A DNA stretch of 64,000 bases. It comes from an uncultured Bacteroidota bacterium. Its GTDB lineage: Bacteria; Bacteroidota; Bacteroidia; Flavobacteriales; Flavobacteriaceae. The DNA lies in NCBI GenBank assembly GCA_902518355.1, contig CABYFY010000005.1, positions 1 to 64,000 of the forward strand, given 5' to 3'. The notes under the pieces were generated by a model. That model was not told the DNA's origin. It did no database searches and saw only the letters and a list, made by a program, of their open reading frames with translations. Positions 1-64,000 of this stretch are shown here, in pieces; position 1 is the first letter of the stretch; the number at the start of each line of letters is the position of its first letter. A program made the position numbers and the translations under genes.

Positions 1-341
1 TTGTTGGAATAAGTAATATTATGATATTCATTGTTAAGGAAAGAACTAAGGAGATTGGAATTAGAAAAGCTTTGGGAGCACCTCCCTCATCAATTAAATT
101 AATTATTGTTTTAGAATCGGTTTTTGTAACTGCTATCTCTGGATATGTTGGTCTTCTTTTAGGAGGAGCAATTTTAAATAGTTTTGATTTAGAGGATTAT
201 TGGATTACTGATCCAGGGGTAAGTACATCGTTAGTGGTAGGAGCAACATTTACCTTAATATTAGCCGGATTGATAGCTGCTTACGTTCCAGCAAACAGAG
301 CAGCAAGTATCAAACCCATTGTAGCATTAAGAGACGAATAA
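1..341 (+). CDS. MacB/FtsX-type ABC transporter permease, 3' part
   Basis: This is the C-terminal end of an ABC transporter permease cut by the window edge; the reading frame is open from base 3, so the ATG at 21 is internal. The visible part carries the conserved cytoplasmic motif KERTKEIGIRKALGA followed by two hydrophobic segments and the ending PANRAASIKPIVALRDE, which is the usual C-terminus of the FtsX/MacB permease family. The next gene begins one base after its stop and repeats the same motif and ending, so the two permeases are paralogues. With the fusion protein and TolC downstream it should form a MacAB-TolC-like exporter. The substrate cannot be inferred. Confidence 0.9.
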   Translation, partial: VGISNIMIFIVKERTKEIGIRKALGAPPSSIKLIIVLESVFVTAISGYVGLLLGGAILNSFDLEDYWITDPGVSTSLVVGATFTLILAGLIAAYVPANRAASIKPIVALRDE

Positions 342-342
342 T

Positions 343-1581
343 ATGTTTAGATTTTTATTTGACATAGATACTTGGCAGGAGTTAAAGGAGAGCCTAACAA
401 AGAATAAGCTTAGAACTGTAATTACCATGATAGGTGTGTGGTGGGGTATTCTTCTTTTGATAGGTCTATTGGGCTCAGCAAAAGGAATTGAAAATAAGTT
501 TAGTGTTCAGTTTGGAGATTATGCAACAAATAGTGTTTTTATTTGGGGTCAATCAACAAGTAGAGCTTTTAAAGGATATCAAGAGGGCAGATTTCCTAGA
601 CTTAAATTTTCTCATTTAGAAAAGATTAAAAATCAAGTTAAGGGAATCAAATTTTTATTACCTAGAAATGCTAGAGATGCACAAGTCGTTAGAGGTGTTC
701 AATATGCTAGTTTCACAATGTCAGGAGACTTTCCGTTACTAGATGAGATTCAAAAAAAGAATTTGATTGCGGGAAGGTTTATAAATCAATCTGATGTAAA
801 CGAAAACAAAAAAGTAGTTGTCATTTCAGATGATGTTTTTAAGCAATTATTCGATGCAGATGAAGAGGCAATTGGAGATTTTGTGAAGATTAATGAGATA
901 AATTATAAAGTTATTGGTGTCTTTGAACAGGGAGATTTTGATTTCGGAGGTCAGCTTCATATTCCTTTTACAACTTTTCAAAAGGTCTATAATCAAGGTG
1001 ACAATATAGGCTGGATCACGGTAACTGGTGAAGATGGTTTTGATATTAGACAGTTAGAAAAAGATGTTAAACTGGTACTAAAGAACCTAAATTATGTTCA
1101 TCCAGACGATAACCGTGCTTTTGGTAGTTTTAATTTGGGTGAACTTTTTGATAGGTTTGAAGGTTTTTTGATGGGGATGCAGTTCTTGACCTGGTTTGTA
1201 GGCATTGCTACTTTAATTGCTGGTGTATTTGCAATCGGAAATATTTTACTTATCACAGTTAAAGAAAGAACAAAAGAAATAGGTATAAGAAGGGCTATTG
1301 GTGCAACACCTTTTGAGATAAAAAGACAAATTGTTATTGAATCAATTTTCTTGACAATCATAGCAGGAATTTTTGGAATCATAACGGGTGGTTGGATTTT
1401 AATTGCTATGGATTCTGCTTATGGTAGTGGACCAGACTCAATTTTAATCAATGCATCAGTACCCATACTGGTTGTTTTTATTGCTGTAATTATATTAGTG
1501 ATATTTGGGACACTAATTGGACTAATACCCGCTAACAGAGCAACTAGTATAAAACCAATCGATGCTTTAAGAGAAGAATAA
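343..1581 (+). CDS. MacB/FtsX-type ABC transporter permease
   Basis: Full-length 412-residue permease. A transmembrane segment lies near residues 23-45, followed by a large extracytoplasmic (MacB_PCD-like) domain and three C-terminal membrane segments starting near residue 275, the FtsX domain. The loop KERTKEIGIRRAIGA and the end PANRATSIKPIDALREE match the upstream permease. The ATP-binding subunit is not in the window and is probably upstream. The start ATG is one base after the previous stop, which suggests co-translation. The family exports peptides, macrolides, lipoproteins or siderophores; nothing here identifies the cargo. Confidence 0.9.
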   Translation: MFRFLFDIDTWQELKESLTKNKLRTVITMIGVWWGILLLIGLLGSAKGIENKFSVQFGDYATNSVFIWGQSTSRAFKGYQEGRFPRLKFSHLEKIKNQVKGIKFLLPRNARDAQVVRGVQYASFTMSGDFPLLDEIQKKNLIAGRFINQSDVNENKKVVVISDDVFKQLFDADEEAIGDFVKINEINYKVIGVFEQGDFDFGGQLHIPFTTFQKVYNQGDNIGWITVTGEDGFDIRQLEKDVKLVLKNLNYVHPDDNRAFGSFNLGELFDRFEGFLMGMQFLTWFVGIATLIAGVFAIGNILLITVKERTKEIGIRRAIGATPFEIKRQIVIESIFLTIIAGIFGIITGGWILIAMDSAYGSGPDSILINASVPILVVFIAVIILVIFGTLIGLIPANRATSIKPIDALREE

Positions 1582-1600
1582 AAAATTAAATATTAAATAA

Positions 1601-2752
1601 ATGAAAAAACAAGTAAAGTATATTGTAATATTCGTAATAATAGGTTCACTATTATATGTATTAAATTATTTTAAGGAAGCAAATTCAGCTTCAATTATAG
1701 ATTATCAAACAGAACAACCTTTTTACACTTCAATCGAAAAAGAGGTTGTTGCTACAGGTAAGTTGAACCCAGAGGATGAAATTGAATTGAAACCACAGGT
1801 AAGCGGTATCATAGATAAAATTTTTGTAGAAGAGGGTGATATTGTAATGAGAGGAGATTTAATAGCAAGTATTAGGGTAGTGCCTAATGAACAAGCGTTA
1901 TTAAGTGCAACAAGTAGAATTAACTCAGCAAAATTATCCTATGATAATGCAAAAAAACTTTTTGATAGAAGTGAAAAATTATACGAAAAAGGAGTTATTT
2001 CTAAACAGGATTTTGAAAATAGTCAATTGTCAATGGAACAAAATATGGAATCCTTAAGACAAGCCGAAAATGATTTTAAGATTATAAAAAAAGGAACCTT
2101 AACCGGGGGAAGCACAGCAAATACTAATGTTTTATCTCAAATTTCGGGAACTATTCTTGAAATTCCAATCAGGGAGGGTAGTCCTATTACTGAAACTAAC
2201 ACATTTAGCCCGGGTACAACCATTGCGACTGTTGCAGATATGACCAAAATGATTTTTGAAGGTCAAGTTGATGAAACTGAGGTGTCCAAACTTGCTGAGG
2301 GATCTGAAATTAAGGTTATTCTAGGCGCACTCGTAAAAGATGAATTTGGAGCTAAGTTGACATTCGTTGCACCAAAAGGAATAGAACAAGGAGGTGCTGT
2401 TCAATTTAAAATAAAAGCCGATGTTGAAATCCCTGAAAGTGTTAATGTAAGAGCTGGATATAGTGCAAATGCAATTATGACAATTGGTCAAAAAGAGAAT
2501 ATTTTATGTATCAATGAATCCTTATTACAGTTTAATAGAATCACAGATAAACCTTTTGTTGAGATACTAAATGAAAATGGTTCATTTATCACAAAAGAAG
2601 TCGAAGTAGGAATTTCTGACGGAATTAACGTTGAAATATTAAAAGGTGTAAAAGAAGGAGATAAAATTAAAGTATGGAATTCTGTTGAGGATGAAACTGA
2701 TGATGATGCTAGAAGAAGACAAGATGAAAATTCCAGAAAACTAGAAGACTAA
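1601..2752 (+). CDS. Periplasmic membrane fusion protein (MacA/HlyD-like)
   Basis: 383 residues. A single N-terminal transmembrane anchor (about residues 7-20) is followed by a biotinyl/lipoyl-like half (LKPQVSGIIDKIFVEEGDIV), an alpha-helical hairpin around residues 100-155 rich in Lys/Glu/Gln, the second lipoyl half, and beta-barrel domains. This order is that of RND/MacA-type membrane fusion proteins, which link an inner-membrane pump to TolC. The C-terminus is unusually acidic and charged (DETDDDARRRQDENSRKLED). It sits between the permeases and the TolC gene with small gaps, as expected of a tripartite efflux operon. Confidence 0.9.
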   Translation: MKKQVKYIVIFVIIGSLLYVLNYFKEANSASIIDYQTEQPFYTSIEKEVVATGKLNPEDEIELKPQVSGIIDKIFVEEGDIVMRGDLIASIRVVPNEQALLSATSRINSAKLSYDNAKKLFDRSEKLYEKGVISKQDFENSQLSMEQNMESLRQAENDFKIIKKGTLTGGSTANTNVLSQISGTILEIPIREGSPITETNTFSPGTTIATVADMTKMIFEGQVDETEVSKLAEGSEIKVILGALVKDEFGAKLTFVAPKGIEQGGAVQFKIKADVEIPESVNVRAGYSANAIMTIGQKENILCINESLLQFNRITDKPFVEILNENGSFITKEVEVGISDGINVEILKGVKEGDKIKVWNSVEDETDDDARRRQDENSRKLED

Positions 2753-2767
2753 TATTATTTGATAAAT

Positions 2768-4078
2768 ATGAAAAAAATTAAAATTTTAAAGTTTTGCATG
2801 CTCATAACTTGCATTTCATTTTCACAGGACAAAATATGGACCCTAGAACAATGCGTTGATCATGCACTAGAGAATAATATAACAATCCTTCAGGCTGAAA
2901 ATAGTCTACTTTCATCTGAACAAGATATCATAAGCGCCAAAGGAAATTTTTTGCCGGCTGTAAGTTCCAATATCAGTGGTGGTGCAAGTCTAGGAAATAT
3001 TGAAGTCTTTCCTGGAGAATTTAGAGATAGAGAATTTTATTCAACATCAGTTGGTATTGGTTTTTCTCAGAGTGTTTTTAATGGGTTCAGAAATATTAAT
3101 TTATTAAATCAAAGTAAACTAAGCCTTGAAAGAAATCAATTTGAATTAGAAAAGCTAAAGGACGACATATCACTTAATGTTGCAAACACTTATTTAAACG
3201 TGTTATTTAACAAAGAAAATTTGGAATTAGCCAGGCTTCAGGTTGAATTTTCAGAATTTCAAGTTGATCAGGTAAAAACGTTGGTTGAAGCTGGTTCAGA
3301 ACCAAATTCTACGTTAATTGAAACACAGGCAACTTACAGTAGAGATATCCAAAATTTAACAATTGCTGAAAACAACCATAATCTTGCGTTGTTGACTTTA
3401 GCACAATTATTACAATTACCTTATGAAAATTTTGATGTAGAGGTTATAGAGATTGATACCCCTTCTGCAAATCTGATGTATGATGATATCACACCTATAT
3501 TAAATTATGCAATGCAAAATCGTAATGAAATTAAAGTTGCTGAAAGAGATATCGAATTAGCAAAATTGGGAACTAAGATTTCTAAAAGTGCTTTTCTGCC
3601 AAATGTATCTATGGGTTATGGATTTAATGCTTCTGCAAACTTTTCAAACTTAACAGAAGATGATCAATTTCTTGATCAGTTAAATGACAATAAAGGTCAT
3701 TCAATTAATATGAATGTTTCAATTCCAATTTTTAACAGAAATCAAACAAAAGCTCAGGTAAAAAAATCAAAAATTCAAGAAGAGACAACCAATTTAGCAC
3801 TAGATCAGGTAAAAATTAATCTAGAATCTACAATTCAAAGAGCATTTACAGACGCAAAAGCCGCATTAAAGGCTTTTGAAGCTGCTCAATTATCTCTAAA
3901 ATCTCAAGAATTAGCTTTTAGTAATTCCCAAGAAAGATTCTCCTTAGGAGCTCTTAATTCTTTTGACTTGGAACAGTCAAGAATTAGGCTATTAAATGCT
4001 TTATCATCTTCGATTAATGCAAAATATGATTTTATATTTAAAACAAAAGTATTAGATTACTATCTAGGTAAAAGATAA
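2768..4078 (+). CDS. TolC family outer membrane efflux protein
   Basis: Outer-membrane channel of the exporter. The ATG at 2768 gives a good signal peptide (MKKIKILKF...CISFSQ); an in-frame TTG at 2759 is possible but less likely. The mature protein begins WTLEQCVDHALENNI, the typical first helix of TolC/OEP repeats, and has two homologous halves with long heptad-like helices (for example around ANTYLNVLFNKENLELARLQ and the final third). Length of 436 residues fits the family. It follows the fusion protein by 15 bases and completes the tripartite system. Confidence 0.9.
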   Translation: MKKIKILKFCMLITCISFSQDKIWTLEQCVDHALENNITILQAENSLLSSEQDIISAKGNFLPAVSSNISGGASLGNIEVFPGEFRDREFYSTSVGIGFSQSVFNGFRNINLLNQSKLSLERNQFELEKLKDDISLNVANTYLNVLFNKENLELARLQVEFSEFQVDQVKTLVEAGSEPNSTLIETQATYSRDIQNLTIAENNHNLALLTLAQLLQLPYENFDVEVIEIDTPSANLMYDDITPILNYAMQNRNEIKVAERDIELAKLGTKISKSAFLPNVSMGYGFNASANFSNLTEDDQFLDQLNDNKGHSINMNVSIPIFNRNQTKAQVKKSKIQEETTNLALDQVKINLESTIQRAFTDAKAALKAFEAAQLSLKSQELAFSNSQERFSLGALNSFDLEQSRIRLLNALSSSINAKYDFIFKTKVLDYYLGKR

Positions 4079-4083
4079 TCTTT

Positions 4084-4767
4084 GTGTCCATTATTTTAAA
4101 TATAGAAACATCAAATAAAAACTGTTCAGTTTCCATTTCTGAAAGCGGTAATATAATTGGATTAGAAGAGCAATATTTTGAGCAATATTCTCATTCAAAA
4201 TATCTTCATGTTTTTATCGAAAAATTGTTTAAAAAAACAAAATTATCGCCTAGTGATTTATCAGCTGTTGCAATTTCTGAAGGACCAGGATCATACACTG
4301 GTTTAAGAATTGGAGTTTCAGCTGCTAAAGGAATTTGTTTTCCTCTAAATATCCCGCTTATTGCTTTGGATACTATGCATATTTTGGCAAGAAAAATTGA
4401 ATGTTCCGAAGGATATATAGTTCCTGCTTTAGATGCAAGAAGAGATGAGATTTACTTTGCAATGTTTCAATCTACTAATTGTAAAATTCCTGAATTAAAA
4501 GTCAAAACCGATACAATGATTTTAACTTCAGATTCATTTTCAAATTATTATGAGACATCAACTGTTAATTTTGTTGGTGATTGCAACAAAAAAATAATGC
4601 AATATTTAAATCATGAAAATATTTATTTTTCCGACTACATTCTGCCCTCAGCAAATGAAATGGGAATACTGTCTCATTCTAAATATGTCAAAGAACAATT
4701 TGTGCATGTTGCAGAATTTCAACCTAAATATTTAAAAGAATTTGGGGGAAAGAAAATTAATAATTAA
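4084..4767 (+). CDS. tsaB: tRNA threonylcarbamoyladenosine biosynthesis protein TsaB
   Basis: 227-residue ASKHA-fold protein that scaffolds TsaD in making the universal t6A37 modification of ANN-decoding tRNAs. The N-terminus ILNIETSNKNCSVSIS and the motif GPGSYTGLRIG (residues 67-77) are diagnostic of TsaB. The start is GTG at 4084, six bases after the TolC stop; no ATG is available that keeps the N-terminal strand. Its last 11 bases overlap the tail of the convergent YyaL-like fragment. Confidence 0.93.
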   Translation: MSIILNIETSNKNCSVSISESGNIIGLEEQYFEQYSHSKYLHVFIEKLFKKTKLSPSDLSAVAISEGPGSYTGLRIGVSAAKGICFPLNIPLIALDTMHILARKIECSEGYIVPALDARRDEIYFAMFQSTNCKIPELKVKTDTMILTSDSFSNYYETSTVNFVGDCNKKIMQYLNHENIYFSDYILPSANEMGILSHSKYVKEQFVHVAEFQPKYLKEFGGKKINN

Positions 4768-5041
4768 TCAAAGAAACTGATTCTTCAACACTTTCAGTAG
4801 GCATTTTACAAGCCTTATTAACACAAACATAAATAAGGGTTTTATCTTTAATAAATCTGTTTTTTAATAATGGAAGATTATTTTCTGAGGTTGACCCAAT
4901 GATCAATTTATTGGGTATATATTTTGAATTAATTTGTTTTACTTTTTCAAGAGCATTTTCCCCTACCACTGCGACTTCATAGTAATTTGACTTTAAATTA
5001 TAAATCAAATCAAATGTACAAAATGATTGGATTTTAACCAT
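4757..5041 (-). CDS. C-terminal fragment of a YyaL/DUF255-type thioredoxin-domain protein (probable remnant)
   Basis: 94 residues. From memory of the family, the stretch YYEVAVVGENALEKV, then YIPNKLIIGS, LPLLKNR and finally IYVCVNKACKMP matches the extreme C-terminus of bacteroidotal YyaL (DUF255, spermatogenesis-associated protein 20-like) proteins, which are normally near 680 residues with an N-terminal thioredoxin fold. Everything upstream of the last ~75 residues is absent because the NifU gene lies there. The ATG overlaps the nifU stop by eight bases (ATGGTTAA), so it may be translated by coupling. It could be a decaying pseudogene or a retained small protein. The family match is recall, not a search. 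Confidence 0.55.
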   Translation of the reverse strand: MVKIQSFCTFDLIYNLKSNYYEVAVVGENALEKVKQINSKYIPNKLIIGSTSENNLPLLKNRFIKDKTLIYVCVNKACKMPTESVEESVSLINY

Positions 5042-5903
5042 TTATAGCTTCAACTGAGTTTACCTTATCCGACAACATTTCTTTGAGCATATTCTCAATA
5101 CCGTTTTTTAGTGTGACTGTTGAAGAAGGACACCCGCTACACGCACCTTGTAGTATAACTTTTACAAGTTTTTTATCCTTATCATAAGAATCAAAAAGAA
5201 TGTTTCCACCATCAGATGATACAGCAGGCTTAATATATTCGTCAAGAATTGAAATAATTTTTTTTGATGTTTCATCAAGATCAATTTCCTCTGTTTCAAC
5301 TTCTTTACGTTTAAAATTTATCTCATTTATTTCTAAATAATTTTTTATAAAATTTCTTAATTCCAAAGTTACTTCATCCCAATTTTTTAAATCATATTTT
5401 GTAATGGAAACAAAGTTTTTAGAAATATAAATACTTTTTACATAGGAAAACTCAAATAATTTTTTAGCAAATTCCATTTCTTGAGCTTCATCAATATTAT
5501 TAAATTCAAAACTACCATCTACAATTAGTTTATTTGATACAAATTTCAAAACTGAGGGATTTGGGGTGCTCTCCGTGTAAATTGATATGGGATTATTTTT
5601 CTCTTTTTTGACTTCTGATATAACCTCTTTTTCAGAGTTTAAATAATTTTCGATTAAGTTTTTTACTTCTTCTTCAACATCTTCCCATTCAACTATGTTA
5701 AATCTTTCAATAGAAATAAAAGAAGGGGTTATATATACCTTTTTTACAAAAGGAAGATAGAATAATTCTTGAGCAAGCTGAGAGTTTTTTGCATCATCAA
5801 TGTTGTTATATTCAAAGCTCAAGTGATTGGTAATAAACTTGTTGATTTCAAATTTATTAATGAATTTATTTTGTGTTCTTTCTACTTTAACAATATAGCT
5901 CAT
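5034..5903 (-). CDS. NifU/Nfu-type Fe-S scaffold protein with duplicated Nfu N domain
   Basis: 289 residues. Two consecutive Nfu N-terminal-like domains (about residues 10-90 and 110-190) share the pattern F(E)YNNIDDA/EFNNIDEA, ...FVKKVYI/YVKSIYI..., ...FISIER/FVSITK. The C-terminus is a NifU domain with the cluster-binding CSGC at residues 255-258 in GACSGCPSSTVTLKNGIENML. Nfu proteins carry [4Fe-4S] clusters to apoproteins. The duplicated N-domain makes it longer than the usual ~190-residue Nfu; I recall similar ~300-residue forms in other Flavobacteriia. The start ATG is at 5903. Confidence 0.88.
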   Translation of the reverse strand: MSYIVKVERTQNKFINKFEINKFITNHLSFEYNNIDDAKNSQLAQELFYLPFVKKVYITPSFISIERFNIVEWEDVEEEVKNLIENYLNSEKEVISEVKKEKNNPISIYTESTPNPSVLKFVSNKLIVDGSFEFNNIDEAQEMEFAKKLFEFSYVKSIYISKNFVSITKYDLKNWDEVTLELRNFIKNYLEINEINFKRKEVETEEIDLDETSKKIISILDEYIKPAVSSDGGNILFDSYDKDKKLVKVILQGACSGCPSSTVTLKNGIENMLKEMLSDKVNSVEAING

Positions 5904-5982
5904 ATTCTATGATTCTTTCTGCAAAAATAGTAAATAAGAACCTTTACTAAAACATTTGATTAGATATGTCTATTAAAATTTA

Positions 5983-5990
5983 TATATTTG
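5983..5990 (+). promoter_or_regulatory. Putative -7 promoter element of the PorP/SprF gene
   Basis: TATATTTG matches the Bacteroidota -7 consensus TAnnTTTG exactly and lies 50 bases before the ATG at 6040. A TTTG at 5955-5958 could be the -33 element, but its 24-base spacer is longer than the usual 19-21, so the assignment is tentative. Confidence 0.4.
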
Positions 5991-6039
5991 ACCGATTTGC
6001 ATTTTAACGGTACAGTTATTGATGCTTTAAATCTGTTAC

Positions 6040-7053
6040 ATGAAGGCTAATCATCTTATTTTAACATTATTTGTATTTATAATTTTTAATACAAAGTCTT
6101 ATGCTCAAGAGGGTTTACCAATATATTCTGATTATTTAACCGATAATTTTTATTTGTTATACCCTTCTATGGCTGGTGCATCTAATTGTACTAAAGTTAG
6201 ATTTACTGGAAGAAAACAGTGGATGGACCAAAATGAGGCTCCAAATCTCCAAACAGTCAGTATAAATGGTAGAATTGGTGATTCAAAATCTGCATTAGGT
6301 ACAATTGCATTTAAAGATCAAAATGGATATCACTCTCAATCTGGGGCATATGTAACCTATGCTCATCATATAATGTTTTCAAGAAGTGAATTAGACCTAG
6401 ATATGTTATCATTTGGATTAAGCGCTGGAATGATACAATATAAACTTGATGAATCAGCTTTTCTTGCTGGAGGTTTTGATCCCTTAATTTCAGGTTTTGA
6501 ACAAAGCGCAACGGATTTTAATATTGATTTTGGATTCTCTTATCAATATTTAGATTTTTATGCACATGCATCCATTAAAAATTTACTTAATAACGATGGT
6601 ATAAATTTCAATGAACAAGGGTTGAGTTACAATAACTTAAGAACATACTTGTTTTCTACTGGCTATTTATTCTCCGATGCCTCAAATAACTGGAATTTTG
6701 AACCTTCATTAATGTTTGCTCACAAAGATGCGACAAAAGAAACATTTACCGATATAAATTTTAAAGTTTATCGTGAAACCGATTTTGGTAGATTATGGGC
6801 AGGTCTATCATATAGAAATAGTTTTGATGGTGCTGAATATTTAAATTCACAAGATCAAATTAAAACGCAAAAACTTCAATACATTACTCCACTAGTCGGA
6901 TTAGAATTCAACGGATTTGTTTTTGCTTATACATATTCGTATCAATCTAACTCTGTTGTTTTTGATAACGGAGGATATCATCAATTAACTCTTGGGTTCA
7001 ATTTTGGATGTCGCAAACAGAGATATGACTGTAATTGTCCGTGGATCAAATAG
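6040..7053 (+). CDS. PorP/SprF family type IX secretion system membrane protein
   Basis: 337 residues with a signal peptide (MKANHLILTLFVFIIFNTKSYAQ). The mature start LPIYSDYLTDNFYLLYPSMAGAS, followed by RKQWMDQNEAPNLQTVSINGRIG, is the hallmark of the PorP/SprF family, outer-membrane beta-barrels that tether PorE/C-terminal domains in type IX secretion or gliding. Alternating strands continue to the end, LTLGFNFGC, followed by a short Cys-containing tail (CRKQRYDCNCPWIK). It is a solitary gene here, so it may serve one specific type IX client rather than the core machine. Its stop lies one base from the convergent murI stop. Confidence 0.88.
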   Translation: MKANHLILTLFVFIIFNTKSYAQEGLPIYSDYLTDNFYLLYPSMAGASNCTKVRFTGRKQWMDQNEAPNLQTVSINGRIGDSKSALGTIAFKDQNGYHSQSGAYVTYAHHIMFSRSELDLDMLSFGLSAGMIQYKLDESAFLAGGFDPLISGFEQSATDFNIDFGFSYQYLDFYAHASIKNLLNNDGINFNEQGLSYNNLRTYLFSTGYLFSDASNNWNFEPSLMFAHKDATKETFTDINFKVYRETDFGRLWAGLSYRNSFDGAEYLNSQDQIKTQKLQYITPLVGLEFNGFVFAYTYSYQSNSVVFDNGGYHQLTLGFNFGCRKQRYDCNCPWIK

Positions 7054-7054
7054 T

Positions 7055-7834
7055 TTAGAATTCTAGATAATTCAACTTATATTCTTTACCAATATATTTT
7101 TCCGATAGTTTTTCACCGTTGTAAAATATCTTTACATAACCTTTATTCTTATGAAGATTTAAGCTTTCATTTAAAATCAATACATTTTTGATATGTTTGT
7201 TTACCGGGGTTATTGTATCAATAATTGATATTCCTGGGGGAAGAATTTCTTTTATATTATCCTTTAAATAATGATAATGTGTACACCCTAAAACTAAACA
7301 ATCAATATTTTTTTCTATCATCGGATTTAGATACAATTTCAAAATTGTATCTAGTTCTTTTTTCGAAATAATACCATCTTCAATAATATTAACTAGTTTA
7401 TATCCTATCTGTTCGTGAATTTTAATATCATGAATTTTATTATCATTCGTTGTTTCAAAAAATAATTTACTGTTCAAAGTTTTTTCTGTTGCAAGAATTC
7501 CAATATTTTTTGTTTTAGTATAACTAATTGCTGGCTTTATCCCAGGTTCAATTCCAATTATTGGTATATCAATGACCTCTCTAAGTTTTTCGATTGCATT
7601 AGTTGTTGCAGTATTACATGCAACAACTAATACCTTACAATTTAATTCAATCAGTTTTTCACAATTCTTAGTACTTAAAAAAATTATCTCTTTTTTTGAT
7701 TTATACCCATATGGACAATTTTTATTGTCTGCTAAAAATATAAAGTTTTCATTTGGTAATAATTCCTTCAATTTATCTAAAATTGATATACCACCAATTC
7801 CTGAATCAAAGAGTCCTATAGGTCTATTATCCAT
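7055..7834 (-). CDS. murI: Glutamate racemase
   Basis: Makes D-glutamate for peptidoglycan. The ATG at 7834 gives a 259-residue protein starting MDNRPIGLFDSGIGG; an upstream in-frame extension to 7876 would run through a terminator hairpin and has no family support. Catalytic elements are visible: DSGIGG (residues 10-15), Cys73 in ACNTAT, and the second Cys in GCTHYHYL. It ends the minus-strand envelope operon but follows a strong terminator by only about 10 bases, so its transcription may depend on readthrough. Confidence 0.93.
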   Translation of the reverse strand: MDNRPIGLFDSGIGGISILDKLKELLPNENFIFLADNKNCPYGYKSKKEIIFLSTKNCEKLIELNCKVLVVACNTATTNAIEKLREVIDIPIIGIEPGIKPAISYTKTKNIGILATEKTLNSKLFFETTNDNKIHDIKIHEQIGYKLVNIIEDGIISKKELDTILKLYLNPMIEKNIDCLVLGCTHYHYLKDNIKEILPPGISIIDTITPVNKHIKNVLILNESLNLHKNKGYVKIFYNGEKLSEKYIGKEYKLNYLEF

Positions 7835-7843
7835 AATTTTTGT

Positions 7844-7872
7844 AAAAAAAAAGCTGCCTTTAAAGACAGCTT
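7844..7872 (-). terminator. Intrinsic terminator after ompH, before murI
   Basis: On the minus strand AAGCTGTCTT pairs with AAGGCAGCTT (one G-U pair) in a near-perfect hairpin, immediately followed by nine Ts (plus-strand As at 7844-7852). It lies 22 bases beyond the ompH stop and ends about 10 bases before the murI ATG, so it should reduce murI expression relative to bamA/ompH. Confidence 0.8.
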
Positions 7873-7894
7873 CCAAATTTTTGAAGATTTAATT

Positions 7895-8398
7895 TTAAAA
7901 GCCAAGTTCTTTCTTAACTTCCTCCATTAAATCTGTACCATTAGCAACGATTACCCCTTGTCCTTGAGTTGAGTCAAGTACGTAATCAAATCCTAATGCA
8001 CCAGCAACTTTATTTATTGCAGCTTGAGCCTTTTCAGTTATTGGTTTTAAAAGATCAAATTCTTTTTTTTGTAATTCCTGTTGAGCCTGTGCTTGATATT
8101 GTCTTATGCTTTGCTCCATTCCTTGAACTTCCTGAAGTCTTTTTGCATTCTCTTCGTCAGTCTGGGCTGCAGCTTCAGTATCATACTGTTTAACCTTGCT
8201 TTGGAGTTCAGCGGCCATTGTTTGGATATCAGTTTCATATGTTTTTGCTAGTTTTTCTAATTCAGCTTTGGCGTCATTCATTTCAGGCATGGATGCTACT
8301 AATTCAGTAGTATTAATATGAGCAACTTTTGATTGTGCAAATGATGTAAAACTTATTGCAAAAAGGAAAATTACTAATGATATTTTTATCTTTTTCAT
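7895..8398 (-). CDS. OmpH/Skp family periplasmic chaperone
   Basis: 167 residues from the ATG at 8398 (a TTG two codons earlier is less likely). A signal peptide ending SFTSFAQ is followed by VAHINTTELVASMPEMNDAKAELEKL, the Skp/OmpH start, a long charged coiled-coil (roughly residues 45-125), and the returning beta segment LGFDYVLDSTQGQGVIVANGTDL. Skp-type trimers hold unfolded outer-membrane proteins in the periplasm. It lies downstream of bamA and a second OmpH, the usual arrangement in this phylum. Confidence 0.9.
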   Translation of the reverse strand: MKKIKISLVIFLFAISFTSFAQSKVAHINTTELVASMPEMNDAKAELEKLAKTYETDIQTMAAELQSKVKQYDTEAAAQTDEENAKRLQEVQGMEQSIRQYQAQAQQELQKKEFDLLKPITEKAQAAINKVAGALGFDYVLDSTQGQGVIVANGTDLMEEVKKELGF

Positions 8399-8440
8399 AA
8401 TCAATATTTTATGTTTTTAATTTTAATGTGAGTAAAGGTA

Positions 8441-9172
8441 CTAATCTTTTACTTTTCTTTTGTCACTATTTTTTTGTTTTCTTTGTTCTAGTAACTCCTT
8501 AACTGTTAACTTTTTGTTAGGAGTTGATACTTTTTCATCAGATATATCTTCTTTTTCTTTATTTTCAATATCTGAAACAACCGTTGTTTCGTCAATTAGA
8601 CTTTCATTTTCAATTTCTCTCTTGTCTTTTCTGGAATCAACTTTTTTTCTATTATTTGCTCTTGATATTGTTCTTAATATCTGATCGCTAACGTCATATC
8701 TTTTATCAGAATATAGCATTACAATATCAGCTGATTTATCAAAGATAAAATCATAATTTCTTGATTTTGCTAATTCTCTAATAGCATTAAATATTTGATC
8801 CTGTATAGGTTGTATCAGTTGTTGTTTTTGTATGATAAGATCTCCTCTGGGCCCAAATCTTTTTTGTTGGTATTCACTTAATTCTTCTTCATCAATTAAA
8901 ATTTCTTCTTCTATTTCTTCTATCATTTCACTAGTTAAAAGTATTCTTTCTGACTTTAGTGATTCTTTTTTTTGATCAATTTTTCTAGATCTTTCTTCTA
9001 TCTCTTTTTTCCAATCACCAGCTTTTTCTTCTAGTCTTTTGGAAATTTGATTGTATTCAGGTAGATTTTCAAGTATATATTCGGTATCAATATATCCTAT
9101 TTTTATACCTCTTTGACCAAAAATAAAGGTAGAGGTTAGAAATAATAATATAAAAAAATAGCTTTTTTTCAT
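8441..9172 (-). CDS. OmpH/Skp family periplasmic chaperone, long form
   Basis: 243 residues with signal peptide (...LLFLTSTFIFGQ), then IKIGYIDTEYILENLPEYNQI, matching the OmpH start, and a coiled-coil through about residue 130. After the Skp fold (NYDFIFDKSADIVMLYSDKRYDVSDQILRTI) it has a roughly 70-residue highly charged, low-complexity tail rich in Lys, Glu, Asp and Ser, absent from its paralogue. It lies 36 bases after bamA. The tail is probably disordered; its role is unknown. Confidence 0.88.
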   Translation of the reverse strand: MKKSYFFILLFLTSTFIFGQRGIKIGYIDTEYILENLPEYNQISKRLEEKAGDWKKEIEERSRKIDQKKESLKSERILLTSEMIEEIEEEILIDEEELSEYQQKRFGPRGDLIIQKQQLIQPIQDQIFNAIRELAKSRNYDFIFDKSADIVMLYSDKRYDVSDQILRTISRANNRKKVDSRKDKREIENESLIDETTVVSDIENKEKEDISDEKVSTPNKKLTVKELLEQRKQKNSDKRKVKD

Positions 9173-9208
9173 GATAAGTTAGAACGTAAAAATAGTCCAA
9201 ATATTTTA

Positions 9209-11809
9209 TTAAAAGTTTTGTCCAAATATAAAATGTGTTTCCCAACCATGTTTTGATGATTGGCCTGGTACAGGATCAAATCCATGACCAAAGTCAATAC
9301 CTAAAAGACCAAACTGTGGCATAAATAACCTAACTCCAATACCAGCAGATCTTTTAAGAAGAAAAGGATCAAAATCTTTGAAACTATTATATGAAGACCC
9401 CCCTTCAATGAATGTGAGAGCAAATATTTTTGCTTGTTCACCCAGACTTATTGGATACCTTAGTTCAAGTGAATATTTATTATATATAGAGCCACCATCT
9501 TGTGCGGATAGAGATTGATTAGGATAACCTCTCAAAGGTATATTTTCTCTACCATCAAGATTATACATTCCCATTCCATCTCCACCTAGAAAAAATCTTT
9601 CAAATGGAATAACTCCTCTATCATTGTTATATGCACCTAAAAATCCAAATTCAAAAGCAGGTCTTAAAACTAATTTTTTGGTTAAAGCTGTAAACCATTC
9701 ACCTTTGAACTTGATTTTATAAAACTCAAGCCATTTATATCTCTCCTGGTCAATTTCAGCTATTCTATCACCGGCTGATGTATTTGTTGGGTCAACTCCA
9801 AGTTGGTCAACTAAATCATCCCTTTCATCTTTTAAAGCTTTGTAATCTACATCATTAAATGCCGAGTAAGGAAAGGTAAGTTTTGCCGATAGAGTAAAAT
9901 TTGATCCGCCAGTCGGATAAATTGGATCTGTATAAGTATTATTCCTACTTAAAGCTACTGTGTAAGATAAATTATTTGATGATCCGTTTCCAAAAGTAAA
10001 TAATCCAGTATTATATTCATTAAGATCATAGTACTGAAAACCAATAAATTGAGACAGTGTAAAGTAATCATCTGGAACAGTAAGTCTTTTAGCTAAACCA
10101 ACTGAAACACCAGAAATATTAAAATACCTTGATTTATCTGCGGTATAGTTATATGGATTAAACATAAACTGTTTAGTTTGTGAGAGTTGAACAGAGAATT
10201 GAACAGGTCTTTTACCACCTAACCACGGTTCGGTAAAATTAAAACTATTAACTGTGTAAAATCTACTTGCCTGTAATCTTAAAGCAAGTCTTTGGCCATC
10301 ACCCATTGGTATCGGGGTGTAAGCTTCTTTTTTGAAAATATCTTTAATAGAAAAATTATTAAATGACAATCCTATAGTACCTATAAATCCACCACCACCA
10401 TAACCACCTTGAAGTTCAATTTGACTAGATCCAGTTTCAACAAGAGTGTATTCCAAATCAACTGTTCCATCATTAGGATTTATATTTTTAAAATCAGGAG
10501 AAATCAATTGTGGATCAAAAAAACCTAATTGACCTAGCTCTCTTAATGACCTAAAAACATTAGCCTTACTGTAAAGCTGACCAGGTCGTGTTCTGATCTC
10601 TCTGTAAATTACGTGATCGTTTGTTTTGTTATTACCTACGACAGATATTTTATTGAAGTATGCAGGTTTTCCTTCGTTAATTCTTATTTCTAAATCTATA
10701 ACATTACCATCAGCATTTACCTCAACTGGTGTTATAGATGAAAAAAGATAACCGTTATTTTGATATAAATTACTTAAATCATCAGCATCTGGATCAGATC
10801 TATCAGCGATTCTTTTTTCTAATTCAACTCCATTATATGTGTCTCCTTCTTTAATTTTTAATATTTGATTTAGTTGCTGATCTGTGTATACACTATTGCC
10901 TAAATATTCTATTTTTCCAAATGTGTATTTAGAACCTTCGATTAGCGAGATTGAAACATCAATCTGCTGATCATCATTATTTAATATTGTATCAGAAACA
11001 ACTCTTGCGTCTCTAAAACCATTTTCTTTATACTTATCGACTAAGCTGGCAAGGTCTTCTTTGAAATCATCAGGAACATATTTTGATCTCTTGAAAATTC
11101 TATAAAATTTTCTTTTTTTAGTGTTTTTCATCGCTTTTTCTAGAGTCTTAGATTTAAGCTCACTTATTCCCTCAAATTGTATTTTGTTAATCTTTATTTT
11201 ATTTCCTTTTTTGATATCTAAGGACATTTTGACTTTTGATTTTTTTGAGGAATCAATTACTTCTTCTGTTTTAATGATTACTTTGGCGTTTAGAAACCCT
11301 TTTTTTCTGTATTTATTTTCTAAATAATTTTTGGTGGTGGTAATTAGATTTTCTGTTACTTTTACCCCTGTCTGAAGTTTATTTTCTTTTATTATTTCTT
11401 CAATTTTTCTCTTTTTAACTCCAGTAATTTGTAAATCAGTTAATTCAGGCAAGTCGTATAATTCAATTTCAATATCAATCACCCCATTTTCAATGTTAGT
11501 TTTATAAACATCAACAGAACTAAAAAGGTTTGAACCCCATAGTTTTTTTATTGCATTACTAAGTTTTTCACCAGGGATACTTATTGCATCACCTTCTCTA
11601 AGCCCTGAAAAAGTTACAATTGTTATCGGACTAAAAGAAGTATTACCAGATACCTCAATTTCTCCGATAGTATATCTTTCTATATTATTTTGTGATAGAG
11701 ATAAGTTTGAAAACAAAAGTACTAAGGTCAGTAATATTAACTTAATACTCTGAAAGCGCTTTTTATTTACGCCTTTTATTTTATTTAATCTGTTCACTAG
11801 TTTTTCCAA
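9209..11809 (-). CDS. bamA: Outer membrane protein assembly factor BamA
   Basis: 866 residues: a signal sequence (hydrophobic LILLTLVLLFSNLSLSQ), POTRA repeats through about residue 440 (IERYTIGEIEVSGNTSFSP, ITGVKKRKIEEI, FGKIEYLGNSVYT, FNKISVVGNNKTND), then the 16-strand barrel with the lid-loop region FERFFLGGDGMGMYNLDGRENIPLRGYP and a C-terminal aromatic (FGQNF). BamA inserts beta-barrels into the outer membrane. The start is uncertain: TTG at 11809 overlaps uppS by 29 bases, and a GTG at 11797 also keeps the signal peptide. It is flanked by uppS and two OmpH chaperones. Confidence 0.94.
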   Translation of the reverse strand: MEKLVNRLNKIKGVNKKRFQSIKLILLTLVLLFSNLSLSQNNIERYTIGEIEVSGNTSFSPITIVTFSGLREGDAISIPGEKLSNAIKKLWGSNLFSSVDVYKTNIENGVIDIEIELYDLPELTDLQITGVKKRKIEEIIKENKLQTGVKVTENLITTTKNYLENKYRKKGFLNAKVIIKTEEVIDSSKKSKVKMSLDIKKGNKIKINKIQFEGISELKSKTLEKAMKNTKKRKFYRIFKRSKYVPDDFKEDLASLVDKYKENGFRDARVVSDTILNNDDQQIDVSISLIEGSKYTFGKIEYLGNSVYTDQQLNQILKIKEGDTYNGVELEKRIADRSDPDADDLSNLYQNNGYLFSSITPVEVNADGNVIDLEIRINEGKPAYFNKISVVGNNKTNDHVIYREIRTRPGQLYSKANVFRSLRELGQLGFFDPQLISPDFKNINPNDGTVDLEYTLVETGSSQIELQGGYGGGGFIGTIGLSFNNFSIKDIFKKEAYTPIPMGDGQRLALRLQASRFYTVNSFNFTEPWLGGKRPVQFSVQLSQTKQFMFNPYNYTADKSRYFNISGVSVGLAKRLTVPDDYFTLSQFIGFQYYDLNEYNTGLFTFGNGSSNNLSYTVALSRNNTYTDPIYPTGGSNFTLSAKLTFPYSAFNDVDYKALKDERDDLVDQLGVDPTNTSAGDRIAEIDQERYKWLEFYKIKFKGEWFTALTKKLVLRPAFEFGFLGAYNNDRGVIPFERFFLGGDGMGMYNLDGRENIPLRGYPNQSLSAQDGGSIYNKYSLELRYPISLGEQAKIFALTFIEGGSSYNSFKDFDPFLLKRSAGIGVRLFMPQFGLLGIDFGHGFDPVPGQSSKHGWETHFIFGQNF

Positions 11810-12518
11810 ATCTTCTTTCTCTGCTTTGATAACTAATTATAGCCTTATATAAATCCTTTTTTCTAAAGTCTGGCCATAATTTTTTTGTAAAGTATAGCTC
11901 AGAGTATGCAATTTGCCAAAGTAAAAAATTACTGATTCTTTTTTCACCACTAGTCCTAATCAGTAAGTCTACATCTGGTAAATTACGGGTGTAAAGATGG
12001 TCATTTATTACGGTTTCATCAATATTTTTGGAAGAAATTATGTTATTTTTAACTTTATCTGATATTTCTCTGACCACATTTACTATTTCACCGCGACTGC
12101 CGTAGCTTAGTGCTAGAGTTAAAGTCAATTTTGAATTATCCTTGGTTTCTTCTTTAACTTTTTCTAAATAATTACCGATCTTTTTTGGCAGCCTACTTAA
12201 ATTTCCAATTGTTTCAAATTTAATATTGTTTTTATTTAAAGTTTTTAATTCGTCTTTTAACGATAAAAACAACAATTGCATCAAGAAGTCAACTTCTAGT
12301 TTTGGTCTATTCCAATTTTCTGTTGAAAAAGCATATAGGGTCAAATTATTTATGTCAAGTTCAACACAACATTCTACAATCTTTCTGACGGATTTTCTGC
12401 CTTCACGATGACCATTTTCACGTCTAAGACCTCTTTTTTTTGCCCACCTACCATTACCGTCCATGATTACCGCTACATGTCTAGGTATATTACTTTTATC
12501 AATATCTTTTAAGCTCAT
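11781..12518 (-). CDS. uppS: Undecaprenyl diphosphate synthase (isoprenyl transferase)
   Basis: 245 residues; condenses isopentenyl diphosphates into the C55 carrier for peptidoglycan and O-antigen. The motif HVAVIMDGNGRWAKKRG contains the catalytic Asp20, and RTSGEKRISNFLLWQIAYSELYF is the second signature, which binds the pyrophosphate. The start ATG overlaps the DUF6089 stop by four bases (12515-12518), and its end overlaps bamA, so the three are probably co-translated. Confidence 0.94.
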   Translation of the reverse strand: MSLKDIDKSNIPRHVAVIMDGNGRWAKKRGLRRENGHREGRKSVRKIVECCVELDINNLTLYAFSTENWNRPKLEVDFLMQLLFLSLKDELKTLNKNNIKFETIGNLSRLPKKIGNYLEKVKEETKDNSKLTLTLALSYGSRGEIVNVVREISDKVKNNIISSKNIDETVINDHLYTRNLPDVDLLIRTSGEKRISNFLLWQIAYSELYFTKKLWPDFRKKDLYKAIISYQSRERRFGKTSEQIK

Positions 12519-13207
12519 TTCCCAATATTACAATAACACGGATTTCTGCCAAATGTGTATGTCACAGTAAATGTAGAAAACATATACCAATCATCATTGT
12601 TAATATTTCCAAAATTATAATTTAAATCATCGTTTGACATATTATTACCATCAATTTCATCTGTGAAGGTATATCTAGCACCAAATTCAAATGAAAATAT
12701 AAGCTTATCAAGAATTCTGTATTTCATTCCAACTACCATCGGAATTCCAAAAGTCGATTTGTTTTGTTTTGAATTTATTATAACATTATTTACTAAAAGC
12801 TGCTCTTGAAATGTTGTATATATAATACCGGAGTAAATATATGGTGAAAACAACACATCATAATCATGTAGGTCGTAATCCAAAAAATTAAATTCCATAC
12901 CCAATGATAATTCATTAATCGGAGTTTCAAAATTATATCCTCTTTCTATTCTTCTGGGATCACTTGAATCTAAATCATTAGCAGACAAAGTAGACTTATT
13001 ATATGAGATTCTGTAAGAGTGTCTAGCGCTTCTATTCCATTTAAAAACAGCACCAAAAGTGTTTTCACTGGGGTTTATAAATGTTGTATTTCCAACATCT
13101 CCAATAAAATTTGATTTTCCATATGTAAATCCTAATTCATATATCTGAGAAAAGGACATTTGAGTAAAAAGAATAAAAAATAGTATTTTTTGCCAGTTTA
13201 ATTTCAA
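12515..13207 (-). CDS. DUF6089 family outer-membrane beta-barrel protein
   Basis: 230 residues with signal peptide (KILFFILFTQMSFSQ). The mature part begins IYELGFTYGKSNFIGDVGNT and consists of alternating amphipathic strands, ending FTVTYTFGRNPCYCNIGK. The position between nadK and uppS is where DUF6089 proteins sit in other Flavobacteriia, which is the main reason for the call. Function is unknown; a small outer-membrane barrel tied to envelope assembly is a reasonable inference. The C-terminal CYC after the last strand recalls the Cys tail of the PorP/SprF protein in this window. Confidence 0.78.
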   Translation of the reverse strand: MKLNWQKILFFILFTQMSFSQIYELGFTYGKSNFIGDVGNTTFINPSENTFGAVFKWNRSARHSYRISYNKSTLSANDLDSSDPRRIERGYNFETPINELSLGMEFNFLDYDLHDYDVLFSPYIYSGIIYTTFQEQLLVNNVIINSKQNKSTFGIPMVVGMKYRILDKLIFSFEFGARYTFTDEIDGNNMSNDDLNYNFGNINNDDWYMFSTFTVTYTFGRNPCYCNIGK

Positions 13208-13246
13208 AATATTTTTATTTAAGACATAAACTATAATTAATTGAAA

Positions 13247-14116
13247 TTATTGCTCAGTTCTCCTGTCTTTTCCCCACATCAATTTTTCTCTTAGTGTATT
13301 AATATAGCTATCGTCTTCAAATTCAACCATCTTTAAGAAATAGGGTGCTTTTGAAATATTTATTTTTGAATCGATATTCACTGAAAATATTTGGGAGTCA
13401 GCCGAAACAAAATACTCATTTTCTCTTCCGTTAATTGAAATTTCAATCTGTTTGTTGTCAGAAATTACAAGTGGTCTAGCATTCAAATTGTGTGGAGCTA
13501 TTGGGGTTAAAACAAGGTTTTTACTATCAGGCATTATTATAGGTCCTCCACAGCTTAGTGAATATCCTGTAGAACCAGTAGGAGTTGAAATAATTAAACC
13601 ATCAGCCCAATAAGTATTTAAATATTGATCATTTAATTTTGTGTCAATTGTTATCAAGGATGTAGTATTTTTTCTAGATATTGAAATCTCATTCAGAGCA
13701 TTTTTTGTTTTTCCCTCGAATTCAACCTGGATTATTGTTCTTTCAGAAATACGATAATTTGAATTTTTGATTTTGTCTATGATAGAATCAATTATTTCAA
13801 TAGGCGAGTTTGCTAGAAATCCAAGCCTTCCCTTATTTAATCCAATTATGGGAATTGAAAGTTCACCAATTTCATTTGCAGATCTTAAAATAGTACCATC
13901 ACCACCAATTGAGATTACGAAATCATATTTATTAGAGAGTTTTTCAACTTTACTGAAATTAAAATCTCCGTTGTAATTGTCAAGTCTAGAAATTAAATCA
14001 AAAGATTGGCTATCAACATCATAATCTAGTTGATGTTTGTCAAGGCTTTTAAAAACAGAAAATATGTGGTCATTATTTTCGTTTGAATCTAGTTTGGTGA
14101 AAAGTGCAAATTTCAA
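13247..14116 (-). CDS. nadK: NAD kinase
   Basis: 289 residues; phosphorylates NAD to NADP. GGDGT is at residues 71-75, followed by the NE/D and TPTGSTGYSLSCGGPI motifs of the family. The start codon is TTG at 14116 (LKFALFTKL...): this is where family alignments would place the start, and there is no ATG nearby. It is the first gene of the minus-strand block that runs through bamA to murI and is divergent from pdxJ. Confidence 0.93.
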   Translation of the reverse strand: MKFALFTKLDSNENNDHIFSVFKSLDKHQLDYDVDSQSFDLISRLDNYNGDFNFSKVEKLSNKYDFVISIGGDGTILRSANEIGELSIPIIGLNKGRLGFLANSPIEIIDSIIDKIKNSNYRISERTIIQVEFEGKTKNALNEISISRKNTTSLITIDTKLNDQYLNTYWADGLIISTPTGSTGYSLSCGGPIIMPDSKNLVLTPIAPHNLNARPLVISDNKQIEISINGRENEYFVSADSQIFSVNIDSKINISKAPYFLKMVEFEDDSYINTLREKLMWGKDRRTEQ

Positions 14117-14170
14117 AATTTTATCTAAAATTACTGTCCATTAAAGGATCAAAATTAAGTAAAAATAAAT

Positions 14171-14178
14171 TAGTTTTG
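14171..14178 (+). promoter_or_regulatory. Putative -7 promoter element of pdxJ
   Basis: TAGTTTTG matches TAnnTTTG and lies 28 bases before the pdxJ ATG in the divergent nadK/pdxJ spacer. I see no good -33 TTTG at 19-21 bases upstream. Confidence 0.35.
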
Positions 14179-14206
14179 CGTAAAATATTTTGGATCTAAT
14201 TTAAAG

Positions 14207-14920
14207 ATGACTAAGCTTAGTGTAAACATAAATAAAATTGCAACCCTAAGAAATTCTAGAGGGGGAAATTATCCAAATGTTTGTGACTTTGCAATTGATA
14301 TTCAAAATTTTGGCGCACAGGGAATAACAGTTCATCCAAGGCCTGATGAAAGACATATTAGATATCAAGATGTTTATGATTTAAAAAAAGTTGTAAATAC
14401 TGAGTTTAATATTGAGGGTAATCCGATTGAAAAATTTATAAGTATGGTTACGGAAGTCAAACCAACTCAGGTTACATTGGTGCCAGATGCTATTGATGCT
14501 ATCACTTCAAACTCTGGATGGGATACGGTTAAAAACAAAACTTTTTTAAAGGAAGTAGTTAATGAATTTAAATCATACGGAATCCGAACTTCGATATTTT
14601 TGGACCCAAATACTAAGTTTATAGAATCTGTTTGCGAAATTAACCCTGATAGAGTAGAATTATACACTGAAGAATATGCAAGAGAATTTCCTATTGATAA
14701 TTTCAAAGCAATAAATAAATATTCTATCTGTGCAAAAGAGATTAATGACGTTGGAATAGGAGTAAATGCCGGTCACGATCTTTCACTGAAAAATATTAAG
14801 TTCTTTAAGCAAAACATTGACAATCTTCTTGAAGTTTCAATTGGGCATGCTTTAATAACTGAGAGCCTATATTTTGGTTTAGAAAGAACAGTTAAAAGTT
14901 ATTTAGAGTATTTATCATAG
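14207..14920 (+). CDS. pdxJ: Pyridoxine 5'-phosphate synthase
   Basis: 237-residue TIM-barrel enzyme that condenses 1-deoxyxylulose 5-phosphate with 3-amino-2-oxopropyl phosphate in DXP-dependent vitamin B6 synthesis. The signature GITVHPRPDERHI near residue 45, Glu-containing VTLVPD, and the C-terminal GVNAGHDLSLKNI phosphate-binding loop are visible. It is directly followed by a hydrolase gene three bases later. Confidence 0.94.
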   Translation: MTKLSVNINKIATLRNSRGGNYPNVCDFAIDIQNFGAQGITVHPRPDERHIRYQDVYDLKKVVNTEFNIEGNPIEKFISMVTEVKPTQVTLVPDAIDAITSNSGWDTVKNKTFLKEVVNEFKSYGIRTSIFLDPNTKFIESVCEINPDRVELYTEEYAREFPIDNFKAINKYSICAKEINDVGIGVNAGHDLSLKNIKFFKQNIDNLLEVSIGHALITESLYFGLERTVKSYLEYLS

Positions 14921-14923
14921 GTG

Positions 14924-15688
14924 ATGCTTTTAAACTCAAAAATTTTAGGAGATTCGGAAAATCACATATTAATCTTACATGGTTTTTTGGGTTCTGGTGA
15001 TAATTGGATTACCATTGGTAGGAAATTAAATTTTAAAGGTTTTACCGTCCATTTAATTGATCAAAGAAACCATGGAAGAAGTTATCACTCTGAAAGCTTT
15101 GACTATCAATTAATGAGTAATGATTTACTAAAATATATTAAACACCATAATATCGAAGATCCTATATTAATTGGTCACTCTATGGGAGGGAAGACGGCAA
15201 TGAAATTTTCTTTAGAATTTCCAAAATTAGTAAGAAAACTTTTTGTTTTAGATATATCACCAAAGGAGTATCCTATCCATCATCAATCAATAATAGACTC
15301 ATTAGAAAGTTTAGATTTTAATTCTTTAAGTACAAGAAAAGAAATTGACAATAAACTTAAAAAATCAATTGAGCAACCAGCATTAAGAAATTTTTTGATG
15401 AAGAATATATTCAGAAAAGATAATACTAGATTTGATTTTAGATTCAATTTAAAATCATTATCAAAAAATATTGATAAAATAGGTGAAAAAGTTGACTCAG
15501 CTGAAAAATTTACAGGTGAAGTATATTTTTTTAAGGGTAGTAGATCTGAATATATTATGGATAGCGATAAAGATTTAATTCAAAAGCTTTTTCCAAAAGC
15601 AAAATTTATAAAAATACAAAATGCTGGGCACTGGCTTCATGCTGATAATCCAAATGATTTTTTGTCCGAATTATTAAGTTTAATCTGA
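14924..15688 (+). CDS. Alpha/beta-fold hydrolase (YbfF-like)
   Basis: 254 residues starting at ATG 14924 (a GTG at 14921 abuts the pdxJ stop). Alpha/beta hydrolase signatures: HGFLGSGDNW at residues 19-28, the nucleophile elbow GHSMGG with Ser86, and a C-terminal catalytic His in NAGHWLHADNP. The loop DQRNHGRS is typical of the YbfF/acyl-CoA esterase subgroup. The substrate is not determinable. Adjacent pdxJ suggests an operon, though no functional link is obvious. Confidence 0.85.
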   Translation: MLLNSKILGDSENHILILHGFLGSGDNWITIGRKLNFKGFTVHLIDQRNHGRSYHSESFDYQLMSNDLLKYIKHHNIEDPILIGHSMGGKTAMKFSLEFPKLVRKLFVLDISPKEYPIHHQSIIDSLESLDFNSLSTRKEIDNKLKKSIEQPALRNFLMKNIFRKDNTRFDFRFNLKSLSKNIDKIGEKVDSAEKFTGEVYFFKGSRSEYIMDSDKDLIQKLFPKAKFIKIQNAGHWLHADNPNDFLSELLSLI

Positions 15689-15706
15689 TTTATAGCAATT
15701 TTTCAC

Positions 15707-15737
15707 TTTGAGACCTGTAAAAAAAACAGTACTTTCG
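15707..15737 (+). promoter_or_regulatory. Bacteroidota-type promoter of tig
   Basis: A -33 TTTG (15707-15710) and a -7 TACTTTCG (15730-15737, one mismatch to TAnnTTTG) are separated by exactly 19 bases, the preferred spacing in this phylum. The tig ATG follows 18 bases after the -7 box, giving a very short leader. This is the best promoter match in the window. Confidence 0.6.
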
Positions 15738-15755
15738 CAAACCAATTTATATTAA

Positions 15756-17078
15756 ATGAAAATTTCTATCACAAAAAAAAATAAGCTATCCGGAATAATT
15801 TCAATCGAGGTGGAGAAGAAAGATTATGAGCAAAAAGTCCAAGATGTATTGAAAAGATATTCAAAAACTGCAAATATTCCTGGTTTTAGAAAAGGATTTG
15901 TGCCAATGGGATTGGTGAAGAAGCAATATGGAAATGCTGTAAAAGTCGATGAAATAAACAAGCTCCTTGATGCTAATCTTAAAAAATATATACAGCAGGA
16001 AAAATTAGATATATTAGGTGGTCCTATCCCTGAATTTGATAATAAAATTGATTGGAATTCAGATAAGATTAATTTTGATTTTGAAATTGGTTATACACCA
16101 GAATTCAAGGTTAATCTAAAACCAAAGAAACCCATTACAATGTTTGAGGTTAAAGCAGATAAAAAGATGGTTGATAACCAGATAAAAAATATCCAATCTC
16201 AATATGGTAAATTAATCTCAAAAACAACAATTGAAAAAAATTCTGAAATAACAGCAAATTTCTTTTCTGAAATTGATGAGGTTAATCATTCTAGTATGTT
16301 CAAAGCAGAAAGTCTAAAGCCTTCATTTTTAAAGAAGATTTTAGGCTTGAAGATTGGAGATGAGTTAAATGAAATTGGCTCAAAGATTTTTAAAGAAAAT
16401 TATGATCTTTCTAGGAATTTAAAAATAGAACTTGAAAAAGCAAAAACTTTCAAAAACAAAGTTTTTATAAAAATTGAAGAAATTAATGAAAGAGAATTAG
16501 CAGAATTAGATCAAGATTTATTTGATAAAGTATTTGGTAAAAACTTGGTTAAAACGGTAACAGAAATGAGAAAGAAGCTTTCTGAGGATTTTGTGAAACA
16601 ATTTCAAAACCAAGTTGATCAGAAATTAATGAATGATACAATTGAATATTTGATTGATTCTATAAAAATCAATCTCCCTGCTGAATTTCTGATAAAATGG
16701 ATGAAATTAAGTTCTGAAAAGAAAATCACCATTGATGAAGCAAAAGCAGAATACGAAAAGTCTGAAAAGGGAATGAAGTATCAATTGATTGAAAGTAAAT
16801 TAATTATTGATAATGATTTACAAGTGAATTTTGAAGATTTAAAGTCTTACACAACTGATTTGATTAAAAATCAAATGCAACAATATGGCCAAGCTATTCC
16901 TGATGAAAAAGAACTTGAAGGTATAGTTGCAAGAGTGATGAGCAACAAAGATGAAATCAAGAGATTAACAGAGCAACTTACTAGCAATCGAATTCTAAAC
17001 TTTTTTAAAGAAAATTTTAAATATAAATTGAAAAAGGTTAGCTATGATGAGTACATTAAAGAAGTATATCCAGCGTAA
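15756..17078 (+). CDS. tig: Trigger factor
   Basis: 440 residues; ribosome-associated chaperone. The N-terminal ribosome-binding domain includes IPGFRKGFVPMGLVKKQYG (near residues 41-60), the signature loop docking on ribosomal protein L23. The central region has diverged from the PPIase fold, as is common in Bacteroidota, and the C-terminal half is helical and Lys/Glu rich. It is followed by clpP and clpX, the same tig-clpP-clpX order found in many bacteria. Confidence 0.93.
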   Translation: MKISITKKNKLSGIISIEVEKKDYEQKVQDVLKRYSKTANIPGFRKGFVPMGLVKKQYGNAVKVDEINKLLDANLKKYIQQEKLDILGGPIPEFDNKIDWNSDKINFDFEIGYTPEFKVNLKPKKPITMFEVKADKKMVDNQIKNIQSQYGKLISKTTIEKNSEITANFFSEIDEVNHSSMFKAESLKPSFLKKILGLKIGDELNEIGSKIFKENYDLSRNLKIELEKAKTFKNKVFIKIEEINERELAELDQDLFDKVFGKNLVKTVTEMRKKLSEDFVKQFQNQVDQKLMNDTIEYLIDSIKINLPAEFLIKWMKLSSEKKITIDEAKAEYEKSEKGMKYQLIESKLIIDNDLQVNFEDLKSYTTDLIKNQMQQYGQAIPDEKELEGIVARVMSNKDEIKRLTEQLTSNRILNFFKENFKYKLKKVSYDEYIKEVYPA

Positions 17079-17111
17079 TTCTTATATTTATAAATAATAA
17101 AATCTATAATC

Positions 17112-17786
17112 ATGGACTTCGGAAAAGAGTTTAAGAAATTTGCAACAAAAGATCAGGGTATTAGTAGTACATACTACAATGATATTGTAAGCAGTATGTT
17201 CCCTAAAGGATTAACTCCTAATATTATTGAAGAAAGACAAATGAATATTGCAATTTTTGATGTTTTTTCAAGACTTATGATGGATAGGATAATCTTTATG
17301 GGTACTGCTATAAACGATCAAGTAGCTAATATTATTCAGGCTCAATTATTGTTTTTGGAAAGCACTGATTCTACCAAGGACATTCAAATTTATATAAATT
17401 CACCCGGTGGTAGTGTTTATGCTGGCTTAGGAATTTATGACACAATGCAATTAATTAAACCTGATGTGGCCACAATTTGTACTGGTATGGCTGCCTCAAT
17501 GGGAGCTGTACTATTATGTGCTGGCGAAAAGGGTAAAAGAAGTGGATTAACACACTCCAGAGTTATGATTCACCAACCCTTAGGAGGTGCTCAAGGACAA
17601 GCAAGTGATATTGAGATAACAACAAGAGAAATTCTTTCACTCAAAGAGGAATTATATAAAATAATCAGTAAACATACTGGACAAGAATATGAAAAGGTTT
17701 ATGCTGACAGCGACAGAGATTATTGGATGAAGGCAGACAAAGCTTTAGATTACGGAATGATTGACGAAATTCTAACCAAAAGCTAG
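17112..17786 (+). CDS. clpP: ATP-dependent Clp protease proteolytic subunit
   Basis: 224 residues; serine peptidase forming the barrel of ClpXP. Catalytic Ser129 lies in GMAASMGA and His154 in [10 protein letters not shown], with the Asp in the [10 protein letters not shown] segment. The N-terminal extension of about 30 residues is propeptide-like. It starts 33 bases after tig and is followed five bases later by clpX. Confidence 0.95.
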
Positions 17787-17791
17787 ACTAC

Positions 17792-19018
17792 ATGAGCAAG
17801 TCTGATTTACAATGTTCATTTTGTGGTAAGAAAAAAGATCAAACCAGTTTACTTATAGCTGGAATTGATGCTCATATTTGTGATTTGTGTATTGAGCAGG
17901 CAAACGGTATTATTTTACAAGAAAATAGTTCAGCAGATAGTAAGGGTGAAAAATCTAAACTTGAACTTTTAAAACCTCAACAAATTAAACTTTTTTTAGA
18001 TGATTATGTTGTGGGACAAGATTACACAAAAAAAGTAATTTCTGTTTCAGTATACAATCATTACAAAAGAATTAATCAGGAAATTGAAAATGAAGTTGAA
18101 ATTGAGAAGAGTAATATAATTATGGTCGGTCAGACTGGGACAGGAAAAACCTTAATAGCTAAGACTATAGCAAAAATGTTAGATGTACCTTTAGCAATTG
18201 TAGATGCTACTGTTTTGACTGAAGCTGGATATGTTGGTGAAGATGTTGAAGGAATATTGACTAAACTTTTACAGTCCGCTAATTATGATGTTGAAAAGGC
18301 TGAAAAAGGAATTGTATTTATAGATGAGATTGATAAAATTGCTAGAAAAAGTGACAATCCGTCAATAACAAGAGATGTTTCTGGTGAAGGAGTTCAACAG
18401 GCCTTATTAAAATTATTGGAAGGAACTATTGTAAACGTACCACCCAAAGGAGGAAGAAAACATCCTGATCAAAATTTTATTGAAATAAATACAGAGAAAA
18501 TTTTATTCATCGCTGGAGGAGCATTTGACGGAATTGAAAGACATATATCCAGACGATTAAATTTAAATGTCATTGGCTATAAAAGTGTCGGTAAAGACTC
18601 TGTTTCCAAGACTAATATTTTAAAACATATTAACCCAAAAGATCTAAAAGAGTTTGGTTTAATCCCAGAAATCATTGGTAGATTACCTGTTGTAACATAT
18701 ATGAATCCATTAAATAAAGTGGCACTGCTTAGTATTCTAACGGAGCCTAAAAATGCATTGATTAAGCAATATGTAAAATTATTTGAAATGGATGATATTA
18801 CTCTTGAATTTAAGAAGGATGCTTTAAATTATATTGTCGATAAAGCTATCGATTACAATTTAGGTGCAAGAGGTCTGAGATCACTTTGTGAAGAGATTTT
18901 AAATGATGCAATGTTTAATCTTCCTGGTAGTGAAGTAAAGAAATTAGTTGTAAATAAGAAATATGCTGAGGAGCAATTATCAAGGGTGAGTTTTGAAAAA
19001 CTTAAGGCAGCCTCTTAA
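17792..19018 (+). CDS. clpX: ATP-dependent Clp protease ATP-binding subunit ClpX
   Basis: 408 residues; unfoldase partner of ClpP. The N-terminal zinc-binding domain has Cys8, Cys11, Cys30 and Cys33. Walker A GQTGTGKT is at residues 113-120 and Walker B IVFIDEID at 174-181, followed by pore-loop and sensor regions ([20 protein letters not shown]). Its TAA stop overlaps the stop of the convergent GH3-like gene inside the tetranucleotide TTAA. Confidence 0.96.
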
Positions 19019-20529
19019 CAATTCAATTCAATTAAACTGTCAATAAATTTTCTTTCGTTAGATAATCTAGGAATTTTATTTTGTCCGCCAATTTTATTAT
19101 TCATTTCCAACCATTTCATGAATACCCCTTTTTTAGAAACAATAATTTCAGGTCTCTTGAGTGTAAAATTATTGTATCTCTTGGCATCATAATCTGAATT
19201 TTCAGATTTAAGTTCTTTGTCTATAATTTCTGCTAAATTTATATTTTTAGGGGGATTATTTTTAAATTCTATAAACCACTGATGTGCACCTTTTTTATTT
19301 TTTTTCATGAAAACTGGGGCAACTGTGTAATCAACAATTTCAAGATTGTACTTAGATGATATTTTATTTATAACATTATCAGTATTCTCAATAATTACCT
19401 CTTCTCCAAAGACATTTATATAATGTTTTGTTCTTCCTGAAACGATTATTTTATACGGATTTAATGAAGTAAATTTTACAGTATCACCAATTTTATATCT
19501 CCATAAACCTGCATTTGTTGTTATTAATATTGCATAATTTATATCCTTTTTAACTTCGCTTAGCGGAATTATTTTTTCATCTTTTGTTCCATAGTTTTTC
19601 ATGGAGATAAACTCGTAGAAAATACCATAATCTAACATTAGTAAAAGTTCATTTGAATCATTTTCATATTGAATTGCAAAAAATCCCTCCGATGCGTTAT
19701 ATATCTCATAATATTTCATTGATTCACTATTGATTAAGCTCTTATATTGATTTAGATAAGGTTTGAAACTAACTCCTCCGTGAAAATAAACTTCTAAATT
19801 TGGCCATTGTTCAGAAATATAGTCTTTATTACTTTTTTCTAAAATTTTATTTAAAAGAACTAACATCCAAGAAGGTACGCCAGCTAAACTTGTTACATTT
19901 TCGTTCAATGTTTCATTAATTATAGCATCTATTTTGTAATTCCAATCATTCATAAGAGAAGTTTTGTTACTTGGAGTACTACTAAACTCAGCCCAAAAAG
20001 GCATATTATCAATTAGAATAGCTGATAAATCACCGTAGAATGTCCCGTTTTTTTCATATGGACTTTTACTTCCACCCAACCTTAAACTCTTTCCCGTAAA
20101 AAGTTGAGAATTTGGATTATTATTTAGATACATACAAAGTAAATCCTTACCAGCTGCATAATGACAATCCTCAAGAGACTCATTACTTACTGGAATGAAT
20201 TTGCTTTTAGCATTTGTCGTCCCACTTGATTTAGCAAACCACTTAATTTTCGAAGACCAAAAAATGTTATTTTCTCCTTTTCTAGCCAGATCTATTTTAT
20301 CAGCAAATTCCTCATAACTAAAAACAGGAACTCTTTCAGAAAAATCTTTATAATTTTTAATTGATTTAAAATCAAACTTTTGACCAATAAATGTTTCTTT
20401 TGCTGATTTGACCAAATTTAATAGAATATCGTTTTGAACTTCATTTGGATACTTTATAAATAATTCAATTTGATGCATTCTTTTTTTTAAAAACCAGGAA
20501 GCAATTGAATTAATTAATGGGATTGGCAT
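19015..20529 (-). CDS. GH3 auxin-responsive promoter family protein (acyl-adenylating enzyme family)
   Basis: 504 residues. The segment [19 protein letters not shown] is the ATP/AMP-binding motif 1 of GH3 acyl-acid-amido synthetases, with YNASEGFFA (motif 2) and the [36 protein letters not shown] region (motif 3). Bacterial GH3 proteins are common in Bacteroidota and their substrates are unknown. No neighbour explains it: it sits alone between clpX (convergent) and DUF2797 (divergent, 40 bases). Confidence 0.85.
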
Positions 20530-20569
20530 CTTTTTTTTGTAATTTTCTTTTTTAAAATTATGAAATTTT

Positions 20570-21367
20570 ATGCATTTTGAAGGAGTCGTAAAAAAAATGA
20601 CAACTGAATATTCTTCAGTGGTGAACTACTTCATTGAATTTGAAAACAGCTTCATTCATTTAAATCAATTTTTAGAAAAATCATTTACTATAGAGTGTAT
20701 TGGTTACAGTTGTCTTTCATGTTCTTTAAATCAAGAAATTTTTAGACAAGGATTCTGTAAAAGTTGTTTTTTTGAAAGTCCATTGGCAGGAGATTGGATA
20801 ATAAAGCCCGAATTGAGTAAAGCTCATTTAAATATAGCTGATCGTGATCTTGAGTATGAAAAGAAAATTCAGCTTCAACCACACATTGTTTACTTATCAA
20901 ATACTGGATCCGTCAAGGTAGGAATTACCAGAAAATCTCAAATTCCTTATCGTTGGATTGATCAGGGTGCACATGAGGCAATTGAAATTATAGAAACACC
21001 AAATAGATTTTTAGCTGGTACTGCTGAAGTTGCTCTTAAAAAATATATGAGTGATAAAACTAACTGGAGAAAAATGTTGAAAAACGAAAGGGATAACGTT
21101 AATTTGACAAGTTTTAAAGAACAAGCAAAAACATATGTTCCTAGTAATTTAACTCATTATATTAATCACAAAAGTAAAGTTCTAAATATAGAGTTTCCTG
21201 TAAAAAAGTTTCCACAAAAACCAAATTCAGTCAAACTGAAAAAAAATTCAAAATTTTCAGGAAAATTAATGGGAGTAAAAGGACAGTATTTAATTTTTGA
21301 AGACGATAAAGTCATTAACTACCGTGCACATGAGGGTCATATTTTTAGTATAACTATAAATTCTTAA
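20570..21367 (+). CDS. DUF2797 family protein
   Basis: 265 residues. A Cys cluster (CIGYSCLSCSLNQEIFRQGFCKSCFFE, near residues 43-69) looks like a zinc site. It is followed by HIVYLSNTGSVKVGITRKSQIPYRWIDQGA, which resembles the YL..G..KVGIT core of GIY-YIG-like nuclease domains. The N-terminus MHFEGVVKKMTTEYS agrees with my memory of DUF2797 members, which supports ATG 20570. Function is unknown. The stop shares TTAA with the convergent transporter gene. Confidence 0.78.
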   Translation: MHFEGVVKKMTTEYSSVVNYFIEFENSFIHLNQFLEKSFTIECIGYSCLSCSLNQEIFRQGFCKSCFFESPLAGDWIIKPELSKAHLNIADRDLEYEKKIQLQPHIVYLSNTGSVKVGITRKSQIPYRWIDQGAHEAIEIIETPNRFLAGTAEVALKKYMSDKTNWRKMLKNERDNVNLTSFKEQAKTYVPSNLTHYINHKSKVLNIEFPVKKFPQKPNSVKLKKNSKFSGKLMGVKGQYLIFEDDKVINYRAHEGHIFSITINS

Positions 21368-22068
21368 TCTATATTTATCTCTTCGTTAACTTTTAAGCTA
21401 AATTTTCTTCGAAAAAGGTAAACTCCCAAATATAAAAATGGTGTGTCAACTAATGCAACTAAAACCTTAAATAAAAATCCTGAAATCAATAGGCCTGCGA
21501 ACTGATCCCAAGACAACACATTAGTTGTACATAATAAAAATAAAATAGTAAATGTGTCAACAAATTGAGAGAAGAAAGTTGAAAAGTTATTCCTTAACCA
21601 GAGCATCCTTCCCTTAGTTAAGTTTTTCCAAAAATGGTAAATGTGAATATCAATATATTGTGCAAATAGATAACTAAGCATACTGGAAAGTACAGCAATT
21701 ATAGTACTACCAAATACTTTTCTAAAAAGTAAATCATCAACTGGTGAATTTTCCATTGCAGGAACAAAGTCGGCAACATAAATTATGAGTGTTGAAAAAA
21801 TAGCAGCAAAAATACCAACAGTTACAACTTGGTTAGCTTTCTTTTTACCATAAATTTCACTGATTAAATCTGTTATTAAAAATGTAATTGGGTAAGGAAG
21901 AATTCCTACAGATAAATAAAAAAGTTTTTCTCCAAAAATTTCAATATCAAATGGGTGCCAGTAAAAAAACTTTTGAAAAATTAAATTTGATACTACCAGA
22001 GAGGTAATGAAAAGAGATGCTAGAATTAAATAAAGTTTTCTTGCTAATATTTTTTTTCCTGCATTCAT
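21364..22068 (-). CDS. YhhQ/VUT family queuosine precursor transporter
   Basis: 234 residues from ATG 22068 (an in-frame TTG at 22086 is less likely). Six hydrophobic segments are visible. The signature VGILPYPITFLITDLISEIYGKKKANQVV and the later FSQFVDTFTILFLL place it in the DUF165/VUT family, whose YhhQ members import queuosine precursors (preQ0/preQ1) for tRNA modification. No queuosine gene lies nearby, so the substrate is by family only. Confidence 0.85.
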   Translation of the reverse strand: MNAGKKILARKLYLILASLFITSLVVSNLIFQKFFYWHPFDIEIFGEKLFYLSVGILPYPITFLITDLISEIYGKKKANQVVTVGIFAAIFSTLIIYVADFVPAMENSPVDDLLFRKVFGSTIIAVLSSMLSYLFAQYIDIHIYHFWKNLTKGRMLWLRNNFSTFFSQFVDTFTILFLLCTTNVLSWDQFAGLLISGFLFKVLVALVDTPFLYLGVYLFRRKFSLKVNEEINID

Positions 22069-22127
22069 TAATTTGTCTTTAATCAAATATAGTAAATCAA
22101 TTTCTTTTGACTAATTTGTTCACCCTA

Positions 22128-23252
22128 ATGGAAATCCAAAAAAAATATCACATATCAATAGGTTCAAATATTGGAAATAGGATAAAAAATATTCAAGAGA
22201 CAATTGATTTAATACATTCAAGAATTGCCTCTTTACTTTCTATTTCATCAATTTATGAAACTGAATCTATTGGTTTTGAAGGTGACGATTTTTTTAATAT
22301 TTGTGCATCATTTAATTCTTTTAAATCCCCTCATTTTATAATGAATGAATTTCTTGAAATAGAAAAACTTTTGGGAAGAGTTAGAAGTAAGGAAAAAAAA
22401 TATACCTCCAGAATTATTGATATTGATATTTTATTAGTAGATGATATGATAATTAACTCCGAAGAATTAACTATCCCACATAAAGAAATGTGCAATAGAA
22501 GATTTGTACTAGACCCTTTAATTGAGATTGATCCAAATATAATTCATCCTGTAAATAAAATGTCGATTAAAGAAATTTTGAATTCTCTTGAATCTAAACA
22601 GAAAATTCAAAATAAAGATATAATTCTTCAAAACCCCGCTCATTCAGTTTCAATAAACAACTATAGCTATATTGCAATTGAAGGGAATATTGGATCTGGA
22701 AAAACAAGCTTATCAAAATTGATTTCAAGTGAATTCAATACAAAATTAATGTTGGAAAGATTTATTGACAATCCGTTTTTAGCCAAATTTTATAAAAACC
22801 CCAAGGACTTTGCATTCAAATTAGAAATGTCTTTTTTGGCTGATAGATATCAGCAAACAAACGAGGATTTATCCCAATTAAATTTTTTTAGTCAAAATAT
22901 TATTAGTGATTATGATATTCATAAATCACTAATTTTTTCAAAAATTAATTTAAATGAGGATGAATTTAATTTATACAGAAAACTATTTTATTCTTTATAT
23001 AAAAGTATTGTAAAACCAGACTTAATTATTTTTTTAAATCAGACTATTGAAAATTTAAAAATAAATATAGAAAAAAGAGGCAGGGAATATGAGTCAAAAA
23101 TATCAGAAGAGTATTTAAAAAAAATAAATCAAAGTTATTCTGATTTTTTTAAATCAAGGCCTGATTTAAATGTTAAATTTATAGATGTTTCAGAGATGGA
23201 TTTTGTAAAAAATAGATTAGATTACTTATCTATAATTAATGGAATTAGTTAG
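22128..23252 (+). CDS. folK: Fusion of HPPK (FolK) and deoxynucleoside kinase
   Basis: 374 residues from ATG 22128. Residues 1-155 are 6-hydroxymethyl-7,8-dihydropterin pyrophosphokinase, with HISIGSNIGNR, IYETESIGFEG, GRVRSKEKKYTSRIIDIDIL and RRFVLDPLIEIDPNIIHP. Residues 180-374 are a deoxynucleoside kinase with P-loop GNIGSGKT (186-193) and the REYESKISEEYL lid-type segment. The first domain makes a folate precursor; the second phosphorylates deoxynucleosides. Both feed the dTMP/folate economy. I recall this fusion being annotated in other Flavobacteriia. A second, stand-alone kinase is at 49925-50530. The tail overlaps trmH by eight bases. Confidence 0.88.
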   Translation: MEIQKKYHISIGSNIGNRIKNIQETIDLIHSRIASLLSISSIYETESIGFEGDDFFNICASFNSFKSPHFIMNEFLEIEKLLGRVRSKEKKYTSRIIDIDILLVDDMIINSEELTIPHKEMCNRRFVLDPLIEIDPNIIHPVNKMSIKEILNSLESKQKIQNKDIILQNPAHSVSINNYSYIAIEGNIGSGKTSLSKLISSEFNTKLMLERFIDNPFLAKFYKNPKDFAFKLEMSFLADRYQQTNEDLSQLNFFSQNIISDYDIHKSLIFSKINLNEDEFNLYRKLFYSLYKSIVKPDLIIFLNQTIENLKINIEKRGREYESKISEEYLKKINQSYSDFFKSRPDLNVKFIDVSEMDFVKNRLDYLSIINGIS

Positions 23253-23778
23253 CGTTAATTTTTAAAAAAAAATCCCAAACCACAATCCCTGCGGAAACAG
23301 AAACATTTAAAGAATGTTTAGTTCCATATTGAGCTATTTCAACTACATCATCACTAAGATCAATCACGTTTTGACTAACTCCTTTTATTTCATTACCAAA
23401 AATTACAGCATATTTTTTACCTGAGTCAAGGCTGAAATTTTCTAAAGGTGTTGATTTATCAGCTTGCTCAATAGAAACAATATTGTAATTTTCACTCTTT
23501 AGTTTTAAAATGGCATTTTCAATTTCTTTGACATAGGTCCATTTTAAAGATTCGGTGCTGCCAAGTGCGGTTTTTCGAATCTCATTATTTGGTGGTACAG
23601 CGGTAATGCCACATAGAATTATTTCATCGATTAGAAAAGCGTCACAGGTTCTAAAAATACTACCAACATTATGTGCACTTCTAATATTTTCTAGTACAAC
23701 TTTAATAGGCGTTTTAGATGAATTTTTAAACTCCTCTAAAGAAATCCTATTTAATTCACTATTTTTTAGTTTTTTCAT
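23245..23778 (-). CDS. TrmH (SPOUT) family RNA methyltransferase
   Basis: 177 residues. The SPOUT motifs are clear: LENIRSAHNVGSIFRTCDAF (motif 1), YAVIFGNEIKGVSQNVID (motif 2) and IAQYGTKHSLNVSVSAGIVVWDF (motif 3, AdoMet knot). This is the 2'-O-ribose methyltransferase fold of TrmH/TrmL/RlmB. Target RNA is not determinable; short length without an N-terminal substrate domain favours a tRNA enzyme. It is convergent with folK. Confidence 0.87.
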   Translation of the reverse strand: MKKLKNSELNRISLEEFKNSSKTPIKVVLENIRSAHNVGSIFRTCDAFLIDEIILCGITAVPPNNEIRKTALGSTESLKWTYVKEIENAILKLKSENYNIVSIEQADKSTPLENFSLDSGKKYAVIFGNEIKGVSQNVIDLSDDVVEIAQYGTKHSLNVSVSAGIVVWDFFLKINAN

Positions 23779-23871
23779 TTGAGCTTACTTTAAACATTTG
23801 TTTTCTAAACAACTAAATAATAATTACATTAGTAAAGATGTAGTGGTAAAAATAGTATATAAGTTATCCAA

Positions 23872-26457
23872 TTGAAAAAAGACGCAAAAAAAATTACACC
23901 TTTAATGCAGCAGTATAATGCTATTAAGGCAAAGTATCCTGATGCATTACTACTTTTTCGAGTAGGTGATTTTTATGAAACTTTCGGACAAGATGCAATT
24001 CAGGCTTCCAAAATCTTAGATATTATTTTGACTAAAAGAGGTGCTGGAAGTCAAAGTGAAACAGAGCTCGCCGGATTTCCTCACCATTCTTTAAATCTGT
24101 ATTTACCCAAACTTGTGAAGGCTGGTCATCGTGTAGCAATTTGTGATCAATTGGAAGATCCAAAAAAAACAAAAAAAATTGTTAAGAGAGGAGTAACTGA
24201 GCTTGTAACCCCAGGCCTTGCTTCTGTAGATGGAGTGCTGAATCCAAAGAAAAATAATTTTTTAGCTTCAATTTATTTTAGCAACAATATTGGGATTTCT
24301 TTTTTAGATATTTCAACTGGAGAGTTTTTATTATCTCAAGGTGATTCTGAGTATATAGCCAAATTATTATCAAATTTTAACCCAAGTGAGATACTAATTG
24401 CAAAACAACAAAAGAAAATTTTCAAAGAGCAGTTTGTAGAATTACATAATCTCTTTTTTTTAGAGGAATGGGTTTATAATTCTGATTTTGCTAATGAGTT
24501 AATACAAAAACAATTTGAAACTAATTCACTTAAAGGTTTTGGTATTAGTGATTTATTGGAAGGGATAATTTCTAGTGCAGGTATTTTACATTACTTAAGT
24601 GAAACTCAACACCATCAGTTGAATCATATAACAACAATTAAGAGGATTCCTTTTGAAGGCCACGTTTGGTTAGATAGATTTACCATTAGAAACCTAGAAA
24701 TATTTTTTCCGAATACTGTTGAAGGAAAATGCTTAATTGATGTTATTGATCATACGATTTCGCCAATGGGAGGAAGATTATTGAAAAGGTGGTTGGCATT
24801 ACCATCAACTGATAGTGATCTTATTTTTAAAAGACACAATATTGTTGAATATTTTATTAATAAAGAAAAACATAGAAGTTTTTTAATCGAAACCCTTTCC
24901 TCGCTTAGTGATTTGGAAAGATTGGTTTCTAAAGTTGCAACCAAAAAAATTAATCCTCGAGAACTTTTTACACTTAATGAATCTCTAAAAAATATTAAAC
25001 CATTAAAAAATGAGTTTAAAAAAACTACATCTGATGATTTAAATTCATTGTTTAAATCATTAAGTAATTGCGACGAAATAATAAAACTAATAGGCTCTAC
25101 ACTTTCTGAAACTCCACCGGTGAATATTATTAAAGGAAATACAATTTCTTCAGATTTTTCAAATGAACTAAAGGAACTTAGAAGTTTATCCAAGAATAAT
25201 AAAGATTTTCTAGACGACATGTTAAAAGAACAGTCTGAGATTACAAATATTCCGTCTTTGAAAATCTCATCTAATAATGTTTTTGGATATTATATAGAAG
25301 TAAGAAATACGCATAAAGATAAAGTTCCTGAAAATTGGATTAGAAAACAAACCTTAGTAAATGCGGAAAGATATATTACTGAAGAACTCAAGGAATATGA
25401 GTCAAAAATATTAGGTGCTGAACAGAAAATAATGGAACTAGAAATAAAATTTTTTGATGAATTATTAAATTCTTGCCAGTCTCATATCAAAGAAATTCAA
25501 AATAATTCTTCAATTATAGCGGAGTTGGATTGTCTTATTTCTTTTTCCAGTCTATCAATTTTGAAAAATTATGTAAGACCTGAAATTGATGAATCTTTTG
25601 ATATCGAAATTATTAATGGTAGACACCCTGTAATTGAAAGCCAGTTGCCAATAGACAAACCTTATATTCCTAACAGTATTTATCTTAATAAAAAAAACCA
25701 ACAAATTATAATGATTACTGGACCAAATATGTCTGGTAAATCTGCAATTTTACGACAAACAGCAATAATTTGTTTACTTGCTCAGATTGGATGCTTTGTT
25801 CCTGCCGAAAAATTAAAAATGGGTATAATTGATAAAATTTTTACTCGTGTAGGCGCTTCTGATAATATTAGTATGGGTGAATCTACTTTTATGGTTGAAA
25901 TGAATGAGACAGCATTGATTCTCAATAATATTTCCGAGAGAAGCCTAATATTATTAGATGAAATTGGAAGAGGAACAAGTACTTATGATGGTATTTCAAT
26001 TGCTTGGGCAATTTCAGAATATCTACATCAACACCATTCAAGACCAAAGACCTTATTTGCAACTCATTATCATGAATTAAATCAAATGAAGGATTCATTT
26101 GAAAGAATTAAAAATTTTAACGTGTCAATAAAAGAAGAAAATAATCAAATATTATTTTTAAGAAAATTAATTCCTGGGAGTAGTGAACATAGTTTTGGAA
26201 TTCATGTTGCAAAAATGGCTGGAATGCCTAAAGATGTATTAAACAAAGCAAATGATATGCTAGAGCAACTTGAACAGTCCCGCTCATCAAAAGAGTTAAT
26301 TGTTAATGAAATTTCTCCTCAGTTGGAGTTTTTTAATATTAGTGATCCTATTCTTGAGGAATTGAAAAATGATTTAGAAAATTTAAATTTGGATGAATTA
26401 ACTCCGATTGAAGCACTTCTTAAATTAAATGAACTTAAAAGAAAGATAAATAATTAG
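23872..26457 (+). CDS. mutS: DNA mismatch repair protein MutS
   Basis: 861 residues. The mismatch-binding F-x-E motif is present (GDFYETFG, Phe34 to Glu36), followed by connector, lever and clamp domains, then the ATPase with Walker A GPNMSGKS at residues 617-624 and LILLDEIGRGTSTYDG. The start is TTG at 23872; starting at the next ATG (23905) would still keep F-x-E but loses the KKITPL leader typical of relatives. Length fits MutS1. Ends with a Leu/Glu-rich tail. Confidence 0.95.
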   Translation: MKKDAKKITPLMQQYNAIKAKYPDALLLFRVGDFYETFGQDAIQASKILDIILTKRGAGSQSETELAGFPHHSLNLYLPKLVKAGHRVAICDQLEDPKKTKKIVKRGVTELVTPGLASVDGVLNPKKNNFLASIYFSNNIGISFLDISTGEFLLSQGDSEYIAKLLSNFNPSEILIAKQQKKIFKEQFVELHNLFFLEEWVYNSDFANELIQKQFETNSLKGFGISDLLEGIISSAGILHYLSETQHHQLNHITTIKRIPFEGHVWLDRFTIRNLEIFFPNTVEGKCLIDVIDHTISPMGGRLLKRWLALPSTDSDLIFKRHNIVEYFINKEKHRSFLIETLSSLSDLERLVSKVATKKINPRELFTLNESLKNIKPLKNEFKKTTSDDLNSLFKSLSNCDEIIKLIGSTLSETPPVNIIKGNTISSDFSNELKELRSLSKNNKDFLDDMLKEQSEITNIPSLKISSNNVFGYYIEVRNTHKDKVPENWIRKQTLVNAERYITEELKEYESKILGAEQKIMELEIKFFDELLNSCQSHIKEIQNNSSIIAELDCLISFSSLSILKNYVRPEIDESFDIEIINGRHPVIESQLPIDKPYIPNSIYLNKKNQQIIMITGPNMSGKSAILRQTAIICLLAQIGCFVPAEKLKMGIIDKIFTRVGASDNISMGESTFMVEMNETALILNNISERSLILLDEIGRGTSTYDGISIAWAISEYLHQHHSRPKTLFATHYHELNQMKDSFERIKNFNVSIKEENNQILFLRKLIPGSSEHSFGIHVAKMAGMPKDVLNKANDMLEQLEQSRSSKELIVNEISPQLEFFNISDPILEELKNDLENLNLDELTPIEALLKLNELKRKINN

Positions 26458-26507
26458 CATTTTTTTTTAATTTTAACACCCTAATAAAAACTAACTAAAT
26501 CGATTAA

Positions 26508-28658
<2,151 letters not shown>

Positions 28659-28681
28659 GTTTCATATTTGAAAATTTATAT

Positions 28682-28689
28682 TAAATTTG
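28682..28689 (+). promoter_or_regulatory. Putative -7 promoter element of the tRNA pair
   Basis: TAAATTTG matches TAnnTTTG exactly, 35 bases upstream of tRNA-Gly, with a weak TTTC at 28660-28663 as a possible -33. A small hairpin (GCAC/GTGC around 28695-28708) lies in the transcribed leader. Confidence 0.45.
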
Positions 28690-28724
28690 CATCCGCACTT
28701 AAGGTGCATGATCTTTTAAATATT

Positions 28725-28796
28725 GCGAAAGTAGCTCAGGGGTAGAGCATCACCTTGCCAAGGTGAGGGTCGCGGGTTCAAATCCCGTCTTTCGCT
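28725..28796 (+). tRNA. tRNA-Gly(GCC)
   Basis: Complete cloverleaf: acceptor GCGAAAG/CTTTCGC, D-arm GCTC/GAGC, anticodon stem TCACC/GGTGA around loop TTGCCAA (anticodon GCC), T-arm with GGTTCAAATCC. Discriminator T, CCA not encoded. It is 14 bases upstream of tRNA-Leu and probably co-transcribed. Confidence 0.96.
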
Positions 28797-28810
28797 CACA
28801 TACAATATAA

Positions 28811-28896
28811 GCTGAAGTGGTGGAATTGGTAGACACGTTGGACTTAAAATCCAATGGATAGTAATATCCGTGCGGGTTCAAGTCCCGCCTTCAGTA
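28811..28896 (+). tRNA. tRNA-Leu(UAA)
   Basis: Class II tRNA: acceptor GCTGAAG/CTTCAGT (terminal G-U), anticodon stem TTGGA/TCCAA around loop CTTAAAA (anticodon TAA), long variable arm GGATAGTAATATCC, T-arm GCGGG/CCCGC. Discriminator A; CCA not encoded. Confidence 0.96.
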
Positions 28897-28900
28897 CAAA

Positions 28901-28927
28901 ACCCCCGTCTTTATGATGGGGGTTTTT
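28901..28927. terminator. Bidirectional intrinsic terminator
   Basis: ACCCCCGTC pairs with GATGGGGGT around the loop TTTAT-like centre, followed by five Ts on the plus strand and preceded by a run of As that becomes a T tract on the minus strand. It can end both the tRNA transcript (plus) and the convergent DEAD-box helicase transcript (minus), whose stop is at 28931. Confidence 0.8.
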
Positions 28928-28930
28928 AAT

Positions 28931-30634
28931 TTATCTAAATCTTGATTTTTTCTTTTTCTTTGATTTTTTTCTAGAGCTAATTTTCTTTCTTGTTCTTCTT
29001 TTTTCTTCTCTTCGTCTAGGTCTTTCTTCATCCAAATCAATTGAAGTCCCCAAAACAATATCATTACCTCTAAAATCAATCTTTTTAATATTTGACTTTA
29101 ATTCGTCAGCAAAATCTTTGTCAATTTCAAAAAAACTCTGGTATCGGTTGAGTTCAATTTTTCCAATTTCAATATCGTTAGATTTAAGAGCTCTGTTAAT
29201 AATTGAAATAATATCAATTGGTGTTGCTCTGTGTTTTCTTCCAATATTAATCGAAAACCCAGTCATTGATTTTTTGTTTCCTCTTTTTTTCTCTGATTTT
29301 TTACTTCTTTTAGATTGTAGTTTATTAGCTTCTTTATAATAGTTTAAAAATCTGTTAAATTCTACAGAAACAAATCTTTTGATTAACTCATCTCTATCAA
29401 GCCATTCAAGTTTTTGATAAATATCCTTTAAAAATGGTTTTATTTGTTTTTCATCAACTTCAACATTTTCAATTTTATCTATCATTTTATAAAGTTGATT
29501 GGAACAAATTTCCACTCCGGTTGGAACGTCCTTATTTACAAATTTAATCCCTCCCTTTTTTTCAATTGATTTTATTTTTCTTCTTTCACTTTCATTTGAG
29601 ATAGCAATTGAAATCCCGCTTTTACCTGCTCTTGCAGTTCTACCACTTCGGTGGATGTAAACTTCTGGATCATCAGGTAATGAGTAATTTATTACGTGCG
29701 TTATATCATCTACATCTAAGCCACGTGCAGCTACATCAGTTGCAATTAAAATTTGTAATGACTTATTTCTAAATCTTTGCATAACCTCATCTCTTTGATT
29801 TTGAGATAAATCTCCGTGAATAGCATCTGCATTATATCCCTCAGCCATAAATTTATTTGCAATATCTTTTGTGTGTCTTTTTGTCCTACAGAATACTATA
29901 CCATATATATTAGGATTAAAATCGGCAATTCTTTTTAATGCTTCATATTTATTTCTAGAACTAACATTGTATATATGATGCTCAATATTTTTTGCGCCTG
30001 AATTAATTTTGGATACGCTAATTTCTTTTGCATCACTCATGTATCTTTTGGAGATACTTTTAACTTCCTTGGAAATAGTTGCAGAAAAAAGCATGGTTTG
30101 TCGATCGTCTCTTGTTCTTTCTAGTATAAAATCTAAATCATCTTTAAAGCCCATACTTAACATTTCATCAGCTTCATCCAATACGACCTTGTCAACCAAT
30201 TCTAATTTTAAAACTTTTCTTTTGATTAAATCCTTGGTTCTTCCAGGTGTACCAACAACAATATGAACCCCTTTATTTAAAGATTTAATTTGTGTGTCAA
30301 TATTGGTCCCACCATAAACTGCTAAAATTTTTATTCCAGATACATATTTTGAGTAAGTTTCTAAATCTTTACATATTTGAATACAAAGTTCTCTGGTGGG
30401 GCATAATATTATAGATTGTACGTATTTATTTTTTAATTCGGTTTTTTGAATTACTGGTAGTCCAAATGCTGCTGTTTTCCCAGTACCTGTTTGAGCCAGT
30501 GAAATTAAATCCCTGTTTTCAAGTAATAAAAACGGTATTGATTGTTCTTGAACTTCAGTCGGGTTGATAAAGCCCATTTCATTTATGCCTTTACATAAAT
30601 CTTTTGCTACACCAATTTCTTTAAATTTTGACAT
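28931..30634 (-). CDS. DEAD-box RNA helicase (DbpA/CsdA-like)
   Basis: 567 residues. N-terminal Q motif (FINPTEVQEQSIP), AQTGTGKTAAF (motif I), PTRELCIQI, VVLDEADEML (motif II), SAT, and HRSGRTARAGKSG (motif VI) are all present. Near residues 465-540 a DbpA-type RNA-binding domain (FSINIGRKHRATPIDIISIIN) follows. The protein ends in a Lys/Arg-rich, probably disordered tail. Such helicases act in ribosome assembly or cold adaptation. The gene is divergent from the trp operon and convergent with the tRNAs. Confidence 0.92.
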   Translation of the reverse strand: MSKFKEIGVAKDLCKGINEMGFINPTEVQEQSIPFLLLENRDLISLAQTGTGKTAAFGLPVIQKTELKNKYVQSIILCPTRELCIQICKDLETYSKYVSGIKILAVYGGTNIDTQIKSLNKGVHIVVGTPGRTKDLIKRKVLKLELVDKVVLDEADEMLSMGFKDDLDFILERTRDDRQTMLFSATISKEVKSISKRYMSDAKEISVSKINSGAKNIEHHIYNVSSRNKYEALKRIADFNPNIYGIVFCRTKRHTKDIANKFMAEGYNADAIHGDLSQNQRDEVMQRFRNKSLQILIATDVAARGLDVDDITHVINYSLPDDPEVYIHRSGRTARAGKSGISIAISNESERRKIKSIEKKGGIKFVNKDVPTGVEICSNQLYKMIDKIENVEVDEKQIKPFLKDIYQKLEWLDRDELIKRFVSVEFNRFLNYYKEANKLQSKRSKKSEKKRGNKKSMTGFSINIGRKHRATPIDIISIINRALKSNDIEIGKIELNRYQSFFEIDKDFADELKSNIKKIDFRGNDIVLGTSIDLDEERPRRREEKRRTRKKISSRKKSKKKKKSRFR

Positions 30635-30651
30635 AAAATATTTTCTCGCTG

Positions 30652-30681
30652 CAAATGTCGACTATTTAATTCGGTATTCAA
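30652..30681 (-). promoter_or_regulatory. Putative promoter of the DEAD-box helicase gene
   Basis: On the minus strand GACATTTG (30659-30652; one mismatch to TAnnTTTG) lies 19 bases downstream of a TTG (30681-30679), giving the usual -33/-7 spacing. The ATG follows about 17 bases after the -7 box. Confidence 0.4.
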
Positions 30682-30739
30682 TCAAAAAAAATAGATTAAA
30701 ATTTTTTGATTTCATTTTTTATTTAAAAAAATAGATTAT

Positions 30740-30747
30740 TATATTTA
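30740..30747 (+). promoter_or_regulatory. Possible -7 element of the trp operon
   Basis: TATATTTA has one mismatch to TAnnTTTG. If used, the transcript would start almost at the leader-peptide ATG (30753), giving a nearly leaderless start. No clear -33 TTTG is seen at the right distance, so the true promoter may lie further upstream. Confidence 0.25.
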
Positions 30748-30752
30748 CATCA

Positions 30753-30809
30753 ATGAAAAAATTACAATTAAATATGTGGTGGTGGAAACATGAAATATTC
30801 ATTTCGTGA
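30753..30809 (+). CDS. trpL: trp operon leader peptide with three consecutive Trp codons
   Basis: An 18-codon ORF, MKKLQLNMWWWKHEIFIS, lies 121 bases before trpE. Three tandem TGG codons (30777-30785) are a strong signature of a tryptophan-sensing leader because Trp is normally rare. An internal ATG at 30774 directly before the Trp run could also serve as start. The stop TGA (30807-30809) overlaps hairpin segment 2. It is too short for ORF callers. See the attenuator entry for the RNA structures. Confidence 0.85.
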   Translation: MKKLQLNMWWWKHEIFIS

Positions 30810-30866
30810 GGTAGTCGCTATATTTTAATTTGAAAAAAGCTTATCATCACGATAAGCTTTTTTTTT
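30789..30866 (+). promoter_or_regulatory. Ribosome-mediated trp attenuator (alternative hairpins)
   Basis: Three mutually exclusive pairings can be drawn by eye. 1:2 pairs CATGAAAT (30789-30796) with ATTTCGTG (30801-30808). 2:3 pairs TTTCGTGA (30802-30809) with TCACGATAA (30847-30855, one bulge), which would be the antiterminator. 3:4 is the terminator at 30833-30866. Segment 1 begins four bases after the Trp codons, so a ribosome stalled for Trp would mask it, free segment 2, form the antiterminator and allow trpEGDCFBA transcription. The logic matches the enterobacterial paradigm. Confidence 0.75.
30833..30866 (+). terminator. Attenuator terminator hairpin
   Basis: AAAAAAGCTTATC pairs perfectly with GATAAGCTTTTTT around the loop ATCAC (30846-30850), followed by a T run to 30866. 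It lies between the leader peptide and trpE, so as an intrinsic terminator it can only be regulatory here. Confidence 0.88.
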
Positions 30867-30930
30867 GTTCATGATTGGTTTTAGTTTGTTTTTTTAACGG
30901 GGGTGTAAAAGCCCCCATTAAGAAGTAAAA

Positions 30931-32328
30931 ATGAAAAAATTTAGATTAAAGACATATAAAAAGAAATTTTTAGTAGACACAATTACACCTGTAAGTGTTT
31001 ATTTAAGAATTAGAGATAAATATCCTAATAGCCTTCTCTTAGAGAGTAGCGATTACAACTCAAATAATAATAGTTTCTCATATATATGCTTTAATCAGAT
31101 TGCATCTTTTGAAGTTTTTGAAGATATTCTATCAACGAAATTTCCTGACAAGTCAAACAATGAAATTTCTTGCTCTAAAGAAAATTTAATCATTGAACTA
31201 CAAAATTTCATAAATCGATTTAAAGTTGAATCTTCTGAATTACCATTCATTAGCAACGGTCTTTTTGGATACACCTCTTATGATGCTGTAAAATATTTTG
31301 AGGATATAGAAATTAGTGCGAAAGATGATTCAGTAAAAATTCCTGATATGTATTATGGTATTTATAAAAATATTATTGCAATTAATCATTTCAAGAACGA
31401 GGCATATATTTTTTGTCATTCTTCAGATGAGCAAAATAATATTGACAAAATATATCAACTTATAAAAGTATCTAGTACAAGTAATTATAAATTTAATTCT
31501 ATTGATGATATAAATTCAAATCTGACTGACAAAGAATTTATAAAACAAGTTAATTATGCCAAGAATCATTGTAAAAGGGGAGACGTTTTTCAACTGGTTT
31601 TATCTAGGCGATTTTCTCAAAAATTTTCTGGAGATGACTTCAATGTATACAGAGCACTAAGAAGTATAAACCCCTCTCCATACTTATTTTATTTTGATTA
31701 TGGAGGTTACAAAATTTTTGGTAGTTCACCGGAAGCCCAACTTGTTATTAAGGAAGAGTTAGCTGAAATTCACCCTATCGCAGGTACTTTTAAAAGAACT
31801 GGAAATGAAACAGAGGATAAAATACTTGCTGAAAAATTACTAAATGACCCAAAAGAAGGAAGTGAGCATGTTATGTTAGTCGATCTTGCTAGAAATGATT
31901 TAAGTAGGAATTGTCAGCTTGTTAAGGTTGAAAAATTTAAAGAAGTACAATATTTCTCTCATGTTATTCATTTAGTAAGTAAAGTGACAGGTAGGCTGGA
32001 TAACAATGATAAAAATTTAAAAATAATTGCAGACACTTTTCCTGCTGGAACCCTTTCTGGAGCACCAAAACACATGGCTATGACATTAATCGAAAAATAT
32101 GAAAAAACTAATAGAGGTTATTATGGAGGTGCAATAGGAATATTAGATTTCAATGGGGATTTTAATCATGCTATAATGATAAGAACTTTCCTAAGTAAAA
32201 ATAACTTTTTGTATTGGCAAGCAGGTGCTGGGATTGTAGATAAGTCTGACGAAAATAATGAATTACAAGAGGTTTATAATAAATTAAATGCATTAACAAA
32301 GTCAATTAAAATGGCTGATAAATTATAA
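30931..32328 (+). CDS. trpE: Anthranilate synthase component I
   Basis: 465 residues; converts chorismate to anthranilate using ammonia from TrpG. The N-terminal LLES motif (residues 36-39) is the tryptophan-binding feedback element, so the enzyme should be Trp-inhibited. The chorismate-binding C-terminal half shows GSSPEAQLVI, HPIAGTFKRTG, and PAGTLSGAPKHMAM. First structural gene of the trp operon, preceded by the attenuator. TrpG starts one base after its stop. Confidence 0.95.
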   Translation: MKKFRLKTYKKKFLVDTITPVSVYLRIRDKYPNSLLLESSDYNSNNNSFSYICFNQIASFEVFEDILSTKFPDKSNNEISCSKENLIIELQNFINRFKVESSELPFISNGLFGYTSYDAVKYFEDIEISAKDDSVKIPDMYYGIYKNIIAINHFKNEAYIFCHSSDEQNNIDKIYQLIKVSSTSNYKFNSIDDINSNLTDKEFIKQVNYAKNHCKRGDVFQLVLSRRFSQKFSGDDFNVYRALRSINPSPYLFYFDYGGYKIFGSSPEAQLVIKEELAEIHPIAGTFKRTGNETEDKILAEKLLNDPKEGSEHVMLVDLARNDLSRNCQLVKVEKFKEVQYFSHVIHLVSKVTGRLDNNDKNLKIIADTFPAGTLSGAPKHMAMTLIEKYEKTNRGYYGGAIGILDFNGDFNHAIMIRTFLSKNNFLYWQAGAGIVDKSDENNELQEVYNKLNALTKSIKMADKL

Positions 32329-32329
32329 A

Positions 32330-32893
32330 ATGAATAAGGTTTTAGTAATAGATAATTACGATAGTTTTACTTACAATTTGGTACACCTAATTAAGGAAAT
32401 GAATTATGATGTAACCGTTGTCAGAAATGATAAATTTAATTTAGATGATATCTCAAAATTTGATAAAATTTTATTATCACCTGGCCCTGGGATTCCCGAC
32501 GAGGCAGGTCTATTGAAAAAAGTAATTGAAAAGTATGGCCCAACAAAAAGTATTCTTGGAATATGTCTTGGCCAACAAGCTATTGCTGAAGTCTATGGTG
32601 GATCTTTGAAAAATTTAGATGAAGTATTTCATGGAATTTCATCTAACATAAACCTTTGTGTAAAAGACGAATCAATTTTTCATGGAATCAAAAATAATTT
32701 TCAAGCAGCTAGATATCATTCATGGGTCGTAGACAATATTTCTGATCAACTTGAAATAACGTCTGTCGATGACAATAATCAAATTATGTCGATAAGACAC
32801 ACCCAATATGATGTTAAGGGAGTTCAGTTTCATCCTGAATCTATTTTAACCCCTTATGGAAAAAAAATTATAGAAAACTGGATTAATAATTAA
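32330..32893 (+). CDS. trpG: Anthranilate synthase component II (glutamine amidotransferase)
   Basis: 187-residue class I glutamine amidotransferase. DNYDSFTYNLVH at the N-terminus, the nucleophile elbow GICLGQQAIAE (Cys), and the C-terminal FHPESILTP with the catalytic His-Glu are visible. It supplies ammonia to TrpE. TrpG is separate from TrpD here, unlike the fused enterobacterial form. Confidence 0.95.
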   Translation: MNKVLVIDNYDSFTYNLVHLIKEMNYDVTVVRNDKFNLDDISKFDKILLSPGPGIPDEAGLLKKVIEKYGPTKSILGICLGQQAIAEVYGGSLKNLDEVFHGISSNINLCVKDESIFHGIKNNFQAARYHSWVVDNISDQLEITSVDDNNQIMSIRHTQYDVKGVQFHPESILTPYGKKIIENWINN

Positions 32894-32894
32894 A

Positions 32895-33890
32895 ATGAAA
32901 GAAATTTTAACAAGATTAATAAATCATGAAAATTTAGATGAAAAAGAATCTAAAGAAATTCTTATTGATATTTCAATGGGAAAATATAATCATGAACAGG
33001 TTGCTTCTTTTTTGACAGTTTTTATGTTAAGAGGAACATCAACAAATGAGCTTATTGGATTTAGAAATGCATTGCTAGAATTATGTGTAAAATTGGATTT
33101 TAGTGATTTTGAAACCATTGATTTGTGTGGCACTGGCGGTGATAATAAAAATACATTTAATATCTCTACCTTGGCATCTTTTGTTACAGCTGGTGCAGGA
33201 ATTCATGTTGCAAAACATGGTAATTATTCCGTTTCTTCAGCTTGTGGTTCATCCAATGTGTTAGAGTATTTTGGTATAAAATTTACAAATGAAGAAGACT
33301 ATTTAAAAACCTGTTTAAATAAGGCTCATATATGTGTCTTACATGCTCCATTATTTCATCCTGCAATGAAAAATATTGCACCTGTGAGAAAGGCACTCGG
33401 AATGAAAACATTTTTTAATATTTTAGGTCCATTGGTAAATCCTTGTCGACCAAATAATCAACTTGTTGGTGTATACGGATTGGATATTCTAAGACTTTAT
33501 AAGTCTGTTTTTGAAACAACTAAGGGATTTAAATATTCAATTGTTCATTCTTTAGATGGCTACGATGAAATTTCATTAACAGGAGATTCAAAAGTTGTTT
33601 CAAATAATAATGAGTTATTAATAAAACCTAAAGATTTTGATTCAAAGATAATTTCCCCTGAAAAAATCTTTGGTGGTAATTCTATTGAGCAAGCTGCTTC
33701 AATTTTTCTTGATGTTTTAAATTTGAGATCTACGAAAGAGCAAACTGATGTTGTTCTTGCAAACTCTGCTTTGGCAATTTCTACTGCAAAAGAAATCGGA
33801 ATTTCCGAAGCTTTTGACTTAGCAAAAGACTCATTATTAAGTAAAAAAGCCCTTCAATCATTTAATACATTAATTGAACTAAGTAAATGA
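32895..33890 (+). CDS. trpD: Anthranilate phosphoribosyltransferase
   Basis: 331 residues; transfers phosphoribose from PRPP to anthranilate. The PRPP site GTGGDNKNTFNIST, KHGNYSVSSACGSSNVLE and the anthranilate-binding segment APLFHPAMKNIAPVRKALGMKTFFNILGPL are present. Starts one base after trpG and overlaps trpC by four bases (ATGA type), indicating coupled translation. Confidence 0.95.
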   Translation: MKEILTRLINHENLDEKESKEILIDISMGKYNHEQVASFLTVFMLRGTSTNELIGFRNALLELCVKLDFSDFETIDLCGTGGDNKNTFNISTLASFVTAGAGIHVAKHGNYSVSSACGSSNVLEYFGIKFTNEEDYLKTCLNKAHICVLHAPLFHPAMKNIAPVRKALGMKTFFNILGPLVNPCRPNNQLVGVYGLDILRLYKSVFETTKGFKYSIVHSLDGYDEISLTGDSKVVSNNNELLIKPKDFDSKIISPEKIFGGNSIEQAASIFLDVLNLRSTKEQTDVVLANSALAISTAKEIGISEAFDLAKDSLLSKKALQSFNTLIELSK

Positions 33891-34672
33891 ATATTCTGAA
33901 TAAAATAATTCGCCATAAAGAAAATGAGATAAATCATCTCAAACTAAATTATACCACAAGTCAATTAGAGTCTTCTTTATTTTTTGATAGAGAAACTATT
34001 TCTTTAAAAAGCAAATTAAAATCAAGCAGCTCTGGAATAATTGCAGAGCATAAAAGAAAATCTCCATCAAAAGATATCATCAACAATAAACTAAAAATAC
34101 AAGAGGTTATTAGCGGCTATCAAGATGCAGGAGTTTGTGGAATTTCAGTTCTAACAGACTTTGATTTCTTTGGTGGGACAAATGATGATTTAAAAATTGC
34201 TAGAGAAATTTTTGAAGGACCAATTTTAAGAAAAGATTTTATTTTAGATGAATTTCAAATTGTTGAATCAAAATCATTAGGCGCTGATGTAATTTTATTA
34301 ATCGCTTCAGTTTTAAGTAAACAGAAAATTTTCAAGCTGTCCAAGCTAGCTAATGAGTTACATCTAGAAGTCTTGGCAGAAATTCATAATGAGAATGAAC
34401 TAGAAAAGGTAATGAATCCATATATAGATTTGATTGGAGTGAATAATAGGGATTTAAAAATATTTAAAACAGATATAAACATCTCAAAAAACATCTCAAA
34501 AAAAATTCCTAGTGATTTTTTAAAGATTTCAGAGAGTGGAATTGACAATTATAATACTGTCAAAGATTTAAGGAAATATGGATTCAATGGTTTTTTAATA
34601 GGGGAATATTTTATGAAAACAATAAATCCCGGACTGGCCGCAAGCGAGTTTATAAAAAAAATTGAAGTATGA
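33887..34672 (+). CDS. trpC: Indole-3-glycerol phosphate synthase
   Basis: 261-residue TIM barrel. IIAEHKRKSPSKDII (catalytic Glu and Lys), ILRKDFILDEFQIVES, GVNNRDLKIFKTDI and the phosphate site ISESGIDN are all visible. It converts CdRP into indole-3-glycerol phosphate. The gene overlaps trpD and trpF by four bases each and is not fused to trpF. Confidence 0.94.
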   Translation: MNILNKIIRHKENEINHLKLNYTTSQLESSLFFDRETISLKSKLKSSSSGIIAEHKRKSPSKDIINNKLKIQEVISGYQDAGVCGISVLTDFDFFGGTNDDLKIAREIFEGPILRKDFILDEFQIVESKSLGADVILLIASVLSKQKIFKLSKLANELHLEVLAEIHNENELEKVMNPYIDLIGVNNRDLKIFKTDINISKNISKKIPSDFLKISESGIDNYNTVKDLRKYGFNGFLIGEYFMKTINPGLAASEFIKKIEV

Positions 34673-35277
34673 AATTAAAAATTTGTGGCATGAAATATAA
34701 TGATAATATCAGTTTAATTTCAAAATTAAACCCTGATTATATGGGTTTTATATTTTATAATAAATCAAAAAGATTTTTCGATAATGAACCAATACCAAGG
34801 GTTAATAAAAATATTAAAAAGGTAGGTGTTTTTGTTGATCCTGAAATCGAATACCTAAACTTTATTATTAAAAAATATAGTTTAGATTTAGTACAATTAC
34901 ATGGAAATGAGAAACCTGATTTTATATCACAAATTCGAGATGTTAAAATAATAAAAGCATTTTCAATTGATAAAAATTTCAATTTTAATTCAACCGAAAA
35001 TTATATGAAATGCGATTATTTTCTTTTTGATACAAAAGGAAAATTACCGGGGGGTAATGGAATATCTTTTGACTGGAAAATTTTAACAAGCTATAAATTT
35101 AATAAACCATATTTCTTAAGTGGCGGTATTGGTTTACACAATATAGAGGAACTAAAAGACTTTTTTAGTTCAACAATTTCAAAATACTGTTTTGCAATAG
35201 ATATTAATAGTCACTTTGAAATTGAGTATGCAAAAAAAGATTATGAATTAATTAAAAATTTTAAAAATGAGTTATAA
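34669..35277 (+). CDS. trpF: Phosphoribosylanthranilate isomerase
   Basis: 202 residues. [14 protein letters not shown] carries the catalytic Cys of the KICG motif; [20 protein letters not shown] and the C-terminal [14 protein letters not shown] phosphate loop complete the family pattern. It overlaps trpB by 11 bases, the largest overlap in the operon. Confidence 0.94.
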
Positions 35278-36448
35278 TGTAAATTCTAAAGGTTACTATG
35301 GAGATTTTGGAGGCGCATATATTCCAGAAATGCTCTTACATAATATTGATGAGCTTAAAGAAAATTATATTAAAATAATGAGTGATGATAGTTTTCAGCA
35401 AGAATTTAATCAATTGCTTAAAGACTATGTTGGTAGGCCATCTCCTCTATATTTTTCAAAAAATTTATCTGAAAAATATTCAGCTAAAATATATTTAAAA
35501 AGAGAAGATCTAAATCACACAGGAGCACATAAAATTAACAATACAATAGGACAAATAATACTTGCAAAAAGATTAAAAAAATCGCGAATTATTGCTGAAA
35601 CTGGAGCAGGACAACATGGAGTGGCTACAGCAACAGTTTGTGCTTTAATGGGTTTAAAATGCATCGTATATATGGGTGCCACTGACGTTAAAAGACAGGC
35701 TCCAAATGTTGCAAGAATGAAAATGTTAGGAGCTGATGTCATTCCTGTAACATCTGGAAGCTCAACTTTAAAAGATGCAACAAATGAAGCAATGAGAGAC
35801 TGGATTAATAATCCAATTGATACTCATTATATTGTTGGGAGCGTTGTTGGACCGCATCCTTTTCCTGACATGGTTGCTAGATTTCAGTCTGTTATTTCAA
35901 AAGAGATAAAAGAACAACTTCTTTTAGCTGAAGGAAGAAATTACCCAGATTATTTAATCGCTTGTGTAGGTGGAGGAAGTAATGCGGCTGGAACGTTTTA
36001 TGATTATTTGGACGATGAAAGAGTAAAAATTATTTGTGTTGAGGCATCTGGAAAAGGAGTAAATTCTGGAAAATCAGCTGCGACTACAAAATTGGGTAAA
36101 ACGGGAATTATACATGGGAGCAAGACCTTACTTATGCAAACCGATGACGGTCAAATAACTGAACCCTATTCAATTTCAGCTGGATTAGATTATCCAGGAA
36201 TAGGGCCTATGCATGCTAATTTGTTTACCTCAGGAAGAGGTGAGTTTATTTCAATAGATGATGATGAGGCAATGTCAGCTGGTTTGCAATTGTCACAACT
36301 TGAAGGAATTATTCCTGCTATTGAAACCTCACATGCTTTAGCAGTATTTGATCATAAAAAATTTAACTCGACTGATATAATTGTTCTAAACCTTTCAGGT
36401 AGAGGTGATAAAGATCTAGAGAATTATATAAATTATTTTAATATATAA
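35267..36448 (+). CDS. trpB: Tryptophan synthase beta subunit
   Basis: 393 residues; PLP enzyme joining indole and serine. The PLP-binding Lys89 lies in [10 protein letters not shown], with the phosphate-binding [10 protein letters not shown] and [13 protein letters not shown] segments. It is the TrpB1 type normally partnered with TrpA. Its stop and the trpA start share one base (TAATG). Confidence 0.96.
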
Positions 36449-37218
36449 TGAACAGAATTAGCAAAACTCTTAAAGAAAAAGACAATATTTTGTCAATATA
36501 TTTTACCGCAGGATTTCCTGAATTAAATAGTACAATTGAAATAATTAAAAATTTAGTTTCTGCTGGTGTGGATATGATTGAAATTGGTTTACCATTTAGT
36601 GACCCTTTAGCTGATGGTGAGACTATTCAGATGAGCTCAAAAATTGCATTAGATAATGGAATATCAACAAATATTCTATTTGAACAACTCAAAGAAATTA
36701 GAAATCATGTCAATATTCCTTTAATAATCATGGGGTATTTCAATCCTATTTTCCAATTTGGAGTTGAGGAGTTTTGTAAAAAGTGTAATGAAATTGGAAT
36801 TGATGGCTTAATAATTCCTGACTTGCCAATTGATATTTACCTTTCCAATTATAAAATAATTTTTGAAAAAAATCAACTTCAAAATATATTTTTAATTACT
36901 CCGCAAACTAATAAAAAAAGAATAGAATATATAGATAAAAATAGCGATGGATTTCTTTATGTTGTAAGTTCATCAAGTATAACTGGCTCTACAAATAAAT
37001 TCGATGAAAGCAGTATAAATTATTTCAAAAAATTAGAAAAAATGAATTTATCTACACCTAAAATTATTGGTTTTGGAATTTCAGATAATGAAAATTTCAA
37101 TACTGCTAGTAAATACTCAAAGGGTTGTATTGTGGGCAGCGCTTTTATAAAATACATTCAAAAAAATGGTTTAAAAAACATCCACAATTTCATCAATCAA
37201 ATTAAAATAGTAAATTAA
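36448..37218 (+). CDS. trpA: Tryptophan synthase alpha subunit
   Basis: 256-residue TIM barrel that cleaves indole-3-glycerol phosphate and channels indole to TrpB. IEIGLPFSDPLADGETIQMSS contains the catalytic Glu and Asp; GFLYVVSSSSITGS and GFGISDNEN follow. It is the last gene of trpEGDCFBA. Its TAA stop shares TTAA with the stop of the convergent sugar dehydrogenase, with no separate terminator visible. Confidence 0.95.
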   Translation: MNRISKTLKEKDNILSIYFTAGFPELNSTIEIIKNLVSAGVDMIEIGLPFSDPLADGETIQMSSKIALDNGISTNILFEQLKEIRNHVNIPLIIMGYFNPIFQFGVEEFCKKCNEIGIDGLIIPDLPIDIYLSNYKIIFEKNQLQNIFLITPQTNKKRIEYIDKNSDGFLYVVSSSSITGSTNKFDESSINYFKKLEKMNLSTPKIIGFGISDNENFNTASKYSKGCIVGSAFIKYIQKNGLKNIHNFINQIKIVN

Positions 37219-38555
37219 TTTTTAATCAATTTTTTAACTAGATAGCCGTCAACTTTTAAAATATAAGTTCCTTTACTCAGGAAGCTTAAATCCAAAATTT
37301 CTATATTATAATTTTTAAATTCCCTTAATTTCCTTCCTGATAAATCGTATAATTCGATATTAATTGGTCTACCTGAATTGATTTGAATATAATCTTCAAA
37401 TGGATTGGGAAAATAATTAAGTGTATCACTATCAATTTCATTATTTGATAAGGCAGCATCAATAATTTTATAAACACCTCCATTAATTGATGCTATATAA
37501 AGCTCACCATTTATATCTTCACCAAATGAAACCCAACTGCCATTTATATTTGGAAACGCAAGGGACATGTCCCATTCATCATTCTCATTTTTTGAAAGTA
37601 ATCCAATTTCACCACTACAATAGTCAGCGAAAAAATAAACCCCATTCAACCCCGATATTTGATTACCTCGATACACATATCCACCAGTTATTGAACACTT
37701 AAAGTCTCCACTACTGTAATGCGAATATGTCGAAACAGGAAAAGTTAGACCTTCTTCAGGGCAACCAGACAGATTATAAGGTTCGTTGCCCTCATAACAT
37801 CTCCATCCATAATTTATATTAGCAGGATTATTTTGAACCATATTAATCTCTTCATATTCATTTTGACCAACATCCGCAATCCATAAATCTCCGTTTAAAC
37901 TGTCAAAGGAAAATTTCCATGGATTTCTTAGCCCAACACTCCAAATCTCATCTCCATAAGGATTATTTTCTGGGATTGAATATGCCCCACTGTTTACATT
38001 TATTCTTAGCATCTTTCCCAATAATGATTCGGTATTTTGAGAAAAATTTTGTGGATCTCCACCACTTCCACCATCACCCATTCCTATGTATAGATTTCCA
38101 TCAGGCCCAAAATTTATACAACCCCCATTATGATTTGCGTATGGCTGATTAATTTCAAGTAAAATAGTTTCACTGTCATTGGCAATGTCCTGATTGGCAC
38201 TTACAGAAAATTTTGATATTGTTGTAGCTCCACTATTATTTGTGTAATTAACAAAGAAAAATGGATTTTCAGGGTAATTTGGGTGAAATGCTAAACCAAG
38301 TAATCCTCTCTCATTAGCATTGGTGGACACTCTATCTTCAATATCCAAAAATGGAGTTGAATTTATACTTCCGTTCTGATTTAAAATTTTAATTTTTCCT
38401 GATTTTTCAACTACAAATAATCTTTCATCTCCGGCATTTTTTATTTCAACAGGACTATTGAAAGATGGTCCGAATGATTCCAAAAGTACACTTTGTGAGA
38501 AGCTTGAATTATAACATAAAAATATCAGAGTTAAGTAGTTTATCAGTTTTTTCAT
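37215..38555 (-). CDS. PQQ-dependent sugar dehydrogenase with type IX sorting domain
   Basis: 446 residues with signal peptide (ending CYNSSFSQ). The body is a six-bladed beta-propeller of the glucose/sorbosone dehydrogenase family (NHNGGCINFGPDGNLYIGMGDGGSGGDP; VGLRNPWKFSFD; LWIADVGQNEYEEIN). The last ~75 residues, from NYFPNPFEDYIQI to ...YILKVDGYLVKKLIKN, form a Por_Secre_tail type IX sorting signal, so the protein is predicted to be exported and anchored at the cell surface. Its ATG overlaps the kdtA stop by four bases. Confidence 0.9.
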   Translation of the reverse strand: MKKLINYLTLIFLCYNSSFSQSVLLESFGPSFNSPVEIKNAGDERLFVVEKSGKIKILNQNGSINSTPFLDIEDRVSTNANERGLLGLAFHPNYPENPFFFVNYTNNSGATTISKFSVSANQDIANDSETILLEINQPYANHNGGCINFGPDGNLYIGMGDGGSGGDPQNFSQNTESLLGKMLRINVNSGAYSIPENNPYGDEIWSVGLRNPWKFSFDSLNGDLWIADVGQNEYEEINMVQNNPANINYGWRCYEGNEPYNLSGCPEEGLTFPVSTYSHYSSGDFKCSITGGYVYRGNQISGLNGVYFFADYCSGEIGLLSKNENDEWDMSLAFPNINGSWVSFGEDINGELYIASINGGVYKIIDAALSNNEIDSDTLNYFPNPFEDYIQINSGRPINIELYDLSGRKLREFKNYNIEILDLSFLSKGTYILKVDGYLVKKLIKN

Positions 38556-39676
38556 TTTAAATCATTTAGTATTATTTTAACAGCACCCTTTTTTTTATCA
38601 AAATACTCTTTGCATTTTTTTGACATTTTTATCAATAAATTTTCATTATCGATAAGTGATTCAATTGCATTATAAAATTCATTATAATTTGAAATACTGA
38701 TCATATTCCCATTTTTAATCATTTCGTTAGCTTCTTCAAACTTTTGATAGTTTTTACCGATAATTATTGGCTTCGAAAAGTATGCAGGTTCTAATGTATT
38801 ATGTAATCCTTTTTTACCCATGCCACCTCCGACATATGAAATTGAACTGTAATTATACAGAGCAGATAACATACCTATATTATCTACTATTACGCAGGAG
38901 AATTCTTGCAGATTAGTGTTTGATTTAATATCTGAGTAAAGAATTGATTCATCCCCTAAATTTTTTTTTATTCTTTTAGGGTTATTAGAAATTTCATGAG
39001 GCGCAATAATGTATTTTAATTTTCTGTCAGAATTTTTAATATAATGTAGAATAATATCTTCATCTTCCCTCCATGTGCTACCAAAGACAATACATGTCTT
39101 GTTATCTATAAATTTGCTGATATTATCAGAGGCTTTTTTGGTTAATTTTGAAATATCAGCATCAAATCTTAAATCACCACAAATGATTGTATTTTTATTT
39201 CCTATAGATTCAATTACTTTTTTAGACTTTTCGTTTAAAGTATATATTGAATCAAACTGTTTAATCCCAGAATTAATTTTTAAAAGTTTTTTTAAGAAAT
39301 TTGTTCTAAAATTACCACCCACAGAATAAACCTTTGACCCATTAAGTTTGGCATGTTTAATATAATTTGGCCAAACCTCATTTTTAATAAAAAATGTAGC
39401 TGTTGGTTTAATTATATTATAAAATTTAACACAATTTTTATTTGATGCAAGAGGAAGATATATGATACAATCAAATAAATCATTTTCTACATTTTCGTAA
39501 CCTGAAGGAGAAATGAACGAAAGTAAAAACTTGTGATTTTCAAATCTCTTTTTAAGATTTTCGATTAACTTTTTTGACAACAAATACTCTCCGTGAGATG
39601 CACAGTGAATATGTATAATCATGTCATCTTTCTTAAAACAAAGATTCAGTTTTTTAAAACTATTTTTTCTCCCCAT
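38552..39676 (-). CDS. waaA: 3-deoxy-D-manno-octulosonic acid (KDO) transferase
   Basis: Adds KDO to lipid A at the inner membrane. The GT30 pattern IHCASHGEYLLSKKLI, PLASNKNCVKFYNIIKPTATFFIKNEVWPN and the C-terminal ISYVGGGMGKKGLHNTLEPAYFSKPIIIG is clear. The first ATG (39676) gives 374 residues but lacks the N-terminal membrane anchor. The frame stays open upstream to a TGA at 39832-39830 and encodes a good anchor (IYNINFFLIKISELILPLF, then SLFSKKIKKGI), but with no ATG, GTG or TTG. A start at ATA 39766 would give 404 residues, near the family length. A noncanonical start or a lost start codon is therefore likely. Confidence 0.88.
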   Translation of the reverse strand: MGRKNSFKKLNLCFKKDDMIIHIHCASHGEYLLSKKLIENLKKRFENHKFLLSFISPSGYENVENDLFDCIIYLPLASNKNCVKFYNIIKPTATFFIKNEVWPNYIKHAKLNGSKVYSVGGNFRTNFLKKLLKINSGIKQFDSIYTLNEKSKKVIESIGNKNTIICGDLRFDADISKLTKKASDNISKFIDNKTCIVFGSTWREDEDIILHYIKNSDRKLKYIIAPHEISNNPKRIKKNLGDESILYSDIKSNTNLQEFSCVIVDNIGMLSALYNYSSISYVGGGMGKKGLHNTLEPAYFSKPIIIGKNYQKFEEANEMIKNGNMISISNYNEFYNAIESLIDNENLLIKMSKKCKEYFDKKKGAVKIILNDLK

Positions 39677-39803
39677 TATCCCTTTTTTAATTTTCTTTGA
39701 AAAGAGAGAGAATAGTGGAAGAATAAGTTCAGATATTTTAATTAAAAAAAAATTAATATTATATATTTTAAAACAAAAATAACTAAAAAGAGATTCATCA
39801 AAG

Positions 39804-40289
39804 TCAAGAAGTTTTTTTAAAACTTGAAATCAAAATTAAAATCATTCCGGACGTAACAGATAAGTCTGCAATATTAAAAATCCCTGTTTTAAAAAACTCA
39901 AAATTTAAATAAAGAAAGTCGGTCACTGATCCGTAGACGATTCTATCAAAAATATTTCCTACACCACCACCAATAATTAATGAAAATCCGATAATTGAGG
40001 TTTTGTCTAACGATTTCTCCAAGTAAGTATAAACAGTTATGCCAACCAAAACTATAACAGGTAAAATAATTAACAATAAGACCCTTAGTGTCTCTGGTAA
40101 TTCACTACCCATTCCTAAAAATGCTCCGGTGTTTTCAACTTTTATTAATGTGAATATATCCCCAACAATACTTGTTTCTATATAACTTTCAAAGTTATGT
40201 CTTACCCAAACTTTTGAAATTTGATCAAAGGCAATACCTAATAAAACAATTATTGTTATTAATATGTTGCGTTTTCTTCTATCAATCAT
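39804..40289 (-). CDS. lspA: Lipoprotein signal peptidase
   Basis: 161-residue integral membrane aspartyl peptidase that cleaves prolipoprotein signal peptides. Four hydrophobic segments are visible, with GIAFDQISKVWV, VENTGAFLG, the catalytic region GGGVGNIFDRIVYGSVTDFLYL (Asp) and FNIADLSVTSGMILI (Asp). It overlaps fabD by eight bases. Confidence 0.94.
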   Translation of the reverse strand: MIDRRKRNILITIIVLLGIAFDQISKVWVRHNFESYIETSIVGDIFTLIKVENTGAFLGMGSELPETLRVLLLIILPVIVLVGITVYTYLEKSLDKTSIIGFSLIIGGGVGNIFDRIVYGSVTDFLYLNFEFFKTGIFNIADLSVTSGMILILISSFKKTS

Positions 40290-41172
40290 TTTCTAAATTT
40301 AGTGAACCTGCCTCTATATGCCTATTAATTTTCCTTACCAAACCTTGTAAAACTTTTCCTGGTCCAACCTCAATAAATTCAGTTGCACCATCATTAATCA
40401 TATTATTAATTGATTGAGTCCATCTCACAGGGCTGGTGAGTTGAGAAATTAAATTTTCTTTTATTTCATTTTCTGTTGATAAAGCATGCCCACTGACATT
40501 TTGGTATATTGGACATAATGGATTTGAAAAAAAGGTTTTATTAATAGCATCTTCTAGTTCTTTTTTTGCTTCTTCCATTAAAGGAGAATGAAATGCTCCA
40601 CCAACAGGTAATACTAGGGCACGTCTTGCGCCAATTTCTTTTAGTTTTTCACATGCTATTTCTATAGAATTTAATTCACCTGAAATAACCAATTGACCAG
40701 GACAATTATAATTTGCAGCTACAACAGTACCATTAATTTCTCCACAAATCTTTTCAACAATATTATCTTCCAGACCCAAAACAGCTGCCATTGTTCCTGG
40801 ATTATTTTCACAAGCTTTTTGCATAGCATTAGCTCTGATTGAAACTAATTTTAACCCATCTTCAAAGGAGATTGATTTATTTACAACTAATGCTGAAAAT
40901 TCTCCTAACGAATGGCCTGCAACCATCTCCGGTAAAATTCCGTTTTCTTTACTTAATGCTAATATAACTGAGTGTAAAAAAATTGCTGGCTGAGTTACCG
41001 ATGTTTGTTTTAAATCTTCAGCAGAACCATCAAACATAATATCACTTATTCTAAATCTTAAAATTTCATTTGCTATATTAAATAAATCATATGCGGTTTT
41101 CGAATTTTCAAATAAATCCTTACCCATCCCTGGAAATTGAGCTCCTTGACCTGGAAAAATATATGCTTTCAT
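40282..41172 (-). CDS. fabD: Malonyl-CoA:ACP transacylase
   Basis: 296 residues; loads malonate on acyl carrier protein for fatty-acid synthesis. FPGQGAQFPGMG at the N-terminus, catalytic Ser88 in AGHSLGEFSAL, and VGGAFHSPLM with the catalytic His. Its ATG and the folA stop share one base (TAATG). Confidence 0.94.
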   Translation of the reverse strand: MKAYIFPGQGAQFPGMGKDLFENSKTAYDLFNIANEILRFRISDIMFDGSAEDLKQTSVTQPAIFLHSVILALSKENGILPEMVAGHSLGEFSALVVNKSISFEDGLKLVSIRANAMQKACENNPGTMAAVLGLEDNIVEKICGEINGTVVAANYNCPGQLVISGELNSIEIACEKLKEIGARRALVLPVGGAFHSPLMEEAKKELEDAINKTFFSNPLCPIYQNVSGHALSTENEIKENLISQLTSPVRWTQSINNMINDGATEFIEVGPGKVLQGLVRKINRHIEAGSLNLEND

Positions 41173-41669
41173 TATCTAATTTTAATATAAGTTTTATATG
41201 TGAATGAAAATTGATGTCTTTCATCTTTTTCATTAAATTCCTCATTAACAAGCTCCCATTTATCCTCATCAATTTTTGGGAAAAAAGTATCAGCTTTAAA
41301 TTTTTCATGAACCCTTGTAAGTTCAATTTTATCACCTAGGTCCATGGCTAATTTATAAATTTGTCCACCCCCTATAATAAAAGGGTTTTCATCATCACCT
41401 GTTTCTCTTATAGCATCTTCAAAGTTATTCACAACTGTAACTTCATCAGAAAAGGAAATGTTTTTATTTCTAGAGATAACAATGTGTTTTCTGTTTGGTA
41501 ACAACCCAGGAAATGAATCAAAAGTTTTTCTTCCCATTATGATACTGTGACCAGAGGTTAATTTTTTAAATCTTTTTAGGTCATTGGGTAAACTCCAAAT
41601 AAGGTCATTGTCTTTACCAATTGCATTATTTTCAGCAGCAGCAACAATAATAGTAATAGATTTTTTCAT
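41172..41669 (-). CDS. folA: Dihydrofolate reductase
   Basis: 165 residues. The N-terminus VAAAENNAIGKDNDLIWSLPNDLKRFKKLT, then GHSIIMGRKTF, and NPFIIGGGQIYKLAM are the DHFR signatures. It regenerates tetrahydrofolate, mainly to support ThyA, whose gene lies immediately upstream (9 bases). The tight thyA-folA pairing fits this coupling. Confidence 0.94.
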   Translation of the reverse strand: MKKSITIIVAAAENNAIGKDNDLIWSLPNDLKRFKKLTSGHSIIMGRKTFDSFPGLLPNRKHIVISRNKNISFSDEVTVVNNFEDAIRETGDDENPFIIGGGQIYKLAMDLGDKIELTRVHEKFKADTFFPKIDEDKWELVNEEFNEKDERHQFSFTYKTYIKIR

Positions 41670-41678
41670 TAAAATAAA

Positions 41679-42503
41679 TTAAACGGCAACTTTACCTTTT
41701 ATATGCGGATGAGGGTCATAATTTTCTAAAATGAAATCTTCAAATTTAAAGTCAAAAATATTTTTAACCTCATTATTTATTTTAATAGTTGGTAATTTCT
41801 TTGGTTCTCTTGTTAATTGCAATTTCATCTGCTCGAAATGATTGGTGTAAATATGCGCATCGCCAAATGTGTGTATGAAATCACCTGGCTCTAAATCGCA
41901 GACCTGAGCTATCATAAGGGTTAATAGTGAATAGGAGGCAATATTAAAGGGCACACCCAGAAAGATATCAGCACTTCTTTGATATAATTGACATGAAAGC
42001 TTGCCATTGATAACATGAAATTGAAAAAAAGCATGACAAGGGGGTAAAGCAGCTTTTCCATTAGCAACATTAGTTTCGAATGATTTAGAAGTATCAGGTA
42101 AAACAGAAGGATTCCAAGCTGAAATCAAGTGCCGTCTACTATTTGGATTATTTTTTAAGTCGTTTATCAAATTTGAAATCTGATCAATTCCATCATTATT
42201 CCAATTTCTCCATTGAAAACCATAAACTGGTCCAAGGTCACCGTTAGAATCAGCCCAAGCGTTCCATATATTTACACCATTATCTTTTAAGTATTTTATG
42301 TTTGTGCCGCCGTTTAAGAACCATAAAAGTTCATAAATTATTGATTTCAGATGTAGTTTTTTGGTTGTAACCATTGGAAATCCATCCGAAAGATTGAATC
42401 TCATTTGATATCCAAACACACTTTTAGTTCCAGTTCCGGTTCTATCTTCTTTAAGTTCTCCATTTTCAAGAACATGTTTAACTAAGTCTAAATATTGTCT
42501 CAT
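41679..42503 (-). CDS. thyA: Thymidylate synthase
   Basis: 274 residues; methylates dUMP using methylenetetrahydrofolate. [18 protein letters not shown], the catalytic Cys156 in [13 protein letters not shown], and the dUMP-binding [20 protein letters not shown] are present. It is upstream of folA in the same operon and downstream of the nucleoside transporter. Two deoxynucleoside kinases elsewhere in the window serve the same dNTP economy. Confidence 0.96.
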
Positions 42504-42550
42504 AAAATTCAGTTAGTAAAAATAATTAATAGTGAGAATCTTAATTAAAA

Positions 42551-42575
42551 AGAAAACTAAAAGTTATTAACTTTT
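42551..42575 (-). terminator. Weak AT-rich hairpin between nupC and thyA
   Basis: On the minus strand AAAAGTT/AACTTTT forms a seven-pair hairpin with a three-base loop overlapping the nupC stop, followed by AGTTTTCTTTTT. It could attenuate transcription into thyA, but the stem is AT-rich and weak. Confidence 0.3.
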
Positions 42576-43978
42576 TAGCCAATAATCATACCGGCAATTG
42601 TTGCTGATAAAAGAGAAGCTAAAGTACCCCCGATTAGTGCTTTAAATCCAAATTTTGAAAGGTTTTTTCTTTGTTTAGGTTCAAGAGCTCCAATTCCACC
42701 AATTTGAATTCCTATTGAGGCAAAATTTGCAAAACCACATAGCATATAGGTGGCAATAATTATTGATTTCTGATAATTCAAATGAATTAAATTTGTAGCA
42801 TCTTTTAAATCAGACAACTGTATATATCCAATAAATTCACTTGCTGCTAATTTTATTCCTAATAGTTGGCCCATAAGTGTAACATCTTCTTTAGCAACTC
42901 CAATCAACCACATAACTGGAGCAAAAATATATCCCAATATTAATTCTAAAGACAATTCAGAGTAAACCGTTCTGTCACTAATCCAATCGTTTAAATTTGT
43001 TAGTTCTCCAAAGCCACTTAATATATAATTGATTAATGCAATGAAGGCGATAAATACTAAAAGCATCGCAGCAATATTTGCAGCTAGCTTTAAACCTTCT
43101 GATGTTCCAATAGATATAGCATCTAAAAAATTTGAACCTATTTTATCTTGGGATACTTCAACATTTGAATCAATTTTTTCTGTTTCAGGATAAAGAATTT
43201 TAGAAATTACAATTGCACCAGGAGCAGCCATTACCGAAGCAGTTAATAGGTGTTTTGCGTAATAAACCTTAAGCTCTGGATCATCTCCACCAAGAAAACC
43301 AATGTAAGCAGCTAGTACACCTCCTGCTACTGTAGCCATTCCCCCAATCATCACCAGCAAAATTTCTGATTTTGACATTTTTTCAAGATATGCTTTAATC
43401 ATTAGCGGAGACTCAGTTTGACCAAGAAAGATATTTCCTGCAACACTTAAACTTTCTGGACCAGAAACACCTAAAAGTTTAGATAAGAGCAATGCCATAA
43501 CTCTAACTATTTTTTGTATGATTCCAAGATAAAATAGAATAGATGTTAATGCTGCAAAAAATATTACTGTAGGTAAAATGGAAAAAATAAATACATTTCC
43601 AAAATTTTCTGCACTTACTAAATCACCAAATAAAAATTTAGTACCCTCCATTGTGAAATCCAGAATTTTTACAAAAACCTTACCTGCACTCTCAAAAATC
43701 ATCTTAACCCAAGAAATTTTTAAAACTCCAACTGCAAGAATAAGCTGAAGAAGTAATCCTGTCGATGCAGTTTTCCAGTTAATGGCCTTTTTATTACTTG
43801 AAAGTAGATAAGTTGTTAAAATTAAAAATGATATCCCCAGGAGACCTCTTAGAAACCCTTCAAGGGTAAATCCGTTACTGGGAATTATGTCTTGCTCTTG
43901 TGCAAAAACAAAAGTATTTGCAGCAATAAATAACAAGCTAGTTAAAAATATCTTTTTTTTATCTGTTAGAAATTTCAT
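42575..43978 (-). CDS. NupC/CNT family concentrative nucleoside transporter
   Basis: 467 residues. After a cleavable-looking N-terminal hydrophobic stretch (SLLFIAANTFVFAQ), at least eight membrane segments follow, with the CNT signatures GNIFLGQTESPLMI, MATVAGGVLAAYIGFLG and the conserved C-terminal YMLCGFANFASIGIQIGGIG. CNT transporters import nucleosides using a cation gradient. Its position upstream of thyA and folA is consistent with pyrimidine salvage. The start overlaps the nuclease gene by 20 bases. Confidence 0.9.
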   Translation of the reverse strand: MKFLTDKKKIFLTSLLFIAANTFVFAQEQDIIPSNGFTLEGFLRGLLGISFLILTTYLLSSNKKAINWKTASTGLLLQLILAVGVLKISWVKMIFESAGKVFVKILDFTMEGTKFLFGDLVSAENFGNVFIFSILPTVIFFAALTSILFYLGIIQKIVRVMALLLSKLLGVSGPESLSVAGNIFLGQTESPLMIKAYLEKMSKSEILLVMIGGMATVAGGVLAAYIGFLGGDDPELKVYYAKHLLTASVMAAPGAIVISKILYPETEKIDSNVEVSQDKIGSNFLDAISIGTSEGLKLAANIAAMLLVFIAFIALINYILSGFGELTNLNDWISDRTVYSELSLELILGYIFAPVMWLIGVAKEDVTLMGQLLGIKLAASEFIGYIQLSDLKDATNLIHLNYQKSIIIATYMLCGFANFASIGIQIGGIGALEPKQRKNLSKFGFKALIGGTLASLLSATIAGMIIG

Positions 43979-44558
43979 CTCTTATTTTTGCTGCTGACTC
44001 GTAATTTTCATTTTGAACGGCAATTTTTAATAATTCCTCTAATTCTTTCTTTGACTTCTCTTTTAGATCATCAATTGTTGTTGTTTCAGCTTTTTCATCC
44101 GAAAATAACTCTTTAAGCAGAGACTTTTCGTCAATTTCTTTTTCAATTTTTAATACAACCCCAGCTTTTTCAAGAATATTTTCATAAGTATATATAGGTG
44201 CCTCAAATCTTATAGCCAAGGCGATAGCATCACTAGATCTAGAATCTATTATTTCCTCTATCCCATCTCTTTCACAAATAACACTAGAGTAAAAAACTCC
44301 GTCAACAAGCTTATGAATAATTACTTGTTTAATTTTTATGTCAAATCTTACGCAAAAATTTTTAAATAAATCATGGGTTAATGGTCTAGGGGGTTTGATT
44401 TCTTTTTCAATTGCGATAGCTATAGATTGCGCTTCGTTGGTTCCAATTACAATGGGTAATTTTCTTTCGCCTTCAATTTCACTTAAAATTAACGCGTAGG
44501 CACCATTTTGAGTTTGACTGTATGAAATACCATTAATTAGTAATTGAACAAGATTCAT
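43959..44558 (-). CDS. Bifunctional nuclease (DUF151) with C-terminal UVR motif
   Basis: 199 residues. The DUF151/BFN domain (about residues 1-125) shows LPIVIGTNEAQSIAIAIE, RPLTHDLF and DSRSSDAIALAIRFEAPIYTYENIL. The C-terminus (SKKELEELLKIAVQNENYESAAKIRDEI) is a UvrB/UvrC-type UVR motif, used for protein contacts in repair and Clp adaptors. BFN proteins have been reported to act as nucleases in plants; the bacterial role is not established. Confidence 0.88.
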   Translation of the reverse strand: MNLVQLLINGISYSQTQNGAYALILSEIEGERKLPIVIGTNEAQSIAIAIEKEIKPPRPLTHDLFKNFCVRFDIKIKQVIIHKLVDGVFYSSVICERDGIEEIIDSRSSDAIALAIRFEAPIYTYENILEKAGVVLKIEKEIDEKSLLKELFSDEKAETTTIDDLKEKSKKELEELLKIAVQNENYESAAKIRDEISNR

Positions 44559-44600
44559 ATTGTAAAACTAGTATTATGTTTTAAGTAAAAAAAATTAACC

Positions 44601-45566
44601 CTAATCATTTACTGATTTAAATTCCTTCAGCTTATCAATCAGATTAGGAACAACATCAAATGCATCTCCAACAATTCCATAGTCAGCTGCTTTGAAAAAA
44701 GGAGCATCAGGATCTGTATTTATTACAACTTTTACTTTTGACGAATTAACTCCAGCTAAATGCTGAATTGCACCTGAAATTCCTATAGCAATATACAAAT
44801 TCGATGAAACAGGCTTTCCGGTTTGTCCAACATGTTCACTATGAGGTCTCCAACCTAAATCAGAAACAGGCTTTGAACACGCTGTAGCTGCACCTAAAAC
44901 TTCAGCTAAATTTTCAATGAGATGCCAATTTTCGGGCCCCTTTAAACCTCTTCCCCCAGAAACAACAATATCTGCATCAGCGATTGTGACTTTATTTGAT
45001 GTTTTTTCAATAGAAGATACTTTATTTCTTCTTTCTGAAATGTTAAAATTAAAATCTGAAATTTCAGTTTTTGTAGGATTTTCCTTTAGGCCAAAAGAAT
45101 TTTTTGAAACGGCCAAAATACTATTACTTTTAGTTATTTCTACAGTCTCAAAAGCCTTATTTGTAAATGTGTTTCTCACAACAACTAAATTATTATCCTT
45201 AACCGGTATTGAAATTATATTAGTGACGTAGCCTGCATCAATTTTTACCGAAAGTATTCCGCCAATGTATTTTGAATTTGAACTCGAGCTTAAGACAAGT
45301 ATACTACAATTCTCACTCTTGAAAACATCACTTATACAATCAGAATAAATTCCAGCATCAAAATTTTTTAGCTCATCATTTTCTGAGTTAATTATTTTTT
45401 TAACTCCATAATCAGATAATTTTTCAGGATTTTTTGAATTAAAACATATTGCCCTCACACTACCTCCAGTTTGAGATGAAATCTCATATGCATAGGAGGC
45501 AATTTCAAAAGCATCTTTTTTAAAATTACCCTTATCATCAGTTTCTGCAAAAATTAGTATATCCAT
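44601..45566 (-). CDS. etfA: Electron transfer flavoprotein alpha subunit
   Basis: 321 residues. The C-terminal FAD-binding domain contains VSGGRGLKGPENW, GWRPHSEHVGQTGKPVSSNLYIAIGISGAIQHLAGV and NTDPDAPFF, the canonical ETF-alpha sequence. With EtfB it passes electrons from acyl-CoA dehydrogenases to the quinone pool. It starts one base after the etfB stop. Confidence 0.95.
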   Translation of the reverse strand: MDILIFAETDDKGNFKKDAFEIASYAYEISSQTGGSVRAICFNSKNPEKLSDYGVKKIINSENDELKNFDAGIYSDCISDVFKSENCSILVLSSSSNSKYIGGILSVKIDAGYVTNIISIPVKDNNLVVVRNTFTNKAFETVEITKSNSILAVSKNSFGLKENPTKTEISDFNFNISERRNKVSSIEKTSNKVTIADADIVVSGGRGLKGPENWHLIENLAEVLGAATACSKPVSDLGWRPHSEHVGQTGKPVSSNLYIAIGISGAIQHLAGVNSSKVKVVINTDPDAPFFKAADYGIVGDAFDVVPNLIDKLKEFKSVND

Positions 45567-45567
45567 A

Positions 45568-46314
45568 TTATATTGCCTTTGCTTCTTTGTGTAATAAATC
45601 GATTAGCTTATCTATTTCATCCGCTGAAATGAGAGTTACTTCACCTTTGGGTAGAGGTTTTTCAAAACTTTTAGAGTTTGTAGATTGATAATCTTCGTTA
45701 ACTTCTACTACTTCAAGTTCTTTTTTTCTTGCCATCATAATTCCCCTCATGTTGGGAATTCGTAAATCACTTTCTTCAACTAGCCCTTTTTGTCCGCCTA
45801 TAATCAATGGTAATTTTGTCGAAATATTTTCTTTACCTCCTTCAATTTCTCGAGAAGCCTCAACTGAATCACCAGAAATATTCAAATCAATGCATTTATC
45901 AATAAAGTTAATATCTGTAAATGCAGATATCATTCCAGGGACCATTCCCCCATTGTAATCAATCGACTCTCTTCCTGCAATAATTAAATCATAGGAATTG
46001 TTTGAAATATAATTTGAAATATACTTAGCAACAGAATGCCCATCTTTAGGATTGTGATTGATTCTTATTGCTTTGTCTGCACCAATCGCAAGTGCTTTTC
46101 TAAGTGTTGACTCTGTATCTGAAAGACCAACATTGATGACATGGACAACAGCATTATTTTTTTCTTTAAACCAAATAGCTCTTGTTAACCCGAATTCATC
46201 ATTTGGATTTATAACAAATTGAACACCAGTTTTATCAAAAACAGTGTTGTTTTCAGAGAAGTTTATCTTTGATGTTGTGTCTGGAACATGACTAATACAA
46301 ACAAGAATTTTCAT
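45568..46314 (-). CDS. etfB: Electron transfer flavoprotein beta subunit
   Basis: 248 residues. MKILVCISHVPDT, NPNDEFGLTRAIWFKE, IIAGRESIDYNGGMVPGMIS and the recognition-loop area LRIPNMRGIMMARKKELEVV are typical of ETF-beta, which binds AMP. First gene of the minus-strand etfBA run and divergent from pdhB. Confidence 0.95.
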   Translation of the reverse strand: MKILVCISHVPDTTSKINFSENNTVFDKTGVQFVINPNDEFGLTRAIWFKEKNNAVVHVINVGLSDTESTLRKALAIGADKAIRINHNPKDGHSVAKYISNYISNNSYDLIIAGRESIDYNGGMVPGMISAFTDINFIDKCIDLNISGDSVEASREIEGGKENISTKLPLIIGGQKGLVEESDLRIPNMRGIMMARKKELEVVEVNEDYQSTNSKSFEKPLPKGEVTLISADEIDKLIDLLHKEAKAI

Positions 46315-46340
46315 AATAATTGAGTTGAAAAGTTGTTTAT

Positions 46341-46348
46341 CAAAGTTA
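46341..46348 (-). promoter_or_regulatory. Putative -7 promoter element of etfB
   Basis: On the minus strand TAACTTTG matches TAnnTTTG exactly, 26 bases before the etfB ATG. The -33 position is only T-rich. Confidence 0.4.
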
Positions 46349-46422
46349 CTAATTTGAGAAATAAAAATCTGTGATTAGTAAATATTTTTAACTTAATTAA
46401 TGTTTAATTTTAACCGCTTTAT

Positions 46423-46430
46423 TATTTTTG
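46423..46430 (+). promoter_or_regulatory. Putative -7 promoter element of pdhB
   Basis: TATTTTTG matches TAnnTTTG exactly, 16 bases before the pdhB ATG. The same octamer precedes hppA. Confidence 0.4.
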
Positions 46431-46446
46431 TCAAAAATTACATTTT

Positions 46447-47424
46447 ATGAGGACTATTCAATTTAGAGAAGCTGTCTGTGAGGCAATGAGCGAGGAAATG
46501 AGAACTGACGAAAGTATCTTTCTTATGGGTGAAGAAGTTGCTGAATACAATGGTGCTTATAAAGCATCAAAAGGTATGCTAGATGAATTTGGGCCAAAAA
46601 GAGTTATTGATACCCCAATTTCTGAACTTGGATTTGCTGGTGTAGCAATTGGTTCAACCATGACTGGGAACAGACCTATTGTCGAATATATGACTTTTAA
46701 TTTTTCTCTTGTTGGAATAGATCAGATTATTAATAATGCCGCAAAGATTAGACAAATGTCTGGCGGTCAGTTTAATTGTCCAATCGTTTTCAGAGGCCCT
46801 ACGGCATCTGCTGGACAGTTAGCTGCAACTCATTCTCAAGCTTTTGAAAATTGGTTTGCAAATACTCCAGGTTTAAAGGTTATTGTTCCTTCTAACCCAT
46901 ATGATGCTAAAGGTTTGTTGAAATCAGCAATACGTGACGATGATCCTGTAATTTTCATGGAAAGTGAACAGATGTACGGGGATAAAGGTGAGGTGCCGGA
47001 TGGTGAATATACAATTCCCATAGGTGTTGCGGATATTAAAAGAGAAGGAACTGATGTTACAATTGTATCATTTGGAAAGATTATAAAAGAAGCATACAAG
47101 GCAGCTGATGAATTAGACAAAGAAAATATTTCATGTGAAATAATTGACCTAAGAACCGTTAGGCCAATGGATCATGAAACAATTCTTAACTCTGTAAAAA
47201 AGACAAATAGGCTTGTCATTTTGGAGGAAGCATGGCCTTTTGGAAATGTTGCAACTGAGATTACTTACCAAGTTCAATCACAAGCGTTTGATTATTTGGA
47301 TGCTCCGATTGAAAAAATTAATACAGCTGATACTCCTGCTCCCTATTCACCTGTTTTACTGAAAGAGTGGCTTCCTAACAGTGAAGATGTAATCAAAGCA
47401 GTTAAAAAGGTATTGTACAAATAA
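46447..47424 (+). CDS. pdhB: Pyruvate dehydrogenase E1 component, beta subunit
   Basis: 325 residues. The thiamine-binding N-terminal half (EAVCEAMSEEMRTDESIFLMGEEVAEYNGAYKASKGML) and PIVEYMTFNFSLVGIDQIINNAAKI, FRGPTASAGQLAATHSQAFENWF are those of PDH E1 beta. The C-terminal transketolase domain follows (CEIIDLRTVRPMDHETI). The alpha subunit and E2/E3 are not in the window, so the gene is separate, as in many Flavobacteriia. The ATG is at 46447. Confidence 0.94.
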   Translation: MRTIQFREAVCEAMSEEMRTDESIFLMGEEVAEYNGAYKASKGMLDEFGPKRVIDTPISELGFAGVAIGSTMTGNRPIVEYMTFNFSLVGIDQIINNAAKIRQMSGGQFNCPIVFRGPTASAGQLAATHSQAFENWFANTPGLKVIVPSNPYDAKGLLKSAIRDDDPVIFMESEQMYGDKGEVPDGEYTIPIGVADIKREGTDVTIVSFGKIIKEAYKAADELDKENISCEIIDLRTVRPMDHETILNSVKKTNRLVILEEAWPFGNVATEITYQVQSQAFDYLDAPIEKINTADTPAPYSPVLLKEWLPNSEDVIKAVKKVLYK

Positions 47425-47457
47425 TCCATGAGTTTTCCTTAATTAACTCTATTTCAC

Positions 47458-47465
47458 TATTTTTG
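47458..47465 (+). promoter_or_regulatory. Putative -7 promoter element of hppA
   Basis: TATTTTTG, a full TAnnTTTG match, lies 23 bases before the hppA ATG in the 64-base pdhB/hppA spacer. -33 is at best a TTTT 21 bases upstream. Confidence 0.4.
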
Positions 47466-47488
47466 CCAACTAATTAAAAAAATTAATT

Positions 47489-49855
47489 ATGGATGCAATG
47501 ATGATATACATGCCAATAATCATGTCTGCTTTAGGTTTAGCTTATGTTTTTATAAGAAGATCTTGGGTTATGAAACAAGATGCCGGAGACGGAAAGATGA
47601 AAGAAATTTCTGATCATATTTATGAAGGGGCTTTAGCTTTTTTGAATGCTGAATATCGATTATTATCAGTATTTGTATTGATTGTAAGTGCTGTTCTAGC
47701 AGGTATTTCTTTTATTGTACCCACAACGCATATTTTAATAGTAGTTTCATTTATTTTTGGAGCATTTTTCTCTGCTTATGCTGGAAACATAGGGATGAAG
47801 ATAGCAACCAAAACCAATGTAAGAACAACTCAAGCTGCTAAAACATCATTACCAAATGCATTAAAAATTTCTTTTGCTGGAGGAACAGTAATGGGATTAG
47901 GTGTGGCTGGATTAGCTGTTTTGGGCTTGACTGCTTTCTTTATAATATTCTTCAATTATTTTATGGGTGGAGTTTGGTCAGCTACTGATTATGGATCGGC
48001 AAGTGATACAATGACAGTTGTTCTTGAAACATTAGCAGGCTTTTCGCTAGGAGCTGAATCTATTGCTTTATTTGCCAGAGTAGGTGGTGGAATTTATACA
48101 AAAGCTGCAGATGTTGGAGCAGATTTAGTAGGTAAAGTTGAAGCTGGTATACCAGAAGATGACCCGAGAAATCCTGCTACTATTGCTGATAATGTTGGAG
48201 ATAATGTTGGAGATGTTGCCGGTATGGGAGCAGATCTTTTTGGTTCATATGTTGCGACAGTACTTGCTGCAATGGTTCTTGGAAATTATGTAATTACTGA
48301 TATGGGAGGATCAATTAATGATACTTTCGGTGGAATAGGACCAATTCTTTTACCAATGGCTATTGCAGGTGTTGGTATTATAATATCATTAATAGGTACC
48401 CTATTTGTTAAGATAAACTCTAATGATGCAAAAGAAGCTGAAGTGATGGGGGCTTTAAATAAAGGAAATGGTATTTCTATTTTATTAGTTGCCGTCTCAT
48501 GTTTTGTATTGGTTGATTACATGTTGCCTGGAACATTAAGAATGGAATTTTTTGGTGAAGGTATCAAAGAAATTTCCTCGATGAATGTTTTCTTTGCTAC
48601 ATTGACAGGTTTAATTGTTGGTTGGTTTATTTCTGCAATCACTGAATATTATACAGGATTAGGTAAAAAACCTGTTCTTGAAATCGTTCAAAAGTCTAGC
48701 ACTGGAGCGGCTACAAATATTATTGCTGGTTTAGCTACAGGTATGATTTCTACTTTTGGATCTGTTATATTATTTGCTGCTGCAATTTGGGCGGCTTATG
48801 CATTTGCTGGATTCTACGGAGTAGCCTTGTCTGCTTCAGCTATGATGGCAACAACCGGTATGCAATTAGCAATTGATGCATTTGGACCAATCTCGGATAA
48901 TGCTGGAGGGGTAGCAGAAATGAGTGGTCAAGATCCAATTGTTAGAGAAAGAACAGATATTTTAGACTCAGTTGGTAATACTACCGCTGCAACTGGTAAA
49001 GGATTCGCAATTGCATCAGCAGCACTTACTTCCCTTGCTTTATTTGCAGCGTATGTAACATTCACTGGAATTGAGGGTATAAATATATTCAAGGCGCCAG
49101 TTCTTGCCATGTTATTTGTTGGAGGAATGGTTCCAGTGGTATTTTCAGCATTAGCCATGAATGCCGTTGGTAAAGCTGCTATGGAAATGGTTTACGAAGT
49201 AAGAAGACAGTTTAAAGAAATTCCTGGAATTATGAAGGGTAAGGCAAAGCCTGAATATGATAAATGTGTTGACATTTCTACAAAAGCGTCTCTTAAAGAA
49301 ATGATGTTACCTGGAATATTAACCATTGGAACACCAATAATCATTACAGTTTTACCAATGTTATTTGGACTAGATAATCAGTTAATCGCTGAAATGCTTG
49401 GTGGATATATGGCGGGAGTTACCGTTAGTGGAGTTCTTTGGGCAATATTTCAAAATAATGCTGGAGGTGCCTGGGATAATGCAAAAAAATCTTTTGAGGC
49501 AGGAGTTGAAATAAATGGAGAAATGACTTATAAAGGCTCTGAAGCACACAAAGCTTCTGTTACTGGAGATACTGTTGGTGATCCTTTTAAAGATACTTCT
49601 GGACCATCAATGAATATTTTAATAAAACTTACTTGTTTAATTGGTCTTGTAATTGCTCCAATTTTAGGTGGTCATTCGACAGGACATCATGATTCCCATG
49701 AGGTATCAAGTAAAGAAATTCAGATTTCTGTTGATATGAATAAATTAGATGAATCAGATAAAGTCTCAGCAACTGTAAAACTTACTAAAGATTACGACGG
49801 AAAAATCACAACTGAAGAGTTTGAAATATCAGGCTTTGAAGACGAGGTTAAGTAA
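47489..49855 (+). CDS. hppA: Membrane-bound ion-pumping pyrophosphatase
   Basis: 788 residues, about 16 membrane helices. The pyrophosphate/Mg site appears as [47 protein letters not shown], and the C-terminal [24 protein letters not shown] is conserved. [10 protein letters not shown] (residues 496-505) has Ala where K+-independent enzymes carry Lys, so K+-dependence is predicted; H+ versus Na+ specificity is not decidable by eye. After the last helix is a ~60-residue tail with a His-rich start ([11 protein letters not shown]) and an acidic end, not part of the core fold. Confidence 0.94.
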
Positions 49856-49896
49856 AAAGTTGACAAGATTGTTGAAGAAAACAAAAAGTCCTAGAT

Positions 49897-49926
49897 AAAA
49901 AAAAGCCTCATATTGAGGCTTTTTTT
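49897..49926. terminator. Bidirectional intrinsic terminator
   Basis: A run of eight As leads into GCCTCA, loop TAT, TGAGGC and seven Ts, giving a 13-pair perfect stem. It lies 42 bases after the hppA stop and touches the stop of the convergent deoxynucleoside kinase, so it can serve both transcripts. Confidence 0.88.
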
Positions 49927-50530
49927 ATTTCATCTTTTTATCAATCAATGAGATAATCTCTTTAAGGTCTTCTTTATTTTCAACAAAATCTAAATCATCT
50001 ATATCGATAACTAATAAGGGACCTTTTTTATAATTGTGAATCCAAGCTTCGTATCTCTCATTTAACCTACTTAAATATTCAATGCTTATAGAATTTTCGT
50101 ACTCACGTCCACGTTTATGAATTTGTGATACAAGATTTGGAATGGAACTTCTTAAATATATTAAAAGATCAGGTGCTGCAACATTCTCTTCCATTAAATC
50201 AAATAATGACCTGTAGTTTTCAAAATCACGATTAGTCATCAGACCCATTGCATGTAAATTAGGCGCAAAAATATTTGCATCTTCATAAATAGTTCTGTCT
50301 TGAATGACATTTTTATTTTTTTCATGAATTTCTTTTACTTGCCTAAACCTGCTGTTTAAAAAATAAATTTGAAGATTGAAGCTCCATCTTTCCATCTGAT
50401 TATAAAAATCATCTAGGTAAGGATTCTTAACAACATCTTCTAATTGCTTGTTGAACTTGTAATTTTTAGCCAGAAGCTTTGTCAATGTAGTTTTTCCGGC
50501 ACCAATATTTCCCGCTATTGCTATGTGCAT
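49925..50530 (-). CDS. Deoxynucleoside kinase
   Basis: 201 residues. P-loop GNIGAGKT at residues 7-14, the DRTIYEDANIFA motif (DRS/ERS-type) and RGREYENSISIEYLSRLNERYE lid segment define the dNK family. Substrate class (dAdo/dGuo versus dThd) cannot be fixed by eye. It is a paralogue of the kinase half of the folK fusion at 22128 and starts one base after an upstream hypothetical gene on the same strand. Confidence 0.92.
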   Translation of the reverse strand: MHIAIAGNIGAGKTTLTKLLAKNYKFNKQLEDVVKNPYLDDFYNQMERWSFNLQIYFLNSRFRQVKEIHEKNKNVIQDRTIYEDANIFAPNLHAMGLMTNRDFENYRSLFDLMEENVAAPDLLIYLRSSIPNLVSQIHKRGREYENSISIEYLSRLNERYEAWIHNYKKGPLLVIDIDDLDFVENKEDLKEIISLIDKKMK

Positions 50531-50531
50531 T

Positions 50532-51311
50532 TTAGTTACTTAAAATTAAATATTTGTTTAAATGATCCTTGTCATAAATATACAAGGTTTCATTGATTAC
50601 GAAAAAATCTTTTATAAATAATTTTTCAAGTTTAATTTTTGTGAATAATTCTTTATTATTTTCTAAACGATACAACTCTGACTCATTCGAAAGTAAAATA
50701 TCATTTTTATAGAATCCTATTTTTGTATATCCAATTTTATTTTCTTTTTTAAAAATTATTAAACCGTTATAATTTATATTGTAAAGGTATTTATCTGTTA
50801 AAACCCACAAGTAATTATAATTACTTTTCATATCAATTAGATTACCATCAATTTGGGTTTGGACGTTTTCAGTGAAAACTTGATTAAAAAAATCAAATTT
50901 TTTTATTCTCATATTTGATTCGTCATAAACCCATATGTCATTTTCATTCGCAGATGATATGTCAGAGATTTCAAAGACGGATGAGGCTTTATTAAACTCA
51001 ACCCTTGTTATTTCGTTTAAATAATTATCTAAAATTACTAGAGTGTTAAAATCCTGGTACCAAACTTTTAATTTGAAGTTATTATAAAAATCAACTTTAG
51101 TAATAGGGCCTAATGATGAATCTGAAAAAAAATAATCCTCTCCTTTTCTTAAATTATTATCTTCTAAAAAAAATAATTCACCTAAACTATCAGCTGAAAT
51201 TAATTCATAACTATCGTTGGTTTTGATACTTTCAATTTTATTTAAAATAATCTGATTATGAGCTAAAAAAGAATTAAAAAAAACAATAAGTAACAATAAT
51301 TGTGCTCTCAT
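50532..51311 (-). CDS. Secreted protein of unknown function, possible beta-propeller
   Basis: 259 residues from ATG 51311 (the in-frame TTG at 51326 is less likely). A signal peptide (AQLLLLIVFFNSFLAHNQ) is followed by short repeating strands with an ...ND.WVYDES.MRIKKFD...F / ...NYLWVLTDKYLYNINYNG pattern that suggests a six-bladed propeller-like fold. No catalytic motif is seen. It pairs with the downstream kinase by a one-base gap. Confidence 0.6.
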   Translation of the reverse strand: MRAQLLLLIVFFNSFLAHNQIILNKIESIKTNDSYELISADSLGELFFLEDNNLRKGEDYFFSDSSLGPITKVDFYNNFKLKVWYQDFNTLVILDNYLNEITRVEFNKASSVFEISDISSANENDIWVYDESNMRIKKFDFFNQVFTENVQTQIDGNLIDMKSNYNYLWVLTDKYLYNINYNGLIIFKKENKIGYTKIGFYKNDILLSNESELYRLENNKELFTKIKLEKLFIKDFFVINETLYIYDKDHLNKYLILSN

Positions 51312-51400
51312 TATATCAATGTACAAAAATATTATGATTAATTTAACTCCATATTAATAGTTGATTTGGGGTGTAGTTTCTAAATTTAAAACAAAAAAAC

Positions 51401-52288
51401 ATGAATAAAATCCTTTACTTATTTTCTCTTTTATTTTCATTGACAATTAGTTCTCAGGACTTTCAAGGTCAGGCTTTTTATAAGACACAAACAGCTATGG
51501 ATTTTGGATCTTGGGGAGATAGAATGTCTGCCGAACAAAAGAAATCAATGAAAGAAAGGATGAAACCTTTTTTAGAACCAGTTTACATATTAACCTTTGA
51601 CAAGACTAAATCTATTTATCAACAGGAGGAAAGGTTAGATGCACCAGGAAGTGGTGGTGGCAGAGGATGGGGAAGAATGTGGGCGTCTGCGGGTGGTCCG
51701 ATTTTTAAGGATATTTCAACAAAAAAATCACTGCAAAGCACAGAGTTTATGGGTAAAAAGTTTTTGATTTCAAATGACCCAAATAAAATCAAGTGGGTGA
51801 TGGAAAAAGAAACAAAGATGATTGGTAATTATCTATGTTTTAAAGCAACTGCACAGGTAAAAAAACCAAAAACAATGACTAGTGTTTGGAGACAATCTGA
51901 AAAGGAGTCAAAAGAAACCAAAGTTAATGAGAATAAGAAGAAAAGTTCAGATGATAACACGGATAAAAAAGTCGAAGAGCTGGATGAAGTAATTGTTAAT
52001 GCAGATATTGAAACTATTACGGCGTGGTACACCCCTCAAATTCCCGTAAGCCATGGCCCGGCTCAATATGGTGGACTTCCAGGTCTAATTTTAGAACTTA
52101 CATCAGATAAAACAGTTATGTTATGCACTAAAGTTGTAATGAATCCTGAAAAAAGAATTCAGATTTCAGAACCAACTAAAGGGGAATTTGTATCAAGATC
52201 TGATTTTGAAAATATTGTTGAGGTAAAAACTAAAGAAATGAGAGAAATGTGGAGAGGTGGTAGATCGAAATCAATAAGAAAAAACTAA
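51401..52288 (+). CDS. GLPGLI family protein
   Basis: 295 residues with signal peptide (LYLFSLLFSLTISSQ). The signature WYTPQIPVSHGPAQYGGLPGLILEL contains the eponymous GLPGLI motif. A Lys/Glu-rich low-complexity segment (about residues 170-205) interrupts the domain. GLPGLI proteins are of unknown function and typically adjoin an outer-membrane TonB-type receptor, as here. The following AlkB gene starts seven bases after its stop. Confidence 0.88.
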   Translation: MNKILYLFSLLFSLTISSQDFQGQAFYKTQTAMDFGSWGDRMSAEQKKSMKERMKPFLEPVYILTFDKTKSIYQQEERLDAPGSGGGRGWGRMWASAGGPIFKDISTKKSLQSTEFMGKKFLISNDPNKIKWVMEKETKMIGNYLCFKATAQVKKPKTMTSVWRQSEKESKETKVNENKKKSSDDNTDKKVEELDEVIVNADIETITAWYTPQIPVSHGPAQYGGLPGLILELTSDKTVMLCTKVVMNPEKRIQISEPTKGEFVSRSDFENIVEVKTKEMREMWRGGRSKSIRKN

Positions 52289-52295
52289 GTTCCAA

Positions 52296-53390
52296 ATGAA
52301 TAAAAGCGATTTGAAATTGTTTAATGGCTTTCTGTTTACAGATTTTAAATACTTGATGGCGTATTCTATCCCCTTAACAGCATTAATCGGAATTTATTTT
52401 GGGGGTTATTGGTTATTTTTAACGCCTGCTTACATATTTGTCATTATACCGATTGTAGAATGGGTTCTTACAACCCTTGGAATAGACGAACTAGAAACAA
52501 AAAGGTCAGAGAAGGCAATTCATTGGATTTTTGACACTATGCTTTATTTGAATATTCCTATTGTATTTGGATTACTCTTTTTTTCACTTAAAAAAATTAT
52601 AATCCATGATTATTTTTCACTTGAATTTATAGCCTCACTAATTACAGTCGGTTTGGTTATAGTTTCTAACGGAATCAATGTAGCCCATGAATTATGTCAT
52701 AGGACCAAAACATTTGAAAGGTTTTTAGGAAAATTTCTTTTAATACCATCTCTTTACATGCATTTTTATTTAGAGCATAACTTTGGTCACCATCTCAATG
52801 TAGCAACAAAAGAAGATCCTGTAACAGCAAAGTATAACGAGCCAATATATTCTTTTTGGATTAGTGCTATAAGGGGAGAACTCTTGAGCGCTATCAAAAT
52901 TCAGAAGAACAGATTATCAAAGAAAAAAATTTCATTCTTTTCCGTTTATAATGATATGTTTTGGTATGCCATAATTCAACTATCTTATTTACTTTTAATA
53001 CTATTTCTTTTTACGACAAAAGGATTGATATTTTGTCTACTCGCTGCTCTTTTTTCAATTTTAATGTTTGAAAGTGTTAATTACATTGAACATTATGGAT
53101 TACTTAGAAAAAAACTACCATCTGGAAGATATGAAAGAGTTCAACAGAGACATTCATGGAATTCAAATCATATTCTTGGGAGAATTGTTCTATACGAATT
53201 AACAAGACATAGTGATCATCACAGGATTGCCGAAACTGAATATCAAAATTTAAGCTCGATTGATGATTCCCCACAATTACCTTATGGATATCCGACAAGT
53301 ATTTTACTTTCTTTTATTCCAGTGATTTGGTTTAAACTAATGAATCCTAGGGTTCCTAAGGATATGTATGAATTATCATTAAAAAATTAA
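52296..53390 (+). CDS. AlkB-like alkane 1-monooxygenase (membrane di-iron hydroxylase)
   Basis: 364 residues with membrane segments in the first 125 residues. The three His motifs of membrane di-iron hydroxylases are present: HELCHR (131-136), EHNFGHH (160-166) and LTRHSDHH (302-309), plus the alkane-hydroxylase NYIEHYGL. Such enzymes oxidise the terminal carbon of alkanes using rubredoxin electrons; no rubredoxin gene is nearby. Position between a GLPGLI and a receptor gene, with gaps of seven and three bases, argues for one operon. A related fatty-acid or terpenoid hydroxylase cannot be excluded. Confidence 0.88.
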   Translation: MNKSDLKLFNGFLFTDFKYLMAYSIPLTALIGIYFGGYWLFLTPAYIFVIIPIVEWVLTTLGIDELETKRSEKAIHWIFDTMLYLNIPIVFGLLFFSLKKIIIHDYFSLEFIASLITVGLVIVSNGINVAHELCHRTKTFERFLGKFLLIPSLYMHFYLEHNFGHHLNVATKEDPVTAKYNEPIYSFWISAIRGELLSAIKIQKNRLSKKKISFFSVYNDMFWYAIIQLSYLLLILFLFTTKGLIFCLLAALFSILMFESVNYIEHYGLLRKKLPSGRYERVQQRHSWNSNHILGRIVLYELTRHSDHHRIAETEYQNLSSIDDSPQLPYGYPTSILLSFIPVIWFKLMNPRVPKDMYELSLKN

Positions 53391-53393
53391 ATA

Positions 53394-56147
53394 ATGAAAA
53401 AATATATAATAATTCTTTATTTACTAATAAGCTCAATTACATTTTCTCAAATAAAGATGAGCGGTAAGGTAACTGATAGTTTAGGTACTCCATTAGAATT
53501 GGCTAACATCATTCTTATTGATTCTGAATCAAATACCCTTGAGACTTTTGCCATGTCTGATAATCAAGGGATTTACAAATTAAATTTAAAAAAGAATAAT
53601 AATTATAATCTCCAGGTCAGTTACATAGGTATGGCTACATTTTCTCAAACATTTAAATCAGGAGAAACTGATATATCCAAAGACTTTCTACTTAGACCTG
53701 ATAATCAACTTGACGCTGTCGAATTGACTTATGAAATGCCAGTAGTGGTTAGTGGCGACACACTTGTTTATGATGCTGATTCTTTTAAAACTGGAACAGA
53801 GAGAAAGCTTGAAGATGTTTTAAAAAATCTACCGGGAGTTGAGGTTAACGACGATGGAGAAATAGAGGTTGAAGGGAAAGCTGTCACAAAAATTATGGTT
53901 GAAGGGAAAGATTTTTTTGATGGTGATTCAAAAATCGCTTCTAAAAATATTCCTTCAAATGCTGTTGATAAGGTTCAAATTTTAAAGAATTATGCAGAAG
54001 TTGGTCAACTTAGTTCAGTTCAAAATAATCAGGATAATATTGCAATTAATATCAAGTTAAAAAAAGGAAAAGATAAATTTTGGTTTGGGAATATACTTGC
54101 AGGAGCTGGTGAATCTCCTACTGATACACAAAATCAAAATCTGGACCTGCATATTTTTCAACCAAAACTGTTTTATTACAGTCCAACCTACAGTATAAAT
54201 GTAATTGGTGATCTAAATAATATTGGTGAACAGGCTTTCACAAGAAGAGATTATTGGAATTTTTCAGGAGGGTTCAACAGACCAAGTGGAAAAAGCGGTA
54301 CAAATATTTCTCTAGGTAATAATAATCTTAGTTTTTTACAGCTTCAAAATAATAGAGCAAAGGATATTAATACTGAGTTTGTCGCAATAAACTCAAGTTA
54401 TTCACCAGATAAGAAAATTGACTACTCTGCCTTTTTAATTCTCACAAATAGTGAGACTGAAATACAACAAAATAACAGTACTCAATATGTTGGTTTTCCT
54501 ATAAATATTCCTGATGAATATACCCAAACAAACACTTCTCAAATTAGTGAGCTTGGAATTGGTAAGTTTTCATTAAAATATATACCAAATGTCAATAATC
54601 AGCTTGATTACGAGATTTTAGGTAGATTAACGAATGAATCTCAAGATCAAAATTATTTATCATCCGTTATCGGAGCTATTGATCAATTAGATGATGCTGA
54701 AACATTTAGTATAAATCAGAACCTAAATTATTATTACACACTTAATGAAAAAAATATTTTTGCTCTTGAAGCCCAACATTTAATCAAGGATGAAGATCCT
54801 TTTTACAATGCTATTTTGGAAAATAATGAGAACTATCAAACCACAGCTACAGGACTAGGACTAGATAATTCTCTTCCCTTTTATAATATTGCTCAGGAAA
54901 AAAAGGTTAAGTCAAATCAACTAGACGCTAAAGTTGATTACTGGAATATTATAAATAAAAAGAGCGATATTAATCTGACTTTCGGAACAATTTACAGTAA
55001 ACAGGAATTCGATTCAGATATTTTTCAGTTTCTCTCCAGTTCAAATGATGACATTTATAATCCAACTCCTATAATTAATAACGGCTTAGATTATAATGAT
55101 GTTAGCTATGTGTTTAATGACGTTTATCTGGGATTACACTACAGGCTAAAAACGGGAAAATTTACAATTAGCCCAGGATTTACAGCTCATTCATATAATT
55201 CTGAAAATTCTCAGAATGAGGCTCTTGATGCAGGATTTGTAAATTATAAAAAATCATTTTTTAAACTTCTTCCTGATTTTAATATGATTATTCAACTTAA
55301 GGACAGTGAGACACTTAGGTTGAACTATGCGATGAGAACACAATTTACGGATGTTAGTAAAATTGCTAGAGGACTGGTGTTAAATAACTACAACTCGATT
55401 TTTATCGGCACACAGGATTTACAAAATGCCATTTCACATAACATAAGCTTAAATTATTACAGTTTTAATCTTTTTAATTATACAAATGTTTATGCTGGAA
55501 TTAACTATAATAAATCTATTGACCAAATAAGAAATCTAACTAGTTTTGAAAGTGTAATTGCTACAAGTAGTCCCTTTAACTCTGGATTCGCTGATGAAAA
55601 TCTATCTGCATATGCAAGATATCAAAGATCTTTTGGTAAAATAAGAGGAACTTTAGGGACAAACTTTAATTTATCTAAATTCAACCAATTTATACAGGAC
55701 ACCTCAAGGCCAAGCTTAAGTGAAACTTTTTCTCAAAATTATAATGCCTCTGTAAGGACTTTATTTAAGAATGCTCCCAACTTCGAAGTCGGCATGAAGT
55801 ACTCTGCGAGTGAGACAAATATTGGAGATTTAGAAACTAAGTATTTCACAGAAAGTCCGTTTATTGAAATAGATGCACTTATATTAAAATCATTTACTTT
55901 CAGATCAAACTATTCCACTACTAAGTTCAAAGATGAAAATTCAATTATTAACGATTATGAATTTTTTGATGCAGCTATTTCTTACAGAAAGGATAAGGAC
56001 AGTAAATGGGAGTTTGAATTAAGAGCAACTAACTTATTAGACACAAAATCCCAAAGTCAATCAAATGTTTCTAATATCTCTGTTAGTACTAATGAATACT
56101 TTATTCAACCAAGATTTATCACATTAAGACTAATTTATAGTCTTTAA
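53394..56147 (+). CDS. TonB-dependent-receptor-like outer membrane protein (CarboxypepD_reg, OMP beta-barrel)
   Basis: 917 residues with signal peptide (YLLISSITFSQ). An N-terminal carboxypeptidase regulatory-like domain (KMSGKVTDSLGTPLELANIILID, residues 20-100) leads into a plug (ERKLEDVLKNLPGVEVNDDGEIEVEGKAVTKIMVEGK) and a long beta-barrel ending FITLRLIYSL. This is the OMP_b-brl_3-type receptor usually found with GLPGLI proteins. Ligand unknown; the AlkB neighbour hints at a hydrophobic substrate. Confidence 0.9.
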   Translation: MKKYIIILYLLISSITFSQIKMSGKVTDSLGTPLELANIILIDSESNTLETFAMSDNQGIYKLNLKKNNNYNLQVSYIGMATFSQTFKSGETDISKDFLLRPDNQLDAVELTYEMPVVVSGDTLVYDADSFKTGTERKLEDVLKNLPGVEVNDDGEIEVEGKAVTKIMVEGKDFFDGDSKIASKNIPSNAVDKVQILKNYAEVGQLSSVQNNQDNIAINIKLKKGKDKFWFGNILAGAGESPTDTQNQNLDLHIFQPKLFYYSPTYSINVIGDLNNIGEQAFTRRDYWNFSGGFNRPSGKSGTNISLGNNNLSFLQLQNNRAKDINTEFVAINSSYSPDKKIDYSAFLILTNSETEIQQNNSTQYVGFPINIPDEYTQTNTSQISELGIGKFSLKYIPNVNNQLDYEILGRLTNESQDQNYLSSVIGAIDQLDDAETFSINQNLNYYYTLNEKNIFALEAQHLIKDEDPFYNAILENNENYQTTATGLGLDNSLPFYNIAQEKKVKSNQLDAKVDYWNIINKKSDINLTFGTIYSKQEFDSDIFQFLSSSNDDIYNPTPIINNGLDYNDVSYVFNDVYLGLHYRLKTGKFTISPGFTAHSYNSENSQNEALDAGFVNYKKSFFKLLPDFNMIIQLKDSETLRLNYAMRTQFTDVSKIARGLVLNNYNSIFIGTQDLQNAISHNISLNYYSFNLFNYTNVYAGINYNKSIDQIRNLTSFESVIATSSPFNSGFADENLSAYARYQRSFGKIRGTLGTNFNLSKFNQFIQDTSRPSLSETFSQNYNASVRTLFKNAPNFEVGMKYSASETNIGDLETKYFTESPFIEIDALILKSFTFRSNYSTTKFKDENSIINDYEFFDAAISYRKDKDSKWEFELRATNLLDTKSQSQSNVSNISVSTNEYFIQPRFITLRLIYSL

Positions 56148-56200
56148 GTTTTCTGAATAATTCTTTTTTTAATTCAAGAAAAAGTCTTTCTTTACAGATT

Positions 56201-56245
56201 AAATTATCTATTTAAATTTATTTACATAGATAATTTTCTTTTTTT
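56201..56245 (+). other. Inverted repeat with T-rich tail upstream of ilvD
   Basis: AAATTATCTA (56201-56210) and TAGATAATTT (56227-56236) are perfect ten-base arms with a 16-base loop, followed by TCTTTTTTT and the ilvD ATG at 56250. It could end the receptor operon, act as an operator, or be chance in AT-rich DNA. No leader-peptide ATG is present in this 102-base spacer, so I see no attenuator here. Confidence 0.45.
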
Positions 56246-56249
56246 ATAG

Positions 56250-57929
56250 ATGGAAAAATTAAATAAATATAGTTCCTCGATTACACAGGATAATTCACAA
56301 CCTGCTGCACAGGCAATGTTGTATGCTATTGGATTCTCAGATGAAGATTTTAATAAACCTTTGATAGGAATTGCAAGTACGGGATACGAAGGCAACCCTT
56401 GTAACATGCATCTTAATAATATAGCTTTAGAAGTAAAATCGGGAGTTAATAGTATTGATTTTGTTGGCTTAATTTTTAATACAATCGGGGTAAGTGATGG
56501 AATTTCTATGGGAACACCTGGAATGAGATATTCTTTACCATCCAGAGATATAATTGCAGATTCCGTTGAAACAGTGGTGCAAGCGATGAGTTATGATGGT
56601 TTAATCACAGTTGTTGGATGTGATAAAAATATGCCAGGTGCATTAATGGGCATGATAAGGCTAAATAGACCATCAATTTTACTTTATGGAGGGACAATTG
56701 ATTCTGGCTGCCACAAAAACAGAAAATTAGATATTGTTTCTGCATTTGAAGCGTGGGGAGAGAAAGTTTCTGGCTCAATTGACAATAAAGAATATAAAGA
56801 AATTATCAGAAAATCATGTCCTGGGTCTGGAGCCTGTGGAGGAATGTACACTGCAAATACCATGGCTTCGGCTATTGAAGCACTTGGTATGTCTTTACCA
56901 TTTTCTTCTTCAATACCTGCCAATAATAAAACAAGAAATAAAGTTTCAATCGAGACAGGAAAGTCGATGAAGAACCTGATTGAAGCTGATATTAAACCGT
57001 TGGATGTAATAACCAAAAAATCAATCGAAAATGCTGTAACAACTGTTGTTGCTCTTGGAGGATCAACAAATGCAGTTTTACATTTTCTTGCAATTGCAAG
57101 AGCTGCAAAAGTTGATTTTACACTTGATGATTTTCAAAGAATTAGTGAAAAAACCCCTTTTATCGCTGATTTAAAACCTAGTGGAAAGTATCTAATGGAA
57201 GATTTACATGATATTGGAGGAATTCCTATTGTACTCAAATATTTACTTGAAAAAGGTTTTTTACACGGTGATTGTTTAACTGTAACTGGAAAAACTTTGA
57301 GAGAGAATTTAGATGATGTTGCAAATCTAAACTTTGAACAAGATGTAATCAGACCATTTGAAAACCCCATAAAAGAATCTGGTCATATAAGGATACTATA
57401 CGGAAATTTAGCTAGTGAAGGTAGTGTTGCTAAAATAACTGGAAAGGAAGGGCTTCATTTTAGTGGTTTAGCAAATGTATTTGATTCTGAAGCAGAAGCA
57501 AATATTGGCATAAAAAATGGAAGTGTTAAAAAGGGTGATGTTGTAGTAATCAGGTATGTGGGTCCAAAGGGTGGCCCTGGAATGCCAGAAATGTTAAAGC
57601 CAACTGCTGGAATTATGGGTGCTGGTTTAGGAAAAGATGTTGCATTAATTACGGACGGAAGATTTTCAGGTGGCACACACGGTTTTGTTGTTGGCCACAT
57701 AACCCCTGAGGCACAGGTGGGTGGAAATATTTCTGTAGTAAAAAATGGAGATAGAATATCAATTGATGCTGAAAGTAATACTATAACTTTACATGTTTCT
57801 GATCAAGAATTGGAAACAAGGAGAAAAAACTGGAAAAACCCTCCGTTAAAGGCTGAAAAAGGATCATTATACAAATATGCTAATATTGTTTCTTCAGCTT
57901 CAATGGGATGTGTAACTGATGAATTTTAA
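56250..57929 (+). CDS. ilvD: Dihydroxy-acid dehydratase
   Basis: 559 residues; Fe-S enzyme of valine/isoleucine synthesis. [16 protein letters not shown] and [18 protein letters not shown] carry the cluster Cys residues, and the C-terminal [17 protein letters not shown] is the family signature. First gene of ilvDBNCA; ilvB starts ten bases on. Confidence 0.95.
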
Positions 57930-57939
57930 CTAAAATATT

Positions 57940-59628
57940 ATGTCAAAAATTACCGGTAGCGAGGCTGTTATAAAATGTTTGCTAGAGGAGCAAGTAGATA
58001 TTATTTACGGATATCCTGGAGGAGCAATAATGCCTGTTTATGATGAATTGTATAAATATCAAGATAAGATACATCATGTACTCACTAGACACGAACAAGG
58101 TGCTACTCATTCAGCACAAGGTTTTGCAAGAATTTCAGGGAGAGTTGGAGTTGCCATAGCTACTTCTGGACCAGGAGCTACAAACTTAGTAACTGGATTA
58201 GCAGATGCTCAAATTGATTCCACTCCAATGGTTTGTATTACTGGTCAAGTTAGTTCACACCTACTTGGTAGTGATGCATTTCAAGAAACTGATATTATCG
58301 GAATTTCAACCCCTATTACAAAATGGAACTATCAAATAACCAAAGCATCAGAAATTCCTGAAATATTTGCTAAGGCATTTTACATAGCTAAAAGTGGAAG
58401 ACCTGGACCTGTGTTAATTGATATAACCAAAGATGCCCAATTTGAAGAAATTAATTTTTCGTATAAGAAAATTGTGGGTATCAGAAGTTATAAGGCATTA
58501 CCAAAAATTAATCATTACAATATTAAACTTGCCGCTGAATTAATAAATAATGCAAAAAAACCTCTTATCGTTTGGGGTCAAGGGGTTATTTTAGGTAATG
58601 CTGAGAAAGAGCTAATTAAATTTGTGGAAAAATCTGGAATTCCTGCCGCTTGGACGATTTTAGGAGCTTCCGCAATTCCAACAAGTCATCCACTTAATGT
58701 TGGAATGCTTGGAATGCATGGAAATTATGCTCCAAATATTCTTACCAATGAATGTGACGTACTTATTGCAATAGGAATGAGATTTGACGATAGAGTTACA
58801 GGTGATGTAAATAGATATGCAAAGCAGGCAAAAATTATTCACTTTGAAATTGATCCCGCTGAACTAAATAAAAATATTGAAGTTGATGTTGCAGTATTAG
58901 GTGATGCTAAACAAACTTTAAATGAAATTTTAAAAATAACAGAAAACAAATCTCACAAAAAATGGCATGAAAAGTTTAAAGAATTATATGAAATTGAATA
59001 CAAAAAAGTAATACATGATGACTTAAACCCAAAGAAAGAAGGTTTAACAATGGGTGAAGTAATGAAGGAAATTAATATTCAAACCAAGGGTGATGCAGCT
59101 ATTGTTTCAGATGTTGGGCAGCACCAGATGATTGCTTGTAGATATGCAAACTTCAATAAAACAAAAAGCAATATAACATCAGGTGGGCTAGGAACAATGG
59201 GATTTGCATTACCAGCAGCAATTGGAGCCAAAATGGCTTGTCCTGAAAGAGAAGTTGTTGCAGTAATTGGTGATGGTGGTTATCAAATGACTATTCAGGA
59301 ATTAGGTACTGTTTTTCAAACAAAAGCAGCGGTTAAAATAGTTGTTTTAAATAATGACTTTTTAGGTATGGTGAGGCAATGGCAGCAATTATTCTTTGAT
59401 AAAAGATATGCTTCAACTGAAATGGTAAATCCTGATTTTGTAAAAATCGCTGAAGGGTACTATTTAAAAGCTAAAAGGGTAACTAAAAGAGAAGATTTAG
59501 CTGATGCTGTGGATGAAATGATAAAATCTGATGAGCCATATTTTTTGGAAGTTGTTGTAGAAAAAGAAGATAATGTATTTCCAATGATACCCACAGGTTC
59601 TTCAGTTTCAGAAATAAGATTAAGCTAA
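57940..59628 (+). CDS. ilvB: Acetolactate synthase large subunit
   Basis: 562 residues; thiamine enzyme condensing pyruvate. The catalytic Glu52 lies in LTRHEQGATHSAQGFAR; GDGGYQMTIQELGTVFQTKAAVKIVVLNNDFLGMVRQWQQLF contains the TPP-binding GDG...NN motif. The FAD domain is in the middle. Followed by its regulatory subunit six bases later. Confidence 0.96.
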   Translation: MSKITGSEAVIKCLLEEQVDIIYGYPGGAIMPVYDELYKYQDKIHHVLTRHEQGATHSAQGFARISGRVGVAIATSGPGATNLVTGLADAQIDSTPMVCITGQVSSHLLGSDAFQETDIIGISTPITKWNYQITKASEIPEIFAKAFYIAKSGRPGPVLIDITKDAQFEEINFSYKKIVGIRSYKALPKINHYNIKLAAELINNAKKPLIVWGQGVILGNAEKELIKFVEKSGIPAAWTILGASAIPTSHPLNVGMLGMHGNYAPNILTNECDVLIAIGMRFDDRVTGDVNRYAKQAKIIHFEIDPAELNKNIEVDVAVLGDAKQTLNEILKITENKSHKKWHEKFKELYEIEYKKVIHDDLNPKKEGLTMGEVMKEINIQTKGDAAIVSDVGQHQMIACRYANFNKTKSNITSGGLGTMGFALPAAIGAKMACPEREVVAVIGDGGYQMTIQELGTVFQTKAAVKIVVLNNDFLGMVRQWQQLFFDKRYASTEMVNPDFVKIAEGYYLKAKRVTKREDLADAVDEMIKSDEPYFLEVVVEKEDNVFPMIPTGSSVSEIRLS

Positions 59629-59634
59629 CTAGTT

Positions 59635-60168
59635 ATGGAAAAAAAATTAATAAAATATACAGTTTCTGTCTACACCGAAGATAGTGTAGGTTTACTTAAC
59701 AGGATTTCAGCTATATTTCAAAAGAGACACATTAATATTGAAAGCTTCAATTCATCGATGACAGAAATTGAAAATGTTCAAAGATGGACTATTCTTGTCA
59801 TTACATCTGAGTCGTTGATAAAAAAAATAGTTGGTCAAATTAACAAACAAATTGAAGTTATTCAGGCATATTATCACACTGATGAAGAAACAATATACCA
59901 AGAATCATGTTTGTTTAAAATAAAATCATCGCTGTTATTTGATGACAGAAAAATTCAAAATATAATTAAAGAAAGTAATGCAATTATAGTAACGGTTAAT
60001 CCTGAATTTTTTGTAATTGAAAAATCAGGTAGAACACACGAGCTAGATGACTTATATGAAAAGTTAAATAAATACGGGATTTTACAATATGTTAGATCTG
60101 CGAGAATTGCAGTAACAAAAGCTCCGTTAATGATTTCAGAAATACTAACAGATTTTAAAAAAAAATAA
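59635..60168 (+). CDS. ilvN: Acetolactate synthase small (regulatory) subunit
   Basis: 177 residues. The N-terminal ACT domain (YTVSVYTEDSVGLLNRISAIFQKRHINIESFNSSMTEIENVQRWTI) is that of IlvN/IlvH, which gives valine feedback control and activates IlvB. A C-terminal ALS-type domain follows. It is separated from ilvC by six bases. Confidence 0.94.
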   Translation: MEKKLIKYTVSVYTEDSVGLLNRISAIFQKRHINIESFNSSMTEIENVQRWTILVITSESLIKKIVGQINKQIEVIQAYYHTDEETIYQESCLFKIKSSLLFDDRKIQNIIKESNAIIVTVNPEFFVIEKSGRTHELDDLYEKLNKYGILQYVRSARIAVTKAPLMISEILTDFKKK

Positions 60169-60174
60169 TACGAC

Positions 60175-61644
60175 ATGAGTAATTATTTCAATTCACTTAA
60201 TGAATCAGAGAAAAAATCACAGTTATCTAAGTGTAGATTTATGAATATTGATGAGTTTCAAAATGAAAATAATATTTTAAAAGAAAAAAATATTGTCATT
60301 GTTGGTTGTGGTGCACAAGGCCTGAACCAGGGTTTAAATATGCGAGATTCAGGTTTAAATATTTCATATGCCTTAAGAGATAGTGCAATTTCATCAAAAA
60401 GAAAGTCATTTATAAACGCTAGTAGTAATAATTTTAAAGTAGGATCTTTTGATGAGTTAATTCCAAATGCTGATATGGTAATTAATTTGACCCCTGATAA
60501 GAATCATACTCACGTAGTTAATACGGTTATGCCTCTAATGAAGCAAAATTCAATTCTTTCATATTCACATGGTTTTAATATAGTGGAAGAAGGAATTAAA
60601 ATTAGAGAAGACATAACGGTAATTATGGTAGCCCCAAAATGTCCGGGAACAGAAGTTAGAGAAGAGTTTAAAAGAGGTTTTGGTGTGCCAACATTAATCG
60701 CTGTACATTCTGCAAATGACCCCAATAGTGAAGGGTTCGATTTAGCAAAAGCATATGCTTATTCACTTGGTTCACACAGGGCTGGTGTTCTAGAATCATC
60801 TTTCGTTGCAGAAGTAAAAAGTGATTTAATGGGAGAGCAGACTATTTTATGTGGAGTACTTCAAACGGCATCAATACTATTATTTGAAAAAATGGTTAAC
60901 GAGGGTCTAGAAAAAACATATGCTGCAAAACAAATTCAAAATGGTTGGGAGGTTATTACTGAGTCATTAAAGCACGGAGGTATTTCTAAAATGATGAATT
61001 CTATTTCTGATAGTTCTAAAATCGAAGCAAACAGAATTGCAGGAGAACTTAAAGAGATTATGAAGCCCCTATTTAAAAAGCATATGGATGATATAATGTC
61101 TGGAGAGTTTTCACAAGGTATGATGGAAGATTGGAATAACGATGATAAAAAACTTCTTAATTGGAGGGAGGAGACTGGTGAGACAGCGTTTGAAAAAACA
61201 CCTTCAACGGAAGAGGCTATTTCTAATCAAGAATACTTTGAAAAAGGAATCGCCATGATAGCATTTATAAAATCTGGGGTTGAATTAGCTTTTGAAACAA
61301 TGGTTGAAGCTGGTATCATTGACGAATCAGCATATTATGAATCTTTACATGAATTACCTTTAATCGCAAATTTAGTTGCAAGAAAGAAATTATATGAAAT
61401 GAATAGTATAATTTCTGATACAGCTGAATACGGATGTTACTTATTTGCAAATGAAGCAAAACACCTTTTAAAAAATTATGTTAGTAAATTAAGCCTATCT
61501 TCTTTAGGTATTGAGCCTAATATTAATAAAGAAATTGACAAAGACTTACTTAAAAAAATTAACTTTGAAATAAACAATCATCCTATTGAAAAGATTGGAC
61601 TAGAGCTTAGAAAGTCTATGACAGCGATGAAAAATTTATTTTAG
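60175..61644 (+). CDS. ilvC: Ketol-acid reductoisomerase, class II (long form)
   Basis: 489 residues; NADPH enzyme isomerising and reducing acetohydroxy acids. The Rossmann motif is [15 protein letters not shown], and the knotted C-terminal domain is duplicated relative to the short class I enzyme, as in the E. coli type. [25 protein letters not shown] is the conserved metal/active-site segment. Its stop overlaps the ilvA GTG by one base (TAGTG). Confidence 0.95.
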
Positions 61645-62651
61645 TGGGTAATTTTATCGGATTAAATGAAATAAAAAAAGCTAGCCAAATACTGCAGACA
61701 GTAGTAATTGAATCTCCTTTCCAGAAAATTGAAAGTTACTCTCAAAAATATAATTCTAATATATTTTTTAAAAGGGAAGATTTACAAAAAATTAGATCAT
61801 TTAAGATAAGAGGTGCTTTTAATAAAATTTCATCTTTAAATCAATCTCAAGTAATAAATGGGATAGTTTGTGCTAGTGCTGGAAATCATGCTCAAGGTTT
61901 TGCTGTAAGCTGTAGCACCCTAGGTTATAAGGGGAAAGTATTTATGCCTACAACTACTCCAAATCAAAAAATTGAACAAGTAAAAAAATTTGGAAAAACT
62001 AATGTTGAAGTTATTTTGTTTGGAGAAAACTTTACCCAAGCTTATGAAAAAGCGTTGCAAGAATGTGATAAATATGATAAAACTTTTATACATCCTTTTG
62101 ATGATAAAAAAGTAATTGCAGGACAGGCTACATTATTTTTAGAAATAATTAATCAATTTAAAGATCATCTAGATTATCTGTTTATTCCAATCGGGGGTGG
62201 CGGATTAATTTCAGGCGCAATAAATGTTTTCAAGCAATTGAGTCCAAATACAAAAATAATAGGCATTGAGCCTAAAGGAGCCCCATCAATGTCTAAATCC
62301 ATTGAAAAAAATAAGTTAATTACTTTAAATAGAATTGATGGTTTTGTTGATGGAGTTGCGGTTAAAAAAGTTGGCAATTATAGCTTTGATTACTGTAAAG
62401 AACATTTAGATGATTTAATAATTTTAGATGAGAATGAAATTTGTAATTCTATTCTAGAACTAAAATCGTATGAAAATATTATTGCTGAACCTGCAGGTGC
62501 AATGTCAAGTGCTGCTCTGAGACATTACAGACATAAAATCTTAAATAAAAATATTGGTTGTATAATATGTGGAGGTAATAATGATAATTCTAGAATGCCC
62601 CAAATAATAAAAAGAGCTGAGATTTGGAAATCTAATAATCCAAAAAACTAG
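61644..62651 (+). CDS. ilvA: Threonine ammonia-lyase lacking the regulatory ACT domain
   Basis: 335 residues from GTG 61644. The PLP Lys54 is in SFKIRGAFNK, with ASAGNHAQGFA, PIGGGGLISGA and IICGGNND. It deaminates threonine to 2-oxobutyrate for isoleucine. The protein stops at ...RAEIWKSNNPKN, just after the catalytic domain. From memory, Flavobacteriia IlvA continues about 85 residues with an ACT-like Ile-sensing domain; here that space is the convergent glycosyltransferase, whose tail overlaps the last 20 bases. A loss of Ile feedback is predicted. Confidence 0.88.
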   Translation: MGNFIGLNEIKKASQILQTVVIESPFQKIESYSQKYNSNIFFKREDLQKIRSFKIRGAFNKISSLNQSQVINGIVCASAGNHAQGFAVSCSTLGYKGKVFMPTTTPNQKIEQVKKFGKTNVEVILFGENFTQAYEKALQECDKYDKTFIHPFDDKKVIAGQATLFLEIINQFKDHLDYLFIPIGGGGLISGAINVFKQLSPNTKIIGIEPKGAPSMSKSIEKNKLITLNRIDGFVDGVAVKKVGNYSFDYCKEHLDDLIILDENEICNSILELKSYENIIAEPAGAMSSAALRHYRHKILNKNIGCIICGGNNDNSRMPQIIKRAEIWKSNNPKN

Positions 62652-63612
62652 TTTTTTCTTGCTGCCCAGTGAAATGAAAGTATTTTTCTAAAACCAACAA
62701 TGATATAAGGTCCTCCCTGCTTTTATTTTTGAATTGTATAACATAATCATTGGCATTTTTGATAATACTTTTACATTTTTCAGGATTCTTTATGTAGTAT
62801 TTAATTTTACTTTCTAAATCTGAATAATCTTCCTTAATTTCAATATAATGCTTTTCCGGAATCAACTTATTTTCCATAAACCAAGATTCAATTTTAGGTC
62901 TAGGCATCACAGCAATTGAATTTGAAGACATTACCCATTTTAGATTTGTAGCAACATCAACTCCCTCAACACACATAATAAATTTATATTTTAAATGATC
63001 CTCTATTGATATTTTATTTTTTAGCCATTCTGGGTATGGTGTATTCTTATTTATTGCTCCAAGATCGCATAAATGATTATTAAAGTATATTTTAAAAAAA
63101 TCAATTCTTTTTTTATGCTTTTTAGTTATCGCAGATCTTCCAATTAGTTTATTTATTTTATGATCAAATTCATTCGAATCTTTTGTATAGGTAAAATGCC
63201 TGATTTTGTTTAGTTTCAGCAAAATTGAATTTTGATTATTTTCATTGATTGGTCTGCTTTTTACAATAGATGGAACATCAGGGCTATGAGTGATATCTCC
63301 AAATAGCATTTTTAACTTTAATCTTTTTTCAAAGAATCTAGTGTATTGGTAAGTATCAAAAAAATAAGTTCTATGGAAGTTTTTAATTTTAAAATTATTA
63401 AGACTTTCATCATCCTTATTTAGTTTAATTTCTTTATTTAGTTTGTTGTAATAGTTTACCCTATTTTTAATATAATCAAAATCAAAATCAGACAGAGAGT
63501 TTAATTTTTTTCTTAAGTTATTTCTGTAGAAAAAATCAGGAATTAATAAACTTAAATAATTTAATAAATAATATTTCTGCTTATTGTTGCGATGTTTAAT
63601 ACTTGAAAGCAT
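62632..63612 (-). CDS. GT90/CAP10-like glycosyltransferase
   Basis: 326 residues from ATG 63612 (in-frame TTG at 63615 less likely). The C-terminal half KFIMCVEGVDVATNLKWVMSSNSIAVMPRPKIESWFMENKLIPEKHYIEIKEDYSDLESKIKYY is the glycosyltransferase family 90 (lipopolysaccharide-modifying, CAP10) pattern, with the acceptor-side EG..VATNLKW motif. It is probably an LPS or capsule sugar transferase in the cytoplasm. The gene is alone, with no other polysaccharide gene in view, and overlaps ilvA tail-to-tail. Confidence 0.75.
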   Translation of the reverse strand: MLSSIKHRNNKQKYYLLNYLSLLIPDFFYRNNLRKKLNSLSDFDFDYIKNRVNYYNKLNKEIKLNKDDESLNNFKIKNFHRTYFFDTYQYTRFFEKRLKLKMLFGDITHSPDVPSIVKSRPINENNQNSILLKLNKIRHFTYTKDSNEFDHKINKLIGRSAITKKHKKRIDFFKIYFNNHLCDLGAINKNTPYPEWLKNKISIEDHLKYKFIMCVEGVDVATNLKWVMSSNSIAVMPRPKIESWFMENKLIPEKHYIEIKEDYSDLESKIKYYIKNPEKCKSIIKNANDYVIQFKNKSREDLISLLVLEKYFHFTGQQEKTSFLDY

Positions 63613-63692
63613 CAAAAATTATAATTAATGAATTTCAAACTTAGTGATTTATTTTTTTGGAATGGAAATTGCTGCTAGGTAAATTAATTATT

Positions 63693-64000
63693 ATGGAATT
63701 TAAATTTAAGCATATACCACAAGAGTTTGAGATAACTGAAAAGATAAAGCAAGATAACTATCTGATCAATGGAAATTTGGTAAAGTGGGATGGTGAATTT
63801 TCACCTGTTTATTCTACAATCTCATCAACTCCTGAATATAAGCCTACTTTGCTTGGTGAAATACCAAGTTTGGGTAAAGATGAAGCTATTAAGGCGCTTG
63901 ACTCTGCTTGTAATGCATTTGATAAAGGTAAGGGTTTATGGCCAACGATGAAGGTTGTTGATCGCATTAATGCAATGGAAAACTTCGTTGAAGAAATGAA
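63693..64000 (+). CDS. NADP-dependent glyceraldehyde-3-phosphate dehydrogenase-like aldehyde dehydrogenase, 5' part
   Basis: The window ends inside this gene; 102 complete codons are visible from ATG 63693. The sequence YLINGNLVKWDGEFSPVYSTIS, LLGEIPSLGKDEAIKALDSACNAF and WPTMKVVDRINAMENFVEEM fits the N-terminal NAD(P)-binding domain of aldehyde dehydrogenases of the GapN type, as I remember from Bacteroidota annotations. The catalytic Cys is beyond the window, so the call rests on the N-terminus only. Confidence 0.72.
   Translation, partial: MEFKFKHIPQEFEITEKIKQDNYLINGNLVKWDGEFSPVYSTISSTPEYKPTLLGEIPSLGKDEAIKALDSACNAFDKGKGLWPTMKVVDRINAMENFVEEM

Follow-up and report, generated by a model that had tools for sequence, protein, structure and literature searches.

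Predicted ribosome-mediated attenuation in front of the trp operon of an uncultured flavobacterium and related Bacteroidota

Relationship to described tryptophan leaders

Bacteroid-trp, the Rfam family RF01692 'Bacteroidete tryptophan peptide leader RNA', is listed in Table 1 of Weinberg et al. 2010 (PMC2864571). A passage on F. psychrophilum notes a Bacteroid-trp RNA before the trp operon of this species (PMC6414381), and part of a further paper gives clues to leader-peptide attenuation in front of its amino-acid operons (PMC9723704). These attenuators resemble the one described here in possessing a Trp leader before the trp operon; in the passages concerned, their alternative structures and regulation are known as predictions. 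Attenuation across bacteria was reportedly treated by Lopatovskaya et al. 2010.

In the open-licence papers, no experimental test of the mechanism of trp attenuation in Bacteroidota was found. In the original prediction for the 64,000-nucleotide stretch of DNA analyzed here (the window), little experimental description in this phylum had been noted. The element is less unknown than was assumed there, since it has been catalogued computationally as Rfam family RF01692 and predicted in F. psychrophilum. While Bacteroid-trp as a motif and the predictions in F. psychrophilum were already known from the open-licence literature, the present analysis adds comparative support for the alternative structures, a ruler counted from the Trp codons, a probable leaderless start in some lineages, a wide distribution and tandem copies.

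At the default threshold, Rfam gave no leader match in the window. In a relaxed search, RF01692 (Bacteroid-trp) matched over its full model length with 39.9 bits (E 0.0014), which is below the cut-off of 49. This cut-off was passed by ten of 20 loci (L001-L020) comprising the window and relatives. A model (R1) trained on 44 leaders of flavobacteria outside the window's genus recognized the window leader with 80.5 bits (E 6.8e-14), the sole match in its own genome at E 0.01. A looser R1 search of the window also listed the opposite strand of the terminator (33.8 bits). Since R1 matches below about 45 bits are doubtful and several of them merely represent a terminator read on its opposite strand, the tally of 97 out of 296 genomes is not taken as a frequency. 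A leader with Trp codons directly upstream of trpE in a member of the Bacteroidota, as is characteristic of RF01692, is present in the window. Due to this leader and the homology to flavobacterial members revealed by R1, the window element can be regarded as a sub-threshold member of RF01692. It shares with the family the position before trpE and the UGG run. The RF01692 model, however, stops in the 5′ arm of the terminator (last consensus bases GGCUUGUC) and for this reason omits the 3:4 hairpin and the 2:3 pairing.

The proteobacterial family Trp_leader (RF00513) reached 13.6 bits in the window at a cut-off of 41. Thus, the term 'E. coli-style' used in the original prediction fits the logic of the element but not its RNA-family membership. 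As to the logic, E. coli trpL (NC_000913.3) likewise encodes a leader peptide in which Trp codons stand in tandem, and its RNA can adopt three alternative helices including a terminator; segment 2 lies about 15-18 nt past the last Trp codon in both trpL and the Bacteroidota leaders (in E. coli its GGGC is 15 nt away, as read directly from the sequence). On the other hand, the antiterminators of most relatives of the window, unlike that of E. coli, draw on the terminator loop and 3′ arm. The window moreover belongs to a phylum in which no Shine-Dalgarno site is expected, such sequences being absent in members of the Bacteroidota according to a passage in PMC6847099, and its leader mRNA is probably leaderless. 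A leaderless Trp leader, whose RNA starts at the AUG, is also known from the description of Sinorhizobium meliloti trpL in part of PMC7298713, where, by contrast, the host is an alphaproteobacterium and only trpE(G) is controlled. Other weak Rfam names (Thr_leader, BTnc060, STnc370 and others) lay far below their cut-offs and were dismissed as chance matches.

Leader, predicted helices and probable promoter box in the window

The window stems from a draft genome of 1.42 Mb (27 contigs, 79.7% complete). Its TrpE is at most 67% identical to TrpE of named Flavobacteriaceae among the best 80 of 585 named Bacteroidota loci. The predicted attenuator is located between a divergent minus-strand gene (28931-30634), which from its translation we take to be a DEAD-box helicase, and the start of trpE at 30931. 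The controlled operon begins with trpE (30931-32328, plus strand), followed on the same strand by trpG, trpD, trpC, trpF, trpB and trpA (32330-37218). The trpD, trpC, trpB and trpA models and a trpG/papA subfamily model of NCBIfam passed their curated cut-offs; trpE and trpF also had trp models as best matches, yet with scores below the cut-offs of those models. With this restriction, the gene order trpEGDCFBA given in the original prediction agrees with the best NCBIfam matches. A second strong hairpin, devoid of a T tail, is situated right before the trpE start codon (30890-30925). It was also found in all four other loci of the genus that were folded (L003, L005, L007 and L009), the stem sequence of its counterparts in L007 and L009 being quite different. 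A His-codon-run match at 10390, one of 25 matches in the own genome, was rejected as a leader because it is antisense within a long gene, presumably BamA-like as judged from the translation.

The leader ORF (30753-30809, plus strand) consists of 18 codons and a TGA stop, encoding the putative peptide MKKLQLNMWWWKHEIFIS, and contains three tandem TGG codons at 30777-30785, exactly as originally described. Segment 1 starts at the fourth base past the last Trp codon, which also matches the earlier description. Eight pairs between CAUGAAAU (30789-30796) and AUUUCGUG (30801-30808) had been proposed to form the 1:2 hairpin. They are present, but in the minimum-energy fold they make up only the tip (30789-30808) of a longer hairpin (30766-30830), where a stretch that contains the first two Trp codons (30766-30782) is paired with 30815-30830. 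The 2:3 antiterminator (30804-30852) had to be revised: instead of eight pairs, nascent folding and duplex prediction gave 14, formed by 30804-30819 and 30838-30852 and interrupted by one bulge and one internal loop, and the predicted helix extends through the terminator loop into the terminator 3′ arm. The 3:4 intrinsic terminator (30832-30866) comprises a hairpin at 30832-30864 with its loop at 30846-30850 and a run of nine T (30858-30866). The 13 pairs originally counted are its Watson-Crick pairs; one G-U pair brings the total to 14.

Folding of 30753-30870 yielded the long 1:2 hairpin and the 14-pair terminator with -31.6 kcal/mol, compared to -16.4 kcal/mol (SD 3.1) for shuffled sequences (z -4.8, 0/200 shuffles as low). 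The 2:3 helix appeared in the truncated nascent stretch 30801-30853, that is the RNA beyond a stalled ribosome and before the rest of the terminator 3′ arm. Its minimum-energy fold contains all 14 pairs (-11.4 kcal/mol, z -2.35, 6/200 shuffles as low). When the terminator 3′ arm was included (30801-30868), the terminator prevailed with -18.0 kcal/mol. Because the whole terminator beats the antiterminator in energy, antitermination must be set during transcription, by timing. The untranslated nascent RNA (30753-30853) folds into the 1:2 hairpin, the stability of this stretch not being unusual (z -1.3). According to predicted folds and covariation, the 1:2, 2:3 and 3:4 helices are mutually exclusive; these and a leader ORF with tandem Trp codons that is predicted to be translatable are characteristics of an attenuator.

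A probable -7 promoter box, TATATTTA (30740-30747, plus strand), was identified from its sequence and the published position of such boxes. It lies 5 nt upstream of the leader AUG and differs from TAnnTTTG at the final base. The box of F. psychrophilum is placed at -12 to -5 in the corresponding section of PMC9723704, and for F. johnsoniae, 4 or 5 nt between box and start are given as a mark of probable promoters in a passage of PMC6847099. At a gap of 4 nt, RNA would therefore begin at the AUG, and the window transcript is predicted to start about 1 nt upstream of it. By itself, TANNTTTR is frequent in the window (308 matches, approximately the number expected by chance). Of 108 leaders, 78 have a TAnnTTTG up to 90 nt upstream of the Trp codons, versus 5 of 104 control windows farther upstream. 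In 105 leaders the ATG is in the usual position, and 89 of these have TAnnTTT(G/A) up to 40 nt upstream of it. In these 89 leaders, which include related loci several times over, whose starts are predictions and for which TTTA was accepted alongside TTTG after the window's own box was known, the gap to the ATG was never shorter than 4 nt; it amounted to 4 nt in 11, 5 nt in 14 and 6 nt in 2 leaders and was longer in the majority (62). Counting TTTG boxes only (76 leaders), gaps of 4, 5 and 6 nt occurred in 8, 8 and 2 cases. The class with 4-5 nt contains all nine fetched loci of the window's genus, the window itself having 5 nt. Since the box ends 4-5 nt upstream of the leader AUG, the leader mRNA is probably leaderless in this genus and in some other relatives. 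Leaderless mRNAs account for 5.5% of the mapped mRNAs of F. psychrophilum in the relevant part of PMC9723704.

Conservation and covariation in related loci

A first set of 30 loci was fetched with TrpE from 60 related genomes including the window's own; the named set comprised the best 80 of 585 named Bacteroidota loci by TrpE match, and a third batch of 71 further regions brought the total to 181 trpE-upstream regions. Leaders were defined by a fixed rule (start codon, in-frame TGGTGG or TGG-N3-TGG, terminator within 30-115 nt). A Trp-rich leader with a terminator was present in 167 of the 181 regions, other classes included, versus none of the 181 reverse complements. In all 30 loci of the first set, trpE is preceded by a small ORF in which Trp codons are adjacent, and an ORF with WW or W-x-W was found in 76 of the best 80 of 585 named loci. 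The four exceptions were L076 and L109, whose sequence upstream of trpE extends over no more than 34 and 5 nt, L110 with one Trp codon and a terminator, and L040, where no leader was found. Two of the 14 regions in which the fixed rule gave no match had almost no upstream sequence; L133 escaped the automatic rule, its WWW leader being visible by eye. Forty wider regions were picked by hand and are not a random draw. A Trp-rich leader with a terminator was found in 16 of 18 with a distant TrpE type (below 340 bits, kinship at phylum level only), in one of two phylum-level kin with a nearer TrpE and in 16 of 20 that share class, order or family with the window. It is likewise present in all of the 30 loci that matched best in the wider TrpE search. 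At its own cut-offs, Rfam recognized none of 19 distant loci and none of 20 further regions, though all of them have a rule-defined leader. Judged by these predicted leaders, the trp attenuator occurs far more widely than RF01692. A TrpE scan of viral contigs confirmed no relative.

TGGTGG occurs in 167 regions, and 153 of them have an open ATG 3-12 codons before it in the frame of the Trp codons, compared to 2 and 1 for the other two frames. The Trp run is maintained as codons. With in-frame Trp codons and hairpins kept in the relatives, the lack of conservation that would have spoken against the original prediction was not observed. Some leaders (L104, L105, L107, L152, L153, L170, L171 and L183) contain interrupted runs such as WSWRW, WLW, WAWFW or WYWSYW instead of WWW.

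The pairing tests covered 108 leaders from 105 loci. Every segment 2 was combined with its own and with all other terminator 5′ arms and loops. Five of the 110 loci were outside the pairing and ruler tests, namely L028, whose WWW leader is there but whose terminator is below the score threshold, L040, L110, L076 and L109. Distance also excluded extra ORFs of L074, L089 and L102, as well as the upstream one of the two units of L107, which was checked by hand. Own 2:3 partners revealed a mean of -14.1 kcal/mol versus -10.6 kcal/mol (SD 0.25) for shuffled ones (z -14.2, 0/20,000 shuffles), and a second set of 63 leaders gave z -13.7 (0/20,000). As the shuffles leave some relatedness, the safer figures are those of 14 representatives with less than 60% mutual identity (-13.9 versus -9.8 kcal/mol, z -5.6, 0/20,000) and of the 16 other-class leaders of the second set (z -4.85, 0/20,000). 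Examples of 2:3 helices are GUGAACAGC with GCUGUUCAC in L074 and GUAAGAUU with AAUCUUAC in L088. The antiterminator takes at least three bases of the terminator loop in 88.9% of the 108 leaders and enters the 3′ arm in 80.6%. For 1:2 pairing, z was -12.4 with all leaders and -3.6 with the 14 representatives (5/20,000). Without the Trp codons, values of -10.5 (all) and a modest -2.8 (representatives, 78/20,000) were obtained. Control segments 60 nt upstream of the Trp codons (z +1.7) and, at 50 loci, 50 nt downstream of the terminator (z +0.5) showed no preference for their own partners.

Across the 108 leaders, pairing of segment 2 begins at a median distance of 18 nt past the last Trp codon (IQR 17-18, SD 3.2). 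The stop codon is located 6-45 nt past this codon, and the SD of the segment 2 distance rises to 10.4 if counted from the stop. In the 14 representatives, the SD was 5.1 from the Trp codon (values 5 to 25) versus 14.4 from the stop. The ruler is looser in the second set (median 17, IQR 13.5-21) and in other classes (median 21, IQR 18-24). A near-constant distance between Trp codon and segment 2 despite a variable stop is what a stalled-ribosome ruler predicts. When a ribosome whose leading edge reaches 9-13 nt beyond its A-site codon was modelled on the last Trp codon, the antiterminator retained at least 90% of its energy in 108 of 108 leaders, while a ribosome modelled at the stop codon removed at least half of this energy in 105-106; with an edge of 15 nt, the corresponding figures were 98 and 107. 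Thus, in the modelled geometry, segment 2 would stay free as long as the ribosome is stalled and would be covered once it has reached the stop codon.

Mechanism, alternative explanations and tandem units

The window element is most probably (about 0.93) a ribosome-mediated transcription attenuator sensing charged tRNA-Trp. This reading, which had originally been proposed, is strongly supported in the comparison with relatives by the in-frame Trp codons, the covariation of the 1:2 and 2:3 helices and the fixed distance between Trp codons and segment 2. The sequence and its comparison with relatives reveal the leader and its reading frame, helices that exclude each other and covary, the fixed distance and the terminator. 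Beyond these features, we infer the transcription start, ribosome stalling, real termination or readthrough and the response to tryptophan. Transcription would begin at or just upstream of the leader AUG. If tryptophan is ample, a ribosome at the stop codon would mask segment 2, and the 3:4 terminator would halt RNA polymerase before trpE. If it is scarce, the ribosome would stall on the UGG run with its leading edge leaving segment 2 free. The latter could then pair with the nascent terminator 5′ arm, the loop and the first 3′ bases, so that no terminator is formed and trpEGDCFBA is transcribed. In the absence of translation, the 1:2 hairpin would sequester segment 2 and the terminator would form.

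It is conceivable that the terminator is an ordinary one which acts constitutively on an upstream or short transcript, that trpE is transcribed from its own promoter and that the Trp ORF is incidental. Intrinsic terminators are indeed common, and loci L031-L110 harbor 102 unrelated ones of similar strength. These terminators, however, do not pair with their own upstream sequence (z -0.9), whereas the leader terminators do, and leader and terminator go together in the great majority of regions (167/181), which renders this explanation extremely improbable. A leader RNA that senses a protein or a ligand (TRAP-like, T-box, riboswitch) and whose Trp ORF is untranslated would be in line with the existence of stable alternative structures, and leaders of these types control trp genes in other phyla. 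TRAP control of trp genes is dealt with in part of PMC4027176. Such a leader RNA would not account for Trp codons maintained in frame or for a distance to segment 2 that is counted from them, and the T-box model of Rfam scored 9 bits in the window at a cut-off of 93. The interrupted runs, too, keep TGG codons, though this is an illustration only, as the rule demanded in-frame spacing. This possibility is thus very unlikely, if slightly less so than a constitutive terminator.

With the same low probability as the latter, the attenuator could be a non-functional relic in the genome-reduced genus of the window. Tryptophan synthesis looks patchy there: a full-length TrpE of the window type was found in only 8 of 20 same-genus genomes (G001-G020, two copies in G005), part of which may be due to missing sequence as these genomes are 56-86% complete. 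Against a relic, no part of the element has been lost in the nine loci fetched from the genus (the window's among them): leader, Trp codons, terminator and 2:3 pairing are present in every one, even where TrpE identity is as low as 77%.

With some reserve, we favor the view that in most of the phylum, in several classes and far beyond the Rfam family, the trp operon is under the control of one ancestral or repeatedly re-made ribosome-mediated attenuator. It would work without Shine-Dalgarno sites, with an antiterminator seeded on the terminator loop and a ruler starting at the Trp codons, would be leaderless in several lineages including the window's genus, with tight coupling of transcription and translation, and would occur twice in series in some lineages. 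On a leaderless leader mRNA, ribosomes would have to load at the very 5′ end and to follow RNA polymerase closely. Provided that the comparison holds, tryptophan synthesis across much of a large phylum lacking Shine-Dalgarno sites is governed by a single attenuator design, and the trp leader would therefore be a ready reporter for leader-peptide initiation and for the closeness of ribosome and RNA polymerase.

Two complete units in series were observed before one trp operon in L024 (2919-3195), L025 (99-364), L104 (2667-2973) and L107 (approximately 2668-2944). Each unit has its own leader, Trp codons, terminator and 2:3 pairing, the 2:3 energies of the two units being -9.8 and -11.3 (L024), -6.9 and -14.2 (L025), -20.4 and -14.4 (L104) and -17.3 and -13.2 kcal/mol (L107). 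Apparent second leaders of L007, L008 and L089 were not counted as tandem, since they are 487-966 nt upstream. In the open-licence papers, tandem attenuators were met with in a description of mgtCBR. L024 and L025 belong to the same genus, of which a third genome (L133) has a single unit. In L110, a decayed-looking leader about 160 nt upstream of trpE has a single Trp codon and has retained its terminator.
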